Assembly: GCA_947453335.1 (NCBI GenBank)
Contig: CANGFP010000001.1
Location: forward strand, 1 to 64,000
Length of the DNA: 64,000 nucleotides
Direction: 5' to 3'
Source of the DNA: Opitutia bacterium
Lineage (GTDB): Bacteria; Verrucomicrobiota; Verrucomicrobiia; Opitutales; UBA953
Both the position numbers and the translations under genes were made by a program. The notes below the pieces were generated by a model. The model was not told the DNA's origin. It saw only the letters and a list, made by a program, of their open reading frames with translations, and did no database searches. Each line of letters starts with the position of its first letter. The stretch's first letter is position 1. Below, piece after piece: positions 1-64,000 of the stretch.

Positions 1-932
1 ACGTACCCAACGTAGCCGTCTCCTCCCTCAACACCGGACTCATGGGCGGCGGCTCCTCCAAGGGCTTCGGCGGCGGCACCGGCGGCGGCATCGGCTCCGG
101 CACCGGCGTCGGCCGCGGCAACGGCAAGAACTTCGTCTCCGTCTTCGGCGCCAAGCTCGGCGCGGCCGGCATGGTCGGGACCTTCTACGACCTCAAGCAG
201 ACGGCCAACAAGACGCCGACGGAATGCGCGCCTGCCTCCGGCATCGGCGCCTACCGCGAGGCGGTGAAGGAGTTCTTCGCCGCAGGCTGGAGCCCCGGCA
301 AGTTCCAGAAGTACTACAAGGCACCGGAGCCGCTCATCGCCGGACAGGTCTTCATCCCTTCGCGCGGGGCCGACGCCGCCCCGCAGGCCTACGGGGTCGA
401 AAAGGAAGTGAAGCCGTCGCGCTGGGTCGTCCACTATAAGGCGACCGTAGAAGTCCCGCAGTCGCTTCCCTTCCGCTTCGTGGGCTCCGGCGACGACTGG
501 CTGGTCGTCCGCTGGGACCGCAAGATCGCCCTCGACGACGGCTACGAGCACATGGTCGTCGGCGACGGCAACTACAAGGACTTCAAGCAGGTCGTGAAGA
601 AGGAATTCCCCATCGACCGCAAGCCGGGCTCCCTCAACCGCCTGATGTGCGGTCCGTGGATCACCTCGACGAAAGGCACCAAGGTGCCCGTCGAGATCGC
701 CATCGGCGAGACCCCGGGCGGCGTCTTCGACGTCTACCTGGCGATCGAGGTGGCGCGCTCGGGTTCCCGCGTGAACGGTACGTTCGAAGGCGAAGGGACG
801 CTGAAGCTCTTCCGCACGAACACCGAGCCCCTGCCCGATGAGATCAAGAAACCAGGTCGTGGGCTCACCATCGACATGGAAGCCGAGGGCTGGATCTTCA
901 AGGCGGTCCCTGGATCGAGCGTCAGCCGCTGA
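1..932 (+). CDS. Secreted/surface hypothetical protein with Gly-rich N-terminal part and PA14-like domain (5' end outside window)
   Basis: The reading frame is open from base 3, so the true start probably lies before the window; the ATG at 42 begins a run of Gly/Ser/Thr and is an unlikely start. After the Gly-rich low-complexity stretch there is a segment of about 150 residues. Its core, FRFVGSGDDWLVVRWDRK, resembles the beta-strand with paired Asp seen in PA14-type carbohydrate-binding domains, which are common in exported Verrucomicrobiota proteins. No catalytic motif is visible. Its stop (TGA) directly abuts the stop of the convergent amidohydrolase, sharing TGATCA. The PA14 resemblance is by eye only; a domain search would settle it. 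Confidence 0.6.
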   Translation, partial: VPNVAVSSLNTGLMGGGSSKGFGGGTGGGIGSGTGVGRGNGKNFVSVFGAKLGAAGMVGTFYDLKQTANKTPTECAPASGIGAYREAVKEFFAAGWSPGKFQKYYKAPEPLIAGQVFIPSRGADAAPQAYGVEKEVKPSRWVVHYKATVEVPQSLPFRFVGSGDDWLVVRWDRKIALDDGYEHMVVGDGNYKDFKQVVKKEFPIDRKPGSLNRLMCGPWITSTKGTKVPVEIAIGETPGGVFDVYLAIEVARSGSRVNGTFEGEGTLKLFRTNTEPLPDEIKKPGRGLTIDMEAEGWIFKAVPGSSVSR

Positions 933-1760
933 TCAGGCCAGGCCGTAGAAGCGCGCGCAGTTGCCGCCGAAAAGTCCGGCGCGCTCCGCGTCCGTGAGGC
1001 CACGCGCATGATCGTCGACGAGGCGGAAGGCCTGCTCGTAGCTTCCGGCAAAGAGACAGACCGGCCAGTCGGACCCATACATCAGTCGCGCCGGGCCGAA
1101 GGCCTCGAAGACCGTTTCGAGGTATGGCCGGAACTGCTCGGGCTGCCACGCCTTGTGGTCGGCCTCGGTGAGCATCCCGGAGACCTTGCAATGGACATTG
1201 GGCAGCTTGGCCAGGCGACGGACCTGGGACTTCCAAGGCTCGATCGTGCCGTCCTTGATGTGCGGCTTGGCGAGGTGATCGAGGACGAAGGGTTGCGCCG
1301 GGAAATTCTCGGCGAGGCGGATGGCCGCCTCGAGCTGCTTGGGGTAGATCAGGATGTCATAGGTCAGGCCATGGGCAGCCAACTTCGAGATGCCGCGCTG
1401 AAAGTCCTTCCCGAGCATGAAGTCGTCGTCGGGCTCTTCCTGGACGACGTGACGCACGCCGACGAACTTCGGGTGGGCGGCAAGGCGCGCGAGGTCGGCC
1501 TCGACGCGGTCGGAGCGGAGGTCGACCCAGCCGACCACCCCTTTCACCATCGCATGCTTGTCCGCCAGGCCGAGGAGCCAGTCGGATTCTCCGACCACCT
1601 GCCGGGCCTGCACCGCGATCGAACCGTCGAAGCCTAGCGGCCGCTGCAAGGCGGCAAGGTCGTCGGGCAGCCAGCTGCGGTGCAGCGGGGAGTACGGCGG
1701 GATCCACGGGTATTGCGCCGCGTCGTACGACCAGAAATGCTGGTGGGCGTCGAGGCGCAT
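933..1760 (-). CDS. Amidohydrolase-2 family lactonase, L-fuconolactonase-like
   Basis: A 275-residue TIM-barrel amidohydrolase (Amidohydro_2/COG3618 type). It starts MRLDAHQHFW, giving the HxH metal motif at residues 6-8. It also has the late YGSDWPV motif with the metal/catalytic Asp, and the PWIPP segment typical of sugar lactonases such as L-fuconolactonase and L-rhamnono-lactonase. These enzymes hydrolyse an aldonolactone to the acid in the cytoplasm. It is the last gene of a five-gene operon that also encodes a mutarotase and two dehydrogenases, which supports a lactonase step after sugar oxidation. The gap to the upstream dehydrogenase gene is 4 bp. The substrate is inferred from context, not seen. 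Confidence 0.82.
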   Translation of the reverse strand: MRLDAHQHFWSYDAAQYPWIPPYSPLHRSWLPDDLAALQRPLGFDGSIAVQARQVVGESDWLLGLADKHAMVKGVVGWVDLRSDRVEADLARLAAHPKFVGVRHVVQEEPDDDFMLGKDFQRGISKLAAHGLTYDILIYPKQLEAAIRLAENFPAQPFVLDHLAKPHIKDGTIEPWKSQVRRLAKLPNVHCKVSGMLTEADHKAWQPEQFRPYLETVFEAFGPARLMYGSDWPVCLFAGSYEQAFRLVDDHARGLTDAERAGLFGGNCARFYGLA

Positions 1761-1764
1761 GGCG

Positions 1765-2793
1765 TCAGACCACGTCGACGATCGCCTTGATGACGCCGGA
1801 CTCCGGCTTCAGCCAGGTCGGGAAGGTCGCGATCAGATCGTCGAACTTCGCGTGGTGGGTGATCCACGGCTTCGTGTCGATGACTCCGTCCTCGATCAGC
1901 TTGATGATGCGGGCGAAGTCCTTCGAGAGCGCGTTGCGGCTGGCCATGATGGTCAGCTCGCGGCGGTGGAGGTGCGGCGCGTGCGGGAAGGTCAGGTCCT
2001 GCTGCGTGATGCCCACGTAGACGACGCGGGCCGCGAAGGCGGCGTAGGCGAAGCAACCGACCATCGACTTGTTGCTGCCGGTGGCGTCGATGACGACGTC
2101 GGCCAGCTGGCCGTTCGTGAGGGCCGCGAGCGCGGCGACCTCGGACCCGTCGCCCTTGGCGAGGATGACGCCGTCGACCTTCATGACGTCGGTGCAGAAC
2201 TTCAGGCGGTCGGCGTTCATGTCCATCACGACGCACTTCGCGCCGGAGACCTTGACGAACTCGACGGCCGAAAGGCCGATGGGGCCGGAGCCGATGACGA
2301 GGACGGTCTCGCCGGCCTTGGGCGCGGCGCGGTCGACGGCGTGGCAGCCGATGGCGAGCGTCTCGACGAGCGCGAGCTGGTCGTAGGAGAGCTTGGTGGA
2401 GATATGGAGCTTGCGGGCCGGGAGGAGGAACTTCTCCGCCATGCCGCCATCGCACATCACGCCGAGGGTCTTGTGGTTCTCGCAGCAGTTGGTGAAACCG
2501 CGGCGGCAGCTGTAGCAGGTCTGGCAGTTGATGTACGGCTCGACCGAGCAGCGGTCGCCCGGCTTGACGTTCGTCACGCCCGGGCCCACGGCGAGGACTT
2601 CCACGCCGAGCTCATGGCCCGGGATGCGCGGGTAGGAGTAGAACGGCATCTTGCCGAGATAACCTCCGTAATCCGTGCCGCAGATGCCGATGCGGTGGAC
2701 GCGGACGACGGCTTCGCCGGCGGCGGGCGCCGGCGGCTCCGGGACGTCGATCCGCGTGAACTGCTGCGGCTGGTCGAGACGGATGGCTTTCAT
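1765..2793 (-). CDS. Zinc-dependent medium-chain alcohol/polyol dehydrogenase
   Basis: A 342-residue MDR-family dehydrogenase. Residues about 36-43 (GICGTDYG) supply the catalytic-zinc Cys and GHE near residue 61 supplies the His. A structural-zinc cluster CQTCYSCRRG...CC lies near residues 90-105. The Rossmann glycine motif VIGSGPIGLSAVEF near residue 170 binds NAD(P). The family includes threonine, sorbitol and galactitol dehydrogenases and oxidises a secondary alcohol to a ketone. In this operon it could act on the sugar acid or a 2-keto-3-deoxy intermediate. It is translated 4 bp after the aldo/keto reductase gene and 4 bp before the lactonase gene. The exact substrate cannot be read from the sequence. 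Confidence 0.85.
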   Translation of the reverse strand: MKAIRLDQPQQFTRIDVPEPPAPAAGEAVVRVHRIGICGTDYGGYLGKMPFYSYPRIPGHELGVEVLAVGPGVTNVKPGDRCSVEPYINCQTCYSCRRGFTNCCENHKTLGVMCDGGMAEKFLLPARKLHISTKLSYDQLALVETLAIGCHAVDRAAPKAGETVLVIGSGPIGLSAVEFVKVSGAKCVVMDMNADRLKFCTDVMKVDGVILAKGDGSEVAALAALTNGQLADVVIDATGSNKSMVGCFAYAAFAARVVYVGITQQDLTFPHAPHLHRRELTIMASRNALSKDFARIIKLIEDGVIDTKPWITHHAKFDDLIATFPTWLKPESGVIKAIVDVV

Positions 2794-2797
2794 CGGC

Positions 2798-3730
2798 TCA
2801 GTTGTTCTCCTTCAGGCCTTCGAGGTGACCCAGGTTCTTGACCGGGGCGAAGATGGCCTGGACCTCGGCGAGCAGCTGCTGGTCGATCGGCTCCGCGGCC
2901 CACTTGGCCCAGTTGCGGATGTTGGTCGGGTTGGCGCTGCCCGAGACCGTCGTGGCGATGTCGGGATGCTGGAGCGAGAACTGCAGGGCGAGCTTGGCGA
3001 TGTCGCTGCCCTTCGCGGCGCAATGCGCGGCGGCGGCGCGGGCGGCGGCCTTCACGGACTCAGGCTCCTTGAGCCAGGCCGGAAGCGGCGCGTTGGTGAG
3101 CAGGCGGGCGCTGAACGGACCGGCGTTCATCACGCCGATGCCCTTGGCCTTGAGGTAAGGCACGGTCTCGTCGGAGAAGCGGGTGTTCTGGAGCGTGTGC
3201 TGGTTGTAGCTCAGCACGCAGTCGACGTCGGTCTGGTCGCAGATGAACCTGAAGATCTTCTGCGGGTAGCCGCTGAAGCCGATCGCCTTCACCTTGCCGG
3301 CCTGCTTCGCCTTGCGGAGGGCCGGGATGGTCTCGTCGACGATCTGCTGCATCGGGACGAACTCGATGTCGTGGCAGAGGATGATGTCGAGGTGGTCGGT
3401 GCCGAGGCGGTGGAGGGAGACGTCGATGCTCTCCGCGACGCGCTTCGCGCTGAAGTCGAAGTGCTGGAGATCGTAGCGGCCGAGCTTCGTGCAGAGCCTG
3501 TAGCTGTCGCGCGGGACGCCGCGGAGGGCGATGCCGAGGAGCACCTCCGACATGCCGCGTCCGTAGAACGGCGAGGTGTCGATGAAGTTGAGGCCGCAGT
3601 CGAGGGCGACCTGGACGGACTTGAGCGCTTCGTCGAGGGCGACGCTGCGGAATTCCTGTCCGAGCGACGAGGCGCCGAAGCTGAGGATGGGGAGGTCGAT
3701 CCCGGTCTTGCCGAGGGGGCGGGTCTTCAT
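2798..3730 (-). CDS. Aldo/keto reductase, probable aldose (L-fucose-type) 1-dehydrogenase
   Basis: A 310-residue aldo/keto reductase. The frame stays open upstream, but the start at 3730 gives MKTRPLGKTGIDLP, the normal family N-terminus, so the 63 upstream codons were rejected. The tetrad is visible: Asp in FIDTSPFYG, Tyr in FYG, Lys in LCTKLG and His in ILCHDIEF. The overall pattern (SFGASSLG, YNQHTLQN) is like L-galactose/L-fucose and D-threo-aldose 1-dehydrogenases, which oxidise the aldose C1 to a lactone. That fits a downstream lactonase and an upstream FucU-type mutarotase. It follows fucU by 11 bp. Substrate assignment is inference. Confidence 0.82.
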   Translation of the reverse strand: MKTRPLGKTGIDLPILSFGASSLGQEFRSVALDEALKSVQVALDCGLNFIDTSPFYGRGMSEVLLGIALRGVPRDSYRLCTKLGRYDLQHFDFSAKRVAESIDVSLHRLGTDHLDIILCHDIEFVPMQQIVDETIPALRKAKQAGKVKAIGFSGYPQKIFRFICDQTDVDCVLSYNQHTLQNTRFSDETVPYLKAKGIGVMNAGPFSARLLTNAPLPAWLKEPESVKAAARAAAAHCAAKGSDIAKLALQFSLQHPDIATTVSGSANPTNIRNWAKWAAEPIDQQLLAEVQAIFAPVKNLGHLEGLKENN

Positions 3731-3741
3731 GGTGCGAAAGC

Positions 3742-4188
3742 TCAGGCGGTGCGGCAGCCGACGGTGAGGAGCACGTTGCCCCAGAGCGCCTGGTCGCCGG
3801 TCTGGACGGTGAGGATATGGTCGGGCGATTCGACGGCCTTGTAGAAATCCCATTTGAGGATCGGCTGCAGCTCGAGCTGGAGGCCGGCGGCCTTCACTTC
3901 CTGGCGGAACTCGGCCCATACCGGCGGCTCGCCCTTCTGCGCGTAGGAATCGTCGGCAGGGATGCCCATCGTATTGACGGCGTCGACCGGGACGGCGCTG
4001 AGGATGGCGCGCAGCACCTGGGCGACGGTCGGGATGCCCGGGGAAAGGTTGAGCGAGACGAGCTCGGCGTTCGGTCCCTTCTTGCCCCAGACCGGGTAGT
4101 TGCCGTCGGCGATGAGGATGACCGAATGGTGACCGGCGCGGGCGAGGACCTCGGTGATCTTCGGGTGGATGAGCTGGTGCTTGAGCAT
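3742..4188 (-). CDS. RbsD/FucU family sugar mutarotase
   Basis: A 148-residue RbsD/FucU protein. The start at 4188 gives MLKHQLIHPKI, matching the family N-terminus; longer upstream starts would add a Ser/Pro/Arg-rich non-homologous stretch. Conserved features are GHHSVILIADGNYP (residues about 20-33), with the family His and Asp, and the C-terminal WGNVLLTVGC. FucU proteins interconvert the alpha and beta anomers of L-fucose; RbsD does so for ribose. The length and the neighbouring aldose dehydrogenase favour the FucU side. It is separated by 4 bp from the upstream TIM-barrel gene and 11 bp from the downstream reductase gene, so it is almost certainly co-transcribed with both. Confidence 0.85.
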   Translation of the reverse strand: MLKHQLIHPKITEVLARAGHHSVILIADGNYPVWGKKGPNAELVSLNLSPGIPTVAQVLRAILSAVPVDAVNTMGIPADDSYAQKGEPPVWAEFRQEVKAAGLQLELQPILKWDFYKAVESPDHILTVQTGDQALWGNVLLTVGCRTA

Positions 4189-4192
4189 GGTC

Positions 4193-5011
4193 TTAGCGGG
4201 GTAAGCGGGTGCGGATCGCCTTGATCGTCTGGGCGGCGGCGGCCTCGGAATCGGGCAGGGGCAGGATCTCGCCGGAGAGGTAGCCGGCGTAACCGATGTC
4301 CTGGAGGGCGGCGACGACCGAAGCCGTTTCGGTGTGGCCGAAGCCGATGGCCTGGCGGTTGCTGTCGGCGAAGTGGACGTGGCCGACATGGCGACCGCAG
4401 GCGCGGAGCGTGGCGGCGTTCGAGACCTCCTCGATGTTCATGTGGAACAGGTCGCAGAGGAGCTTCACATTCGGCACCTTGCGGGCCTCGAGAAACTGGG
4501 CGGCGTCGAGCTGGCGATTGAGGAGATTGGTCTCGTAGCGGTTGAGCGGCTCGTAGAGGAGCGGCACGCCGTACTGAGCGGCGTGGGCACCGAGGTCCGT
4601 GAGCGCTTCGGCGAGCCAGGTCAGGGCCTGGTCGCGGGTGACGTCGCCCTCGGCCTTGCCTTGCATCGAACCGATGATGGCCGGGGCCTTGAACTCGCCC
4701 GCGACGTCGATGATCGCGCGGATGAATTCACGGGCCTGGGAACGGATCGCAGGGTCCGCGTGGGTCAGGTGCCACTTATGGACGAGCCAACCGCCACCGG
4801 TGCCGAAGGCCGCGGCGGAGAGGCCATGCTTCTTGAGGAGAGTATGGAGCGCGGCGCGGTCGACGGACGCGGCGGAGGGGGCGAAGACCTCGAGCGCGTC
4901 GAAGCCCAGCTTGGCGGCGGAGGCCGCGGCGGCCTCGAGGCCGTCCCAATAGACGAACGGGCCGCCCTTGGCCTGGGCGACGAGCGAGACGGTGACCGCT
5001 GATTTAATCAC
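4193..5011 (-). CDS. Sugar phosphate isomerase/epimerase (xylose-isomerase-like TIM barrel)
   Basis: A 272-residue AP-endonuclease-2/xylose-isomerase-like TIM barrel. Metal-ligand strands are visible: YEPLNRYETN (Glu), LCDLFHMNIEE (Asp/His), HVHFADSNR (His, Asp), and the late LSGEILPLPD (Glu). These enzymes isomerise or epimerise ketoses and related sugars. The start is a GTG at 5011 (V/MIKSAVTVSLV). The only purine-rich stretch upstream is about 14 bases away, inside the arm of the hairpin that follows atpC. First gene of the five-gene sugar operon. Whether it acts on fuculose, a keto acid or another sugar cannot be decided from sequence. Confidence 0.8.
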   Translation of the reverse strand: MIKSAVTVSLVAQAKGGPFVYWDGLEAAAASAAKLGFDALEVFAPSAASVDRAALHTLLKKHGLSAAAFGTGGGWLVHKWHLTHADPAIRSQAREFIRAIIDVAGEFKAPAIIGSMQGKAEGDVTRDQALTWLAEALTDLGAHAAQYGVPLLYEPLNRYETNLLNRQLDAAQFLEARKVPNVKLLCDLFHMNIEEVSNAATLRACGRHVGHVHFADSNRQAIGFGHTETASVVAALQDIGYAGYLSGEILPLPDSEAAAAQTIKAIRTRLPR

Positions 5012-5020
5012 AAGGGAACT

Positions 5021-5046
5021 TTGCCCCTCCTGCGGAGGAGGGGCAA
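5021..5046 (-). terminator. Hairpin terminator after the atp operon
   Basis: TTGCCCCTCC and GGAGGGGCAA form a perfect 10-bp stem around a 6-base loop. It lies 36 bases after the atpC stop and just before the GTG start of the next minus-strand gene. There is only a weak T-rich tail (AAGTTCCCTT), so it may be an imperfect terminator, or it may also hide the downstream start region. Confidence 0.6.
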
Positions 5047-5082
5047 GTTCCGCTTAAACGACTTTAAACGAAGGCGGAGGCC

Positions 5083-5514
5083 TTACTCCGTCATCCCCTG
5101 CGAGGTGCGTCCCTTGACGAGGCGCTGCACCAAGGCGAAGCGGAGGATCTGCTCCATCTTCGCGACTTCGACCGGGTCGACGTCCTTCTGGCCGCGCGCG
5201 GCCTCGACGGCTTCGCGGGCGCGAGCTTCGGCGGTCTCGACGGCCTTGAGATCGATCTTGGCCTCGTCGATGGCGGCTTCGGTCACGACCGAGACCTTGT
5301 CGGAGACGACGCGGACGAACCCTTGGTCGATGGCGAGGCGGCTGACCTTGCCGCCCAACGTCACCAGGACCTCGCCGGCGGCGATGATCGCGGTGATCGG
5401 TTGGTGGCCGGGCAGGATGCCGATGCTGCCCATGGCGGTGGGCAGGGTCACGCCGTCGGCCGTGCCTTCGTAGGCGCGGCGGTCAGGGGTGACGATTTCG
5501 ACCGTGAGAGGCAT
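5083..5514 (-). CDS. atpC: F1Fo ATP synthase epsilon subunit
   Basis: A 143-residue epsilon subunit. The N-terminal beta-sandwich begins MPLTVEIVTPDRRAYEG and contains GSIGILPGHQPITAII. The C-terminal part is the two-helix hairpin, rich in Ala/Glu/Arg, that inhibits rotation in bacterial enzymes. It is part of the central stalk of the cytoplasmic F1 sector, coupling the c-ring to beta/gamma. It is the last gene of atpBEFHAGDC, separated from atpD by 3 bp and followed by a hairpin. Length is normal for the family. Confidence 0.96.
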   Translation of the reverse strand: MPLTVEIVTPDRRAYEGTADGVTLPTAMGSIGILPGHQPITAIIAAGEVLVTLGGKVSRLAIDQGFVRVVSDKVSVVTEAAIDEAKIDLKAVETAEARAREAVEAARGQKDVDPVEVAKMEQILRFALVQRLVKGRTSQGMTE

Positions 5515-5517
5515 GGC

Positions 5518-6975
<1,458 letters not shown>

Positions 6976-7854
6976 TTACTGGGCGGCGGCGCCGGCGGTG
7001 AGCTCCAGGATCTCCTGGGTGATCGCGGCCTGGCGGGCCTTGTTGTATTCGAGGGAGAGCGCGGCGCCGATCTTCTTGGCGTTGTCGGTGGCGGCCTTCA
7101 TGGCGACCATGCGCGCGCTGAACTCGGAGGCCTTCGACTCGAGGACGGCCTGGTGGACGGCCTGCTTGAAGAAGAGCGCGGGGAGCTGGTTGAGGATCTC
7201 GGCGGCGGAGGGCTCGAAGAGCATGTCGCGCTCGTCGGCCTCGACCTTGGGCTCGGGCAGGCCGAGCTTGGCGCGGAACTCGCGGGCCTGGTTCACGAGG
7301 CTGTCGGCCGGCAGGAGCTGCTGGACGCGCGGGGTCTGCACCATCGTGTTCTTGAAGTGGGCGAAGAGGACCTCGACGGTGTCGACGGCGCCTTCGGAGA
7401 AGGCCTTGAGGAGGTACTCGGCGGCCGGGCGGACTTCGTTGAAGTTCGCGCGGTCGGTCACCGGGAAGTCGGCGAGGACCTTGCGGCCCGAACGCGCGAG
7501 CGCCTGCGCGCCCTTGCGGCCGATGCAGACGAAGACGGCGTTCTGCTGCTCCGCGGCGAGGCGGATGAGGTTGCCGTTGAGCGCGCCGGCCATGCCCTTG
7601 TCGGGCGTGACGAGCAGGATGCCGCGCACCTTGACGACGCGCTTCGTGAGGAGCGGGTGGGAGAACTCGCCGACCTTGGCCTGCGCCGTGTCGAGGATCT
7701 CGCCGAGGAGCTCGGCGTAGGCGCGGCCGGAGCGGGCCGCATCCTGGGCGCGCTTCATCTTCGACGACGCCACGAGCTGCATGGCTCGGGTGATCTGGCC
7801 GGTGCTCTTGACCGATTTGATCCGGTTGCGGATCTCGCGGAGTCCTTTAGGCAT
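6976..7854 (-). CDS. atpG: F1Fo ATP synthase gamma subunit
   Basis: A 292-residue gamma subunit, the rotating shaft of F1. The N-terminal helix MPKGLREIRNRIKSVKSTGQ and the C-terminal helix (ATDNAKKIGAALSLEYNKAR, then QAAITQEILEL) are the highly conserved coiled-coil halves. The middle Rossmann-like domain contains TPDKGMAGALNGNL. Gene order atpA-atpG-atpD is canonical. Length is normal. Confidence 0.96.
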   Translation of the reverse strand: MPKGLREIRNRIKSVKSTGQITRAMQLVASSKMKRAQDAARSGRAYAELLGEILDTAQAKVGEFSHPLLTKRVVKVRGILLVTPDKGMAGALNGNLIRLAAEQQNAVFVCIGRKGAQALARSGRKVLADFPVTDRANFNEVRPAAEYLLKAFSEGAVDTVEVLFAHFKNTMVQTPRVQQLLPADSLVNQAREFRAKLGLPEPKVEADERDMLFEPSAAEILNQLPALFFKQAVHQAVLESKASEFSARMVAMKAATDNAKKIGAALSLEYNKARQAAITQEILELTAGAAAQ

Positions 7855-7895
7855 GAAGCGTGGCGGTTAGGGCGGAAGGGAGGGAAGCGCAGGGC

Positions 7896-9422
7896 TTAGG
7901 CCTTGAAGCCGCGGCGCCAGGTGTCGCAGGCGGACTTCAGCTCGGCTTCGCCGTCCTTCTCGATCTTGCTGCCGCCGCGGATCTTGGCGAGGACGGCGGG
8001 CTTGGCGGATTCGAGGTGGGCCTGCAGCGAGGCGGCGGCGGCCTGGACGGACTTCACCGGCATGTCGTTGAAGAAGCCGTTCTGCATCGCCCAGATGACG
8101 CCGCACTGGATCTCGGCGGACTTCGGGGCGGTCGGGGGCTGCTTGAAGAGCTCCACGAAGCGGTCGCCCTTGTCGAGGATCGCCTTGGTCTTCTCGTCGA
8201 GGTCGGAGCCGAACTGGGCGAACGCCGCGAGTTCGCGGTAGTTGGCGAGCTCGCCCTTCACCTTGCCGGCGACCTGCTTGAAGGCCTTGATCTGCGCGGC
8301 GGAACCGACGCGCGAGACGGAGAGACCGACGGAGACGGCGGGACGGATGCCTTGGTTGAAGAGGTCGGTCTGGAGGAACACCTGGCCGTCGGTGATCGAG
8401 ATCACGTTGGTCGGGATGTACGCGGACACGTCGCCGGCCTGCGTCTCGATGATCGGCAGCGCGGTGAGCGAACCCTTGCCGGCGAGACGCGCGGAGCGCT
8501 CGAGGAGGCGGGAGTGGAGGTAGAAGACGTCGCCCGGGTAGGCTTCGCGGCCGGACGGGCGCTTCAGGATGAGCGAGATCTGGCGGTAGGCGGCGGCGTG
8601 CTTGGAAAGGTCATCGTAGACGATGAGCGCGTCCTGGCCGTTTTCCATGAACCACTCGCCGATGGCCGTGCCGGAGAAGGGCGCGAAGACCTGGTTCGCG
8701 GCGTTGTCGGCGGCCGAGGCGGCGACGACGACGGTGAACTCCATGGCGCCGGCCTTCTCGAGCGTGCCGATGGTGCGGGCGATGGAGGAGTTCTTCGTGC
8801 CGATGGCGACGTAGATGGAGTAGACCGGGCGGAAGTTGGCGTCGCCCGAGGCGAGGCCGACGCGGTTGGCGTTCGCCTGGTTGATGATGGTGTCGATCGC
8901 GATGGTGGTCTTGCCGGTCGCACGGTCGCCGATGATGAGCTCGCGCTGGCCGCGGCCGATCGGGATCATGGCGTCGATGGCCATGATGCCGGTCTGCATC
9001 GGCTGGTCGACGGACTTGCGGGGGATGATGCCCGGGGCGATCTTCTCGACCGGGTAACGCTCGGAGGAGACGATCGGTCCCTTGCCGTCGAGCGGGTTGC
9101 CGAGGGCGTCGACGACGCGGCCGAGGAGGCCCTTGCCGACGGGGATCGAAAGGAGGCGGCCGGTGGTCTTGGCTTCCATGCCTTCCTTGAGGCTGGAGAT
9201 GTCGCCCATGACGACGCAGCCGACGGTGTCTTCGGCGAGGTTGAGCGCGACGCCCTGGAGGCCGCCGGGGAGCTCGATCATCTCGTTCATCATGACGCCG
9301 GAGAGGCCGTCGATGGAGGCCACGCCGTCCGCGAGGGAGACGATGGTGCCGACGTTGGACTTGCCGGCGCGGGTATCAAGGCCGGCGATGGCTTTCTGGA
9401 TCTGGTCGATCGCGTTGCTCAT
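7896..9422 (-). CDS. atpA: F1Fo ATP synthase alpha subunit
   Basis: A 508-residue alpha subunit. The nucleotide-binding loop [15 protein letters not shown] lies near residue 170, [16 protein letters not shown] is the Walker B region, and [14 protein letters not shown] contains the arginine that reaches into the catalytic site of beta. Three alpha subunits alternate with three beta in the F1 head. The gene starts at 9422 ([14 protein letters not shown]), 37 bp after atpH. All expected motifs are present. Confidence 0.97.
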
Positions 9423-9459
9423 TGTGTTTGGTAAATCAGGTTAAGGTTAAGGAGGTGGT

Positions 9460-9855
9460 TCAGGAAAGGGACTTGGCGAGGTTGGCCAGGCGGAGCGAGG
9501 CCGAGAGGTCGGTGACGTCGTCGGCCACGCGCACGCGGAAACCGGCGAGGAGCGCGTCGTTGCGGCGGGCGACCGGACGCACGGGGCGGCCGAGGGCCTT
9601 GGCGAAGTGCGCGGCGATGGCGTCGGCGTCGGCCGCGGAAAGCGGGCCGGCGTGCTCGATGCGGGCTTCGCCGCGGGCGAGCTCACGACGGACGTTCACG
9701 AGATAGGCGCGGAGCAACGGACGCAGCTGGTGCGCCGAGCGCGACTTCGTCAGCGCGGCGAGGACGGCGCCGACGAGCTCGGACGAGACCACCCCGCCTT
9801 CGAGGGAGAGGGCGAGGAGACGCTTGGCTTCGGCGCGGACGGAGGCGGCGGACAT
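9460..9855 (-). CDS. atpH: F1Fo ATP synthase delta subunit, short form
   Basis: A 131-residue delta (OSCP-like) subunit, which ties the b-stalk to the top of F1. The C-terminal half is recognisable: YLVNVRRELARGEA, then LLAGFRVRVADDVTDLSAS followed by RLANLAKSL. The usual protein is about 175-185 residues with a six-helix N-terminal domain. Here that domain is cut to roughly 60 residues, and the start at 9855 lies only 15 bp after the atpF stop, so there is no room for a longer version. Its position between atpF and atpA supports the identity despite weak overall conservation. Confidence 0.85.
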   Translation of the reverse strand: MSAASVRAEAKRLLALSLEGGVVSSELVGAVLAALTKSRSAHQLRPLLRAYLVNVRRELARGEARIEHAGPLSAADADAIAAHFAKALGRPVRPVARRNDALLAGFRVRVADDVTDLSASLRLANLAKSLS

Positions 9856-9870
9856 CGGGAAAGGAAAGGC

Positions 9871-10491
9871 TTAGCGGGCGAGCTGCTTGACGGCGGCTTC
9901 GTTGAGGCGGCCGCGCGTGGCGTCGTCGAGGTTCTGCTCGAGGACCTTGGCGGCGGTTTCGACGACGAGGCGGGAGACTTCGCCACGGACTTCGGCGAGC
10001 ATCTTGACGCGGTCGGCTTCGATGGCGGCCTTGGCCTTGGCGACGACTTCGGCCTGGGCGGCGGCGGCTTCGGACTTGGCTGCTTCGACCGCGGCCTTGG
10101 CGGCGTTGCGGGCGTCGGCGAGGACCTTGGCGGCTTCGTCGGCGGCGGCGTTCAGCTTGGCGTCGGCGGCCTTCTGGGCTTCTGCGAGGCGCTGGGTCGC
10201 GGCCTGCGCGTCGGCGAGGCCCTTTTCGATGAGGCGGTTGCGTTCTTCCATCTGGCCGAGCGCCGGCTTGATGGCGAAGCGGTAGAGGACGAAGGCCAGC
10301 AGCGAGAAGTTGATCAGCTGGATGACGAGGTGCGGGCCATCGACGCCGAAGCTGCCGAAGAGCTGGATGATGGTCTCGACGGGGCCGTGCGCGGCGGGAG
10401 CGGCGTCATGGGCGGCGGGAGCGGCGGCGTGCGCGGCCTTGGCGGCTTCGTGCGCGGGTTCGGCGGCGAGGAGGGCGGAGAGGAAGGTCAT
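9871..10491 (-). CDS. atpF: F1Fo ATP synthase b subunit
   Basis: A 206-residue b subunit, the peripheral stalk dimer. A single membrane helix lies near residues 55-78 (LVIQLINFSLLAFVLYRFAI), followed by a long Ala/Glu/Lys-rich coiled coil. The first 40 residues are an unusual Ala-His-rich leader (repeated HEAAKAAHAAAPAAH type) ahead of the membrane helix; this is longer than in the typical 156-170 residue b subunit. The leader may partly be a signal-like or extra-cytoplasmic tail. Located between atpE and atpH. A hairpin precedes it (10544-10563). Confidence 0.94.
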   Translation of the reverse strand: MTFLSALLAAEPAHEAAKAAHAAAPAAHDAAPAAHGPVETIIQLFGSFGVDGPHLVIQLINFSLLAFVLYRFAIKPALGQMEERNRLIEKGLADAQAATQRLAEAQKAADAKLNAAADEAAKVLADARNAAKAAVEAAKSEAAAAQAEVVAKAKAAIEADRVKMLAEVRGEVSRLVVETAAKVLEQNLDDATRGRLNEAAVKQLAR

Positions 10492-10543
10492 GGTGAGGAC
10501 TTTGAAAGTGAGGTGATGATCTGCGCTGGGAAAGGGGATTGGC

Positions 10544-10563
10544 CGGACCCCTTACGGGGTCCG
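10544..10563 (-). terminator. Intercistronic hairpin between atpE and atpF
   Basis: CGGACCCC and CGGGGTCCG-type arms form a perfect 8-bp G+C stem with a TTAC loop. An outer ATTGGCC/GGCCAAT pair encloses it. It directly follows the atpE stop in the direction of transcription. It has no T-run, so it is more likely an mRNA-stabilising or partial-termination element than a full terminator. Confidence 0.55.
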
Positions 10564-10576
10564 ACCACCTGGCCAA

Positions 10577-10780
10577 TTACTTGGCGAGGAAGATCGCGTA
10601 GAACGCGACGGCTTCGGCGAGAGCCATGCCCAGGATGGACTGGACGAGGATCTTACCGGAGGCCTCAGGGTTGCGACCCACGGACTCGACGGCCTTGGCG
10701 CCGACGAGACCCACGCCGATGGCGGCAGCGAAGCAACCGACGGCGGCAGGGAGGGAACCAGTGATTTCAGCGATGATCAT
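10577..10780 (-). CDS. atpE: F1Fo ATP synthase c subunit (proteolipid ring)
   Basis: A 67-residue proteolipid with two membrane helices. Helix 1 contains AAIGVGLVGAKAVESVGR with the Gly-rich packing face, the polar loop is RNPEA, and helix 2 carries the ion-binding Glu in GMALAEAVAFYAIF. The start MIIAEITGS at 10780 was chosen; upstream codons encode no helix. The residue after the Glu is Ala rather than the Ser/Thr seen in sodium-binding c rings, and the helix 1 Gln is absent, so a proton-coupled enzyme is expected. Located between atpB and atpF, with a hairpin after its stop. Confidence 0.95.
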   Translation of the reverse strand: MIIAEITGSLPAAVGCFAAAIGVGLVGAKAVESVGRNPEASGKILVQSILGMALAEAVAFYAIFLAK

Positions 10781-10862
10781 GTGTGTTGTTGTTTTTGGTT
10801 TCTTCTCGGCGGGCCGCTTGGGGGACTCCCAGCAAATCACCCGCCTCGAAAGCGGAAAGGGC

Positions 10863-11708
10863 TCAGTGGGCGTGCTCCTCGTCGTGGCCACCTTCGTGGT
10901 TGCAGATGAGGCCGATGTAGACGGCGGAGAGCAGCGTGAAGACGAAGGCTTGGATGACGCCGACGAGGACTTCGAGCATGCCGGCGGCGGCGGGGATGAC
11001 GTAGGGGGCGATGCCGCCCAACGAGTGGATGAGGTTCTCGCCGCCGAAGACGTTGCCGTAGAGTCGGAACGAGAGGGAGATCAGGCGGAAGGCGATGGAG
11101 ACGACTTCGATGCCGCCGACGCCGACGAAGATGAAGCTGAGTAGGATCCACATCACCCAGCCGATCTCCTTGCGGTCCGACTTGTTGCCGAAGAGGTCGA
11201 AGATGAGGACCTTGAGGCCGGCGTAGCGCAGGACGAAGTAAGTCCAGGCGACGAACGAGATGACCGAAAGCGCGAGCGTGGTGTTGAGGTCGGAGTTGGC
11301 CGGACGGATCGCGTCAAGCCAGTGGCCTTCATGGTAATACTTGATCGTACCGACGCCGGGAAGGAGGCCGCTCCAGTTCATCAGGAGGATGAAGACGAAG
11401 AAGCCGCAGAGGAGGGGGAAGGTCTTGCCGATCATCTGCTTGCCGACGATCGGTTCAAGGGCGTCGCGCAGACCTTGGGCCATGCCTTCGACGACGGACT
11501 GGCCCTTGCCGGGGATGAGCTTCGGCGTGCCGACCGCGAGACGGACGGCGATGATGATCAGGGCCGCGATGATCCAGGTGGTGAGGATCGAGTTCGAGAT
11601 GGGATAGCCCGCGATGGTGAAGAGGTCGGTGGCCTTGGGGCTCACACCTTCGGAATTGGCGAAAACGAACGCCGGGGCAAAGAGACCAATGAGGGAAAGA
11701 GAGCGCAT
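10863..11708 (-). CDS. atpB: F1Fo ATP synthase a subunit
   Basis: A 281-residue membrane protein, the stator half-channel subunit. The essential Arg lies in SLSFRLYGNVFGGE, and the C-terminal helix is VIQAFVFTLLSAVYIGL. The N-terminus looks like a cleavable signal (MRSLSLIGLFAPAFVFA) before the first membrane helix. The C-terminus is a short His/Glu tail (CNHEGGHDEEHAH). It is the first gene of the atp operon; no atpI was found upstream. The 118-bp region up to pdxH should contain the operon promoter, but no convincing -35/-10 pair was identified. Confidence 0.96.
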   Translation of the reverse strand: MRSLSLIGLFAPAFVFANSEGVSPKATDLFTIAGYPISNSILTTWIIAALIIIAVRLAVGTPKLIPGKGQSVVEGMAQGLRDALEPIVGKQMIGKTFPLLCGFFVFILLMNWSGLLPGVGTIKYYHEGHWLDAIRPANSDLNTTLALSVISFVAWTYFVLRYAGLKVLIFDLFGNKSDRKEIGWVMWILLSFIFVGVGGIEVVSIAFRLISLSFRLYGNVFGGENLIHSLGGIAPYVIPAAAGMLEVLVGVIQAFVFTLLSAVYIGLICNHEGGHDEEHAH

Positions 11709-11826
11709 TAGACGCAGGAAAGGGTTTGTGAATGATTCCCAGCAGGATGGTCAACCACCTGCAGAGAACTCAGCCCAGAGTAAGCGACCAGAGGGGGCTT
11801 CATTAGCAACTCTAATCTAGGCCGGA

Positions 11827-12462
11827 CTAGGGTGCGAGGCGGCTGATTTGCCAGACGCCATCCTTCTTTATATAGAGGAAGCGATCGTGGAGGCGGTTTA
11901 GCCGGCCCTGCCAGAACTCGAAATGGTCAGGAATCACGCGGTATCCGCCCCAATTCTTGGGCTTCGGGACCTGGCCTTCGGGGTATTTGGCCTTCAATTC
12001 GGCCAATCGCGCCTCCAGATGCTGGCGGTCGGGGATGGTTTGGCTCTGATCCGAGGCCAAGGCGCCTAGCTGACTGCCATAGGGTCTGCGGGCAAAATAG
12101 GCCTGAGACTCTTCTTCGGAAGTCTTTACCACAGAGCCGCTTATGTGAACCTGTCGCTCCAGAGAGAACCAGGGGAAGACCAAGGCGACCCGGGCGTCCT
12201 TGGCCATGTGATCGCCCTTCCGGCTGTGGTAATTGGTAAAGAAGGAGAAGCCGCGCTCATCGGCGGACTTCAGCAGGACGGTGCGGGAGGTCGGCGCACC
12301 GGTCGCATCGACCGTGGAGAGGACCATCGCATTGGGTTCGTTGACGCCGGCGTCCTTGGCCTGATGGAACCAGGCCTTGAACTGCGCGAGGGGGCAATCG
12401 AGCAGCTCGTTCCGGTCGACGCCGTGGGTGGCGTATTCTTTGCGGAAATCCGAAAGGTCCAT
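11827..12462 (-). CDS. pdxH: Pyridoxamine/pyridoxine 5'-phosphate oxidase
   Basis: A 211-residue FMN-dependent oxidase that makes pyridoxal 5'-phosphate. Characteristic stretches are NAMVLSTVDATGAPTSRTVL with LLKSADERGFSFFTNY (FMN site), the RRPYGSQLGALASDQSQ block, and the C-terminal FWQGRLNRLHDR and ISRLAP signature. Length is typical (about 210-220). It reads in the same direction as the atp operon and ends 118 bp before atpB starts, but is probably independent. It diverges from rsmE across an 88-bp gap. Confidence 0.95.
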   Translation of the reverse strand: MDLSDFRKEYATHGVDRNELLDCPLAQFKAWFHQAKDAGVNEPNAMVLSTVDATGAPTSRTVLLKSADERGFSFFTNYHSRKGDHMAKDARVALVFPWFSLERQVHISGSVVKTSEEESQAYFARRPYGSQLGALASDQSQTIPDRQHLEARLAELKAKYPEGQVPKPKNWGGYRVIPDHFEFWQGRLNRLHDRFLYIKKDGVWQISRLAP

Positions 12463-12550
12463 GCGCGCAGACTACCCCGGACGGACACCACCGCAAGCGT
12501 AGCCTCCCTTCCCTCTCGCCACCCCCTCGTCGGGCTTCAGGTTAGAAGCC

Positions 12551-13288
12551 GTGAACCTCGTCCTGATTACGGAGCCTGAAGTCGGCGCCGGCCTTCCGTT
12601 GTCCGATGCGCGGACGACGCACCTGCTCGGGACCGTCGGGCTGCGCGTCGGCCAGACGTTCCACGTCGGCCTCGCCGGCGGACTCCGCGGGCTCGCGACG
12701 GTCACGTCCACCAGCCCGGCCCTGCGCTTCGACGTTGTCTTTGAAAAGTCCGTACAACCGCGCCTGCCGCTGACGGTGCTCATCGGCCTGCCGCGGCCGC
12801 AGACGGCCAAGAAGGTCCTGCACGACCTCGCCAGCCTCGGCGCCGCCCGGCTGGTCTTCTTCGAGGCCGAAAAGGGCGATCCGGGCTACGTCGCGAGTTC
12901 GCTGTGGAAAGACGGTGAATACCTCGAACATCTCCGGAAGGGCACCGAACAGGCGTGCTCGACGCTCGTCCCCGAGGTCGTCCGCACCTCGACCCTGGCC
13001 GAAGCGCTCGCGCTCGCCGCTGGCGCCGACTGGAAGGTGGCGCTCGATCCCTACGAGGCATCGGGCCCGCTCGGCGCGAGCCCGACGATGGCCGTGCATC
13101 AAGGCGCGCTGGCCGTGGGCCCGGAGCGCGGTTGGTCGGACAAGGAACGCGCGCAGCTCCGCGCCGCCGGCTTCTCGCTGCATCACCTCGGCGACCGCAT
13201 CCTCCGCGTCGAAGCGGCCTGCCTCGTCGGTGGCGCGCTCATGCTCGCGCAACTCCGCGCGTGGCAGTCGCACCGCGCAGTCGGTTGA
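12551..13288 (+). CDS. rsmE: 16S rRNA m3U1498 methyltransferase (RsmE)
   Basis: A 245-residue SPOUT-class methyltransferase. RPQTAKKVLHDLASLGA and KGTEQACSTLVPEV are diagnostic of the RsmE core. AVGPERGWSDKE and the knot GDRILRVEAACLVG bind S-adenosylmethionine. The enzyme methylates U1498 of 16S rRNA in the assembled small subunit. It starts with GTG at 12551. Its TGA abuts the stop of rsmD on the other strand in the shared palindrome TGATCA, so two small-subunit rRNA methyltransferases are encoded tail to tail. Confidence 0.92.
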   Translation: MNLVLITEPEVGAGLPLSDARTTHLLGTVGLRVGQTFHVGLAGGLRGLATVTSTSPALRFDVVFEKSVQPRLPLTVLIGLPRPQTAKKVLHDLASLGAARLVFFEAEKGDPGYVASSLWKDGEYLEHLRKGTEQACSTLVPEVVRTSTLAEALALAAGADWKVALDPYEASGPLGASPTMAVHQGALAVGPERGWSDKERAQLRAAGFSLHHLGDRILRVEAACLVGGALMLAQLRAWQSHRAVG

Positions 13289-13855
13289 TCACTCGCCGGC
13301 TTGGCGGACGAGGATGGAGGCCGCCGGCTGGCCCTTGCCCTTGCCGATGACCTTGCGCAGCTTCCAGCCCGCAGGCACGGGGACCTCGAAGCCGCCAGGG
13401 GCCTCGAGGATGACGCGTACGTGCTGACCGGGCGCGGCGGCCGCGACGGCGACGCCGGCGATCTCCTCCGCCCGCGTCTGCCAGAGTTCCCACGGCGGAT
13501 CCGCGAAGACGAGGTCGAAGGAACCAGCGCTGGCAACGAGCTTGGTCGCATCGCCGGCGATCGCGGTGAAGGGCAACGTCGCGACGCCCATGGACTTCGC
13601 GACCGCGGCGGCGTTCGCCTGCAGGTCGGCGCCGGCATGCAGGTCGACGCACGTGGCGGCGGCCGCTCCGCGGCTCAGCGACTCGAGGCCGTACGCGCCG
13701 GTGCCGGCGAAGAGGTCGAGCACCTGCGTGCCGGGAACGAAGGCCGCCAGCGAGTTGAAGACGGCCTCGCGGATGTAATCCGTGGCCGGACGCACCCCGC
13801 CCTTCGCGGGGACGCGAAGCGGGATCCCTCGGGCTCGGCCACCGGTGACGCGCAT
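13289..13855 (-). CDS. rsmD: 16S rRNA m2G966 methyltransferase (RsmD)
   Basis: A 188-residue class I methyltransferase. The start at 13855 (MRVTGGRARGIPL) matches the family. RPATDYIREAVFNSL precedes the SAM loop VLDLFAGTGAYGLESLSRG, and the catalytic FADPPW motif lies near residue 118. It methylates G966 of 16S rRNA. It follows the glycosylase gene fpg by 31 bp on the same strand, a common pairing, and ends against rsmE with no intergenic base. Confidence 0.92.
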   Translation of the reverse strand: MRVTGGRARGIPLRVPAKGGVRPATDYIREAVFNSLAAFVPGTQVLDLFAGTGAYGLESLSRGAAAATCVDLHAGADLQANAAAVAKSMGVATLPFTAIAGDATKLVASAGSFDLVFADPPWELWQTRAEEIAGVAVAAAAPGQHVRVILEAPGGFEVPVPAGWKLRKVIGKGKGQPAASILVRQAGE

Positions 13856-13886
13856 GCCCGCAAGGTTCCTCCGCGCGCGACCGAGG

Positions 13887-14702
13887 TCAACGGCGTTCCG
13901 CGCCAAGGCGCTGGCGCGCCGGCGACCAGCACGTGGTGCGCCCGCCGACCTCCTCGCGTCGCAACGGCTGCTTCGCGCGAGGACAACGCCCGCCGTCGGC
14001 CCAGCGGTGGTTGAACAACCAGGTCGCGGGAGGGTCCGACCAATCCTTCGCGATGACGCGCATCGCGTCCGCGCAGACCTCGCGGAGCGTCCGGTGCAGC
14101 TTCCGGACCGCGGCCGGGCCGAAGTCGCCGGCCTTCGCCTGCGGATGGAAGCCGGCGCGCCACAGCACCTCGTCGGCCATCCAGTTGCCGATGCCCGGGA
14201 ACCGTTCCTGCATCAGGAGGACCGCCTTGATCGACGTGCGGGCGCGACGGCGGAGGAAAGCGGAGACGACGCCGACGGTGAACCCGTCGGAGAGGATGGC
14301 GGGCGGGATCTTCTCCCACCACGGCGGTGCGCCCGGTCCGGGCCAGAACTGGATGCGCCCGAACTGGCGAGGGTCGACGAAGACCAGCCGCTTCCCGTCG
14401 GTCATCTCCAAGACGAAGTGGTCGTGCTTGGTGGGCTCGCGCTCCGCGTCGCCGCACTCGAGGCGGCCCGACATCCCGAGGTGCACGCCCAGCCAGGCGC
14501 CGCCGGCGAACCGGAAGGCCATCTGCTTCGCCGCGGCCTGCGAACCCAGCAGCTTGCGGCCGACGAGCGCGTCGGCCAACGCCTCCACATCGACCCCGCG
14601 GCCGATCCGCGCGCGGCGGTTCAGGTGGACGGCGCGCACCGTGCGACCCACGCCGGGATTCCACCTTCGGCGGAAATAATCGACTTCGGCGAGCTCGGGC
14701 AT
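13887..14702 (-). CDS. Formamidopyrimidine-DNA glycosylase family protein with degenerate zinc finger
   Basis: A 271-residue Fpg/Nei family base-excision glycosylase. The N-terminus MPELAEVDYF supplies the catalytic Pro2 and Glu3. The Lys in AAAKQMAFRF, the LGVHLGMSGRL strand, DPRQFGRI and the helix-two-turn-helix PGIGNWMADEVLWRAGFHP are all present. The C-terminal finger normally has four Cys (CPxC...CPxCQ). Here it reads RCPRAK...GGRTTCWSPARQ, keeping one of the four positions, so zinc binding should be lost while the GGRTT loop is retained. The start was placed at the PELAEV methionine. It precedes rsmD in a likely two-gene operon. Confidence 0.9.
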   Translation of the reverse strand: MPELAEVDYFRRRWNPGVGRTVRAVHLNRRARIGRGVDVEALADALVGRKLLGSQAAAKQMAFRFAGGAWLGVHLGMSGRLECGDAEREPTKHDHFVLEMTDGKRLVFVDPRQFGRIQFWPGPGAPPWWEKIPPAILSDGFTVGVVSAFLRRRARTSIKAVLLMQERFPGIGNWMADEVLWRAGFHPQAKAGDFGPAAVRKLHRTLREVCADAMRVIAKDWSDPPATWLFNHRWADGGRCPRAKQPLRREEVGGRTTCWSPARQRLGAERR

Positions 14703-14749
14703 CGTTTGGAGTTCACTACGCAAAGCGGTTCCCGTAGTTTCGCAAGACG

Positions 14750-17005
14750 ATGACCCTGCTTCGTCCGTTTCTGGTCCTCCTCTGCGGCGCCGCGTTGGCG
14801 CAGGCCGCGGAAGCCGTCCCCACCGGCGCCGGTTCCTACTACAAAGGACTGCCCGACGGCGCGAAGGGTCCGCCCGTGAAGCCCTTCCTGGCGGAAGGCG
14901 TAACCGGCCCCGTGCCGACGAACACCTGGTGGAGCTCGCTGGCCTGGCTGCCGCTGTCGGAGACGATGTTCCCCCACCCGTTCTCGGTGAAGGCCACGAA
15001 GGAAGGCCTCGCGCTGAACTATCCCGGCGCCCACCTCGGCGCGAACAAGCACGCCATCGTCGGCATGGGCGGCAGCGACCTCGTCCTGGGTCATACGGCC
15101 CTCGCGACCTTCGAGGAGGCGCGCGTGGCCGGCTGGAGCGATTTCTTCGTGACCGCGCAGCTGGGCGAGCCCACCCGCGGACTCAAGGCCACGTTCGGCC
15201 ACGGTTCGCCGTTCGTCTTCGCGGAATACGCCGGCGGCGAACCTGCCGTGCTCTTCAAGGGCGCGCCCACCATCCTCGAAGGCGAGAACGGTAAATCGGC
15301 CACCGTCCTCGTGAAGGTCGCTGACCGCATCTACGGGCTTTATGCGCCCACGGGTTCGACCTGGAGTGGGTTCGGCTCCACCCGGCTCGTCGCGCAGACG
15401 CGCGGCAAGGCCTACTTCTCCGTCGCCGTCCTGCCCGACGACAAGCCCGAGACCCGCGCGCTCTTCCAGTCCTTCGCCCACACGCACGTCACGGGCTCGC
15501 AGGCCAGCTGGACCTACGACCAGGCCGGCGGCAAGGTGACCACGCGCTACGCGTTCCGCACGGTGGCGAAGGAAGGCGCCGACCAAGGCACCCTCTTCGC
15601 GCTGTACCCGCACCAATGGCGCGAAGCGCACGCCGACTTCACCGGCCAGACCTACGGCAGCGTGCGCGGCCCGATGCGGCTGGCCAAGGGCGCGGCCTTC
15701 CAAAGCGTCGCGACGCTGCCGCCGCTGCTCCCCGCCCTGCCGCTGCCGCCCAACGCCGACCGGTCGCTGCTCAATCAGCGCCTGGCCGCCGACCTCGCGG
15801 GCACGCCGCAGCTGAGCGGCGACACCTACTGGCTCGGCAAGCAGCTCGGCAAGTGGGCCACCTTGCTGCCGATCGCCGAGCAGCTCGCGGACCAGGAAGC
15901 CGCGGCGGAATGCGAACGACGCCTCAAGGGCGCGCTCGAGAACTTCCTCACCGTGCGCGCGTTCGACGGCAAGCCGAAGCAGACTTCGGTCTTCGCCTAT
16001 GAACCGGACTGGGGGACCCTCATCGGCTACCCCGCGAGCTTCGGCAGCGACCAGGAGCTGAACGACCACCATTTCCACTACGGCTATTTCCTGCATGCGG
16101 CGGCGGAGCTGGCGCGACGCGACCCGGAGTGGACCCGGAAGTGGCTGCCGATGGTGCGGCTCATCGCGCGCGACATCGCGAGCGGCGACCGGCGCGACCC
16201 CCTCTTCCCTTACCTGCGCTGCTTCGACGTGTACGCCGGCCATTCGTGGGCGAGCGGCCACGGCAAGTTCGGCGACGGCAACAACCAGGAATCCTCCAGC
16301 GAATCGATCAACGCGTGGTACGGCCTGCTCATGCTCGCCGAGGCCATCGGCGACAAGGAGCTGCGTGACCAGGCGGCCTGGCTCCTCGCGACCGAAGTCT
16401 CCGCCATCGAGGACTACTGGTTCAACGTCCACGGCGATCTCTTCCCGAAGGGCTACCCCGCCAGCGTCGTCACCATGGTCTGGGGCGGCAAGGGCGCCAA
16501 CGCGACGTGGTTCGACGCCAACCCGCAGTCCGTCCACGGCATCAACTTCCTGCCGGTCACCGGCGGCTCGCTCTACCTCGGCCGGTTCCCCGCTTATGCG
16601 CGGCGCAACCACACCGCGCTCGTCGCGGAGCTCGCGGACTTCCGCGGCGCGGCGAAGAAGGCCGTCCCCGCGCAGGCGCCGTTCGACCACTGGGCAGACA
16701 TCCTCTGGATGCAGCAGGCGACCTTCGACGCCGCCGGCGCGCAGGCCAGCTGGGCGAAGCGTCCGGCGACGTTCAAACCGGAAGCCGGCAACAGCCTGAC
16801 GCAGACCGAACTCTGGCTCCAGGCCTTCGCGGCGCTGGGTGCGATCGACTCAAGCGTGAGCGCCGACACGCCGTTCGCGGCGACGTTCACCAAGAACGGC
16901 AAGCGCAGCTACGTTGCCTGGAACCTCACCGACAAACCCGTCACGGTGACGTTCTCCGACCGCACGCAGCTGAGCTGCCCGCCGAAGGGCTTGGCGTCGA
17001 AGTAA
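14750..17005 (+). CDS. Secreted GH81 endo-beta-1,3-glucanase (laminarinase)
   Basis: A 751-residue protein with a clear signal peptide (MTLLRPFLVLLCGAALAQA, cleavage near residue 20). The GH81 hallmarks are there: VPTNTWWSSLAW near the N-terminus, then ELNDHHFHYGYFL (about residue 435-447) with the catalytic Asp. HSWASGHGKFGDGNNQES and SSESINAWYG (about 495-525) carry the acidic pair. The usual domains (beta-sandwich, alpha/beta, alpha/alpha-barrel) account for most of the length; the last 60 residues look like a small beta C-terminal extension. The family cleaves beta-1,3-glucans such as laminarin or curdlan outside the cytoplasm. It stands alone, divergent from fpg (47-bp gap). Confidence 0.92.
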   Translation: MTLLRPFLVLLCGAALAQAAEAVPTGAGSYYKGLPDGAKGPPVKPFLAEGVTGPVPTNTWWSSLAWLPLSETMFPHPFSVKATKEGLALNYPGAHLGANKHAIVGMGGSDLVLGHTALATFEEARVAGWSDFFVTAQLGEPTRGLKATFGHGSPFVFAEYAGGEPAVLFKGAPTILEGENGKSATVLVKVADRIYGLYAPTGSTWSGFGSTRLVAQTRGKAYFSVAVLPDDKPETRALFQSFAHTHVTGSQASWTYDQAGGKVTTRYAFRTVAKEGADQGTLFALYPHQWREAHADFTGQTYGSVRGPMRLAKGAAFQSVATLPPLLPALPLPPNADRSLLNQRLAADLAGTPQLSGDTYWLGKQLGKWATLLPIAEQLADQEAAAECERRLKGALENFLTVRAFDGKPKQTSVFAYEPDWGTLIGYPASFGSDQELNDHHFHYGYFLHAAAELARRDPEWTRKWLPMVRLIARDIASGDRRDPLFPYLRCFDVYAGHSWASGHGKFGDGNNQESSSESINAWYGLLMLAEAIGDKELRDQAAWLLATEVSAIEDYWFNVHGDLFPKGYPASVVTMVWGGKGANATWFDANPQSVHGINFLPVTGGSLYLGRFPAYARRNHTALVAELADFRGAAKKAVPAQAPFDHWADILWMQQATFDAAGAQASWAKRPATFKPEAGNSLTQTELWLQAFAALGAIDSSVSADTPFAATFTKNGKRSYVAWNLTDKPVTVTFSDRTQLSCPPKGLASK

Positions 17006-17112
17006 GCCTAAAAAGCCTCATCCTACCGGGCATCTAGCCCCTTCCGTCTGTCGATTTTTGCTCAACCTCGGCGGATTGGTCGGGTCGGCATGGGTTTTGC
17101 TCCACGCTAGGC

Positions 17113-17403
17113 ATGGTCAACAACCTGCCGATCATCCTGCTGCTCTTCCGCACTTGGGCGTTCATGCTGCTCTGCATGCTCACCGCCGCGACGGCGCAGG
17201 CGCATCCCGGCCACGAAGGCCATGAGGACGGCGATCCGTTCACCTGGACCTTCGACCACCTCGCCAAGAACCCTTGGGCGACCCTGCTCTGCGCGGCCAC
17301 CGTCCTGGTCGTCGTCTGGCTCGCCATTCGCCTGGTCGCCGCCAAGCAACGACAAGCTAAGGTCGCCGCAGCGGGCAGCCCAGTCGCGGGTACGCTTTCC
17401 TGA
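17113..17403 (+). CDS. Small His-rich membrane protein, unknown
   Basis: A 96-residue protein with an N-terminal hydrophobic signal-like helix ending near AQA. It is followed by a metal-binding-looking AHPGHEGHEDGD stretch, then one membrane helix (ATLLCAATVLVVVWLAIRLV) and a short basic tail. The HPGH motif resembles the periplasmic start of HupE/UreJ-type nickel permeases, but the protein has only one further helix, so it is not that permease. Its 3' end overlaps the convergent ureD by 47 bp. Context suggests, but does not prove, a link to nickel or urease. Confidence 0.6.
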   Translation: MVNNLPIILLLFRTWAFMLLCMLTAATAQAHPGHEGHEDGDPFTWTFDHLAKNPWATLLCAATVLVVVWLAIRLVAAKQRQAKVAAAGSPVAGTLS

Positions 17404-18184
17404 GGACTTCGCGGATGGCCGTCAGGCCATCCCGCATGCGCAACGGACCGTCGGCCACGAGGCGGATGCTCCAAGCCGGGCCCGGCAACGCGGTGACACC
17501 GACCCAGAGTCCCGCGCGGTGGAGAGCCCTGATCTGGTCGCGCCAGACCGGCGCGCTTTCGGCTTCCGGCAACACGAGCAACAAGTTGCCGAAGCAGGCG
17601 CCCGCTCCGGTGCCGTGCAGCTCCGAAAGCGTCCGCAAGGATTCGCCGGTCTGGTCGAAACGTTCACGGAGCACGAGGGTGCCGGCGACGCGGACGCTCA
17701 GCCCTAGGACCAGCCGCTGCCATTGCCAGGCCTCCCCGTGGGCCAAACGTCCAGGCATGAGCTGATCGACGAGCAGGAGCCCGCCGCCGGCCGCCACGGA
17801 AACCTCCGTCTCCTGATGGAAGCGCGAGCCGCGATGCGGGACCAGCGGCTCCGGCATCACCTCCAGCCAAGCGTCGGCCGCCACGGTCCAGCGCTGCCGG
17901 CTCGTGGCGGACGCGCCATCTTCCATCCGGAAAACCCGGGTCGCGCTCGGCGTCGAGACCAGGACCGCGCCACCCGGTCCGACCTCGACGTCCGAACGCA
18001 ACGCGTCTCCGGCGAGGATGCCTGCGGTGGGGTTCACGACCTGCACATGGAGGACTCCCGCGTCGGGGTCCCAGTGCGGTTTGCTCAGATGGAACGGCGC
18101 CTGGAAGAACTGTTCGGCCACGACGGTGCGCCCGTCCGCCGCACGGACCACGCGAAGGCCGAGCCGTCCTTCCAGCACGCTCAT
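17357..18184 (-). CDS. ureD: Urease accessory protein UreD (UreH)
   Basis: A 275-residue UreD, the scaffold that binds apo-urease and channels nickel from UreG. Recognisable segments are [15 protein letters not shown]-like ([14 protein letters not shown]), [26 protein letters not shown] and [12 protein letters not shown]. It is the last gene of the urea cluster and overlaps ureG by 4 bp (ATGA). Placing ureD last rather than first differs from the Klebsiella order ureDABCEFG. Its 3' end overlaps a convergent small membrane-protein gene. Confidence 0.93.
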
Positions 18185-18804
18185 CGGCCGGAGGCGGCGA
18201 AGAGCACCTGGTGTTCGATCCAGGCGATGACCTGGTCGAGGTTATGGCGGCGCTTGAGGTCGCAGAAGAGGAACGGGCGCTCGCCGCGCTGGACCTTCGC
18301 GTCGCGCTCCATCACCGAGAGGTCGGCGCCGACCAGGGGCGCGAGGTCGATCTTGTTGATGATGAGCAGGTCGCTGTGGCGGATGGCCGGCCCGCCCTTG
18401 CGGGGGATCTTCTCCCCTTCGGCGACGTCGATCACGTAGATGAACGCATCCACGAGTTCCGGCGAGAACGTCGCCGTGAGGTTGTCGCCGCCGCTCTCGA
18501 CCAGGAGCAGCTGCAGGTCGGGCAGCGCCTGCTCGAGGGCGACGCAGGCCTGTTCGTTCATCGTCGTGTCGTCGCGGATGGCCGTATGCGGGCAGCCGCC
18601 CGTCTCGACGCCGCTGATGCGGCCGGGAGGCAAGGCCGACTGCTTCACGAGGAACTCGGCGTCCTCGGAGCAGTAGATGTCGTTGGTGACGACGGCCATC
18701 GAGTACTTCTCCCGCAAGGCCTGGCAAAGCCGGAGGCAGAGCATGGTCTTGCCGGAGCCGACGGGGCCGCCGATGCCGATGCGGGGAGCGCGTTTGGTCT
18801 GCAT
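18181..18804 (-). CDS. ureG: Urease accessory GTPase UreG
   Basis: A 207-residue SIMIBI GTPase. The start at 18804 ([13 protein letters not shown]) was chosen because upstream codons are not conserved. The P-loop GPVGSGKT, the switch region [12 protein letters not shown], the nickel-binding Cys-Pro-His in [24 protein letters not shown] and the base motif NKIDLAP are all present. It hydrolyses GTP while delivering nickel to urease with UreE, UreF and UreD. It is 2 bp after ureF. Confidence 0.97.
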
Positions 18805-18806
18805 GT

Positions 18807-19520
18807 TCAGGAGATGAAAAGGCGGGCGGAGGCGGTCTCGTGCCGGGCGGAGGCGATGTCCAACCAAGGGTTGAACCATCCGATTTCGTCGACGGGGACC
18901 AGGGCCGCGCCGTCGACCATCGCCGGACAAAGCGCGAGGGCTTCGGCGAGGAGGGTCTGCGCGGCGTTCTGGCCTAAGCGAAGCACCTTCATGGCGGCGG
19001 CCACGACGCCGGCGACGGCCGCGTAGCAGGTGGCGGCGAGCACCGCAGGCAAGGGCGCCCCATGGACGCGGGCTTCCAACGCGGTCGAGAGGGCGGCCGC
19101 ATGCGGCCAGCCGGCCGCCGCCGCGCGCCGCACGAACTCCTGCGCCAACGGCGCGCCTTGGATCTGCGCCAGGAGCTCGGCGCGTTGGCGGCCGATCGCC
19201 ATGGAAGCCTGCCGCGTCTCACGCGGGGCGCGCAAGGCGGCGGCAAGCATGCAGAGCTCGCCGACCTTGTCCCAATCCGGCGGACCAAAAGCCACCCACC
19301 CCTGCGCCGCCAACGGCAGTTCGACGTTGCGCAAGGTCGGCAGGACCGTCGTCAGCAGGAAGCGGCGCAGGGTTTCGCGGTCCTTCACGACGCCCGCGTC
19401 GACCATGCCTTCCAGGCCGAAGGAATGCGCATACGCACCCGTGGGATACAAGGAGTCGGAGGCCTGCAGCAGGCCCAACAACCACTGGACGTCAGTGTTG
19501 GTGGCTTGGTCCGAGCTCAT
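18807..19520 (-). CDS. ureF: Urease accessory protein UreF
   Basis: A 237-residue all-helical UreF, the activator between UreD and Ure[22 protein letters not shown] at the N-terminus is the family signature (usual LxDsxlPiGgYahSxGLE). The C-terminal [13 protein letters not shown] matches the P-x-x-D-x-x-x-x-x-H region. The start ATG at 19520 lies inside the 3' end of ureE, giving a 29-bp overlap in a different frame, longer than the 4-bp overlaps elsewhere in the cluster. Confidence 0.94.
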
Positions 19521-19956
19521 GGGCGGGTAGAGCGCCGCGGGCGAAGCGACCCGGGCGGAAGACGTGGGTTTCGGTCGTGAACGCCAGGCCGAGGCGGGCG
19601 AGGAGTTGGCGCGCGGCGGGCGTGTCGGCCACGATGAGCCGGCCGGGCTCGGTCGACGCTTCCAGGTGCATGTTGCCGAAGGCCCAGCCAAGACCGGCGG
19701 CGGCCGAAGCCGCCAACTCGAGGCTGACGAAGAGCACGGGCTCGGGCCGCTGACGGAGGACGTAACGCTTCCCGCCGCTTTGCGCGATGGTGTCTCCGGG
19801 CTGGAGCGGACGCGCGAGCTCGAACCCGAACTCCTGTCCATCCGACGCCGCGACGCGCCACCGCCGACGCGCGAGGTCGCGCCGTTCGACGACGATTTCC
19901 TGGACCGGCAAAGCCAGGTCAGGGTCGGTCACCGCCGCTGGTACGAGCGTCAGCAT
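19492..19956 (-). CDS. ureE: Urease nickel metallochaperone UreE
   Basis: A 154-residue UreE. The N-terminal peptide-binding domain includes FELARPLQPGD. The C-terminal ferredoxin-like domain has the nickel-site motif AFGNMHLEAS with the conserved His. The C-terminus ends in only two His (GPSHQH), not the long His tail of the Klebsiella protein, so it likely binds few nickel ions. It is preceded by ureC (3-bp gap) and overlaps ureF by 29 bp. Confidence 0.92.
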   Translation of the reverse strand: MLTLVPAAVTDPDLALPVQEIVVERRDLARRRWRVAASDGQEFGFELARPLQPGDTIAQSGGKRYVLRQRPEPVLFVSLELAASAAAGLGWAFGNMHLEASTEPGRLIVADTPAARQLLARLGLAFTTETHVFRPGRFARGALPAHELGPSHQH

Positions 19957-19959
19957 GCC

Positions 19960-21729
<1,770 letters not shown>

Positions 21730-21733
21730 GGGA

Positions 21734-22042
21734 TCAGAGAGGTCCGTTGACGAGGCCATTGAGGCCGAAGACCACGCGCTCGCCGGCGAGGGCGACCAGC
21801 GTGACGCGGCGGGTATCGCCGGCCTCGAACCGCACCGCGGTGCCGGCCGGGATGTCCAAGCGGAAGCCGCGGGCGGCGGCGCGGTCGAAGCGCAGCGCCT
21901 CGTTGACCTCGGCGAAATGGAAATGCGAGCCGACCTGCACGGGGCGGTCGCCCGTGTGGGTGACCTCGAGCACCAAGGTCTTCAGGCCGACGTTGGCCTG
22001 CAGGTCGGGTCCGGCGGCGGGGATGATCTCTCCGGGATTCAT
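21734..22042 (-). CDS. ureB: Urease beta subunit
   Basis: A 102-residue small structural subunit. It opens MNPGEIIP and contains [21 protein letters not shown] and [20 protein letters not shown], all diagnostic. Its start overlaps the ureA stop by 4 bp (ATGA). A separate ureB and ureA is the usual bacterial arrangement, unlike the fused Helicobacter form. Confidence 0.97.
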
Positions 22043-22344
22043 GGGCGGATAGGCTGGTGGACGGTGACGAGCTTGGTGCCGTCAGGAAAGGTCGCCTCGA
22101 CCTGGACCTCCTGGATCATCTCCGGGACCCCTTCCATGACGTCCGCCGCGCGCAGGATCGTCGCGCCGAAGGACATGAGCTGGGCGACGGTCTTCCCGTC
22201 CCGCGCGCCTTCCATGATCTCATAGGTGATGATGGCGATGGCTTCAGGGTAGTTGAGGCGCAGGCCGCGCGCCTGCCGACGACGGGCGAGGTCGGCGGCC
22301 ACGACGACCAGGAGTTTCTCGCGTTCACGGGGAAGCAGGTGCAT
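22039..22344 (-). CDS. ureA: Urease gamma subunit
   Basis: A 101-residue small structural subunit. [20 protein letters not shown] at the N-terminus and [20 protein letters not shown] are family signatures. It follows urtE by 6 bp, so the enzyme genes appear to be read through from the transporter genes. Confidence 0.97.
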
Positions 22345-22350
22345 GGACGG

Positions 22351-23064
22351 TCAGACTTGGAGGTGGGTGCGGACGACCTCGTCGGTGAGGTCGGCGATCG
22401 GGCCGGAGGACACCACGGCGCCGCGGTCGAGGGCGTAGTAGCGGTCGGCGACGGCGCGGCAGAAGTCGACGTACTGCTCGACCAGCAGGATCGAGAGCCG
22501 GCCCTCGCCCTTGAGCACGCGCAGCGTGTCGCCGATCTGCTCGATGATGGACGGCTGGATGCCTTCCGTCGGCTCGTCGAGGATGAGGAGCTGCGGGTCG
22601 CCGAGGAGCGCTCGTCCGATGGCGAGCTGCTGCTGCTGGCCGCCGGAAAGCACCCCTCCCTTGCGGCCGAGCATCTCCTTGAGCACCGGGAAGAGCGCGT
22701 AGACGCGCTCGAGGGCCGCGGTGGCGGCGGAACCGCGGCAACCCCGGACGACGAGCCCGACGTGCAGGTTCTCCTCGACCGTGAGGTGCGGGAAGATGTC
22801 GCGGCCCTGCGGGACGTAGCCGATGCCGAGGCGGGCGCGCGCATCGGTCGACAGCTGGTCGATCCGCCGCCCGGCGAAGGCGATGGAACCGGCGCGGACC
22901 TCCAGGAGCCCCGTGATGGTCTTGAGCGTGGTGGTCTTGCCCACCCCGTTGCGGCCCATCAAGGCGACGACTTCGGAAGGCCCGACGTCGAGCGTGACGC
23001 CGCGCAGGATGCGCGAGCCGGAGATGTCGGCCTCCAGGCCGCGGAGTTCGAGTAGGTTGCTCAT
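22351..23064 (-). CDS. urtE: Urea ABC transporter ATP-binding protein UrtE
   Basis: A 237-residue ABC ATPase of the branched-chain amino acid (LivF) type. Walker A GRNGVGKTT, the LSGGQQQQLAIGRAL signature, Walker B LLILDEPTEGIQPSII and the switch His region (LLVEQYVDF) are complete. DEPTEGIQPSII is characteristic of UrtE. The start at 23064 (MSNLLELRGLEA) overlaps the urtD stop by 4 bp. It pairs with UrtD to power urea uptake. Confidence 0.95.
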   Translation of the reverse strand: MSNLLELRGLEADISGSRILRGVTLDVGPSEVVALMGRNGVGKTTTLKTITGLLEVRAGSIAFAGRRIDQLSTDARARLGIGYVPQGRDIFPHLTVEENLHVGLVVRGCRGSAATAALERVYALFPVLKEMLGRKGGVLSGGQQQQLAIGRALLGDPQLLILDEPTEGIQPSIIEQIGDTLRVLKGEGRLSILLVEQYVDFCRAVADRYYALDRGAVVSSGPIADLTDEVVRTHLQV

Positions 23065-23837
23065 CGGTTGCCGTGTTTGCCGCGCCCCAGGTAGACCTCG
23101 CGCACGCGCGGGTCCGCCTGGACGTCGTCGAATTTGCCTTCGCAAAGGACCGAGCCTTGGTGGAGCACGGTCACCTTGCCGTTCTGGGCGATCTGGCGCA
23201 CGAACGCCATGTCGTGCTCCACCACCACGAGGCTGTGCTTGCCCGCCAGGGACAGCAGCAGCTCACCGGTGCGGTGGGTCTCCTCGTCGGTCATGCCGGC
23301 CGCGGGCTCGTCGATGAGCAGCACGCGCGGCTCCTGGGCCAGGAGCATGCCGATCTCCAGCCACTGCTTCTCGCCGTGGGCGAGGAGGCCGGCCTTCCAG
23401 TCGCGCTTGGCGTCGAGGCGGATGAGCTTGAGCAGCTCGTCGATGCGGTCGGTCTCCGTCGAGCCGAGACGGAGGAACAGCGAGGCGAAGACCCCCCGCG
23501 AACCGCGGAGCGAAAGCACCAGGTTCTCGTAGACCGTATGGTCGACGTAGACGCTGGGCGCCTGGAACTTGCGGCCGATCCCCAGGCGGTTGATGGCGAC
23601 CTCGTCCATCTTCGTGAGGTCGTGCGAGTCGGCCGGGTCGGTCCCGTATTCGATCTTCCCCGAATCGGGGTGGGCGCGGCCGGTGAGGAGGTCGAAGAAC
23701 GTCGACTTGCCGGCGCCGTTCGGGCCGATGACCGTGCGGAGCTCGCCTTCGAACAGATAGAAGTTGAGCTTCGTGATGGCCTTGAAGCCATCGTACGTCT
23801 TGGTGACGTCTTCGACCGTGAGCAGAGGGTGGGCCAT
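23061..23837 (-). CDS. urtD: Urea ABC transporter ATP-binding protein UrtD
   Basis: A 258-residue ABC ATPase of the LivG type. Walker A GPNGAGKSTFFDLLTG, IGRKFQAPSVYVDHTVYENL (a UrtD hallmark), an atypical signature LAHGEKQWLEIGMLLAQ, Walker B VLLIDEPAAGMTDEE and VVVEHDMAF are present. The replacement of LSGG by LAHGE is normal for this family. 3-bp gap to urtC, 4-bp overlap with urtE. Confidence 0.95.
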   Translation of the reverse strand: MAHPLLTVEDVTKTYDGFKAITKLNFYLFEGELRTVIGPNGAGKSTFFDLLTGRAHPDSGKIEYGTDPADSHDLTKMDEVAINRLGIGRKFQAPSVYVDHTVYENLVLSLRGSRGVFASLFLRLGSTETDRIDELLKLIRLDAKRDWKAGLLAHGEKQWLEIGMLLAQEPRVLLIDEPAAGMTDEETHRTGELLLSLAGKHSLVVVEHDMAFVRQIAQNGKVTVLHQGSVLCEGKFDDVQADPRVREVYLGRGKHGNR

Positions 23838-23840
23838 GGG

Positions 23841-24959
23841 TCAGGCGGTAGGGGCGGGTGAGCGACGCAGCTTGGCCCAGAGCGGACGGAGCTTGTCAGG
23901 CAGGCTGATCAGGCCGCCGGGCAGGAAGAGGACGACCAGCAGGAACAGGCCGCCCAACAGGATGAGCCAGAGGTCGGGGAAGGCGCGGGTCGCGTAGCTC
24001 TTCAGCAGGTTCACGGCGACGGCCCCGAGGATCGGGCCCGCGAGCGTCCCGCGGCCGCCGACCGCCACCCACACGATGGCCTCCAGCGACTTGTCGGGCG
24101 TCATGTCGCTCGGGTTGATGATGCCCACCTGCGGGACGTAGAGCGCCCCGCCGATCGCGGCGATCATGGCCGCGGCCACGAAGAGGAAGAGCTTGAACGT
24201 CGGGGTGGCGTAGCCGCTGAAGAGCGTGCGGTTCTCGCCGTCGCGGATGGCGCGCTGGACGAGGCCGAACTTCGTGCCCCGCAGCCAGTGGAGCCCGATG
24301 ACGGTCAGGAGCAGGACCGCCGCCGTGACGACGAACAGGCCGCGCTGGGTCGCCGGGTCCGCCAGCGGGAAGCCCAGCTCGGACTTGAAGTCCGTGAAGC
24401 CGTTGTTGCCGCCCATGAGCGTGTTGTTGCGGAAGAAGATCAGCGCGCCCGCATAGGTCAGGGCCTGCGTCAGGATCGAGAAGTAGACGCCCTTGATGCG
24501 CGACCGGAACGCGAGCCAGCCGAAGACGAAGGCCAGGGCTCCCGGCAGCAGGAAGACCATCAGCATCGCGAACGAGAAATGCTCGAAGGGCCGCCAGAAG
24601 GAAGGCAGGTCGGTCCAGCCCAGGAAGACGAGGAAGTCCGGGATCGGCTTATGGTACTGCCCCTGGTCGCCGATCATGCGCATCAGGTACATCCCGTGCA
24701 TGTAGCCCCCGAGCGTGAAGAACAGCGCCTGGCCCAAGGACAGGAGACCCGTCCCACCCCAGAGCATGTCGACCGAGAGGGCCAGCAGCGCGTAGCACAG
24801 GTACTTGCCCCAGAGGTTCAGCGTGAAGTGGTCGATCGTGCCGAAGGCGTCGAGCATCGGCATCACCAGCAGGGCGAAGGCTCCGAAGAAGACGATGCCG
24901 GCGACGGTATCGCTGGGCGGGGCCGGCGCGGCCGGCATCGGGGAAGAAGGCTTGGTCAT
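23841..24959 (-). CDS. urtC: Urea ABC transporter permease UrtC
   Basis: A 372-residue LivM-type inner membrane permease with about nine hydrophobic segments. Family stretches include LWGGTGLLSLGQALFFTLGG, NNTLMGGNNGFTDF, YVPQVGIINPSDM and AVGGRGTLAGPILGAVAVN. It forms the urea channel with UrtB. It is spaced 3 bp from both urtB and urtD. The cytoplasmic C-terminus is short and basic. Confidence 0.95.
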   Translation of the reverse strand: MTKPSSPMPAAPAPPSDTVAGIVFFGAFALLVMPMLDAFGTIDHFTLNLWGKYLCYALLALSVDMLWGGTGLLSLGQALFFTLGGYMHGMYLMRMIGDQGQYHKPIPDFLVFLGWTDLPSFWRPFEHFSFAMLMVFLLPGALAFVFGWLAFRSRIKGVYFSILTQALTYAGALIFFRNNTLMGGNNGFTDFKSELGFPLADPATQRGLFVVTAAVLLLTVIGLHWLRGTKFGLVQRAIRDGENRTLFSGYATPTFKLFLFVAAAMIAAIGGALYVPQVGIINPSDMTPDKSLEAIVWVAVGGRGTLAGPILGAVAVNLLKSYATRAFPDLWLILLGGLFLLVVLFLPGGLISLPDKLRPLWAKLRRSPAPTA

Positions 24960-24962
24960 GGG

Positions 24963-26732
24963 TCAATCGAGGCTGCGGGAGCGGGCGGCGAACAGCCCGG
25001 ACGGGCGCCACTGCAGGAAGAGGATGATGCCGCACAGGACCAGGATCTTGCCGAACACGGCGGAGTCCTGCGCGAGGTTCTGGAGGAAGCCGCCGACGAC
25101 CGGCACGCCCGCGAAGGCGTTCGCGAAGGCGGGGGCGTACTGCTGCGTGAACTGGTCGAAGGTGCCGATGCCCAGGGCGCTGATCACCGTGCCCACGAGG
25201 TTCCCTACCCCGCCGGCCACGACCACCATGAAGCTGTCCACGATGTAGGACTGGCCGAGCGAAGGCCCGACGTTCCCGATCTGGCTGAGGAAGGCGCCCG
25301 CCAGCCCAGCCAAGCCGCTCCCCAAGGCGAACGTGAGCATGTTCACGCGCCCCGTCCGGACGCCCATGCAGGCCGCCATCGCGCGGTTCTGGGTGACGCA
25401 ACGGATGAGGAGGCCCAAGGAGGTCCGCGTGAGCGCCAACCAGACGCCGAGCACGATGCAGGCCGCGAAGGCGATGACGAAGACGCGGTTCCAGCCGAGG
25501 AGGACGTCGGCGACGAGCCAGTTGCCGCTGAGGAACGCAGGGCTGCCGACCTGCACGTTGTTCGCGCCGAAGGTCAGGCGGAGACCCTGCTGGAGCAGGA
25601 GGGACACGCCCCACGTGGCGAGCAGGCTCTCGAGCGGACGGCGGTAGAGGAAGCGGATGACGGTCCGTTCCAGCAGGAGCCCGGCGCCGGCCGCCACGAA
25701 GAAGCTCATCGGCAGCGCGACCAGGAAGTAGGCGTCCTTGGCGGCGCCCGTGGCATGCAGCCCAGGCAGGGAGAGGGAGAAGCCGAAAGGCGAAAGCGCC
25801 AACCCGGACGCGAACAGGTTCTGCACCACGTACGTCGTGTAGGCGCCGATCGCGATCATCTCGCCGTGGGCCATGTTGATCACGCCCATCTGTCCGAACG
25901 TGATGGCTAGGCCGAGCGCGACGATGAGCAGGATGCTGCCGAGGCTCAGGCTGCGGAACAAGGTGCCGGCCCCGTCGACCACGCTCCGGTGCCGACCGAC
26001 GGACAGCTCGGCCGACCGGACGGCGGCCACGAGACCGGGGTCCTTCTCCTGCTCGGCTTTGACGCGCGCCTTGGCGAGGAAGTCGGTGCTGGCGAGCGAT
26101 TGCAGGGCGTCGAGCTCGCGGACCGCGGCGAGGCGCACGGCGCGGTCGGGCGAACCGAGGCGGATGAGCGCGACCGCCTCCCGGAGCGCCTTCACCGCCG
26201 CCGCATCCTGCTCCACCTCAAGCCGGTTCAGCAAGGCCGGCAGCTTCTCGGCGTCCTGGGCCTGACCGACGGCCGCGATGGCCCGCAGCTTCTTGGAAGC
26301 ATCCGGCGAGGAAAGGTCCGCGAGGTCGCTGACCGTGCGCATGGCGCGCCGCAACGCTCCGTTGTGCTCGGCGGACTTCAGGCCTTTCGGCGAAAGGCTG
26401 AGCGGACGCCCCGACGCATCGAGCAATGGACGGCCCGAATCGACGCGCTGCGCCGCCCGCTTGCCGTCCGCATCGGCCGGCCCGACGAGTTCGACCGGGA
26501 CCGGCTTGCCGTCGAGGCCCGGCGCCAGGAAAAGGGCGTCCTTCTTCCAGAGCTCGAGGAGCGGGATGACTGCCTCGTCGCGCGTACCCGCCAAGGCCAT
26601 CAGGCGTGCGCGTTTTTCGGCATCGCTTGGTTCTAAAATGGCCTTGGCCAAGGCTTCACGGCCGGTCTCGGCGCGGAGGCCGAGGGCGGAAAAGCAGGCA
26701 AAGAGGAGAATGGTGCGGAAAAACGCTTTCAC
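24963..26732 (-). CDS. urtB: Urea ABC transporter permease UrtB with long extracytoplasmic N-terminal domain
   Basis: A 589-residue LivH-type permease. The C-terminal ~320 residues hold the permease: LAITFGQMGVINMAHGEMIAIGAY-type motif, LLLERTVIRFLYRRPLESLL, QNRAMAACMGVRT and VVVAGGVGNLVGTV. Ahead of it are a signal peptide (FFRTILLFACFSALGLRA) and about 240 residues rich in Ala/Leu/Asp helical repeats, likely HEAT-like and periplasmic. An extended N-terminus is known for UrtB. The start is GTG at 26732. A 131-bp gap with a strong hairpin separates it from urtA. Confidence 0.94.
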   Translation of the reverse strand: MKAFFRTILLFACFSALGLRAETGREALAKAILEPSDAEKRARLMALAGTRDEAVIPLLELWKKDALFLAPGLDGKPVPVELVGPADADGKRAAQRVDSGRPLLDASGRPLSLSPKGLKSAEHNGALRRAMRTVSDLADLSSPDASKKLRAIAAVGQAQDAEKLPALLNRLEVEQDAAAVKALREAVALIRLGSPDRAVRLAAVRELDALQSLASTDFLAKARVKAEQEKDPGLVAAVRSAELSVGRHRSVVDGAGTLFRSLSLGSILLIVALGLAITFGQMGVINMAHGEMIAIGAYTTYVVQNLFASGLALSPFGFSLSLPGLHATGAAKDAYFLVALPMSFFVAAGAGLLLERTVIRFLYRRPLESLLATWGVSLLLQQGLRLTFGANNVQVGSPAFLSGNWLVADVLLGWNRVFVIAFAACIVLGVWLALTRTSLGLLIRCVTQNRAMAACMGVRTGRVNMLTFALGSGLAGLAGAFLSQIGNVGPSLGQSYIVDSFMVVVAGGVGNLVGTVISALGIGTFDQFTQQYAPAFANAFAGVPVVGGFLQNLAQDSAVFGKILVLCGIILFLQWRPSGLFAARSRSLD

Positions 26733-26800
26733 TGCTCATCTTAGTGCAGGGGGCGTGCCAATCGTTGCCGGCGGTGTTTTGTCCTCTTTTCGCCAAACGG

Positions 26801-26832
26801 AAGGGGCGGACTCCTTTCGAAGTCCGCCCCTT
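26801..26832 (-). terminator. Intercistronic hairpin between urtA and urtB
   Basis: AAGGGGCGGACT and AGTCCGCCCCTT form a perfect 12-bp stem around an 8-base loop. It lies 32 bases after the urtA stop, in the only large gap inside the transporter cluster. In the direction of transcription the following bases are CCGTTT, a poor T-run. Partial termination or 3'-end protection would raise the binding protein above the permease, a common design in ABC importers. Confidence 0.65.
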
Positions 26833-26863
26833 TTGCTATGATCGACCCTACGCTATCGACGCC

Positions 26864-28123
26864 TTACTTGAATTTGCCCTTCAACCAAGGTTCGCCGTAA
26901 ACGTTGTCGAAAGACTTCAGGATCTTGAACTGACCGTCGGCGCGGGTCTCCCCGATGAACACGTTCTTCGTGAGGTGCATGTTGGGCTGGGTCGTGACCT
27001 TGCCGCCGGGACCGTCGAAGGACACGCCGGACTTCCAGGCTTCACGGACCTTGTCGACCTCGAAGGAGCCGGCCTTCTCGACGCAGGCCTTCCAGAGGTA
27101 GACGCCGTCGTAGGAGAGCACCATCGGGGAGCAGGTCACGCGGCCTTCCTTGACGATGCCCGGGACCTTGCTCTTGGCGAGCCAGGCCTGGAAGTCGGCC
27201 ACGAACTTCTTGTTCGCCGCCGATTCGATCGACTGGAAGTAGGTCCAGCAACCGAGCTGGCCCACGAGCTTGTCCGCCGGCAGCCCGCGGAACTCGTCTT
27301 CCGAGATGGAGAACGAGACCACCGGGCAGTTGTCGGCGGTGAGGCCGGACGCCGCGTATTCCTTGAAGAACGGCACGTTCGTGTCGCCGTTCAGCGTGCT
27401 GACGACCGCGGCGCCGCCGCCGGCGGAGAACTGCTTGATCTCCGCGACGATCTGCTGGTAGTCGGTGTGGCCGAAGGGCGTGTACTTGCCGGCCGAGATG
27501 ATCTTGCCGGAGGCGTCCTTGCGGAAGCCGCCGCCGATGTTCTCCAAGGGCACGCCCTTGCTCAGGAGGTACTCGAGCAGGACGAGGTTGGTCGTCTGCG
27601 GGTACACGTAGTCGGAGCCGAGGAGGTAGAACTTCTTCACGCCCTGCGCCAGGAGGTAGTCGATCGCCGGGGTGGCCTGCTGGTTGACGGCCTCCGCGGT
27701 GTAGGCGACGTTCTTGGACTCTTCTTCGCCTTCATACTGCACCGGGTAGAAGAGCAGGCCGTTGTTCTTCTCGAAGACAGGGAGGCAGGACTTGCGGGAG
27801 ACGGAAGTCCAGCAGCCGAACGTCACGGCGACCTTGTCCTGTTCGAGCAGCTGCTTCGACTTCTCGGCGAAGAGCGGCCAGTTCGAGGCGCCGTCGACGA
27901 CGACGGGCTCGATCTTCTTCCCGAGCACGCCGCCCTTGGCGTTGATCTCGTCGAAGGTGAACAGGAGGACGTCGCGGAGCGAAGTCTCGCTGATCGCCAT
28001 CGTGCCGGAGAGCGAGTGCAGGACGCCGACCTTGACGGTTTCTTCCCCCCGGGCGGGGGTTACGAGCGAAGCCAGGGCGAGGGCCCCGACGGAGAGCAGG
28101 CTGGTGATGCGGTTGGTTGACAT
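26864..28123 (-). CDS. urtA: Urea ABC transporter substrate-binding protein UrtA
   Basis: A 419-residue periplasmic binding protein. After the signal peptide (cleavage after TPARG) it reads [18 protein letters not shown], then [34 protein letters not shown] and YVYPQTTN, all specific to the urea/short-chain amide (UrtA/AmiC/FmdD) group. Surrounding urtBCDE and ureABC point to urea. It follows the porin gene by 30 bp and is followed by a strong hairpin. Confidence 0.96.
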
Positions 28124-28153
28124 GGTGGGAAGCTGGGTGGCGGGGTTCCTCGC

Positions 28154-29062
28154 TTAGAACTTGAAGATGCTCTGGGCGGCGAAGGTCGTGCTCGAGGGGG
28201 TCGAGCCGTACGACGACACGTAGGAGACTTCGGCGCGGACCAGGAAGTGGTCGTTGACGGTGTAGCTAGGCGCGAGGGTGTACTTCAGGTTGGAAGCGCC
28301 ACCGGTGGGCGAATCGCCGCTGATGCGGGAGGTGAGGGACACCTTCGGGGTCAGGCCCTTGGTGTAGGCGAGGAGCCACAGGACGCCTTCGCTCTCGATC
28401 TTGATGACCTCGGCGCCGAGGGAGTCGGTCTTGTTGATCGAGTAGGAGACCCAGAGGTCGTAGAAGGCCTTCTTGGTGGAGACTTCGTCCGCGACGCCGA
28501 ACCAGATCGTGGTGTCCTTGATGCCCTTATAGGTGTAGTAGGCTTCCAGGCCGGGCTTCTTGAGGTCGCCGTCGCCCTTGTAGAGGGACGGGCCGTAGAG
28601 GGAATCGACCACCGCGACGCCGGCGCCGTAGGTGGCGGCGGCGTAGTCGAGCTTCACGCCGGAGTGGTAGGCGGGCACGGGGGCGAGCTGGGTGTTGGCG
28701 TAGGAGATCTGCGCCATGTTCGGCACGTCGAAGGCCTCGTAGCCCATGTAGGAGAGGAACTTCCCGACGGTGACGCTGAAGCCGCTGCCGGCGTCGACGG
28801 TGGCGTAGGCGTCGAGGAGGTCGGTGGTGCTGCCGTTGTAGTAGACGCTGGCGTAGCCGGTGACCGAACCGAACTTGCCCGTGGCGCCGAACTTGGCGGC
28901 GTTGAGGTCGAGCGTGCTCGTGCTCGGGTGGTTCGTGGTCGAGGCCGTCGCGACCGCGTAGCCGTCGAAGGTCACCGCGGGCGCGGGAGCGTCGGCGGCC
29001 AGGGCGGCGATCGTGGAGGCAGCGGCAAGGAAGGCGACTGCGAGCTGGTTGTTGGTCTTCAT
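28154..29062 (-). CDS. Outer-membrane beta-barrel porin, first gene of urea cluster
   Basis: A 302-residue exported protein. The start at 29062 (MKTNNQLAVAFLAAASTIAALA) gives a clean signal peptide; codons upstream are not signal-like. The mature part is a run of alternating-hydrophobic beta strands with many Tyr/Ser/Gly. It ends in Phe (SIFKF), the C-terminal signature read by the outer-membrane assembly machinery. It resembles the OmpL-47/BBP2-type porins of Verrucomicrobia and Bacteroidetes, with VGKFLSYMGYEAFD near residue 100. It lies 30 bp ahead of urtA and behind a sigma-54 promoter match, so it probably passes urea or other small solutes under nitrogen limitation. Specificity is inference. 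Confidence 0.8.
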   Translation of the reverse strand: MKTNNQLAVAFLAAASTIAALAADAPAPAVTFDGYAVATASTTNHPSTSTLDLNAAKFGATGKFGSVTGYASVYYNGSTTDLLDAYATVDAGSGFSVTVGKFLSYMGYEAFDVPNMAQISYANTQLAPVPAYHSGVKLDYAAATYGAGVAVVDSLYGPSLYKGDGDLKKPGLEAYYTYKGIKDTTIWFGVADEVSTKKAFYDLWVSYSINKTDSLGAEVIKIESEGVLWLLAYTKGLTPKVSLTSRISGDSPTGGASNLKYTLAPSYTVNDHFLVRAEVSYVSSYGSTPSSTTFAAQSIFKF

Positions 29063-29102
29063 GGTGGTGTGTGTTGGTTGGGTGCGAGGTGCGCCTGCCC
29101 TA

Positions 29103-29120
29103 TCGCACCGCCCGTGCCAA
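29103..29120 (-). promoter_or_regulatory. Sigma-54 (-24/-12) promoter of the porin-urt-ure cluster
   Basis: On the minus strand the sequence reads TTGGCACGGGCGGTGCGA. It contains the perfect -24 element TTGGCACG and the invariant GG-N10-GC spacing; the -12 element is GTGC instead of TTGC. The predicted transcript start is about 30 bases before the porin ATG. The rest of the 247-base divergent gap (29063-29309) holds a G+C hairpin at 29128-29151 and a T7 run near 29200, but no second promoter I can defend. Confidence 0.7.
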
Positions 29121-29309
29121 GACGGTGGCCGGCGGCCAAGGCTCCGCCGGCTTTGCGGTGATTTAGGCTTTCCGGCCGAAGCGCCGGCCCTGGGCGGACT
29201 TTTTTTGGGCAAGTTGCCGGAAAGCGTGCGGGCGGAGGCGCATGCGCGCCGGAAACGCCTGCCGCTTTTTCCCGCTGACTTCCGGGCACCGCTGCGTTTT
29301 TCTAGGCAC

Positions 29310-30302
29310 ATGCATACCGCCAGCGCCGACCGCTACGCCCGCCCCGCCTTCCAGGCCCGCTGCGGCCGGTCCGGCCTGCACCTCCCGAAGGTCGCCCTCG
29401 GGCTCTGGCATAACTTCGGAAGCGTCGACGACCCCGCCGTCGCCCGCGCCATCGCGCTGCGCGCCTTCGACCTCGGCGTGACGCACTTCGACCTCGCCAA
29501 CAACTACGGCCCCATCCCCGGTTCGGCCGAGGAGACCTTCGGCCGCATCCTGCGCGAGGACCTCGCCGCCTACCGCGACGAGCTCATCGTCTCCACCAAG
29601 GCCGGCTACACGATGTGGCCCGGCCCGCACGGCGACTTCGGTTCCCGCAAGTACCTGCTCGCCTCGCTCGACCAGTCGCTCAAGCGCCTCGGCCTCCCGT
29701 ACGTCGACATCTTCTATAGCCACCGCCGCGACCCGAACACCCCGATGGAGGAGACCATGGGGGCGCTGGCCCAAGCCGTCCGCTCCGGCAAGGCGCTCTA
29801 CGCCGCGATCTCCAACTACAACGCCGAGGACACGGCCCGCGCGTGCGCGATCCTGCGCGACCTCGGGACGCCGTGCGTCGTCCACCAGCCGAAATACAGC
29901 ATGTTCGAGCGGACGCCGGAAGCCGGCCTGCTCGACGTCGTGGAGAAGGAGGGCCTCGGCTGCGCCGTATTCTCGCCGCTCGCGCAAGGCCTGCTCACCG
30001 ACCGCTACCTCCAAGGCATCCCCGTGGACGCGCGCGCCGGCAAGGCCCACGGCTTCCTCCGCCCCGAGCAGGTCGACGCGGCCCGCCTCGCGAAGGTCCG
30101 CGCCCTCGGCGCGCTCGCCGCGGAACGCGGCCAACCCTTGGCGCAGATGGCCTTGGCCTGGGTGCTGCGCGACCGCCGCGTGACCTCCGCCATCATCGGC
30201 GCGAGCAAGGTCTCGCAGCTCGAGCAGTGCGTCGCGGCCGCCTCGTCGGCCCCGCTCAGCCCGGACGAGCTGCAGCGCATCGACGCGATTTTGGCCGCCT
30301 GA
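29310..30302 (+). CDS. Aldo/keto reductase, YghZ (L-glyceraldehyde 3-phosphate reductase)-like
   Basis: A 330-residue NADPH-dependent aldo/keto reductase of the Kv-beta/YghZ branch. The start at 29310 (MHTASADRY) was chosen; the longer open frame upstream crosses the urea-cluster promoter region. The tetrad is visible: Asp in HFDLANNYGP, Tyr in the same motif, Lys in VSTKAGYTMWPGP and His in FYSHRRDP. TKAGYTMWPGP with GSRKYLLASLDQSL is the characteristic YghZ block, and SAIIGASKVSQLEQ is the cofactor-binding end. It likely detoxifies small aldehydes. It starts a three-gene plus-strand set with a Nudix enzyme and a kinase-like protein. Confidence 0.88.
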   Translation: MHTASADRYARPAFQARCGRSGLHLPKVALGLWHNFGSVDDPAVARAIALRAFDLGVTHFDLANNYGPIPGSAEETFGRILREDLAAYRDELIVSTKAGYTMWPGPHGDFGSRKYLLASLDQSLKRLGLPYVDIFYSHRRDPNTPMEETMGALAQAVRSGKALYAAISNYNAEDTARACAILRDLGTPCVVHQPKYSMFERTPEAGLLDVVEKEGLGCAVFSPLAQGLLTDRYLQGIPVDARAGKAHGFLRPEQVDAARLAKVRALGALAAERGQPLAQMALAWVLRDRRVTSAIIGASKVSQLEQCVAAASSAPLSPDELQRIDAILAA

Positions 30303-30351
30303 ACCGCACTCCGGGGTTGTGCCTCCAGACGGACGCGCCAAACGTAGCGGC

Positions 30352-30873
30352 ATGTCCGCCGGTCCCGCCCTGCCCTTCAAGATCAGCGTCCTCGTGTTCA
30401 TGCACGACGCGGCCGGACGCCTGCTGCTGATCCAGCGGACCAAGGCCCCGAACAAAGGCTGCTGGAGCCCGATCGGCGGCAAGCTCGAGATGGCCACCGG
30501 CGAATCGCCCTTCGAATGCGCCGTCCGCGAGGTCGGCGAGGAGACCGGTGCGACCGTCGCCGCCAACGACCTCCACCTCTTCGGGATGATCTCCGAGAAA
30601 GGCTACGAAGGCCAATCGCATTGGCTCATGTTCCTCTTCGATTGCCGCAAGCCTCTCGCCGGGCTGCCGCAGACGATCGATGAAGGGGCCTTCGGCTTCT
30701 TCAGCCGCGCCGAGGTCGAGACCATCGCCATCCCCGAGACCGACCGCACGCTCCTCTGGCCGATCTTCGATAAGCATCGCCGCGGCTTCATCGCGTACCG
30801 CGCGGAATGCGACCCTGGCCAGCCGCTCCGGATGACCATCGAGGAGACCGACCTCCGGCCCAACCTGGACTGA
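30352..30873 (+). CDS. Nudix hydrolase
   Basis: A 173-residue Nudix protein. The Nudix box reads GGKLEMATGESPFECAVREV followed by GEETGA, that is GKLE-x3-GE...REVGEETG with two extra residues between GKLE and GE compared with the classical box. FKISVLVFMHDAAGRLLLIQR is the usual first strand. The start was placed at the ATG at 30352; a GTG 33 bases upstream would add an uninformative basic stretch. The substrate (a nucleoside diphosphate linked to X) is unknown. It is 49 bp after the reductase gene and 2 bp before the next gene, so it is translationally close to the kinase-like protein. Confidence 0.88.
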   Translation: MSAGPALPFKISVLVFMHDAAGRLLLIQRTKAPNKGCWSPIGGKLEMATGESPFECAVREVGEETGATVAANDLHLFGMISEKGYEGQSHWLMFLFDCRKPLAGLPQTIDEGAFGFFSRAEVETIAIPETDRTLLWPIFDKHRRGFIAYRAECDPGQPLRMTIEETDLRPNLD

Positions 30874-30875
30874 CG

Positions 30876-31931
30876 ATGGACGCCGGAGGCTCGACCGCGG
30901 AATTCAAGCGGACCAACCGCAAGCCGGCCTACCCCATCGCCGCCGCGCTCCGGGAGTACCTCGCCCGCGAAGGCCGCGAAGTCGCGTTGCCCGTGACGTA
31001 CGCGCAGCTGCGCGAGTTCACCGCGGCGATGCCGCTGCTCAACCGCGACGGCAAGGATTCGCTCTGGGAAACCGTGGCGTATCCCCAGCATGAGATGGAG
31101 CGGCTCTCGCAAGGCCTGCTGGAGACCTACGCGCTGCTCCGCGGAGAAGGCGGCATGAAGGTGTTCAGCCACGTCTACGTCGACCGCGTGGATTTCTGTT
31201 CCTTCGGCAACTCCCAACCCTTCCGAGTGCGCATCGTCAACGCGTACAACGAGAACCACGACTACTTCTACGTGAAGGTCGGGGACGCCTCGCGCGTCTG
31301 CGGGCTCGAGCTGGAGCACCTGCTCTCGCCGAACCGCATGCTCTACCTCACGCAGGGGGACACGCTCGTCGAGGAGCACGTCACCGGCATACCTGGGGAC
31401 ATCTTCGCCGAACAATGGCTCGAAGCCGGCCAGCACCACCCCGTCCGCCTCGCCAAGGAGCTGATCAAGTTCGAGGAGCGCTGCCTCGTCCGCCTCCTCG
31501 GCGACATGCGCGCCTACAACTTCGTCATCGCGGTCACGCCGGATTTCGACGCGACGGCCATCCGCGTCCGCGCGATGGACTTCGACCAGCAGTCCTACGA
31601 CGGGCGTCTCCGCTTCTACCTCCCGGGCTCGTTCAAGGAGAACCGGCCGTACACGCAGCTCTGCGCCAAGCACATCAACGCCGCCTCCGCCACCCAGTAC
31701 CGACGGGAGGAGCAGTCGCTGATCCATCGACGGCTGCTGGCGGCGCCCGACCGCGTCCGCGACCTGCTCGCCGCCATGGCCGCCAACGACCTCTCCACCC
31801 CCGAGAAGGCGAAGGAACTGGCCGATGGCCTGGCCGAATACCACCGGGACCCCGCTTTCCGCCAGCATTCCACCATGGCGGGGCTCATCGGCGAAAGCCT
31901 GGCCCGGCTGGACCGCATCCTGCGCTCCTGA
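30876..31931 (+). CDS. Conserved hypothetical protein with protein-kinase-like fold signatures
   Basis: A 351-residue cytoplasmic protein whose family I do not recognise by name. Several kinase-like landmarks occur in order and at plausible spacing. There is a Lys strand YFYVKVGD (about residue 133), an acidic helix GLELEHLLSP, and a hinge-like VEEHVTGIPGD. A catalytic-loop-like GDMRAYNF (Asp about 209, Asn about 214) is followed by a metal-Asp-like MDFDQQ (about 235). This order is shared by HipA, aminoglycoside phosphotransferase and related kinases, but the overall sequence is not an obvious member. Start ATG at 30876, two bases after the Nudix stop. The kinase call is inference. Confidence 0.6.
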   Translation: MDAGGSTAEFKRTNRKPAYPIAAALREYLAREGREVALPVTYAQLREFTAAMPLLNRDGKDSLWETVAYPQHEMERLSQGLLETYALLRGEGGMKVFSHVYVDRVDFCSFGNSQPFRVRIVNAYNENHDYFYVKVGDASRVCGLELEHLLSPNRMLYLTQGDTLVEEHVTGIPGDIFAEQWLEAGQHHPVRLAKELIKFEERCLVRLLGDMRAYNFVIAVTPDFDATAIRVRAMDFDQQSYDGRLRFYLPGSFKENRPYTQLCAKHINAASATQYRREEQSLIHRRLLAAPDRVRDLLAAMAANDLSTPEKAKELADGLAEYHRDPAFRQHSTMAGLIGESLARLDRILRS

Positions 31932-31994
31932 GCGGCTGCGAAGAGTAAGCGCTGGACAGGATAGGCGCCGACCCGACAAAGTCGGAAGCCTGCG

Positions 31995-33908
31995 ATGAGC
32001 GACTCCTTAAGGCACGAATGCGGCATTGCCCTGGTCCGCCTGACCAAGGACCTGAAATGGTATCAGGAGAAGTACGGCACGCCGCTGCACGGCTTCAACC
32101 AGCTCTTCCTCCTGATGGAGAAGCAGCATAACCGCGGCCAGGACGGCGCGGGCATCGGCGGGGTCAAGATCGGCGCCGAGAACGGCGAGGCGTTCCTCTT
32201 CCGCGACCGCGAGATCGGCGCCCAAGGCCTGACCCAGATCTTCACGCGCCAGATCAAGACCTACGCCGACAAGGTCCGCGAGGCCGTCATCGTCCCCGAG
32301 TTCCCCGAGACGGTGAAGCGCCACTTCGACTTCGGCGGCGAGCTCCTCCTCGGCCACCTCCGCTACGGCACCTCCGGCAACTTCGACTCGGTCTCCTGCC
32401 ACCCCTACGCGCGCAAGTCCATCTGGCCGACCCGCAACCTGCTCGTCGCCGGAAACTTCAACCTGACGAACACGCCCGACCTCAACGCGTCCCTCACCGA
32501 ACGCGGCGCCCACGTCATCTACTCGACGGACACCCAGTCCATCCTCGAGGAGATCGGCTTCTGGCTCGACGAGGAACACGACCGCCTGTTCAAGGCGTTC
32601 AAGGACCAAGGCATCGACGGCATGGCCGTCCAGCGCGAGATCTCCAAGCACCTCGACGTCGGCAACGTCCTCCGCAAGGCCGCCAAGAACTGGGACGGCG
32701 GCTACGCCATCGCCGGCCTCATCGGCAACGGCGACTCCTTCGTCGTCCGCGACCCCAACGGCATCCGCCCCTGCTGGTACGTCCGGACCGACGACCTCAT
32801 CGCGGTCGCCTCCGAACGCGTCGCGCTCATGACCATCGTCGGCGCCAACCAAGGCGAGGTGCAGGAGCTCCCGCCCGGTTCCGCGCTCATCATCAAGGCC
32901 GACGGACGCCACTCGATCGAGGCGATCCACGCCCCCGGCGAACGCCGCCACTGCTCCTTCGAACGCATCTACTTCTCGCGCGGCAACGACCCCGAGATCT
33001 ACGCGGAGCGCAAGGCCCTCGGCGCCGCGCTCGCCGACGAGGTGATCCGGCTCATCGGCGACGACCACGACAAGGCCGTCTTCTCCTACATCCCCAACAC
33101 GGCGGAGATCGCCTGGTACGGCCTGATGGAGGAGCTGCGCGTCCGCCGCCGCACCCAGGTCCGCGACCAGCTGCTGGCCGCCCAGGCCAAGGGCCAGCTC
33201 GACGCCGCGACCATCGACCGGCTCGTCCTCGGCGGCTGGCCGCGCGGCGAGAAGGTCGCCCACAAGGACGTCAAGCTGCGCACGTTCATCTCCCAGGAGA
33301 AGAACCGCATGCAGATGGCCTCGCACGTCTACGACATCTCCTACGGCACCGTGCGCGAAGGCGACACGCTCGTCTGCGTCGACGACTCGATCGTGCGCGG
33401 GACGACGCTCCGCCAGTCCATCCTCCGCATCCTCGCCCGCCCCAACCCGAAGCGCATCGTCATCGCGTCGACGGCCCCGCAGATCCGCTACCCGGACTGC
33501 TACGGGATCGACATGTCGGAGATGGGCAAGTTCCTGGCGTTCCAGGCCGCGGTCGCGCTCTGCAAGGAACGCGGCATGACGGACCTGCTCCGCGAGGTCT
33601 ACGAGGACTGCGTGGCGCAGGCCAAGCGGCCGGCGGCGCAGCTGAAGAACCACGTGAAGCGCATCTACGACGCGTTCACCGAGAAGGAGCTGGCCACCAA
33701 GGCCGCCGAGCTGGTCTACCCGGTGAAGTCCGGCTGGAAGGGCGAACTGGTGCTGGTCTTCCAGCAGATCGACGCGCTGCACAAGGCGTGCCCGACGAGC
33801 CAGGGCGACTGGTACTTCACGGGCGACTATCCGACGCCGGGCGGCTACGGCGTGCTCAACCAGGCCTACATCAACTTCTGGGAGAAGCGCGAAGGTCGCG
33901 CCTATTGA
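31995..33908 (+). CDS. purF: Amidophosphoribosyltransferase, long (Bacteroidetes-type) form
   Basis: A 637-residue PurF, first committed step of purine synthesis (PRPP + glutamine to phosphoribosylamine). MSDSLRHECGIALVRL places the glutaminase nucleophile at Cys9, so eight residues would have to be removed, as with other propeptide PurFs. MEKQHNRGQDGAG and LGHLRYGTSG are the glutaminase motifs. LVCVDDSIVRGTTLRQS is the PRPP-binding loop. The protein is about 130-160 residues longer than Bacillus or E. coli PurF, with an insertion around residues 370-430 and a C-terminal extension. Its stop abuts that of the convergent namZ-like gene at TGATCA. Confidence 0.95.
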   Translation: MSDSLRHECGIALVRLTKDLKWYQEKYGTPLHGFNQLFLLMEKQHNRGQDGAGIGGVKIGAENGEAFLFRDREIGAQGLTQIFTRQIKTYADKVREAVIVPEFPETVKRHFDFGGELLLGHLRYGTSGNFDSVSCHPYARKSIWPTRNLLVAGNFNLTNTPDLNASLTERGAHVIYSTDTQSILEEIGFWLDEEHDRLFKAFKDQGIDGMAVQREISKHLDVGNVLRKAAKNWDGGYAIAGLIGNGDSFVVRDPNGIRPCWYVRTDDLIAVASERVALMTIVGANQGEVQELPPGSALIIKADGRHSIEAIHAPGERRHCSFERIYFSRGNDPEIYAERKALGAALADEVIRLIGDDHDKAVFSYIPNTAEIAWYGLMEELRVRRRTQVRDQLLAAQAKGQLDAATIDRLVLGGWPRGEKVAHKDVKLRTFISQEKNRMQMASHVYDISYGTVREGDTLVCVDDSIVRGTTLRQSILRILARPNPKRIVIASTAPQIRYPDCYGIDMSEMGKFLAFQAAVALCKERGMTDLLREVYEDCVAQAKRPAAQLKNHVKRIYDAFTEKELATKAAELVYPVKSGWKGELVLVFQQIDALHKACPTSQGDWYFTGDYPTPGGYGVLNQAYINFWEKREGRAY

Positions 33909-35192
33909 TCAGGCGTAGAGCCGGTACGGGGCCGTCCGCGCGCGGAAGGCTTCGGCGTCCGTGCTCCACTGCGCCAGCCAACGGTTGAGGTCGACGGCGG
34001 CCCCGCGGACCCGGAGCTCCTCGTAGAAGGCCTCGCTGCCGGTGTGCTTGATGAAGAGCTCGCGCTCGTTCTTCGTGGCGCGGGCAAAGGGGTTCGTGGG
34101 ATCCCAGACGCAAGCTTGGCGCATCATCAACGTCGATAGCAGCGTGGGGCGGAGCTTGGCCCAATCCGTGACGGCCGTGTAGACGCCCTGCGTGCCGTCG
34201 GGCATGAGGCGCGGCTCGAGCGTCAGGCCCGGCACGGCGTTGCCGAACGCGGCGACGAGGTCGGCCGACTTGCGGCGCGAATACTTGATGAACCGGAAAT
34301 GCATCTCGTCGCCGAAGGTGTGGCTGAATTCGCCGAGCTGGCAGCCGAGACCGACCATCGCGTAGCCCAACGCGGCCTGCGCGGTCGGGATGCGCGGCGA
34401 GGTCGGCACCCAGTTCAGGCCGGTGCGGTTCCAGGTGAGCGCCCGGTTCCAGCCGCGCATCGGCACGACTTCAAGGAAGCCGCGGCGGCGTTGCTCATCG
34501 GTGAGCTCGAGGATGCCGGGCGTCGCGACGGCCCACCGGGCGATCTCGCCGATGGTGAGGCCGTGCACGTAAGGCATCTCGTAGGCGCCGACGTAGCTGC
34601 GCCACTTGCGGTCGAGGAACGGGCCGTCGACCTTCTCGCCGCCCAGCGGGTTCGGCCGATCGAGGACGATGACGCGGAGTGGGCGCGGCAGCGCGAAGCA
34701 GGCTTCGATGACGTAGCGTAGGCAGCTGATGTAGGTGTACGAACGGGCGCCCACGTCCTGGAAGTCGACGACGAGGGCGTCGAGTCCCTCGAGCATCTCG
34801 GGGGTCGGCCGGCGCGTGGCGCCATAGAGCGAATAGATCGGCAGTCCGGTGCGGGCGTCCTTGGCGTTCTTGACCGTGATCTCCGCTGCCGCGGTGCCGT
34901 CGATGCCGTGCTCGGGGCCGAACAGCTTGGTGAGACGGACGCCCGGGGCGGCGGCGAGGACGTCGACGGTGCGCAGGCCGGCCCCGTTCACGCCCGCGCG
35001 ATGGGTCACGAGGCCGCAACGCACGCCGCGCAGCGTCTCGAAGCCGCCGGCGGCGAGCACGTCGATCCCGAGCTGCGTGCGCGCGGCGGCGGCGGGCTTG
35101 GCCGGATCGACGGCGCCCGCGGCGCAGGCCGGGAGGAGCGAAGCCCCGAGCGAACCCAAGGCGGTGAGACGGAAGAACTCGCGGCGATCCAT
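33909..35192 (-). CDS. DUF1343 family exo-beta-N-acetylmuramidase (NamZ-like), exported
   Basis: A 427-residue DUF1343 protein; the Bacillus NamZ of this family removes terminal MurNAc from peptidoglycan fragments. Family blocks are LTKLFGPEHGIDG, DALVVDFQDVGARSYTYI, VLDRPNPLGG and GLTIGEIARW. The start at 35192 (MDRREFFRLTALGSLG) gives a twin-arginine-like signal. LLPAC then follows, where Cys25 or so could be lipidated, so the protein is probably a Tat-exported lipoprotein. It suggests recovery of cell-wall sugars. It is divergent from purN (100-bp gap) and tail to tail with purF. Confidence 0.88.
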   Translation of the reverse strand: MDRREFFRLTALGSLGASLLPACAAGAVDPAKPAAAARTQLGIDVLAAGGFETLRGVRCGLVTHRAGVNGAGLRTVDVLAAAPGVRLTKLFGPEHGIDGTAAAEITVKNAKDARTGLPIYSLYGATRRPTPEMLEGLDALVVDFQDVGARSYTYISCLRYVIEACFALPRPLRVIVLDRPNPLGGEKVDGPFLDRKWRSYVGAYEMPYVHGLTIGEIARWAVATPGILELTDEQRRRGFLEVVPMRGWNRALTWNRTGLNWVPTSPRIPTAQAALGYAMVGLGCQLGEFSHTFGDEMHFRFIKYSRRKSADLVAAFGNAVPGLTLEPRLMPDGTQGVYTAVTDWAKLRPTLLSTLMMRQACVWDPTNPFARATKNERELFIKHTGSEAFYEELRVRGAAVDLNRWLAQWSTDAEAFRARTAPYRLYA

Positions 35193-35292
35193 GGGAGACG
35201 GTCTCCGCATCTTCGGGCGAATCCAGCGGGGTTCAAAGGTAGATTTGGAAAATCCGTTTGCACGGCCACCGCGGACCCGACACCTTCCGTCC

Positions 35293-35877
35293 ATGCGCGT
35301 CGCCCTCCTTGGCTCCGGTCGCGGCTCGAACGCCGAAGCCGTCCTCCGTGCCCAGCAGGCAGGGCAACTCGGCGCGGCCCAGGTCGTCGGCATCTACTGC
35401 GACATCCCGACGGCCCCGATGCTCGCCCTCGGGCCGAAGTACGGGGTCCCGGCCCACTACCTGGACCCGGGTCCCTTCAAGACGAAGTTCTCCCCCGAGC
35501 AGGAGGCCTTCTGGGCCCGCACCTTGGTCGAACACCGCATCGACCTCGTCGTCCTCGCCGGCTTCATGCGCGTGGTGAAGGCCCCGCTGCTCGAGCCATT
35601 CGCGGGCCGCATCATCAACCTGCATCCGACCCTGCTCCCGGCCTTCCCGGGCCTCGACGGCATCGGCCAGACCTGGCGGGCGAACGTCCCCGAGGGCGGC
35701 TGCACCGTCCATTGGGTCACGGCCGAGGTCGATGGCGGCGCCCATCTGGGCCAGACCAAGGTCCCCCGCGCGGCCGACGACACGCCGGAGTCCTTCGCGC
35801 AGAAGATCCATGCCGCCGAGCATGCCCTGCTCCCCCGCGTGATCGCCGAGCTCGCCGCCCGCCCCGCTTCCCGATGA
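35293..35877 (+). CDS. purN: Phosphoribosylglycinamide formyltransferase
   Basis: A 194-residue PurN using 10-formyltetrahydrofolate. The start ATG at 35293 gives MRVALLGSGRGSNAEAVLRA, the family N-terminus. VLAGFMRVVKAPLL and IINLHPTLLPAFPGLDGI (with the catalytic His; HPTLLP is a variant of HPSLLP) and the Asp in WVTAEVDGGAHLGQ are present. Its stop overlaps the start of prmA by 4 bp. It belongs to a dispersed set of purine genes (purF, purN, purK, purE) within 7 kb. Confidence 0.94.
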   Translation: MRVALLGSGRGSNAEAVLRAQQAGQLGAAQVVGIYCDIPTAPMLALGPKYGVPAHYLDPGPFKTKFSPEQEAFWARTLVEHRIDLVVLAGFMRVVKAPLLEPFAGRIINLHPTLLPAFPGLDGIGQTWRANVPEGGCTVHWVTAEVDGGAHLGQTKVPRAADDTPESFAQKIHAAEHALLPRVIAELAARPASR

Positions 35878-36758
35878 TCGAACTCCGTAGCCCCATCCAC
35901 GAGGACATGGTCCAGCCGATGGAGGACCATTTCTGCGAACTGACCCGTTCGTCCTGGATGCTCTTCCATGAGGGTCCGGGGAAGCCCCACTTCGTGATGG
36001 GCTACTTCGAGACTAAGGAAGAAGCCGACGAGGCCTGGGCCGGCCTGCGCAAGGCGTTCAAGAAGCTGCCGGAGGCCTACGAGCAGACCGTGCTCGCCGA
36101 CAAGGACTGGAAGGAAGCCTACAAGGAGCACCTCAAGCCCTGGGACCATGGCCGCCTCCATTGGGTGCCGGCCTGGATGCGCGGCAAGCATGCCGTTCCG
36201 GCCGACGCCGCGGTGATCTGGTTCGACGCCGGCCTGGCCTTCGGCACCGGCGACCACCCGACGACGCGCCTCTGCGCGATCCGCCTGCTCGACTACCTCG
36301 AGACGAAGCCCGCCGCGCAGGTCTCCGTCACCGACGCTGGTTGTGGCTCGGGCATCCTCGCCCTTTCCGCCGCGCAGCTCGGCTGCGGCCGCATCGCCGG
36401 CTTCGACCGCGACCCGGAATCCGTCCGCGTCAGCATCGCCAACCGCCAGGAGAACGGCATCGCCGACGAGCGCGTCGCCTTCCACCACGCCGGCCTCGAG
36501 GAAGGCTTCAGGCTGACCGGACCCGCCGACGTCGTGCTCGCGAACATCATCAGCGACGTCCTCTGCATCTACGCCGACGACCTGGTCAAGGCCGTGACGC
36601 CCGGCGGGGTGCTCGCGCTCAGCGGAATCCTCGCCAAGGAGCAGGCCGCCGTCCGCGCGCACTTCGAGGCCAAGTGCGCCGCCGCCTGGGGCTCCGTCCG
36701 CGCCGACGGGCGCGTGATGGGCGAATGGAGCGACGTCGCGCTGTTCCGTCCCGCCTAA
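35874..36758 (+). CDS. prmA: Ribosomal protein L11 methyltransferase
   Basis: A 294-residue PrmA-type methyltransferase. The N-terminal ferredoxin-like substrate domain is followed by the SAM domain. AFGTGDHPTTRLCAIRLLD, VTDAGCGSGILALSAAQLG and the catalytic-site ADVVLANIISDVL are diagnostic. It trimethylates ribosomal protein L11. The ATG at 35874 overlaps the purN stop (ATGA), so translation is probably coupled. A 61-bp gap follows. Confidence 0.92.
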   Translation: MIELRSPIHEDMVQPMEDHFCELTRSSWMLFHEGPGKPHFVMGYFETKEEADEAWAGLRKAFKKLPEAYEQTVLADKDWKEAYKEHLKPWDHGRLHWVPAWMRGKHAVPADAAVIWFDAGLAFGTGDHPTTRLCAIRLLDYLETKPAAQVSVTDAGCGSGILALSAAQLGCGRIAGFDRDPESVRVSIANRQENGIADERVAFHHAGLEEGFRLTGPADVVLANIISDVLCIYADDLVKAVTPGGVLALSGILAKEQAAVRAHFEAKCAAAWGSVRADGRVMGEWSDVALFRPA

Positions 36759-36819
36759 TAACTCGGGAGAGGACGTCGTCCGGATTGCGCCCGGCGGGTT
36801 TCCCGCTTTGCTCACGAAC

Positions 36820-37275
36820 ATGGAAGCCTCCCGCACCGCGCTCTCGATCCGCTACGCCCGTTGGGCGACCCTCGCGTTCGCGGCTCTGTGCGTCTGGCTC
36901 GGCGCGCTCGAGCTCATCGGCGGCTTCGCTCTCGGCCCGCTGCATGTAGCCCCGCGCTGGAATCCGGCCTACGTGTCGTTCCCGAACGCGCTGCGCGCCG
37001 AGTGCGGCTTCTTCTTCGCCTTCGCGGGGCTGCTGCTCGCGCCGCTCCACCGCATCGCCGACGAACGCGTCTGGCGCCGCTGGTTCGCCGTGCTCTGCCT
37101 GGCCGCGGTCGTCTTCGCGTTCGCGATGATCTCCGAGGTCATGGCCAAGAACTACATCGCGGCCGCGCAGAAGACGAAGGCGCGCATCCCGGTGTTCCAG
37201 GCGATCCTGCTCTTCTGCGCGCTCGGCCAGATCCCGGTCGCGCTGTTCTCCCGCAAGCCCGAGCTGCTCGACTGA
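36820..37275 (+). CDS. Hypothetical four-helix membrane protein
   Basis: A 151-residue integral membrane protein with four hydrophobic segments (about residues 14-38, 60-78, 87-108 and 120-142) and few charged residues between them. No family is recognised. The ATG at 36820 was preferred to a TTG four codons earlier. Its stop is back to back with purK (TGATCA). Context (prmA before, purK after) says nothing clear about function. Confidence 0.65.
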   Translation: MEASRTALSIRYARWATLAFAALCVWLGALELIGGFALGPLHVAPRWNPAYVSFPNALRAECGFFFAFAGLLLAPLHRIADERVWRRWFAVLCLAAVVFAFAMISEVMAKNYIAAAQKTKARIPVFQAILLFCALGQIPVALFSRKPELLD

Positions 37276-38415
37276 TCAGGCGGACAGCGCGGCGAACAGC
37301 CCTTCGGCGCGGCGCAAGGCCTCGTCCAAGGTCGGCGCCGTCACGGTGACGTGGCCCATCTTGCGGCCCGGCGCTGCCTGGCCCTTGTCGTAGAGGTGCA
37401 GCTTGGCCGAAGGGTCGGCGAGGACCTTGGTCCAATCGGGCTCCTGCCCGTTCTTCCACAGGTCTCCGAGGAGGTTGAGCATCACCGACGGCTGCAGCGG
37501 CTTCGTCCCGCCGAGGGGCAGGCCGCAGACGGCGCGGACGTGCTGCTCGAACTGCGAGGTCTCGTTCGCGTCGAAGGTCTGGTGGCCGCTGTTGTGCGGC
37601 CGCGGGGCGAGCTCGTTGACCACGATGCGGCCGTCCTGGACGAACATCTCGACGGCCAAGAGACCGACGAGCTGGATCTTCTCGGCGATGCCCAGCGCCA
37701 AGGCGCGCGCTTCGGCGGCGGTGGCCGCGGAGATGCGGGCCGGCGAGAGGGAGAGATGGAGGATGTGGTTGCGGTGGATGTTCTCGGCGGCGTCGTAGAC
37801 GGCGGTGCGGCCGTCGACGGTGCGCGCGACGAGCACAGAGATCTCCAGCTGGAACGGCACCCACGCCTCGAGGACGCCGGCGGCTCCGCCGATCTTGTCC
37901 CAGGCCGCGGCCAGGTCGGCCTCGGCGGTGGGCAGCTTGACCTGGCCCTTGCCGTCGTAGCCGAAGTCGGCGGTCTTGAGCACGCAGGGGAAGCCGATGG
38001 TCCGCACGGCGGCCTGCAGCTCGGCGAGCGAGGTGACGACGGCGAAGTTCGCGCACGGGATGCCCGCGGCGCGGAGGAACTCCTTCTCGCGGCGGCGGTT
38101 CTGGCAGATGGCCAAGACGTTCGCCGAAGGGTGGCTCGGGACGGACTTCGCCACGAACTCGACGGTGGCGGGCGGGATGTTCTCGAACTCGAGGGTGATG
38201 CGGCCGCAGCCCTGGGCGAAGCGCGTCAACGCGGCGGTGTCGTTCCATTCCGCGGCGACATGCTCGTCGGCGATGGCGGCGGCGCAGGCGCGGGCCGAGG
38301 GATCGAAGGTGCGGACCTTGTAGCCGAGACGGCGCGCGGCGATCGCGGACATGCGGCCGAGCTGGCCGCCGCCAAGGATACCGATCGTGCCGCCTGGCAG
38401 CAAAGGGCGCTCCAT
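37276..38415 (-). CDS. purK: N5-carboxyaminoimidazole ribonucleotide synthase
   Basis: A 379-residue ATP-grasp enzyme. IGILGGGQLGRMSAIAARRL at the N-terminus is the PurK hallmark. ITLEFENIP, KTADFGYDGKGQ (ATP-grasp loop) and VNELAPRPHNSGHQT complete the active site. It converts AIR, bicarbonate and ATP to N5-CAIR, which PurE then rearranges. The gene is 3 bp after purE on the same strand. Confidence 0.96.
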   Translation of the reverse strand: MERPLLPGGTIGILGGGQLGRMSAIAARRLGYKVRTFDPSARACAAAIADEHVAAEWNDTAALTRFAQGCGRITLEFENIPPATVEFVAKSVPSHPSANVLAICQNRRREKEFLRAAGIPCANFAVVTSLAELQAAVRTIGFPCVLKTADFGYDGKGQVKLPTAEADLAAAWDKIGGAAGVLEAWVPFQLEISVLVARTVDGRTAVYDAAENIHRNHILHLSLSPARISAATAAEARALALGIAEKIQLVGLLAVEMFVQDGRIVVNELAPRPHNSGHQTFDANETSQFEQHVRAVCGLPLGGTKPLQPSVMLNLLGDLWKNGQEPDWTKVLADPSAKLHLYDKGQAAPGRKMGHVTVTAPTLDEALRRAEGLFAALSA

Positions 38416-38418
38416 GGC

Positions 38419-38946
38419 TTAACGCTTCTTCCGGCCCTTCTGGCCGGGGATGGGATTGTCGAGGACGGCCTTGGTCTGGCGGGCGCGGAACGCGTCGAGA
38501 CGGGCGGACAAGGCGGCATCGCTCAAGGCGAGGATAGCCGCGGCGCCCAAGGCGGCGTTGATCGCGCCGGCGCGGCCGATGGCGAAGGTGTGCACCGGGA
38601 TGCCGGCGGGCATCTGCACGATCGAGAGGAGGGAGTCGATGCCGTCCAGGGCCTTCGACTGGACGGGGACGCCCATCACGGGGAGGACGGTCATGGCGGC
38701 GGCCATGCCCGGGAGATGGGCGGCGCCGCCGGCGCCGGCGACGATGACCTTCAGGCCGCGCTTCTTCGCCGCCAAGGCGTAGTCCTTCAGCTTGAGCGGC
38801 GTGCGGTGGGCGCTGACGACCTCGGCCTCGAAGGGCACGCCCAAGTCCTTGAGCGTGTCGGCCGCATGCACCATCGTCTCCCAGTCCGACTGGGAGCCCA
38901 TGATGATGCCGACGACGGGAGCGGACGTTCTGGTCTTTCGTGCCAT
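38419..38946 (-). CDS. purE: N5-carboxyaminoimidazole ribonucleotide mutase (class I PurE)
   Basis: A 175-residue class I Pur[25 protein letters not shown] and [13 protein letters not shown] are the conserved active-site loops, with the mutase His in SAHR. The following purK shows this is the two-enzyme bacterial route, not the class II carboxylase. The basic C-terminus (GQKGRKKR) is an unremarkable tail. Confidence 0.96.
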
Positions 38947-38997
38947 GCCGCCAGCGTGGCGACAACGGATGGGCCTGTGAAGCCCGAAGCGAAAAAA

Positions 38998-40947
38998 CTA
39001 CTCCACGTAGGGGACGTATTCGGGCACCAGGCGCTTGAGACCCTGCTTGCACGCGGCCTTCTCCTGCGGGACCAGCGCGCGCACCTCCGCGAGGAGGCCG
39101 GCCAGGCCTTCGTAGCGGGAACCTGTGGCGACGAAACGGAAGATGCGGGCGTGCGCGGTCGTGCGGTACTGCTCGCCGTGGTGCTGGAGCTCCTCGACGA
39201 GCTTCTCGCCCGGGCGGAGCCCGACGAACTTGACCTCGATGTCGACGTCCGGCCGGAAGCCGCTGAGTTCGATGAGCTGGCGGGCCACGTCGACGATCTT
39301 CATCGGCTGGCCCATCTCGAGGACGAGGATGTCGCCGCCTTCCCCCTGGGTCGCGCTCTGCAGGACGAGCCCCACGGCCTCGGGGATCGTCATGAAGTAG
39401 CGCTTCACCTCGGGATGCGTCACGGTGACGGGACCGCCGGCGGCGATCTGCTTGCGGAAGAGCGGGATGACGGACCCAGAGGAGCCGAGCACGTTGCCGA
39501 AGCGCACCGCGACGAAGCGCGTGACGTTGCCGGGACGGCCCTGCATCGCCTGGACCGCCATCTCGGCCAGGCGCTTGGAGGCGCCCATGACGTTCGTGGG
39601 GTTGATGGCCTTATCGGTCGAGATGAGGACGAAGCGTTCGACCTGGTGCTCGGAGGCGAGCGCGGCCACGAGCGCCGTGCCCAACGTGTTGTTCTTGAGC
39701 GCCTCTCCGGGCTGCGGCTCCATCATCGGGACATGCTTGTGCGCGGCGGCGTGCAGCACCAGCGACGGCCTCGTCGCGGCGAAGACCTCGCGCATACGCG
39801 CCTCGTCCGTGACGTCGGCGACCAGCGGCGTGATGACCGCGCCCGCGCCGAGGGCGATGAGGTCCTGTTCGGCCTGGTACAGCAGCGCCTCGCACTGGTC
39901 GACCATGATGAGCCGGGCCGGGCCGCGGAGGGCGACCTGCCGGCAGATCTCCTGGCCGATGCTGCCGCCGGCGCCGGTGACGAGGACCGTGCGGCCGCCG
40001 ACCATCGCGCCGATCGCGGCGTCGTCGAGCTGCGCCGGGGGCCGCCCAAGGAGGTCCTCCACGGAGACGGGCCGGAGGTCGGTCGCGCGGACACGGCCAC
40101 CGGCGAGCTCGGTCATCGAAGGGACGACGAGCACGCGCAGGCCGTTGGCGGACGCGAGGGCGCTGATCTCACGGATGCGCTTGGCGCTTTGCGCGGGCAA
40201 GGCGAGGATGACCTCCGTGACGCCGTACTTCTCGGCGAGGGTCGGGAGGCGTTCGGGCGCCCCGATCACCGGGATGCCATGTATCTCCAAACCGTGCTTC
40301 TCGGCGTTGTCGTCCAGGAAGCAGACGGGCTGCAGGCCGTGGCCACGGCGGGCCAGGAGGTCGGACGCGAGCTGTTCGCCGGAGTTGCCCGCGCCGACGA
40401 TGGCGATGCGCTCGAGCGACGTCGGCGCCGCGGAGGCCTCGCCGGCGAAGCGTTCGCGCAGCGTGCGGATGGACACGCGGAAGCCGACGAAGAGGAGGAG
40501 GGAGAGGTTGAAGTCGACGAGCGCGACGCTGCGCGGGATGCCGAGGACGGCATTCGGGCCGTTCAGGCCGCTGAGGAACGGGAGGAGCAGGACGACGAGG
40601 GTCGCGAGCGACAGCGCGAAGGCCATGCGCAGCGCGTCGTGCAGACGGAAATAGTAGAAGACGCCGCGGAACTGTCCGCAGAGCCCCAGGAGGACGAACT
40701 TCAGCGGGACGATCCACAGCAAGGCCCACGGACGCTGGGTGAAAAGGTAGCCTTCGACGTCCTTGTCGGCGGTCGTGAGGATGGCCCCGCCGGAGAAACG
40801 CATCTCATAGCTGAGCCAAAGCGACAGCGCGGCCAAGGTCCCGTAGACGAGGAAGAAGAAGGCCGCCCGCTGGAACGGGCCGACCTTGGGCATGGGGGCG
40901 CTCTGGGGCATGGGGCGGGTGTTAACTAGGCCGTCGGCGACCGTCAT
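38998..40947 (-). CDS. WbpM/FlaA1-type nucleotide-sugar 4,6-dehydratase (membrane)
   Basis: A 649-residue polysaccharide biosynthesis protein (CapD/WbpM family). Four membrane helices occupy about residues 28-165, then a Rossmann CoA-binding-like domain (IAIVGAGNSGEQLASDLL). The catalytic SDR domain follows: VTGAGGSIGQEICRQ and the STDKAINPTNVMGASK motif with the family Asp/Lys and Met-x3-Lys in place of Tyr-x3-Lys. It converts UDP-GlcNAc-type sugars to 4-keto-6-deoxy forms for surface glycans. The ATG at 40947 overlaps the stop of the upstream gene; internal Mets at 40911 and 40893 are alternatives. Confidence 0.9.
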   Translation of the reverse strand: MTVADGLVNTRPMPQSAPMPKVGPFQRAAFFFLVYGTLAALSLWLSYEMRFSGGAILTTADKDVEGYLFTQRPWALLWIVPLKFVLLGLCGQFRGVFYYFRLHDALRMAFALSLATLVVLLLPFLSGLNGPNAVLGIPRSVALVDFNLSLLLFVGFRVSIRTLRERFAGEASAAPTSLERIAIVGAGNSGEQLASDLLARRGHGLQPVCFLDDNAEKHGLEIHGIPVIGAPERLPTLAEKYGVTEVILALPAQSAKRIREISALASANGLRVLVVPSMTELAGGRVRATDLRPVSVEDLLGRPPAQLDDAAIGAMVGGRTVLVTGAGGSIGQEICRQVALRGPARLIMVDQCEALLYQAEQDLIALGAGAVITPLVADVTDEARMREVFAATRPSLVLHAAAHKHVPMMEPQPGEALKNNTLGTALVAALASEHQVERFVLISTDKAINPTNVMGASKRLAEMAVQAMQGRPGNVTRFVAVRFGNVLGSSGSVIPLFRKQIAAGGPVTVTHPEVKRYFMTIPEAVGLVLQSATQGEGGDILVLEMGQPMKIVDVARQLIELSGFRPDVDIEVKFVGLRPGEKLVEELQHHGEQYRTTAHARIFRFVATGSRYEGLAGLLAEVRALVPQEKAACKQGLKRLVPEYVPYVE

Positions 40948-42722
40948 TCAATCACGATACGGAAGCCGATGGTTCGGCTTTTCTCCCGCTTCAAGGCCTG
41001 GCGCAACGGCAGGCCGGCGACCGGCACCCAGTTGACGCTGCCGCCGACGACCGCCGCGGCTTCATCCTTGCCCTCCGACCAGGCCCATTCCTCGACGTTG
41101 CCGAGCAGATCGTGGAAACCGGTGGAGATGGGTTGGGATTGGCCGACGGGCCGGGCGGTGATGCCATCGGTGTTGTCGAAGGTCCAGGCGGTCGCCTTCG
41201 CCGGAGGAGCGGACAGGTCGCCCAAAGCGGCCGTGTATTCGGCGACGGTCGGGAGCCGCACCCGCCGACCGGTCATCCAACCCAAGGCTTCGCAGAAGGC
41301 CGTCGCGTCGGCGTAGGAGACGGATTCGACGGGCAGGTTCTCGCGCATGACCGCGGAAGGGTTCACGCCCATGACCGTCGAGTAGAAGCCTTGGGAGACT
41401 TCCTGCTTCATGAGCCGGACCTGGGCCCGCGGAACAGGCAGCATGAGCTGGTCGATCGTCGGCAGGACCGCGCGGAGGACCGCCTCATGCGTGCAGAGGA
41501 ACTCCAGCCGGCGGCGGGCTTCGTCGCCGGGCGGAACGACCCCAGGGTTGTCCGCCTCGAGGCGCATCAGTTTGTCGCGCAGCTCCCGGGCCAAACCCAA
41601 GGCGGCGGTGGCCTGCCCTTCGCGGAGACGCTGGGCCAGCGCCGCGGATCGCTCGGAGATGTCGCGCAAGGCCGCCGCGGAACGCCACTGGTTGCGCAGG
41701 TTCTCGAGCTCGGACTTGCGGGACGCGGTGGCCCACGCGCTGCGCGGGAACTCCTGCTGAAGCCGCAGATGCAGGCTCAACGCGCGGTCATAGGCCGTCG
41801 CCGCGGCTTGGGAATGCTCCTCGCCGGGCGTCGCGCGGTAGCGCGCGATGGCCGCCTCCGCCAGGTTTTCGGACGCGGCGATCTCGCGATGCAAGGCGTC
41901 GGACCGCATGGTCTCCTGACGGTCGCCCAAGCGGTCCACGCGCCCGAACTCGGTCTCGAGGACGTCGCGGTATTTCTCGACGAAGGTCTGTTCGAGCTCG
42001 ATCGCTTCGCCCAGCAGGCGCACCGCGTCGGCCACCCGGCCGGCCTTGAAAGCGTCTTCGGCGGTCGCCTCCAACGCGCGGCCCTTCTCCCGCAGCGGTT
42101 GGGCCTCCAGGCGCCGGAGACGCGTGTCGAGGCGGGCGATCTTGCCGACGTCGGCGTAACCCGAGAAGATCCAACGCCCCTCGATGAGGCGTTCGGCGTC
42201 GAGCGCGCGACGCAGTTCGCGCATCGCGCCGGCGTGGTCGGTCTTGACCATGGCCGTGGACTTCTCCTCGGCTTCGGTGGCCGCGGCCCGGAGGCGTTCG
42301 GCCTGGATGACGTGGTAGCGGCGGCGCAAGGCCTCCAAGCGCGCGTTCTCCGAAGCCAAGGCGCCGCGGCAGGCAAGGTAATCCTCCTGGGCCTGGACGG
42401 CCTCGCCGAGCAGCGCGATGTCGCCGTCGTCGATCAGCGGCTTCTCGAGGCGACGTCGTTCGAAGGCGGCCTCCTTCGTCAGCGAGCGCTGCCGGAGCTC
42501 CTCGGCCTGCGCGGGACTGAGCGCGGCGAGGCTGCTGCCCGCGGAGCGCTGGCCCTCGGTCACCAACCAGCCGGCGAGCAGGAGCAAGCCGATGGAGGCG
42601 ACGACCATGAGGGGGGTGCCGGCCTTATCCCAAAGGCGTTCCCATAAGCCTGGTCCGGCTTGCGGGAGGGATTTCTTGCCGGGCAGGAAATCGGTCTGGG
42701 GGTCGTGGGGGCCTAGGGACAT
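40944..42722 (-). CDS. Membrane-anchored SUMF1/FGE-like protein
   Basis: A 592-residue protein. One membrane helix lies near residues 34-57 (LMVVASIGLLLLAGWLVTEG), then about 370 residues of Ala/Arg/Glu/Leu-rich coiled coil, then a C-terminal FGE-sulfatase-like domain. That domain shows KQEVSQGFYSTVMGVNPS, ESVSYADATAFCEALG, RVRLPTVAEY, DLLGNVEEWAWSEGK and IGFRIVI. The paired active-site Cys of true formylglycine-generating enzymes are not seen in the final segment (GGSVNWVPV...), so it is probably a non-catalytic or binding version. It overlaps the sugar dehydratase gene by 4 bp, implying a linked role at the envelope. Confidence 0.8.
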   Translation of the reverse strand: MSLGPHDPQTDFLPGKKSLPQAGPGLWERLWDKAGTPLMVVASIGLLLLAGWLVTEGQRSAGSSLAALSPAQAEELRQRSLTKEAAFERRRLEKPLIDDGDIALLGEAVQAQEDYLACRGALASENARLEALRRRYHVIQAERLRAAATEAEEKSTAMVKTDHAGAMRELRRALDAERLIEGRWIFSGYADVGKIARLDTRLRRLEAQPLREKGRALEATAEDAFKAGRVADAVRLLGEAIELEQTFVEKYRDVLETEFGRVDRLGDRQETMRSDALHREIAASENLAEAAIARYRATPGEEHSQAAATAYDRALSLHLRLQQEFPRSAWATASRKSELENLRNQWRSAAALRDISERSAALAQRLREGQATAALGLARELRDKLMRLEADNPGVVPPGDEARRRLEFLCTHEAVLRAVLPTIDQLMLPVPRAQVRLMKQEVSQGFYSTVMGVNPSAVMRENLPVESVSYADATAFCEALGWMTGRRVRLPTVAEYTAALGDLSAPPAKATAWTFDNTDGITARPVGQSQPISTGFHDLLGNVEEWAWSEGKDEAAAVVGGSVNWVPVAGLPLRQALKREKSRTIGFRIVIE

Positions 42723-42814
42723 GGAACGTCATCCGCCGGTTTCGGGTCCGGCTGATTGTTTGCTTTAATAGTTTGCTAGGCTGGTTCATGAAAGAAGGAC
42801 CTTCAACCTTCGAA

Positions 42815-43669
42815 ATGCCTCAATTCAAACGCATCGCTGTCGTGGGAGCCGGCCTCATCGGAGGCTCGGTCCTCCTCGCCGCTGCCCGACGCCGACTGGC
42901 CGGCTCCCTGGCCTGCTGGTCGCGTTCGGCGGAAGCCCGCGCGATGCTCAAAGGCTACGGGGTCGCCGAGGTCTTCGACAACCCCGTGGACGCCGTCCGC
43001 GGCGCCGATGTGGTCGTCGTCGCGACGCCGGTCGACAAGATGGAGGAATCCTTCCGGCAGATCTCGCCGGGGCTCGCCCCGGGCGCGCTCGTCACCGACG
43101 CCGGCAGCGTCAAGGCAGCCATCCAGGCCGCCGCCCGGGTCCTGCCCACGCACGTGGCCTTCGTCGGCGCCCATCCCATGGCCGGGTCCGAGAAAGCCGG
43201 TGCGGCGCACGCCTCCGCCGAGCTCTTCGTCAACCGACCCTGTTTCGTCACGCCCACCGGCGCCGAAGCCACCGCCGAAGTCCAGCGCACGCACGCCTTC
43301 TGGCAGGGGCTCGGTTGCCGCACGGTGGAATGCGGCGCGCGACGTCATGATGAGATCGTCGCGGCCATCAGCCACGTGCCGCACGCCAGCGCTTCCGCGC
43401 TGATGCTGGCGGTCGGTGGCCTGCCGGGCTTCGATTCCGCGACGGCGGGTTCCGGCCTGAAGGACGCCACGCGCATCGCCGCCGGCGAGGAGAACCTCTG
43501 GGTCGGCATCCTGCTCGCGAACGCGACGCATGTCGCCGCGGGCCTGCGCGCCGCGGAAGAACAGACGGCCCGCCTGCGCCTGGCCCTCGAGGCCGGCGAC
43601 GCCCCCCTGGTCCGCCAGCTGCTGGCCGACGCGCGCGTCCTCCGCCAATCCCTCGACCGTCCCGCATGA
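42815..43669 (+). CDS. tyrA: Prephenate dehydrogenase
   Basis: A 284-residue TyrA. RIAVVGAGLIGGSVLLAAAR is the NAD(P) loop. VVVVATPVDKM, VTDAGSVKAAIQ, FVGAHPMAGSEKAG and the substrate His in AISHVPHASASALM are diagnostic. It oxidises prephenate to hydroxyphenylpyruvate for tyrosine. The ATG at 42815 fits the family N-terminus; an in-frame ATG at 42788 is possible. An A+T-rich stretch with two GTTTGCT copies (42758, 42771) upstream may be the promoter. It overlaps aroA-cmk by 4 bp, forming an aromatic operon. Confidence 0.93.
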   Translation: MPQFKRIAVVGAGLIGGSVLLAAARRRLAGSLACWSRSAEARAMLKGYGVAEVFDNPVDAVRGADVVVVATPVDKMEESFRQISPGLAPGALVTDAGSVKAAIQAAARVLPTHVAFVGAHPMAGSEKAGAAHASAELFVNRPCFVTPTGAEATAEVQRTHAFWQGLGCRTVECGARRHDEIVAAISHVPHASASALMLAVGGLPGFDSATAGSGLKDATRIAAGEENLWVGILLANATHVAAGLRAAEEQTARLRLALEAGDAPLVRQLLADARVLRQSLDRPA

Positions 43670-45687
43670 GCCCGACCCTGACAATCACGCCCTTCCGCTC
43701 CCCCGCCCGCGGCGTGGCCCAAGTCCCCGGCTCCAAGAGCATCACCAACCGCGCCCTGCTGCTCGCCGCCCTCGCCGAGGGCGAGACGCTCTTCACCGGC
43801 GCGCTCTTCAGCCGCGACACGCGCATCCTCATCGCCGCGCTGCAGGCGCTCGGCTTCGACGTCTCCGCGGACGAAGCCGCGCAGACGATCCGCCTCATCG
43901 GCCTCGGCGGCCGCATCCCCAAGGCCCAGGCCAGCATCCACGTCGGCAACGCCGGCACCGCGGCCCGCTTCCTCACCGCGTTCCTCGCGCTGGCGCCGGG
44001 CGGCGTCTACGCCTTGGATGGCGACGAAGCCATGCGCGCCCGCCCGATGGCCGGCCTGCTCGAGGCCCTGCGTGGCGCCGGCTGCCGCGCCGTGCGCGCC
44101 GACGGCGAGCCGGCGACGCACTTCCCGTTCACCTTGCATACCGCCGGGCGCCTTGGCGCGCTCGAGGTCGACGCCTCCGCGTCCTCCCAGCTGCTGTCCG
44201 CCCTGCTCATGGCGCTTCCGCTCTCTCCCGGCGCCTCCGTCCGCATGAAGGGCGCGACGGTCTCCGAGCCGTTCGTCGCGATGACCGAGAAGATGTGCGC
44301 GCAGTTCGGCCGTCCGCTGACGCGCGCGGCCGACGGCGCCTGGCGCTGCGCCCAGCCCGGGCCCTACCGCGCCGCCGGCACCTACGCGATCGAACCCGAT
44401 GCGACCGCCGCGAGCTATTTCATCGCCTTGCCCGCCGTCACCGGCGCCGGCGCCTCCGTCCGCCTCCAGGGCTACGTGAAGGATGGGCTGCAGGGCGACA
44501 CCGCGTTCGCGGACGTCGCCGCCCGCTGCGGCGCGACGCTCGCCCCGCAAGGCGCGGCGCTCGTCGTCGGCACGTGGTCCGACCTCCGCGGCGGCGATTT
44601 CGACTTCAACGACTTCTCGGACACGTTCCTGACGCTCGCGACGTTGGCCCCGCTGGCTTCGTCGCCGACGACGATCCGGAACATCGGCCACACGCGGAAG
44701 CAGGAGACCGACCGGGTGCTCGCGATGGCGACCGAACTCGAACGCCTGGGCGTCCGGGTCGAACCGACCGCCGCAGAGCTGCGGGCCGACGACCGGTTGG
44801 CCACGCTCACGATCCATCCGGCCCGCGAGGCGCTCCGGCAGGCCGCCGCCCGCGGTCCCGTCGAGATCCGCACGTACGAGGACCATCGCATGGCGATGAG
44901 CTTCGGCATCCTGGGTTCCTTTGACCTCTTCGGCGACGGTCGTCCTTGGATCGCCATCCAGGATCCGGCCTGCACCAGCAAGACGTTCCCGAAGTTCTTC
45001 CAGGCCCTCGAGGCCTTGCGCACGCGCTTCGTCGCGGTCGCCGTGGACGGCGGCGCGGCGTCGGGCAAATCGAGCACCTCCCGCGCCGTGGCGCGCGACC
45101 TCGGCCTCCTGCACGTGGACACCGGCGCGCACTACCGTTCGGTAACGCGCGCCCTCCTCGACGGCGGCGCACGCCCCGACGATATCGGCTCCGTGGAACA
45201 GGCCCTCTCCAGGCTCCAGCTTGGTTCCGTCGTCAGCGGCGTTTCGTCGGGCCTCACGCTCGACGGGCGCCAGCCCGCCGACGCCACCCTGCGCACCGAG
45301 GACGTGAACGCGACGGTGTCGCGCTTCGCCGCCCTCCCGGCCGTGCGCGCCTTCCTCCTCGCCTACCAGCGTTCCCAGGTCGAGCTCGCCCGTTCCGCGG
45401 GCTTCGCCGGCGTCATCATGGAAGGCCGCGACATCGGTTCCGTGGTCCTGCCCCGCGCCGAAGTCCGCCTCTTCCTGCAGGCCGACCCCGTGGCGCGCGC
45501 CCAGCGCCGGGCCGCCGAAGGCCAGGCGGACGCCGTCGCGCAACGCGACCTGCTGGACTCCACCCGCGCCGCGGCCCCGATGGTCTGTCCCGAAGGCGCG
45601 ACGCGCCTCGACAACACCCACCTGCCGCTCGCGGAAGTCGTCGCACAGGTGAAGGCCATGATCGGCACCGCCGCGCGCCTCGGATGA
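43666..45687 (+). CDS. aroA-cmk: Fused EPSP synthase - cytidylate kinase
   Basis: A 673-residue two-domain protein. Residues 1 to about 452 are 3-phosphoshikimate 1-carboxyvinyltransferase: PGSKSITNRALLLAALAEG, GNAGTAARFLTAF, RNIGHTRKQETDR (RxKExDR) and YEDHRMAMSFG. Residues about 454-673 are CMP kinase: P-loop VDGGAASGKSSTSRAVA, HVDTGAHYRSVT and IMEGRDIGSVVLP. There is no stop or restart between them (junction near base 45020). The fusion joins the shikimate pathway to nucleotide metabolism; such fusions are known in a few lineages. Cmk and AroA are neighbours as separate genes in many genomes, so this looks like a gene fusion in place. It overlaps tyrA and plsC by 4 bp each. Confidence 0.95.
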   Translation: MSPTLTITPFRSPARGVAQVPGSKSITNRALLLAALAEGETLFTGALFSRDTRILIAALQALGFDVSADEAAQTIRLIGLGGRIPKAQASIHVGNAGTAARFLTAFLALAPGGVYALDGDEAMRARPMAGLLEALRGAGCRAVRADGEPATHFPFTLHTAGRLGALEVDASASSQLLSALLMALPLSPGASVRMKGATVSEPFVAMTEKMCAQFGRPLTRAADGAWRCAQPGPYRAAGTYAIEPDATAASYFIALPAVTGAGASVRLQGYVKDGLQGDTAFADVAARCGATLAPQGAALVVGTWSDLRGGDFDFNDFSDTFLTLATLAPLASSPTTIRNIGHTRKQETDRVLAMATELERLGVRVEPTAAELRADDRLATLTIHPAREALRQAAARGPVEIRTYEDHRMAMSFGILGSFDLFGDGRPWIAIQDPACTSKTFPKFFQALEALRTRFVAVAVDGGAASGKSSTSRAVARDLGLLHVDTGAHYRSVTRALLDGGARPDDIGSVEQALSRLQLGSVVSGVSSGLTLDGRQPADATLRTEDVNATVSRFAALPAVRAFLLAYQRSQVELARSAGFAGVIMEGRDIGSVVLPRAEVRLFLQADPVARAQRRAAEGQADAVAQRDLLDSTRAAAPMVCPEGATRLDNTHLPLAEVVAQVKAMIGTAARLG

Positions 45688-46328
45688 TCCTCTCGTCGAA
45701 CAACCTCGTCTACAAGGCCGTGTACCATGGTGCGCGCGCGTTCGCCGAGGTGTTCGCCACGCTCGAGGTCGAAGGCTGGGAGAACATCCCGACCGGCGCC
45801 TGCCTCTTCGCGTCGAACCACCAGAGCATGCTCGACCCGCCCTTGATCGGCTCGTGCCTCCCGCGAGAGATCGCGTTCATCGCCCGTCGTTCGCTCTTCG
45901 ACAATCCGTTATTCGGTTCTGTCATCCGCGCCTGCCACGCCATCCCGGTCGACCGCGGCGAAGCCGACATCGGCGCCATCCGGGTCGCGCTCGCGGCGTT
46001 GGCCGAAGGCCGCGGTCTGCTGATCTTCCCAGAGGGCACGCGCAGCAAGGACGGAGAGTTCGGCGAAGCCAAGGCCGGCGCAGGCCTGCTGGCCTGCAAG
46101 TCCGGCGTCCCCGTCGTGCCGATCCAGATCCGCGGCGCCCGCAACGTGCTTCCGCGCGGCGCGCTCTTCCCGGTCGGGGGCGCCCAGGTGCGCGTGCGTT
46201 TCGGCAAGCCGCTGCTGCCCGCCGACTACGATCCCGGCGAAGGCGCCCCCGGCCGCACGATGGAAGCCTCCCGGCGGATCCTCGCGGCGATCAAGTCGCT
46301 GCCGGATTGCCCGACGCCTGGACTCTGA
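45684..46328 (+). CDS. plsC: 1-acyl-sn-glycerol-3-phosphate acyltransferase (PlsC-type)
   Basis: A 214-residue acyltransferase. ASNHQSMLDPPLIG is the catalytic NHxSxxD motif and LLIFPEGTRSKDGE the substrate-binding FPEGTRS block; VPVVPIQIRG is motif IV. It converts lysophosphatidic acid to phosphatidic acid at the inner membrane. The ATG at 45684 overlaps the aroA-cmk stop. It ends 15 bp before the convergent dnaN. Confidence 0.92.
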   Translation: MILSSNNLVYKAVYHGARAFAEVFATLEVEGWENIPTGACLFASNHQSMLDPPLIGSCLPREIAFIARRSLFDNPLFGSVIRACHAIPVDRGEADIGAIRVALAALAEGRGLLIFPEGTRSKDGEFGEAKAGAGLLACKSGVPVVPIQIRGARNVLPRGALFPVGGAQVRVRFGKPLLPADYDPGEGAPGRTMEASRRILAAIKSLPDCPTPGL

Positions 46329-46343
46329 GCGCGCCCGCGGCGC

Positions 46344-47471
46344 TTACGAGATGCGCTGCGGCATCACGACGCAGAGGAAGTCTTCCTTCAGGCCGCGGAT
46401 GACGCCCGGGGAGAGGTCGTCCTTGAACTCGAAATCGAGCTCGTCCTCGGTGACCGCCTTGAGCGGCTCGGTGACGTACTGCGGGTTGAAGGCGATGTTC
46501 ACCTCGGGACCGTCGTACTTCACGGCGATCGGCTCATGCGCCTCGCCGGAGTCCGACTTCGCGGTGATCTCGAGGTTCTGGTTCTTCTTCGAGACGCTGA
46601 ATCGGATGGTGTTGTTGCGGTCGTCGCACATCAGCGCGGCGCGGGCCACGCTGTCGAGGAGCTTCTCGCGCTCGAGGCGGACCTTGCTGCCGGCCTCCTT
46701 CGGGATGACCTGGCGGTAGTTCGGGTAGTTGCCTTCGACGACCTTGGAAACCAGCTGGATGCGGTCCACGAGACCCTCGTCGTTCTTGGGGATGTCGATG
46801 GTGAAGCCGACCTGGCGCTCGTTGTGCGAGACGTGGGCCTTACCGCCGACCTTCAGGAGGCGCTGCAGTTCCGCGATGGTGCGGGCGGGCAGGATCAGCG
46901 CGAGGGCCTTGTCCGGACCTTCAAGCGCGCGTTCGCACTTGGCGAGACGCCGGCCATCGGTGGCGACGACGGTGAGCTTACCGTTCGAGAACTCGAAGAA
47001 GACGCCGTTGAGGATGTAGCGGTTCTCGTCGGTCGACTGCGCGTAGCTGACCTTGCGCAGCATGGAACCGAGATCCTCCTGTTCGATGGAGATCGTGGGC
47101 TGACCGGAGAAGCTGGCGATCGGGGGGAACTGGTCGGCAGGCAGGCCGGCGATCTGGAAGACGGAACTGCCGGAGGTGACCTTGACGCGATCCTTACCGG
47201 TGAGTTCGACGACGGTCTCGGCGCCCGAGAGCGAGCGGACGATCGGGACGAGCTTCTTGACGGGCAAGGTGATGCGGCCCGGGGAAGTCACGGTGGCCTT
47301 GATGCGGCAGCAGATGCCGAGGTCGAGGTTGGTCGTCGTCAAGGTCACCGTATCGCCTTCGGCTTCGATCAGCACGTTCTGCAGGATCGGCATCGTGGCG
47401 CGGTTGCCGACGACGTTGGTGACGCTGGAGAGGCCGTTGAAGAAATGATTACGGTTTACCTTGAACTTCAT
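46344..47471 (-). CDS. dnaN: DNA polymerase III beta sliding clamp
   Basis: A 375-residue clamp protein. MKFKVNRNHFFNGLSSVTNV is the family N-terminus, followed by the three clamp folds: ATMPILQNVLIEA; RYILNGVFFEFSNGKLTVVA with TDGRRLAK; and NPQYVTEPLKAV. The C-terminal VVMPQRI is the normal end (VVMPMRL type) that lines the binding pocket. It encircles DNA and tethers polymerase. The start at 47471 excludes 18 non-conserved upstream codons. dnaA is not adjacent in this window; the upstream gap looks like a replication origin or regulatory region. Confidence 0.97.
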   Translation of the reverse strand: MKFKVNRNHFFNGLSSVTNVVGNRATMPILQNVLIEAEGDTVTLTTTNLDLGICCRIKATVTSPGRITLPVKKLVPIVRSLSGAETVVELTGKDRVKVTSGSSVFQIAGLPADQFPPIASFSGQPTISIEQEDLGSMLRKVSYAQSTDENRYILNGVFFEFSNGKLTVVATDGRRLAKCERALEGPDKALALILPARTIAELQRLLKVGGKAHVSHNERQVGFTIDIPKNDEGLVDRIQLVSKVVEGNYPNYRQVIPKEAGSKVRLEREKLLDSVARAALMCDDRNNTIRFSVSKKNQNLEITAKSDSGEAHEPIAVKYDGPEVNIAFNPQYVTEPLKAVTEDELDFEFKDDLSPGVIRGLKEDFLCVVMPQRIS

Positions 47472-47535
47472 GATGCTGACAGGTTTGAGGCTGCGAGGGG
47501 TCTGTTGCAATCCATCAATGCCCACTTCCGGAGGG

Positions 47536-47724
47536 TGTGTATTAATAGATTACCCTTTGAATTAAATACAGTAACACCCGTAAGGGTCGGAAGCCCGTGG
47601 ATAGTTCCCCAAGGTGTTGAAAGCAGGTGGGATGGGCTTTTCGGAGGACTGTGCATAGGCTGCGAATAGGGCCACCCTTGTTCACATGGACCCAGAAGCC
47701 CCGATGCCTCACCCCTTATTCACA
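47536..47724. other. Candidate replication origin / DnaA-box cluster upstream of dnaN
   Basis: Most of the 248-base gap between dnaN and pssA. It contains an A+T-rich segment (47536-47573) standing out in a G+C-rich genome. It also has several 9-mers near the DnaA box TTATNCACA: TTATTCACA (47716-47724, exact), TTGTTCACA (47678-47686, one mismatch), TGTGCATAG (47650-47658, one mismatch on the other strand), TGTGTATTA (47536-47544, one mismatch) and CGTGGATAG (47596-47604, two). The exact box overlaps the pssA stop codon. Proximity to dnaN and to parS sites 9 kb away supports an origin; a dnaN promoter regulated by DnaA is the alternative. Confidence 0.45.
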
Positions 47725-48610
47725 CTCCAGGCTCGGTTTCGTCCTCATCCTCAGGAGCGGGGTCCGTCTCCTCCTTGCGGAGCAGGAAGAAGTGTCGGAT
47801 GACCCCCCAGGCGATGTAGCCGAGGAAGACCGCCGGGAGGGCGAATTCGCGGTAGCGATAGGCGGCCACGGCCACCAAGATGATGAGGATGAAGCCGCGG
47901 GAACGTGTCTTCGTGTTCCAATCGACCTTCTTGAAGCTGGGGAAACGCACGTTGCTGACCATCAGGTAGGAGATGATCAGCATCAGCGGCAGGAGGGTCC
48001 ACGACCAGGATTGCAAGGGCAGCACGTCCGTCTGCGCGCCAGGAGCGACCTTGATGATCTTGGAGAGCACGAGCACCAAGGAGGCCATCATGCCTGCCGC
48101 CGCGGGCGAAGGCAGGCCCACGAAATCACCTCCTGCCGCGCGTTTTTCGTTCCCGGGAACCAGAGGGTTGGTGAGCACGTTGAACCGGGCGAGGCGGACG
48201 CCGACGCACAGCAGGTAGATGAAGGCCAACAGCCAGGTCACGAGCTGGATGTCGTCGTTGGTGCCCGGGTTGATGATGAGGAAGCAGGCCATCAGCGCCG
48301 GGGCGACGCCGAAGGAGACGGTGTCCGCAATGGAATCGAACTCGGCCCCGAAGAGCGATTCGCGCTGCGTGGCGCGGGCCACGCGCCCATCGAAGAGGTC
48401 GCAGACGCAGGCGAACAGGATGAACCAGACCGCCATCACGTAGTGGTCCGAGCGGTCGGCTGCGCTGGGCGTGGTGAAGCGTGCTTCGATGCACTCCTTC
48501 ATGGCCAGGAAGCCGCACAGCATGTTGCCCGCGGTGAAGAGGTTCGGGAGGAGGTAGATGCGCGCGGCTTCCTCCGGGGAGTTGTAGCGCTGGGGGGTCG
48601 GGGTGCTCAC
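47720..48610 (-). CDS. pssA: CDP-diacylglycerol--serine O-phosphatidyltransferase
   Basis: A 296-residue CDP-alcohol phosphatidyltransferase with about eight membrane segments. The catalytic motif reads DGRVARATQRESLFGAEFD followed by SIAD, exactly DGxxAR-x8-G-x3-D-x3-D. LLPNLFTAGNMLCGFLAM is the typical PssA N-terminal segment, and VGLPSPAAAGMMAS matches the serine branch (FxGLPsPaAA). It makes phosphatidylserine, the precursor of phosphatidylethanolamine. The C-terminus is an acidic tail (APEDEDETEPGV). Followed 2 bp upstream by the RelE-like gene. Confidence 0.93.
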   Translation of the reverse strand: MSTPTPQRYNSPEEAARIYLLPNLFTAGNMLCGFLAMKECIEARFTTPSAADRSDHYVMAVWFILFACVCDLFDGRVARATQRESLFGAEFDSIADTVSFGVAPALMACFLIINPGTNDDIQLVTWLLAFIYLLCVGVRLARFNVLTNPLVPGNEKRAAGGDFVGLPSPAAAGMMASLVLVLSKIIKVAPGAQTDVLPLQSWSWTLLPLMLIISYLMVSNVRFPSFKKVDWNTKTRSRGFILIILVAVAAYRYREFALPAVFLGYIAWGVIRHFFLLRKEETDPAPEDEDETEPGV

Positions 48611-48612
48611 GG

Positions 48613-48966
48613 TCAGGATTTGTCGCCGTCGAGGTACTTCCAGAAACCGCCTTCTTGTTCGATGCGCGCCTCGTCCTCGGGGAACGGCAGGTGCGAACGG
48701 AAGGCGAAGTCCGCGTAGGTGTGGCGATGCAGGACGTAGTTGGCGAGCAGCGCGTTCTCGGTGGCTTCGAAGTAGATGCGGAACTCGCCGACGCGCAGGC
48801 GATGGTAGACGTGCCCGTCCCGGCGCACGGTGCCGAGGTCGGTGCGGCCGCGGAGCAGTTCCTCGGGCGTCAGGGAAGAGAACGCTTCGACGACCTCCAT
48901 CTGCTCCAGGGTCGGCAGCTTCGCCAACTCGCGGATCGCTTGGTCGCTGAAATTGACTTGGTACAT
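48613..48966 (-). CDS. RelE/ParE-fold protein without an evident antitoxin
   Basis: A 117-residue protein; the start at 48966 (MYQVNFSDQAIRELAKLP) was chosen. The pattern of a beta-strand, two helices and a beta-sheet with RTDLGTVRRDGHVYHRLRVGEF and RIYFEA matches the RelE/ParE toxin fold (RVGdyRviy). A C-terminal extension of about 25 residues follows. No small antitoxin gene lies upstream or downstream: it sits between pssA (2-bp gap) and a phosphatase gene (40-bp gap). It may therefore be a domesticated RelE-fold protein rather than a toxin-antitoxin module. Confidence 0.75.
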   Translation of the reverse strand: MYQVNFSDQAIRELAKLPTLEQMEVVEAFSSLTPEELLRGRTDLGTVRRDGHVYHRLRVGEFRIYFEATENALLANYVLHRHTYADFAFRSHLPFPEDEARIEQEGGFWKYLDGDKS

Positions 48967-49006
48967 CGGTGCGGAAAGCGAACCCGGCTTAGGGCGGGGT
49001 CGCAAC

Positions 49007-49468
49007 CTAACAGTTGGCCGCCGACCAGTCCGAAAGCAGGAAATCCACGCGTTTCTCGACCAGGTCGAGGACTTCCTCGAAGCCTTCGGCTTCGCCATAG
49101 TAAGGATCGGGCAACGGTTCGGTGCCGAGGAACAGCGCGACCTTCGGGAGATGTTCGGCGGGGCAACGTCGTCGGATCTCGCGGAGGTTGAGCGCGTCGG
49201 CCGCGTAGATGACGTCGAAGCGCGCGAAGTCATCGGCGGCCAGCTGGCGGGCGCGGAGCGGGGTCAGGTCATACCCGCGCAGCCGCGCGTGATGGATCGA
49301 GCGCGGGTCCGGCGGTTCGCCGACGTGGTAGGCTTCCGTGCCTACGGAATCCACCTCGACTTCGATCCCGCGACGCCGGGCCTGTTCCCGGAGCACGACT
49401 TCCGCGGTCGGGCTCCGGCAGATGTTGCCCATGCAGACGAAGAGGACCTTGCGCCGCGCGGCGGCCAT
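49007..49468 (-). CDS. Low-molecular-weight protein-tyrosine phosphatase
   Basis: A 153-residue LMW-PTP. The start at 49468 gives MAAARRKVLFVCMGNICRSP, where the P-loop C-x5-R (CMGNICR) holds the nucleophilic Cys. The general-acid Asp lies in PLPDPYYGEAEGFEEV. GTEAYHVGEPPDPRS is the conserved middle block (usual GTxxWHxGxPpDxRs). Such enzymes act on tyrosine-phosphorylated proteins, often of capsule/exopolysaccharide systems, or on small phosphate esters. The neighbour is DUF5069 (14 bp upstream). Confidence 0.92.
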   Translation of the reverse strand: MAAARRKVLFVCMGNICRSPTAEVVLREQARRRGIEVEVDSVGTEAYHVGEPPDPRSIHHARLRGYDLTPLRARQLAADDFARFDVIYAADALNLREIRRRCPAEHLPKVALFLGTEPLPDPYYGEAEGFEEVLDLVEKRVDFLLSDWSAANC

Positions 49469-49482
49469 GGCTGCAGGCGGGG

Positions 49483-49938
49483 TCAGACCTTGCCGCCGAA
49501 GCTCTGGTGGTCGTCCAAGTCGAGGACGTCGAACCAGGTCGTGATGTCCTCGCGCTTGGCGCCGGCGGGAGTGGAGGACTGGTAATGGCTGAGCCGCTCG
49601 CGACCCGCGGGGGCCGAGGGGGCGCGCTGCTCGTGGAAGGCGCTGAAGGCGGCGATCTCGTAGGCGGCGCGGGGGTGCTTGGCGTTGGCCAGCATCCAAG
49701 CGAGGACTTCGCCGTCGCCGAGGCCCTTGGCGACCTGGGCCTTGAGGGCTTCGGCGTCGATACCGAGGAAGTTCAGGACGTTCTGGTCCAAGGAGCAGTT
49801 ATAGGTGTACTCACCGTTTTTCCCGATCAGGGTAGCCCGGGCTTTGTCGAGCATGCGGGGTAGGATCACCATTCCGCCTAGGCGGCAACGGGGGCTGCGA
49901 GGGGGGTGTTCAGTCAGGTCGTAGGGGTTATAGGCCAT
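49483..49938 (-). CDS. DUF5069 family protein
   Basis: A 151-residue soluble protein. YDLTEHPPRSPRCRLGGMVILPRMLDKARATL (a longer conserved stretch, residues about 6-37), followed by GEYTYNCSLDQNVLNFLG, is the DUF5069 signature found widely in Verrucomicrobiota. No function is established. The last third is less conserved. The gene diverges from the hemX-type gene over 76 bp, with an 8-bp inverted repeat whose arm starts 2 bases upstream of its ATG. Confidence 0.85.
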   Translation of the reverse strand: MAYNPYDLTEHPPRSPRCRLGGMVILPRMLDKARATLIGKNGEYTYNCSLDQNVLNFLGIDAEALKAQVAKGLGDGEVLAWMLANAKHPRAAYEIAAFSAFHEQRAPSAPAGRERLSHYQSSTPAGAKREDITTWFDVLDLDDHQSFGGKV

Positions 49939-49940
49939 AA

Positions 49941-50014
49941 TTTGGCAAAAATGGGGCTTTTTCTGGGTTTCGCAAGAAAACAGGGATAATACCTATGGAT
50001 GGGGGGTTGCCAAA
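49941..50014. repeat. Inverted repeat TTTGGCAA/TTGCCAAA flanking divergent start codons
   Basis: TTTGGCAA at 49941-49948 and TTGCCAAA at 50007-50014 are exact inverted copies at the two ends of the divergent gap. One arm ends at the base before the hemX-type ATG, the other two bases before the DUF5069 ATG. So both genes begin right after TTGCCAAA, with no Shine-Dalgarno sequence in that space. Confidence 0.6.
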
Positions 50015-50872
50015 ATGTCACACCTCACTCTAACTCTAGGGATGCCCCTCTTGGCAGGTGATACCCCCCTCCCCTTTCCGCAAGGGGCTTTGGCCATGGC
50101 CTGCGCGTTCATTTTCTTGATCGGCGCGGCTTGGGATTGGCAGGTCAAGTCCGGGACTGCGGACCCGGCCATGCGTTCCGGTGGACTCTGGTTCCTGCGC
50201 CTGGGCTGGCTGCTCCTTACGGCTGGCTTGGCCTACGATGGCCTGACCCGCAACACGCTGCCGGTCGATACTTCCGCCGGGCTCCTGCTGTCGATCGGCT
50301 GGGGGCTCGCGGGCGTGGCGATCTTCCTGGATCTCACGTTCGACCATCGCCTACCGGTCTGGGTGATCTCCTCGGCGACCATGGTCAGCGTCTTTGTCGC
50401 GACCCGGTTGGGCGGCGAAGGGCATGCCTTCGCGTCCACGGTCAAGCCGCTGATCCGCCTGCACATCGGCGCGACGATCCTCGCCTATTGTCTGCTCGTC
50501 GCGCAGGCCCTGAACGCGCTCGTCTATCTCCTGCAGGACCGCGCGTTGGCGCGCCGTCGTTTCGGCGGCATCTATGGTCTCCTGCCGGCGTTGGTCCCGC
50601 TGGACAAGATCGGCGCCAACCTGCTCGGCGCGGCGGTCTGGATGCTTGGCCTCTCCGTCGTCATCGGCGCGGTCGATGGTTTCGCCTCCGTCACCGGTTT
50701 CGCCAATCCGCCGAAGCTCCTGCTCGCCGCCGTCACCTTGGGCGCGGCCGCTTCCCTGCTCTTCCTCCGGCGGCGCGGGGCGATCGGCGGCGCGGCCTTC
50801 GCCCGCGGCTCCCTGTGGATCCTCCTGCCCGCGCTCGCCGCGCTGTGGCTCGCCTTGCCGACCGCCCGATGA
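50015..50872 (+). CDS. HemX/CcsA-like cytochrome c assembly family membrane protein
   Basis: A 285-residue polytopic protein with about eight membrane helices. Its position directly before hemA (4-bp overlap), the LHIGATILAYCLLVAQALNA helix and the pattern YLLQDRALARR match the HemX/CcsA (CytC_asm) family. HemX proteins are linked to glutamyl-tRNA reductase stability, and CcsA relatives handle heme export. The WWD motif of true CcsA is not obvious, so HemX is the better call. The start at 50015 follows an inverted repeat immediately. Confidence 0.8.
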   Translation: MSHLTLTLGMPLLAGDTPLPFPQGALAMACAFIFLIGAAWDWQVKSGTADPAMRSGGLWFLRLGWLLLTAGLAYDGLTRNTLPVDTSAGLLLSIGWGLAGVAIFLDLTFDHRLPVWVISSATMVSVFVATRLGGEGHAFASTVKPLIRLHIGATILAYCLLVAQALNALVYLLQDRALARRRFGGIYGLLPALVPLDKIGANLLGAAVWMLGLSVVIGAVDGFASVTGFANPPKLLLAAVTLGAAASLLFLRRRGAIGGAAFARGSLWILLPALAALWLALPTAR

Positions 50873-51909
50873 GCGCGCGTCCTTCCACCTTGGTGGCGCT
50901 CAGCGCCACGCACCACACCGCCGGGCTCGACGCGCGCGCCGCGTTCAGCGTCCCGCCGGCGGGCGTCGAGGCGTTCTATCGCGCGGCGCGCGAAGCGGGT
51001 CTCGGCGAGGTCGTGCTGCTCGCGACCTGCAACCGGCTCGAGGCCTACGCGATCGGCGATGAGGCCGCGGCGCTCCACGCTCGCGCCGCGCTCATCCAGG
51101 CCACCGGCGTGCCGCCCGCCGAACTCGACCGCCATCTGCGGCCGATCCCCGGCCTGCAGGCCGTCGAGCACCTCTTCGCCGTCGTGTCGGGCCTGGATTC
51201 GCAGATGATCGGCGAGGCCGAGATCGCCGGCCAGGCCAAGGACGCCTACGCCGACGCCTTGGCGCGCGGCATGACGGGTCCCGTGCTCAACCGCATCTTC
51301 CAGCGGGCCTTCCAGGCCGGCGCCTGGGCGCGTACGCACACCGGCATCTCGCAAGGCCAGGTCAGCCTCGGCAACGTCGCCGTCGAGCTCGCGACGCGCG
51401 TCTTCGGGCGGCTCGCCGAGGCGCGCGTCCTCGTCCTCGGCACCGGCGACGTCGGCCGCCAGGTCGTCCAGGCGCTCGTCTCGCGCGGCGCCACGCAGGT
51501 GTCCGTCGCCTCCCGCACGTTCGAGAACGCGCGCGTCCTCGCCGAGGAGTTCGCCGGCGCCTCGCTGACGTTGGCGGACGCCCTGCAGCAGGCCCATGCC
51601 CACGATGTCATCGTCGGCTGCGCGTCGGTCGAGCGCGCGCTGCTCGACGCGGACGCGGTGCGCGAACTCGCCCGCCGTCGCCAAGGCCGCCCGCTGCTGC
51701 TCGTCGACCTCGGCGTCCCGCGCAACTTCGACGCCGCGAGCCGTTCCGTCGAAGGCGCCTACCTCTGCGACCTCGACGACCTCGCCGGCGTCGCCAATGC
51801 GAACCTCCAGGCCCGCCTGGCCGAGGTGGACCGCGCGCGCGCCGCGCTCGGCGAGAAGGCCGCCCGCGCCTGGGGCGCCACCCAACGACCTGAATCCGGA
51901 ACCCCATGA
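50869..51909 (+). CDS. hemA: Glutamyl-tRNA reductase, short form
   Basis: A 346-residue GluTR, first enzyme of C5 tetrapyrrole synthesis. The catalytic Cys54 lies in LLATCNRLEAYAI. AVVSGLDSQMIGEAEIAGQ and VLVLGTGDVGRQVVQAL (NADPH site) are clear, and LLLVDLGVPRNFD closes the NADPH domain. Usual GluTRs have about 420 residues; this one stops shortly after the start of the spinal helix, so the C-terminal dimerisation domain is missing. Short versions are also known in chlamydiae, to my recollection. It overlaps the upstream hemX-type gene and the downstream regulator gene by 4 bp each. Confidence 0.93.
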   Translation: MSARPSTLVALSATHHTAGLDARAAFSVPPAGVEAFYRAAREAGLGEVVLLATCNRLEAYAIGDEAAALHARAALIQATGVPPAELDRHLRPIPGLQAVEHLFAVVSGLDSQMIGEAEIAGQAKDAYADALARGMTGPVLNRIFQRAFQAGAWARTHTGISQGQVSLGNVAVELATRVFGRLAEARVLVLGTGDVGRQVVQALVSRGATQVSVASRTFENARVLAEEFAGASLTLADALQQAHAHDVIVGCASVERALLDADAVRELARRRQGRPLLLVDLGVPRNFDAASRSVEGAYLCDLDDLAGVANANLQARLAEVDRARAALGEKAARAWGATQRPESGTP

Positions 51910-53294
51910 AGCCCACCGTCCTGATCGTCGATGACGAGAAGCACACGCGCGACGGCCTGCGCGCGGCGCTCGAAGACAAGTACGAGACCTTTGTCGCGAA
52001 GGACGCGGCCGAGGCCGCGCGCCTGATGCAGGACGTCCCGCCCGACGCCGTGCTCACCGACCTCCGCATGGCCGGCGAGGACGGCATGGCCGTGATTGAC
52101 CGCGCGCTCAAGCTCTCGCCCCAGCCCGTCTGCCTCATGATGACGGCCTACGGGGACGTCGAGACGGCGGTGCGCGCGATGAGCCACGGGGCGTACTGGT
52201 TCCTCCAGAAGCCGGTCGACCTCCGGCAGGTCGAGCTGCTGCTGGAGCGCGGCCTCAAGGCGCGCGCGACCGAGAAGGAGGTCGCCGTCCTGAAGACGCG
52301 CCTCGACCGCAAGTTCTCGCTCGGCGAGGTCGTCGGTTCCTCCGCCGCCCTGCAGCATGCCATCGAGCAGGTGCGTTCGGTGGCGACCTCGAACGCGACC
52401 GTCCTCCTGCTCGGCGAGACCGGCACGGGCAAGGAGCTCTTCGCGCAGATGATCCATCAGGCCAGCCCGCGCGCGAAGGGGCCGTTCATGGCCGTCCATT
52501 GCGCGGCCATCCCGGCCAACCTGCTGGAGAGCGAGCTCTTCGGCCACGAGAAGGGTTCCTTCACCGGCGCGAACGAACGCCGCGTCGGGCGGTTCGAGTC
52601 GGCCGACGGCGGGACCCTCTTCCTCGACGAGATCGGGGAGATCGACGCGACGACGCAGATCAAGCTGCTGCGTTTCCTGGAGACGCGCAGCGTCGAGCGC
52701 CTCGGGTCGCATAAGCCCATCCCCCTCGACCTGCGCCTGGTGTGCGCGACCAACCGCGACCTGCAGCAGATGGTGAAGGAGGGGAAGTTCCGCGAGGACC
52801 TCTTCTACCGGTTGTCCGTGGTGCCCCTGCGCATGCCGCCGTTGCGCGAACGCCAGGACGACATCCCGCTCCTGCTCGCCCATTACCTCAAGCGGTTCTC
52901 CGGCGAGAACAACCTCCCGGAGGCTCGCCTCTCCGCGGACGCCTTGGCCGCGCTCGGTCGCTACCCGTGGCCCGGCAACATCCGCGAGCTGCGCAACACG
53001 TGCGAGAACCTCGCGGTGCTGCGCGCCGGCAAGGTGGTCGCGGCGGCGGACCTCGATCCGCGCTACACGCAGCCGATCGCCGGCGCCGGCGTGTCCCGGC
53101 CCATCCTGCCCGTCGCCTCGGGCGGCATGTTCGACAAGGAGCAGAACGAGAAGGAGCTGCTCAAGCAGGCGCTCGCCTCGGCCTCCGGCAACCGCACCAA
53201 GGCGGCCGAACTGCTGGGCATCTCGCGCCGTACGCTGCATCGCAAGCTGCTGCAATGGCCCGAGCTCGAAGCCGGGGAGACGCCGCATGCTTAG
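51906..53294 (+). CDS. NtrC-family sigma-54-dependent response regulator
   Basis: A 462-residue regulator with three domains. A receiver domain (residues 1-120, phospho-acceptor Asp in AVLTDLRMAGEDG, Lys in LQKPVD) comes first. The AAA+ domain (about 135-375) has Walker A LLGETGTGKELFA, the sigma-54 contact loop GHEKGSFTGANER (GSFTGA rather than GAFTGA) and Walker B LFLDEIGEID. The third is a Fis-type HTH (NRTKAAELLGISRRTLHRKL). It activates RpoN promoters. No partner histidine kinase is adjacent; the flanking genes are hemA and a PstS-like protein, both overlapping it. Confidence 0.93.
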   Translation: MKPTVLIVDDEKHTRDGLRAALEDKYETFVAKDAAEAARLMQDVPPDAVLTDLRMAGEDGMAVIDRALKLSPQPVCLMMTAYGDVETAVRAMSHGAYWFLQKPVDLRQVELLLERGLKARATEKEVAVLKTRLDRKFSLGEVVGSSAALQHAIEQVRSVATSNATVLLLGETGTGKELFAQMIHQASPRAKGPFMAVHCAAIPANLLESELFGHEKGSFTGANERRVGRFESADGGTLFLDEIGEIDATTQIKLLRFLETRSVERLGSHKPIPLDLRLVCATNRDLQQMVKEGKFREDLFYRLSVVPLRMPPLRERQDDIPLLLAHYLKRFSGENNLPEARLSADALAALGRYPWPGNIRELRNTCENLAVLRAGKVVAAADLDPRYTQPIAGAGVSRPILPVASGGMFDKEQNEKELLKQALASASGNRTKAAELLGISRRTLHRKLLQWPELEAGETPHA

Positions 53295-54141
53295 GTCGGG
53301 TGTCTGGCTGTTCGCCGCGGTCGCCGCTTTCGGCGCCGACATCGTGGGCTCCGACCTCCTGAAGGCCGCGTTGACGGACGGGTTGCGTCAGGCTGCGCCG
53401 CGGTCGACCGTCGATCTCGCCGGCAGCCTGCCGGGCCGCCGCGCCCTCGCCGACGGCCGTGCGTCGGTCGGGCTGCTTTTCCTGAAGGAAGGGGAAGCGG
53501 AACCCGCCGCGCCGTCCGGCCAAAGCTTCCAGCGCTACTTGTTGGCGAACGCCGCCGTGGTCGTCGCCGTCCATAAGACCAACGCGCAACCGCAGGTCAG
53601 CTTCGCCGACCTCAACAGCCTCTTGGCGAAGGATCCCAAGGTCTACTACGTGAACTGGAACGACCTCGCCGGAGGCAACCAGTCGGATACGATCCTGACC
53701 TATCTCTACGCTCCGCATGGGGCTTTCACCAGGGAACTGCTCCAAGGCGTCGTGCTCGTCGGTCAACCCTACCGTGCGGAGGTCAATTGGGTCATGGATT
53801 GGGCGCCGGTCGGCCAGAGCTTGGCCAACCGTCCGGCGACTTTGGCTTTCGCCCCGGCCTTGCCTGCTGGTTCCGAGGGCCGGGTGCTCCAGGTCTCCGA
53901 TGGGCGTCCAGGGAAGTCCCAGACGGCCTATGCTCCCGATGAGATGAATATCTACAACGGGGATTACCCTCTTCGCCTACCCTTGTACCTCTATGTGCGT
54001 TCCGACCGCCAAGCCGCCCATAAAGAGGGCCTGAAATGGCTGTTTTCCGAGGCCGCTGCCGACAGGATCCGCGCGGCCGGGCTCTACCCTGCCCCGAAGG
54101 CTATTCGGGAGCGTTTAGCCCAAAGGCTTGACAGCCGCTAG
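53287..54141 (+). CDS. PstS-like phosphate-binding protein
   Basis: A 284-residue exported protein with a short signal (MLRSGVWLFAAVAAFGA). It keeps the PBP-like fold of PstS: IVGSDLLKAALTDGL near the start, LLANAAVVVAVHKTN, VSFADLNSLLAKDP and the C-terminal YPLRLPLYLYVRSDRQ, which matches the PstS YPiarplYlyv motif. No pstCAB genes are nearby. Its 5' end overlaps the sigma-54 regulator by 8 bp, and the gene faces phoR across a tRNA. It may sense or capture phosphate rather than feed a local transporter. Confidence 0.8.
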   Translation: MLRSGVWLFAAVAAFGADIVGSDLLKAALTDGLRQAAPRSTVDLAGSLPGRRALADGRASVGLLFLKEGEAEPAAPSGQSFQRYLLANAAVVVAVHKTNAQPQVSFADLNSLLAKDPKVYYVNWNDLAGGNQSDTILTYLYAPHGAFTRELLQGVVLVGQPYRAEVNWVMDWAPVGQSLANRPATLAFAPALPAGSEGRVLQVSDGRPGKSQTAYAPDEMNIYNGDYPLRLPLYLYVRSDRQAAHKEGLKWLFSEAAADRIRAAGLYPAPKAIRERLAQRLDSR

Positions 54142-54156
54142 GCAGATTGGTCTGCT
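54128..54156 (+). promoter_or_regulatory. Putative sigma-70 promoter for tRNA-Gly
   Basis: A perfect -35 hexamer TTGACA (54128-54133) lies inside the last codons of the PstS-like gene. With 17-bp spacing the -10 would be TCTGCT (54151-54156), a weak match. The transcript would begin about 5 bases before the tRNA. Confidence 0.4.
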
Positions 54157-54168
54157 TCCCTTCCGAAA

Positions 54169-54243
54169 GCGCGCGTAGCTCAATGGTAGAGTACCACCTT
54201 GCCAAGGTGGCTGTTGCTGGTTCAAGTCCAGTCGCGCGCTCCA
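54169..54243 (+). tRNA. tRNA-Gly (anticodon GCC)
   Basis: A full cloverleaf can be drawn. The acceptor stem GCGCGCG pairs with CGCGCGC. The D arm is GCTC-AATGGTA-GAGT. The anticodon stem is CCACC/GGTGG with loop TTGCCAA (anticodon GCC, reading GGC/GGU). The T arm is GCTGG-TTCAAGT-CCAGT. The discriminator is T and the CCA end is encoded (54241-54243). A terminator follows at 54251, so it is probably a single-gene transcript. Confidence 0.96.
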
Positions 54244-54250
54244 CTTTAAA

Positions 54251-54279
54251 CCCACCTTCAACGGTGGGTTTTCTGTTTT
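54251..54279 (+). terminator. Bidirectional rho-independent terminator after tRNA-Gly
   Basis: CCCACC-TTCAAC-GGTGGG (54251-54268) is followed by TTTTCTGTTTT. On the other strand the same stem is followed by TTTAAA, so it can also end phoR transcription, whose stop codon overlaps the T-run. Confidence 0.85.
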
Positions 54280-55522
54280 AGGAGGCGGTCGGCAGGGTCA
54301 CCGTCACCTTGAGGCCCTTCGGTCGGACGTTGTCGGCCGTCACCGAGCCACCATGGAGTTCCGCGACCTGGCGGACGATGCTGAGCCCCAGGCCGCTGCC
54401 GCCCGCCCGGCGGGACTTGTCCGTCCGGTAGAACCGGTCGAAGAGCCGCGGTAGGTCGACCGCGGCGACGCCGGCGCCGTCGTCCTGCACTTCCAGCGCG
54501 ACGCCGCCCGGGACATGCGAGGTGCGGATCAGGAGCCGCGAAGCTCCTGCGGCGTGCGCCAGCGCGTTCTCGATCAGGTTCTGCACCAGACGCCGGGCCT
54601 GGACCGGGTCGGCCGCGGCCGTCTCCTCCGCGCGGAGCTCGAGCTCGACGGCGACCTTCGCCGCGCGACAGCGCGGCCCGAGCTCTTCGGCGACCTCGCG
54701 GCACGCGCGATGCAGCGCGCCGGCCTCGCGCCGCATCAGGTGCGGCGAACTCTCGAGGCTGGCCAGCGCGAGCAGCCCTTCGACGAGCCCTTGCAGGCGT
54801 CCGACCGAGGACACGATCTTCTGGATGAAGCGCGCCCGGTCCTCGGGCGTCATCGTCGCGTGGTCGTCGGCGAGCGTCTCGGCGTAGCCGCGGAGGATCG
54901 TCACGGGCGTCCGCAGGTCATGCGAGACATTCGTGACGAAGTCGCGCTCCATCGCCTGGAGGCGTTTGAGCGCCGTGACTTCCGCGAGCACGAAGATGAC
55001 CGCGCCTTCGCCGAAGGCCTCGGGGTCGGTGCGCGCGCCGGCGGCCTGGATCCAGGCGTCCGCCAGCGGCGCGCGGTGCAGGAGGATGGTGTCCCCCGCC
55101 CGGCCTTCGCGCCGCACCTGGCGGATGAGCTCGATGAAGTCCGCGCTGCGCACGAGCGGCACGATGGGTCCGCCGAGGTCCGCGTCCGAGAGGCCGAACA
55201 GCGCGCGCGCCGCGGGGTTCGCGAGGCGCAGCCGATCCTGCGCGTCGACGACCAGCACCGCGTCCGTGAGGGGCGCGAGCAGCGCTTCGACGCGCTTGGC
55301 CGCGGCGGAACGGATCTCCGTCTCGGTCAGCGTGCGGCCTTCGATGGCGCTGAAGAGCTCGTCGAGGCGGAGCCGGCGGATCAGCCAGCCCGTCGGCCGC
55401 GCCTCCGCCGGCGCGCCGAGCAGCGCGCGCCGCGACCAGCGCAGGCAACGCAGGAGCTCCGCGACGCACCAGCCCGATAGGCAGAGCCCGCCGGCGAGGA
55501 GCGTCCAGGGAAGCCAGGTCAT
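54278..55522 (-). CDS. phoR: PhoR-type sensor histidine kinase
   Basis: A 414-residue kinase. A short N-terminal membrane helix (LLAGGLCLSGWCVAELL) is followed by a PAS domain (DAVLVVDAQDRLRLANPAAR). The HisKA H-box FVTNVSHDLRTPVTILRGYAETL-type motif (His in NVSHDLRTP) comes next. The HATPase domain has NLIENALAHA (N box), DDGAGVAAVDLPRLFDRFYR (G1/F) and GGSGLGLSIVRQ (G2). It pairs with the phoB-like gene 49 bp upstream. The domain order is that of PhoR, which controls the phosphate-starvation response; a PstS-like gene next door supports this. Confidence 0.88.
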   Translation of the reverse strand: MTWLPWTLLAGGLCLSGWCVAELLRCLRWSRRALLGAPAEARPTGWLIRRLRLDELFSAIEGRTLTETEIRSAAAKRVEALLAPLTDAVLVVDAQDRLRLANPAARALFGLSDADLGGPIVPLVRSADFIELIRQVRREGRAGDTILLHRAPLADAWIQAAGARTDPEAFGEGAVIFVLAEVTALKRLQAMERDFVTNVSHDLRTPVTILRGYAETLADDHATMTPEDRARFIQKIVSSVGRLQGLVEGLLALASLESSPHLMRREAGALHRACREVAEELGPRCRAAKVAVELELRAEETAAADPVQARRLVQNLIENALAHAAGASRLLIRTSHVPGGVALEVQDDGAGVAAVDLPRLFDRFYRTDKSRRAGGSGLGLSIVRQVAELHGGSVTADNVRPKGLKVTVTLPTAS

Positions 55523-55571
55523 CGGTGGAGGAGCGTGCGCGGCGGCGAGGACGCGGGCGAGCGCAAAGCGG

Positions 55572-56276
55572 TCAGCCGACGACGCGGTAGCCGACGCCGC
55601 GCACCGTCTCGATCACGTCGCCCGAGGTGCCGAGCTTCTCGCGCAGGCGCCGCACGTGCGTGTCCACGGTGCGCGTCTCGAGGTCGGGCGAATAGTTCCA
55701 GACGTCGGCGAGCAGTTCTTCGCGCGACTGCACCCTGCCCTTCCGTTCGAGCAGCAGGCGCAGCAGCTTGAACTCCGTCGCCGTGAGCTCGAGCGCCTTG
55801 CCTTGCGCGGTGACCTCGTGGCGCTCGATGTCGAGCACGAGCGCGCCCGCCGCGAGGCGGGTCGTCGGCTTCGCGGCCGCGGACTTCGCTCGGCGCAGCA
55901 GCGCCTGGGCGCGTAGCATGAGCTCGCGCACGTCGAAAGGCTTGGTGACGTAGTCGTCCGCGCCGGACTCGAGCCCGCGCACCTTGTCGGCGGTCTCGCC
56001 CTTCGCGGTGAGGAAGATCACGGGCGTATCCTGGAGCAAGGCGTCGGCGCGCACCATGCGCAGGAGCTGCACGCCGGTCAGCTCGGGCATCATCACGTCC
56101 AGGATGATGAGGTCCGGACGGAAATCGCGCGCGAGGCCGATCGCGCGCAGCGGGTCGTTGAGCGCGCGGACCGCATAGCCGGCCTGCCGGAACTTGTAGT
56201 CCAAGAGCTCGGTGACATCGGTTTCGTCGTCCACGACGAGGATGCGCTTGAGGTGTTCGGCGTCTTGGTTGGCCAT
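55572..56276 (-). CDS. phoB: PhoB-type response regulator (OmpR/PhoB family)
   Basis: A 234-residue regulator. The receiver domain has RILVVDDETDVTELL, the phospho-acceptor Asp in LIILDVMMPELTG, Thr in IFLTAKGE and Lys in VTKPFDVRELM. The winged-helix domain has LTATEFKLLRLLLERKGRV and TVDTHVRRLREKLG. The start ATG at 56276 was preferred. It is the first gene of the phoB-phoR pair. The 200-base region upstream (56277-56477) contains nested inverted repeats and a parS site. Confidence 0.9.
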   Translation of the reverse strand: MANQDAEHLKRILVVDDETDVTELLDYKFRQAGYAVRALNDPLRAIGLARDFRPDLIILDVMMPELTGVQLLRMVRADALLQDTPVIFLTAKGETADKVRGLESGADDYVTKPFDVRELMLRAQALLRRAKSAAAKPTTRLAAGALVLDIERHEVTAQGKALELTATEFKLLRLLLERKGRVQSREELLADVWNYSPDLETRTVDTHVRRLREKLGTSGDVIETVRGVGYRVVG

Positions 56277-56317
56277 GGGTCTACTCAAAGACCATTCGAT
56301 AGGCTGCGCCAGATTTA

Positions 56318-56401
56318 GGTGTCAATTAAGGCGCTCGGGTGACGTAGGTGGTTTTGATTTGTAAGTATATGATTTACAGTATCTTACAAATTTAAGACAC
56401 C
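56318..56401. repeat. A+T-rich nested inverted repeats upstream of phoB
   Basis: The outer arms GGTGTC (56318-56323) and GACACC (56396-56401) enclose the perfect 9-bp arms ATTTGTAAG (56357-56365) and CTTACAAAT (56383-56391). The intervening 17 bases are almost all A/T. TTACA occurs twice at a 10-base step (56374, 56384). The stretch is far below the genome G+C level. It could be an operator for phoB, an unwinding element, or a cruciform-forming site beside parS. Confidence 0.55.
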
Positions 56402-56440
56402 GGATTGTTTCAAGCCGTCGCCGTAAGTGTTACACGGGTC

Positions 56441-56456
56441 TGTTCCACGTGGAACA
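56441..56456. other. parS centromere-like site (1)
   Basis: TGTTCCACGTGGAACA is a perfect 16-bp palindrome matching the general chromosomal parS form TGTTNCACGTGNAACA. It lies between mnmG and phoB, 22 bases from the mnmG stop. ParB binding here would mark the origin region for segregation. Confidence 0.85.
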
Positions 56457-56477
56457 ATGGACCACCCTCCCCTTCCT

Positions 56478-58367
56478 TTAGTTGGCTTTCTGCGCCCGGA
56501 ATAGGACCATCAGCAGTGAGATGTCTGCTGGGTTTACTCCGCTAATGCGGCTGGCCTGCCCAAGGGTCTGGGGTTGGATGGCGTGTAGCTTCTGTCGAGC
56601 CTCGATGCCCAATCCATAGGCCTTGAGGAAATCAAATCCTACAGGGACCTTGAAGGCTTCAAGGTCGTGGAGTTTGCGGGCAGATCGGCGCTCGCGGTCC
56701 AAGTAGCCGCGGTATTTGACCCGGTACATGACCTCGGCTTGGACTTCAGGGGTTTCCGCCAAGAAGCTCGGCGGCAGGTCCGCCGGGACCGAATCCATCT
56801 GGCGGCGGAGCACGTCGCCAGCCAAGCCGCCGGAGATGGTGATTTTCTCCAGGTATTCGGTCCAATGCGCGACTTGGGCGGCCTTGGCCTCAATGCGGAC
56901 CAATCTGGCGGGCGGCACCAGTCCATAGTTGGCGATTTTCTCCTTTAGGCGCAATTCAGCGCTGCCGTGGTTGAAAAGCAGGCGGTATTCAGCCCGGCTG
57001 GTGAACATCCGGTAGGGTTCCTGCGTTCCTTTGGAGACCAGGTCGTCGATCAATACGCCAATATAGGCTTCGTCGCGGCCGATGACCATGGGGGTCAGGC
57101 CTTTGACCCGACAGGCAGCATTAACACCGGCCACGAGGCCTTGGGCGGCGGCTTCTTCGTAGCCAGAGGTCCCGTTGATCTGTCCAGCGAAGAAGAGGCC
57201 AGCGACTTTCTTGGATTCCAAGGTAGGGTAGAGCTGGGTCGGGGGCGCGAAGTCGTATTCCACCGCATAGGCGGGGCGTAGCATCACGGCTTTCTCTAAT
57301 CCAGGGATGGAATGGAGCATTTCCAGCTGAACCTCAAAGGGGAGGGAGGTCGACAGGCCGTTGATGTACCATTCGTCGGTGTTTCGCCCCTCAGGTTCGA
57401 GGAAGAGTTTATGGGACTCCTTTTCGGAGAACTTGACGAACTTGTCTTCGATAGAGGGGCAATAGCGCGGACCGACCCCCTTGATTTCGCCTCCATAGAG
57501 AGGGGATCGGTGAAGGTTATCGTGGACAATCTTGCCGGTGAGGCCCGAGGCCTCGGTCATCCAGCAGGATACCTGGTCGCTGCCAGGAGTCCAGCCGGGC
57601 AGGCGTTCGCCCCGTTGTTCCACGTGGAACATGTCCGACTCTTGGCGGGTGTCGTGGAAGGCAAAAAGGGTAGGGGAGGGGTCGCCCGGTTGCTCCTCGC
57701 ACTGACTGAAATCAATAGACGACCCAAGGATGCGCGGAGGGGTGCCAGTCTTGAGGCGCTGCAGTTCAATTCCAGCCTCTAAGAAACTGTTGGACAACGA
57801 CTTAGCACTAAAATCACCAAGGCGTCCCCCTTCGGTCTTGTTGGCCCCGATGTGCATCAATCCGCGCAGGAAAGTACCCGTCGTTACGACCACGGTCTTA
57901 CCATAGAAAGAGAGGTCGAGATTGGTCTGTACCCCGACGACGGCGCCGCCTTCAAAGATCAGGCCCGTCACCATGGCCTGGAAGATCGTCAGACCCGGCT
58001 GCAGTTCGCAGAGGTGCTTCATCCGGAACTGGTAGGCCTTCTTATCGCACTGGGCGCGGGGGGCTTGGACGGCAGGTCCCTTCGAGGAATTCAGCAGGCG
58101 GAACTGGATGCCGGTGGTGTCGGCGGTCAAACCCATCTCCCCGCCGAGGGCGTCGATTTCCCGGACGATATGTCCCTTGGCCTGGCCCCCGATGGCGGGG
58201 TTGCAGCTCATCTGGGCAATGGTATCGATGTTGCCGCTGAGGAGCAGGACCTCGACCCCCATGCGGGCGGCCGACAGGGCGGCCTCGACGCCGGCATGCC
58301 CGGCCCCGCAGACGATGACGTCATAAGGGCGGCTGGGGCCGAGGCGGATCTCTTTGGGTGGTCGCAT
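56478..58367 (-). CDS. mnmG: tRNA uridine-5-carboxymethylaminomethyl modification enzyme MnmG (GidA)
   Basis: A 629-residue FAD enzyme that, with MnmE, modifies the wobble uridine of several tRNAs. [20 protein letters not shown] is the FAD loop. [25 protein letters not shown] is the family signature, and [14 protein letters not shown] and [14 protein letters not shown]-type blocks are present. Two catalytic-region Cys are kept ([10 protein letters not shown] and one more). Around residues 235-265 the coding sequence is unusual: residues about 246-251 (MFHVEQ) are encoded by a complete parS site. It is 27 bp after mnmE. mnmG near the origin is common in bacteria. Confidence 0.96.
57616..57631. 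other. parS centromere-like site (2), inside mnmG
   Basis: A second exact copy of TGTTCCACGTGGAACA, 1,175 bp from the first, within the mnmG coding sequence where it encodes the MFHVEQ stretch on the minus strand. Embedding of parS in coding sequence, giving FHVE/KQ peptides, is a known feature of origin-proximal genes. Confidence 0.85.
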
Positions 58368-58394
58368 AGGAGGCTTCCCTCCTAGCGAAGGGAA

Positions 58395-59753
58395 TCACTT
58401 CCCTATGCAGAAGGAAGCAAAGAGCTTGTCCAGCATACGCTCATTGTCGATGCGCCCGACGATCTCCCCGAGGGCGTCCAAGGCTTCCCGGCAACGGACG
58501 GCCGCCAGTTCCGTCGCGGCCGGAGGGCGGAGATGGTCCTGGGCCTGCTTCAGGGACCCGGCGGCCCGGAGCAGGGCGTCGGCGTGACGGACGCCGACGA
58601 CGAGGTCTTCGGCGCCCGGGGCCACGTCGCGCGCCACCAGGATCTCGCCGAGCCGGGCGCGGAGCGCTTCGGCGTCGCGGCCGTCGAGGAGGCACGTGGG
58701 AATCTTCACGAGGTCCGTCCGCCACGACGCGTGCGCCGGATGCGCCGGCAGGTCGGTCTTGTTCTCGATGACGAGCGTGCGGTCCGCGGCGAGCAGGCCG
58801 TCGAGTTCGGGCGGCAACGTCGGCGGCGGCGCGGAGCGGTCGACGACGAGGAGCAGGAAGTGCGCGGCGCGCGCCTGCTCGAGCGAACGCTCCATGCCCG
58901 CGCGTTCGAGCGCGGAGCCCGCGTCGCGCAACCCCGCGGTGTCGACCGCGGTGACGGCGAGCGGCAGCCCGGCGACGGGCGCCTCGAGGAAGTCGCGCGT
59001 GGTGCCGGCCTCGGCGCTCACGAGCGCGCGCGCGGTGCCGGTGAGCGCGTTGAGCAGGCTCGACTTCCCCGCGTTGGGCGCCCCGACGACGGCGACGCGC
59101 AGGCCCGCGCGCAGCGTGGCGTCGTGCCGGGCCGTCCTGGCGTATCCGGAAAGTTCTGACTCGATTCCGGCCAATGTCCGCAGGGGTCCCGTCGGGTCCT
59201 CGGCGGGGAGGTCTTCCTCGGGGAAGTCGATGTGCGCCTCCAGGTGCGCCAGCGCCGCGAGCAGGCGGTCGCTCCACGCGGCGACCTGCCGGCCGAGCTC
59301 GCCGGCGAGCTGGCGGCGGGCCGAGGCGAGCGCGCGTTCGGAGCTCGCGTGGATCAGGTCGGCGACGGCTTCGGCCTGGGTCAGGTCGAGCTTGCCGGCG
59401 AGGAACGCGCGGCGCGTGAACTCGCCCGGCTCCGCGGCGCGGCAGCCGCGCGCGAGGCAGTCCTCGGCGAGCCGGCGGGCGAGCAGCGGATTGCCGTGGC
59501 AGGTGATCTCAAGCGAGTCGCCGCCGGTGAACGAGCTTGGCGCGCGCGACAGGACCACGACGACCTGGTCGATGGGGTCGCCGGCGACGTCGCGCCACAC
59601 GGCGACCGTCGCGCGCTTCGCGGTGGGCGGCGTCGCGCGACCGCAGGCGGCGCGCGCGATCTCCGCGGCGAGCGGGCCGTCGACGCGGAGCACGGCGAGC
59701 GCGGAGCGGCCGGCGGGCGTGGCGACGGCGACGATGGTCTCGGTGGTGGACAT
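58395..59753 (-). CDS. mnmE: tRNA modification GTPase MnmE (TrmE)
   Basis: A 452-residue GTPase. The start at 59753 gives [20 protein letters not shown], the normal family N-terminus. The formyl-THF-binding domain, then the helical domain with FPEEDLP, then the G domain follow: [37 protein letters not shown] and NKTDLP. The C-terminal CIGK motif with the catalytic Cys is complete (LFASFCIGK). It acts with MnmG on tRNA wobble uridine. mnmE-mnmG is a compact operon. Confidence 0.96.
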
Positions 59754-59861
59754 GCGGCGGACCATCCCAAGGGGGCGGGGCAGGGGAGGCAAGCGGTGTC
59801 ATCGAGGCTGAAAAGGCTGGAAGGGCGGGAGGGGAACGGCACAGTTCGCCCCATCACTCCC

Positions 59862-61118
59862 GTGGAACACCATCGTTTCCTTTCTCCTTCCGCCGCGGCG
59901 GCGATCGCCTCCGCCCATGGCACCCCTTGCTACGTCTACGACCAGGCCACGCTCGAGGCCCAGGCCGACGCGATGCTGGCCTTCCCGAACGCCTTCGGCC
60001 TGACGGTCCGTTTCGCGATGAAGGCCTGCCCCAACGCCTCGGTGCTCCGCCTCTTCGCCGCCAAGGGTCTCCACCTCGACGCCAGCTCGGGCCATGAGGT
60101 CCGCCGCGCGCTCAAGGCCGGCGTCCCCGCCGACCGCATCTCGTTGTCCTCCCAGGAGCTGCCGGCCGACTTCGCCGAACTCCTCCGTTTGGGCGTGCAC
60201 GTCAACGCCTGCTCCCTCCTGCAGCTGGAGCGGATCGGCCAGGCCCTGCCCGGCCACCATGTCGGCCTGCGCTTCAATCCCGGCCGCGGTTCGGGCGGCA
60301 CGGGCAAGACGAACGTCGGTGGCCCCGACTCCTCCTTCGGCATCTGGCATGAATGGGCGGACCAGGCCCAGGCCCTCGCGACCAAGCACGGCCTCAAGGT
60401 CGTCCGCATCCACACGCACATCGGCTCGGGCAGCGATCCCGTGGTCTGGCAGGAAGTCTCCGCCGCGAGCCTCGCGCTCGTGCTGCGTTTCCCCGATGTC
60501 GTCGCGCTCAACCTCGGCGGCGGCTACAAGGTCGCCCGTGTCGCGACCGAGAAGGGCACCGACCCGCAGGTCGTCGGCGCTCCGGTGAAGCTGGCGTTCG
60601 AGAAGTTCGCCGCCGCCCATGGCCGGCCGCTGCGCCTCGAGATCGAGCCGGGCACCTTCCTCGTCGCCAACGCCGGCGCCGTGCTCTGCCGCGTGCAGGA
60701 CGTCGTCTCCACGGGCGCCCGCGAGTTCCTCAAGACCGACACGGGGATGACCGAGATACTGCGGCCGTCGCTCTACGGTTCGCAGCATCCGGTGCACCTC
60801 TATCCGGCGAAACCGACCGGTCGCGTCCGCGATTACGTCGTGGTCGGACACTGCTGCGAATCCGGCGACCTCATCAGCTGCGCCCCGGGCGAGCCGGAGA
60901 CCTTGGCCACGCGCGCGCTGCCCGAAGCGGCCGCCGGCGACCTCGTCGTCATCGGCGGCGCCGGAGCCTATTGCGCCGGCATGAGCACCAAGAACTACAA
61001 CTCCTTCCCCGAGGCCCCCGAGGTCCTGCTGCAGGCGGGCGAAAGCTTCCGTCTGATCCGCCGTCGGCAGACGCTCGACCAGATCCTGCAGAACGAGGTC
61101 GGCCCGGAAGGCCTCTGA
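59862..61118 (+). CDS. lysA: Diaminopimelate decarboxylase
   Basis: A 418-residue group IV PLP decarboxylase. The PLP Lys lies in [26 protein letters not shown] binds PLP phosphate, then [25 protein letters not shown], and the partner-subunit CCESGDLIS block with the catalytic Cys. [21 protein letters not shown] is the LysA C-terminal signature. It makes lysine from meso-DAP. No in-frame ATG fits; GTG at 59862 was chosen as start, and it lacks a clear ribosome-binding site. It leads a two-gene operon with a Cys/Met-type PLP enzyme (3-bp gap). Confidence 0.87.
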
Positions 61119-61121
61119 GCC

Positions 61122-62582
61122 GTGCCGCTGTGTCCGCCATTGGGCGCCACGGTGCCCGCGTCTCCGCACGGCACCGTCGTCTGCCTCCCGACGCTCGCCG
61201 ACGTCGAAGGCTATGAACGGCGCGAGGCCGCGACCTGGAGCCGCATCACCGCGGGCTACCCGCGCTTCGTCCGCAACGCGCTCGTCGAGCAGGCCGCGAC
61301 GCAGGCCGCCCGGGCGTTGGGCCGGGCGGGCTCGCTCTTCCCGCTGGCGTCGCGCCGCGCCGCGGAACGCATCTTGGCGTGGACCGGCGTGCAGGGCGCG
61401 TCGATCGACGCGGTCGGCGACTGGACCCTCGTCTCCTTCCCGGAAGGCGACCGCTCCGAGCCGTTCGCGAAGTTCGTCCAGCACACCGGTGCGCTGATCT
61501 CGTCGCGCCAGGCCGAAGCCCATCTCGCGGGCCGCGCCACCGACGCCGCCCGCGCCGCGGCCGACCTCGCGTCCATCCGGCTGACCTTGGCGCCGTACCT
61601 CGCGCCGGCGCGCGCCGAAGACCTCGTCGTGACCTTGGCGGGGATGAACGCGGTCGCCGCCGCCATCGCCGCGGTCGACGCCGTGCAGCGTCCGCGCGGC
61701 CGCCGCACCTGGATCCAGCTCGGGTGGCTCTACGTGGATTCCACGCGTCTCTTCGAGAAGGCCGCCGGCACGCGCCACGTGTTCGTGCCGGACGTCGCCG
61801 ACCTCGCCGCCGTCGAGCGCCTGCTCGCGCAGGGCGACGTCGCGGGCGTCTTCACCGAGATCCCCAACAACCCGCAGCTCGAGACCACCGACGTCGCCGC
61901 GCTCCGACGCCTGTGCGACCGGCATGGCGCCAAGCTCGTCCTCGATCCGAGCTCCGTCGGGCTCGCGTCCGTCGACGTGCTGCCGTCCGCCGACATCGTG
62001 TGCTCCAGCCTGACGAAGTACGCCGCGGGCCGCGGCGACGTCATGGCCGGCGTGCTGGCGGTGCATCCGGACCGCCCGGACGCCGCGGAACTCCTGCGCG
62101 AGGCGCAGGCCTTCGCCGATGCGCCCCACGGCACGGACGCCGCGGAGCTCGCGGCGCAGGTCCTCCGCATGGCGGAGATCACCGCGCGGCTGTCCGCGCA
62201 GGCCGCGGAGCTTTCCCGTCGCCTGGCCGCCCATCCGTCGGTCCGCCGCGTCCGCACCGCGCTCACCACGGCGACCGCCGCCCATTACCGCGCGTTGCAG
62301 CGGCCCGGCGCCGGCGCCGGCGCCCTCATCACCTTGGAGCTGAACGCCGACCTGCGGACGACCTACGACCGTCTGCGCGTCGTGAAGGGCCCGAGCTTCG
62401 GCCTCGAGTTCACGTTGGCTTCGCCGTTCCTCTGGTTGGCGCACTTCAACGAGGTCACCACGCCGGAAGGCCGCGAGTCGATCCGCCGCGCCGGCCTGGA
62501 CCCCGACCTCCTGCGCGTCTCGGTCGGCCTCGAGCCCATCGAGGAGATCTGGGCGGCGTTCGAGGCCGCCCTCAAGAAGTAG
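61122..62582 (+). CDS. Cys/Met-metabolism-type PLP-dependent enzyme with N-terminal extension
   Basis: A 486-residue aminotransferase-fold protein of the cystathionine gamma-synthase/lyase group. The PLP Lys motif is SSLTKYAAGRGDVMAGVLAV (usual SxTKyxxGHxDvmgG, here with Arg for His). FTEIPNNPQLETTDVAALRR is the TEIPSNPllet-type segment and LVLDPSSVG the Asp that contacts PLP. The C-terminal block GLEPIEEIWAAFEAAL is typical. About 100 N-terminal residues before the fold exceed the usual 380-400-residue enzymes. GTG start at 61122. A role in methionine/cysteine synthesis is likely but the exact reaction is not determinable. Confidence 0.8.
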   Translation: MPLCPPLGATVPASPHGTVVCLPTLADVEGYERREAATWSRITAGYPRFVRNALVEQAATQAARALGRAGSLFPLASRRAAERILAWTGVQGASIDAVGDWTLVSFPEGDRSEPFAKFVQHTGALISSRQAEAHLAGRATDAARAAADLASIRLTLAPYLAPARAEDLVVTLAGMNAVAAAIAAVDAVQRPRGRRTWIQLGWLYVDSTRLFEKAAGTRHVFVPDVADLAAVERLLAQGDVAGVFTEIPNNPQLETTDVAALRRLCDRHGAKLVLDPSSVGLASVDVLPSADIVCSSLTKYAAGRGDVMAGVLAVHPDRPDAAELLREAQAFADAPHGTDAAELAAQVLRMAEITARLSAQAAELSRRLAAHPSVRRVRTALTTATAAHYRALQRPGAGAGALITLELNADLRTTYDRLRVVKGPSFGLEFTLASPFLWLAHFNEVTTPEGRESIRRAGLDPDLLRVSVGLEPIEEIWAAFEAALKK

Positions 62583-62602
62583 GCCCACCGCGAAGGTGGG
62601 CC
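62582..62602. terminator. Hairpin between convergent genes
   Basis: GGCCCACC and GGTGGGCC form a perfect 8-bp stem with a GCGAA loop, starting at the last base of the stop codon of the PLP enzyme gene. There is no T-run on either strand, so termination strength is uncertain. Confidence 0.5.
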
Positions 62603-62621
62603 CACGTGCCGCCGCCGTCGT

Positions 62622-63122
62622 TCAACCTTCGCCGTGGTCGTCGGGGCCGTCCGTCGCGTCCTCGTCGTTCGCCGCCGTCTTCTTGCCGGTCGCCGTCTTC
62701 TTCTCGGTGCGCGCCTTGAGCATCTTCTCGCGGAACGCGGCCCGTTGCTTCTTCAGGAGGTCCGCCGCTTCGGGATCCTGCTTGGCCAGCGCGTCTTCGT
62801 AGGCCTTGCGGTAGGCCGTCTCGGATTCCGCCGCCTTGGTCCGGGCGTGTTTGTATTCGGCGGCGGCCTTGGCGGCCAACGCGCGGTCGGCCTTGGCCTG
62901 CTGTTGGGCTTCGGCGACCTCGGGCAGGGCATGCACCTTGTGCTTGGCCGTGCTCAGCTTGTCCTGTTCGGGATTCCCGTCGGCCGTGTCGCCTTCGGCC
63001 GCGGCGGGTTGGGCCGGCGCGGCCGGCTCGTGCTTGGGCGCGTTCGCCTTGGCGGCGAGGAGCGGGGAGGGGAGGGCGCCGGCGAGAAGGCCGGCGGCGA
63101 GGAGGAGGGGGATGAGTTTCAT
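62622..63122 (-). CDS. Exported coiled-coil hypothetical protein
   Basis: A 166-residue protein; the start at 63122 gives a clear signal peptide (MKLIPLLLAAGLLAGALPSP, cleavage near LLAA). The mature part is Ala/Lys/Glu/Gln-rich, with a predicted helical coiled coil from about residue 65 to 145, and ends in an acidic DEDATDGPDDHGEG tail. No family is recognised. It is divergent from the last gene in the window (73-bp gap) and convergent with the PLP enzyme gene. Confidence 0.65.
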   Translation of the reverse strand: MKLIPLLLAAGLLAGALPSPLLAAKANAPKHEPAAPAQPAAAEGDTADGNPEQDKLSTAKHKVHALPEVAEAQQQAKADRALAAKAAAEYKHARTKAAESETAYRKAYEDALAKQDPEAADLLKKQRAAFREKMLKARTEKKTATGKKTAANDEDATDGPDDHGEG

Positions 63123-63195
63123 GGTGTGAGGGAACGGGCTTGAGGAAGTTGGTCCCCCGCCGATACTGCAAGCGTACCCCCGTAAGGCCCATTCC

Positions 63196-64000
63196 ATGAA
63201 ATTTCTCTCCCGTCTGCTCCTAGGGTTGCTCCTGTTCGCGCCGCTGGTCGCCGTCGCGCAGAAGAAGGGCGGCAACCGCGTCATCACCGCGCCGCCGCTG
63301 CCGCAGGTGCCCGAGCTTCCCGATGCCTTCCCGCAGGTCATCGGCACGCAGGTCATCGGACCCGCGTACAAGTTCACGAAGGAAGATCCCATCGTCGAAG
63401 GCGCGCTCGTCGTGCAGGCGATGGGCTCGCGCATCCTCAAGGTGCAGGTGCCGCCGGGCCCGCAGCTGAACCAGCTCATCGCGATGCCCTTCACGCACTA
63501 CCTCGTGTGGTACCGGTCCAACGACGATTGGGCCAAGGGCTTCACGCCGGAGATGCGCCGCCGCGAGTACAACGCGATGTACGCCTTCACGAAGGACCTC
63601 CTCACGCGCCGCGACACCACCGGCAAGACGTTCTTCATCGGCCATTGGGAGGGCGACTGGTACCTGCTGCCCGACCGGGACACGAAGGCCGACGCCAGTC
63701 CGGCAGCCGCCGCCGCCATGGTCGAGTGGCTCAACGCCCGCCAGGAGGCCGTCGACGACGCCCGCGCCGAGGTCCCCTACACGCGTTGCCGCGTCTACAC
63801 GTACGCCGAGGTGAACCGCGTGCGCGACGCGATGGTCGACGGCAAGAAGCGCATGGCCAACCTCGTCCTGCCGAAGGTCAACGTGGATTTCGTCTCGTAC
63901 TCGGCCTACGACTGCCAGCTGCTGCCGGCCGCCGACGTCACCAAGACCCTCGACTGGCTCAACGCGCAGCTCCCGCCCAAGGCCAACCTGCCCGCGAAGC
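63196..64000 (+). CDS. Exported hypothetical protein, possibly a TIM-barrel glycosidase-like (3' end outside window)
   Basis: An open frame from ATG 63196 to the window end (268 codons, no stop). The signal peptide is MKFLSRLLLGLLLFAPLVAVA. Strand-like blocks TFFIGHWEGDWYLLP (about residues 152-166), TRCRVYTYAEVNRVRDAM and VNVDFVSYSAYDCQL are spaced like successive beta-strands of a TIM barrel. The first has a Glu in a position where clan-A glycosidases keep the acid/base. I do not recognise the family, and catalytic function is inference. Its divergent partner encodes another exported protein. Confidence 0.7.
   Translation, partial: MKFLSRLLLGLLLFAPLVAVAQKKGGNRVITAPPLPQVPELPDAFPQVIGTQVIGPAYKFTKEDPIVEGALVVQAMGSRILKVQVPPGPQLNQLIAMPFTHYLVWYRSNDDWAKGFTPEMRRREYNAMYAFTKDLLTRRDTTGKTFFIGHWEGDWYLLPDRDTKADASPAAAAAMVEWLNARQEAVDDARAEVPYTRCRVYTYAEVNRVRDAMVDGKKRMANLVLPKVNVDFVSYSAYDCQLLPAADVTKTLDWLNAQLPPKANLPAK

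Follow-up and report, generated by a model that had tools for sequence, protein, structure and literature searches.

Gene organization of the dnaN–pssA locus

The window analysed here is a 64,000-nucleotide stretch of an Opitutia bacterium (GenBank assembly GCA_947453335.1), which forms the start of a 465-kb contig (CANGFP010000001.1) in a genome of 1.13 Mb (68% GC, 63% complete). Its dnaN gene, whose closest matches (mostly 82–98% identity) are in freshwater MAGs labelled Opitutae or Opitutales, is separated by a short gap from a pssA-like gene (Table 1). Farther along the window lie mnmG and mnmE, usual neighbours of origins in other bacteria. Two parS sites, which the first-pass annotation had placed 9 kb away, are found 8.7 and 9.9 kb from the gap, and the 1.13-Mb assembly contains no others. 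The same annotation had stated that dnaA is not adjacent; dnaA was indeed not found in the 1.13-Mb assembly (63% complete), and it is distant from dnaN in two relatives described below. The gap does not adjoin dnaA; a position next to dnaA is usual for an oriC and not required of one.

Table 1. Features of the dnaN–pssA gap and its surroundings in the window
Feature	Position	Strand	Basis
dnaN, DNA polymerase III beta clamp	46344-47471	-	Pfam PF00712, PF02767, PF02768
dnaN-pssA intergenic gap (~250 bp), candidate oriC	47472-47719		Conservation in ~50 relatives; GC-skew minimum at equivalent place in four relatives
A+T-rich stretch adjoining trios, presumed first DNA to open	47531-47568		Composition
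TAATACACA, DnaA box-like, one mismatch, not conserved in relatives	47536-47544	-	Alignment of relatives
DnaA-trio block TTA CGG GTG TTA CTG (dnaN sense)	47569-47583	-; trio strand +	Alignment of relatives
TTCCG within 12-nt box-trio spacer	47588-47592	-	Invariant in 48/48 relatives
DnaA box CTATCCACG, two mismatches, nearest to trios and pointing at them	47596-47604	-	1.48 bits/column
DnaA box-like CTATGCACA; CACA part kept, remainder not	47650-47658	-	1.03 bits/column (background level)
Weak DnaA box CTATTCGCA; TTATTCGCA/TTATTCACC/G in many relatives	47661-47669	-	1.59 bits/column
DnaA box TTGTTCACA, one mismatch, best conserved 9-mer of the region	47678-47686	+	1.88 bits/column
DnaA box TTATTCACA, exact to TTATNCACA, overlapping pssA stop codon	47716-47724	+	1.78 bits/column, 48 relatives
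pssA-like CDP-alcohol phosphatidyltransferase	47720-48610	-	Pfam PF01066
parS TGTTCCACGTGGAACA	56441-56456		16-mer match
mnmG (gidA)	56478-58367	-	Pfam PF01134, PF13932
parS TGTTCCACGTGGAACA, within mnmG	57616-57631		16-mer match
mnmE, after mnmG	58395-59792		PF12631, PF10396

DnaA boxes and the A+T-rich region cluster in the gap

Taking TTATNCACA as the reference DnaA box and counting 9-mers within one mismatch of it, we found four in the gap region (starting at 47536, 47650, 47678 and 47716), where local composition predicts 0.24; four were reached in 0 of 2000 simulations. Other 250-bp stretches in 400 kb of the contig hold at most two each, and none of 20 simulated 400-kb sequences (first-order Markov) had more than two per 250 bp. 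Among the 80 such 9-mers in the 1.13-Mb assembly, those of the gap form the densest cluster. The genome-wide count is not enriched (80 vs 89 for the reversed pattern), so the signal is the clustering of the boxes and not their number. The best 60-mer of the A+T-rich pocket is 63% AT; within the contig's first 400 kb, 0.06% of 60-mers match it. Both a box cluster denser than chance and an adjoining A+T-rich region, which count as oriC criteria, are present in the gap.

The first-pass annotation had reported at least four near-match boxes beside dnaN, an exact one overlapping the pssA stop codon and an A+T-rich pocket, and had named equally dense boxes elsewhere as an argument against an origin. 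The four boxes, the exact box and the pocket were all recovered, a two-mismatch fifth box was recognised at 47596 on the minus strand, and no equally dense cluster was seen in either the 400 kb or the 1.13 Mb. Of its bounds, 47536–47724, the right one was retained, while the left one was moved to 47531 since the 9-mer at 47536 is not conserved in relatives and, judging from their alignment, is probably fortuitous.

The runner-up cluster of the same genome (three in 218 bp, G000:C3:35332-35549; L228) has a box spacing like that of the dnaA promoter. It was rejected as a dnaA locus, as it lies upstream of an RRM-like, glycine-rich ORF.

A conserved DnaA box faces a block of DnaA-trios

The 250 nt upstream of dnaN can be aligned across about 50 relatives. 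Scoring of information content in 48 of them put two DnaA boxes at the top of all 9-mers (1.88 and 1.78 bits per column vs a region mean of 1.05); next come the trio block and, close to dnaN, a TTGC motif. Read in the dnaN sense, the conserved core consists of the box CTATCCACG (CTATCCACA or TTATCCACG in some relatives), a 12-nt spacer, the trio block and A+T-rich DNA. The commonest form of the block in relatives is CTA CTG ATG CTA CTG GTA TTT ATA, in which the T at every third base corresponds to A-centred DnaA-trios on the other strand; the 3' end of the trio strand faces the box, as in the BUS. The spacer fits the published BUS spacer peak of 10–13 bp. The published BUS rule sets a minimum of three 3'-NAN-5' motifs no more than 16 bp from a box (PMC8287927), and over half of the relatives carry 5 to 8 trios, with at least five consecutive ones at the fixed place in 28 of 50.

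The trio centres of the window itself are T G T T T in the dnaN sense, or A C A A A on the trio strand, giving three consecutive A-centred trios at 18 nt from the box and a C-centred trio 2. Because trio 2 is CGG in the subclade of the window and a one-base phase shift follows trio 5, a strict 3'-NAN-5' scan fails in this subclade, which the imperfect run and the shift make a weaker example than most relatives. A strict automated BUS scan (box within two mismatches plus at least four NTN) missed the window and many relatives owing to box divergence and C-centred trios; anchoring on TTCCG was used in its place. When the trio block was searched for with a strict genus-wide DNA pattern, just 5 of 55 genomes matched, because the pattern did not include the additional G found after trio 5 in most relatives.

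Two further motifs accompany the core. The spacer motif TTCCG matches no known origin element and is possibly a degenerate second box. TTGCC/TTGYCAG, at 47504–47514 (about -33 to -43 of dnaN), is kept across the genus and can still be recognised in other families; it could be a promoter element or a part of the origin.

Inferred changes at trio centres are all from A to C

Changes at the trio centres were reconstructed by parsimony on a dnaN tree of 49 genus-level relatives. The five centre columns carry 9 inferred changes, compared with 28 at the first and 22 at the third positions and a background of 7.1 per column; with nine events in five columns, the trio centre is conserved as in the BUS. 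All nine replace T by G in the dnaN sense, which on the trio strand corresponds to A to C. Elsewhere in the gap, T changed 112 times to C, 87 times to G and 74 times to A, and the difference from this spectrum (87/273 to G) gave a Fisher p of ~5e-5 in a test that was done after the pattern had been seen, its expectation coming from independent published work. Ten bootstrap trees returned nine or ten T to G changes and none to A or C, one tree adding a G to T reversal.

Strand separation in vitro survives a C at the trio centre of B. subtilis, and cells grow and initiate better with C there than with G or T, a tolerance explained by contact of the C amine with Asn187. Alignment of one DnaA from the same genus as the window revealed that it retains the trio-reading residues of 8btg (Glu183, Asn187, Ile190, Lys222, Glu223 and Arg264). 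Of 19 genomes from other families of the order, 14 show the succession of a box (up to three mismatches), exactly 4 nt and trios. G occupies 20 of the 24 non-T centres of trios 2–5 there and makes up 15% of the region, in a count that ignores relatedness and concerns an element recognised by eye before counting. Several of these G centres could derive from an ancestral AGA trio that changed position as ATA units were gained or lost. From the sequences compared, the chances seem about even that Opitutales use an A-or-C trio code, in which recognition of the exocyclic amine by DnaA via Asn187 would make G or T at the centre very rare. That DnaA homologues might read other trio sequences was raised by the authors of PMC10721633, and the restriction of the changes to A to C suggests that such freedom at the trio centre is used in nature.

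GC skew of relatives and the positions of dnaA, parS and parB

Cumulative GC skew, which the first-pass annotation had recommended as a check, gave no readable signal in the genome of the window: the first 400 kb of its contig show no skew switch, whether in the raw or in the strand-balanced third-position curve, perhaps reflecting frequent inversions or weak strand bias. The origin of this genome was therefore placed from its relatives, and the check came out in favour of the locus in four other Opitutales genomes, in which the skew minimum is ~0.4, ~1.6, ~6 and ~8.5 kb from dnaN. The clearest case in distance is G040, a one-contig complete chromosome of 2.63 Mb from another family. Sampling at 40 places put its minimum in the 2280–2300 kb stretch, and base resolution then located it at 2,293,674; the start of dnaN (2,292,151–2,293,275) is 0.4 kb away. 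In G057 (locus L039, 86% dnaN identity) the minimum is at 93,807 and the dnaN start at 92,408; G046 shows a clear V with its minimum at 168,640 (dnaN, 173,874–174,992). The skew switch has a permutation p of <1/5000 in both G046 and G057. G055 has a local minimum at 897,324 within the sign-change stretch (dnaN, 904,712–905,848). In a further genome, G058, the sign change fell in the right stretch after codon balancing alone, the raw curve being uninformative.

Among these four genomes, G040 and G055 have near-complete chromosomes. The dnaA gene of G040 is at 680 kb, ~1.0 Mb from dnaN on the circle, and that of G055 at 1,154 kb, ~0.25 Mb from dnaN; both genes are in the positive-skew arm. Upstream of dnaA (L060-L079), most families of the order have two conserved same-orientation boxes at ~-30 and ~-320, which probably serve autoregulation.

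One or two parS sites were present in 15 of the 16 genomes scanned. Where dnaN is placed, parS is 9–22 kb from it in most genomes and ~72 kb in G049 and G052; in G021 one of the two parS sites is on a different contig from dnaN. Chromosomal parB is distant from both parS and dnaN in G040 (G040:C1:984636-985163), G055 (G055:C1:2527118-2527645) and other relatives. In G040, parB is located approximately at the skew maximum, near the terminus, and parS 18 kb from dnaN.

Discussion

With its box cluster, its conserved anatomy and the skew of its relatives, the dnaN–pssA gap is very probably the chromosomal origin oriC, and the first-pass reading of a candidate oriC upstream of dnaN gains support accordingly from all three. 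By analogy with B. subtilis and other species, the double-stranded boxes at 47596–47724 would be bound by DnaA encoded at a distant dnaA locus, and the box at 47596 would load a DnaA filament onto the plus strand at 47569–47583. The filament is expected to capture the trios by their middle bases, which are A except for the C of trio 2, and to open the A+T-rich DNA at 47531–47568 for helicase loading. Two forks would then depart from the gap in opposite directions, and the parS sites 9 kb off would mark the origin region for segregation.

Boxes alone are not proof of an origin, since the dnaA promoter carries them even though the skew rules out an origin there. They might instead be DnaA operator sites for the transcription of dnaN, perhaps also of pssA, with the origin elsewhere. 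The gap must after all house the dnaN promoter, the TTGCC motif ~40 nt before dnaN could be an element of it, and the order offers in dnaA a gene with two conserved upstream boxes that is no origin. Regulation, however, leaves the trio periodicity and the location of parS unexplained, and it does not agree with skew minima at dnaN in four relatives; we consider an exclusively regulatory role very unlikely, while the gap may possibly serve both origin and regulation. As to where else the origin might be, the region upstream of dnaA has a precedent within the phylum in Methylacidiphilum infernorum (PMC2474590) and the boxes at ~-30 and ~-320 in most families of the order, but dnaA of G040 and G055 lies inside the positive-skew arm, making an origin at dnaA exceedingly improbable.

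An origin in the dnaN–pssA gap resembles known systems in different respects. It shares with the BUS of B. subtilis (PMC8287927, PMC6669920, PMC10721633) a box aimed at the trios, a short spacer, 3-nt-periodic trios (an imperfect run in the subclade of the window) and A+T-rich DNA, as well as the trio-reading residues conserved in the same-genus DnaA. Unlike in B. subtilis, trio centres in Opitutales appear to be naturally A or C rather than A only, the genus of the window has a strong box 12 nt from the trios with the invariant TTCCG between, and the origin lies beside dnaN without dnaA. Synechococcus elongatus PCC 7942 (PMC3480399, PMC7198777) is an established case of a dnaN-linked origin with a distant dnaA, and its oriC likewise occupies a gap beside dnaN and contains a box cluster; the cyanobacterial origin differs in having 11 boxes with the consensus TTTTCCACA and a different neighbour. 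As the phyla are unrelated, the dnaN-linked arrangement probably arose separately in cyanobacteria and Opitutales. The oriC of M. infernorum, from the same phylum and also mapped by GC skew, lies 250 nt upstream of dnaA, whereas that of Opitutales is placed at dnaN. The first-pass annotation had called the arrangement unusual: the distant dnaA is real, but S. elongatus provides a precedent (PMC3480399), so the Opitutales arrangement is a variant, in which oriC is linked to dnaN and the trio centre is apparently A/C, and not a new kind. No description of an Opitutales oriC was found in the part of the literature covered by our search.

The locus provides a freshwater group of Verrucomicrobiota with a skew-supported origin of conserved architecture, and tools that search for origins by way of dnaA would be misled in this Opitutales group. 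If the A/C trio code is true, nature would have its own version of the C-for-A substitution that is functional in B. subtilis, and origins of this type would escape current scanners built on 3'-NAN-5'. The trio variants of Opitutales are ready sequences for trying alternative trio centres.
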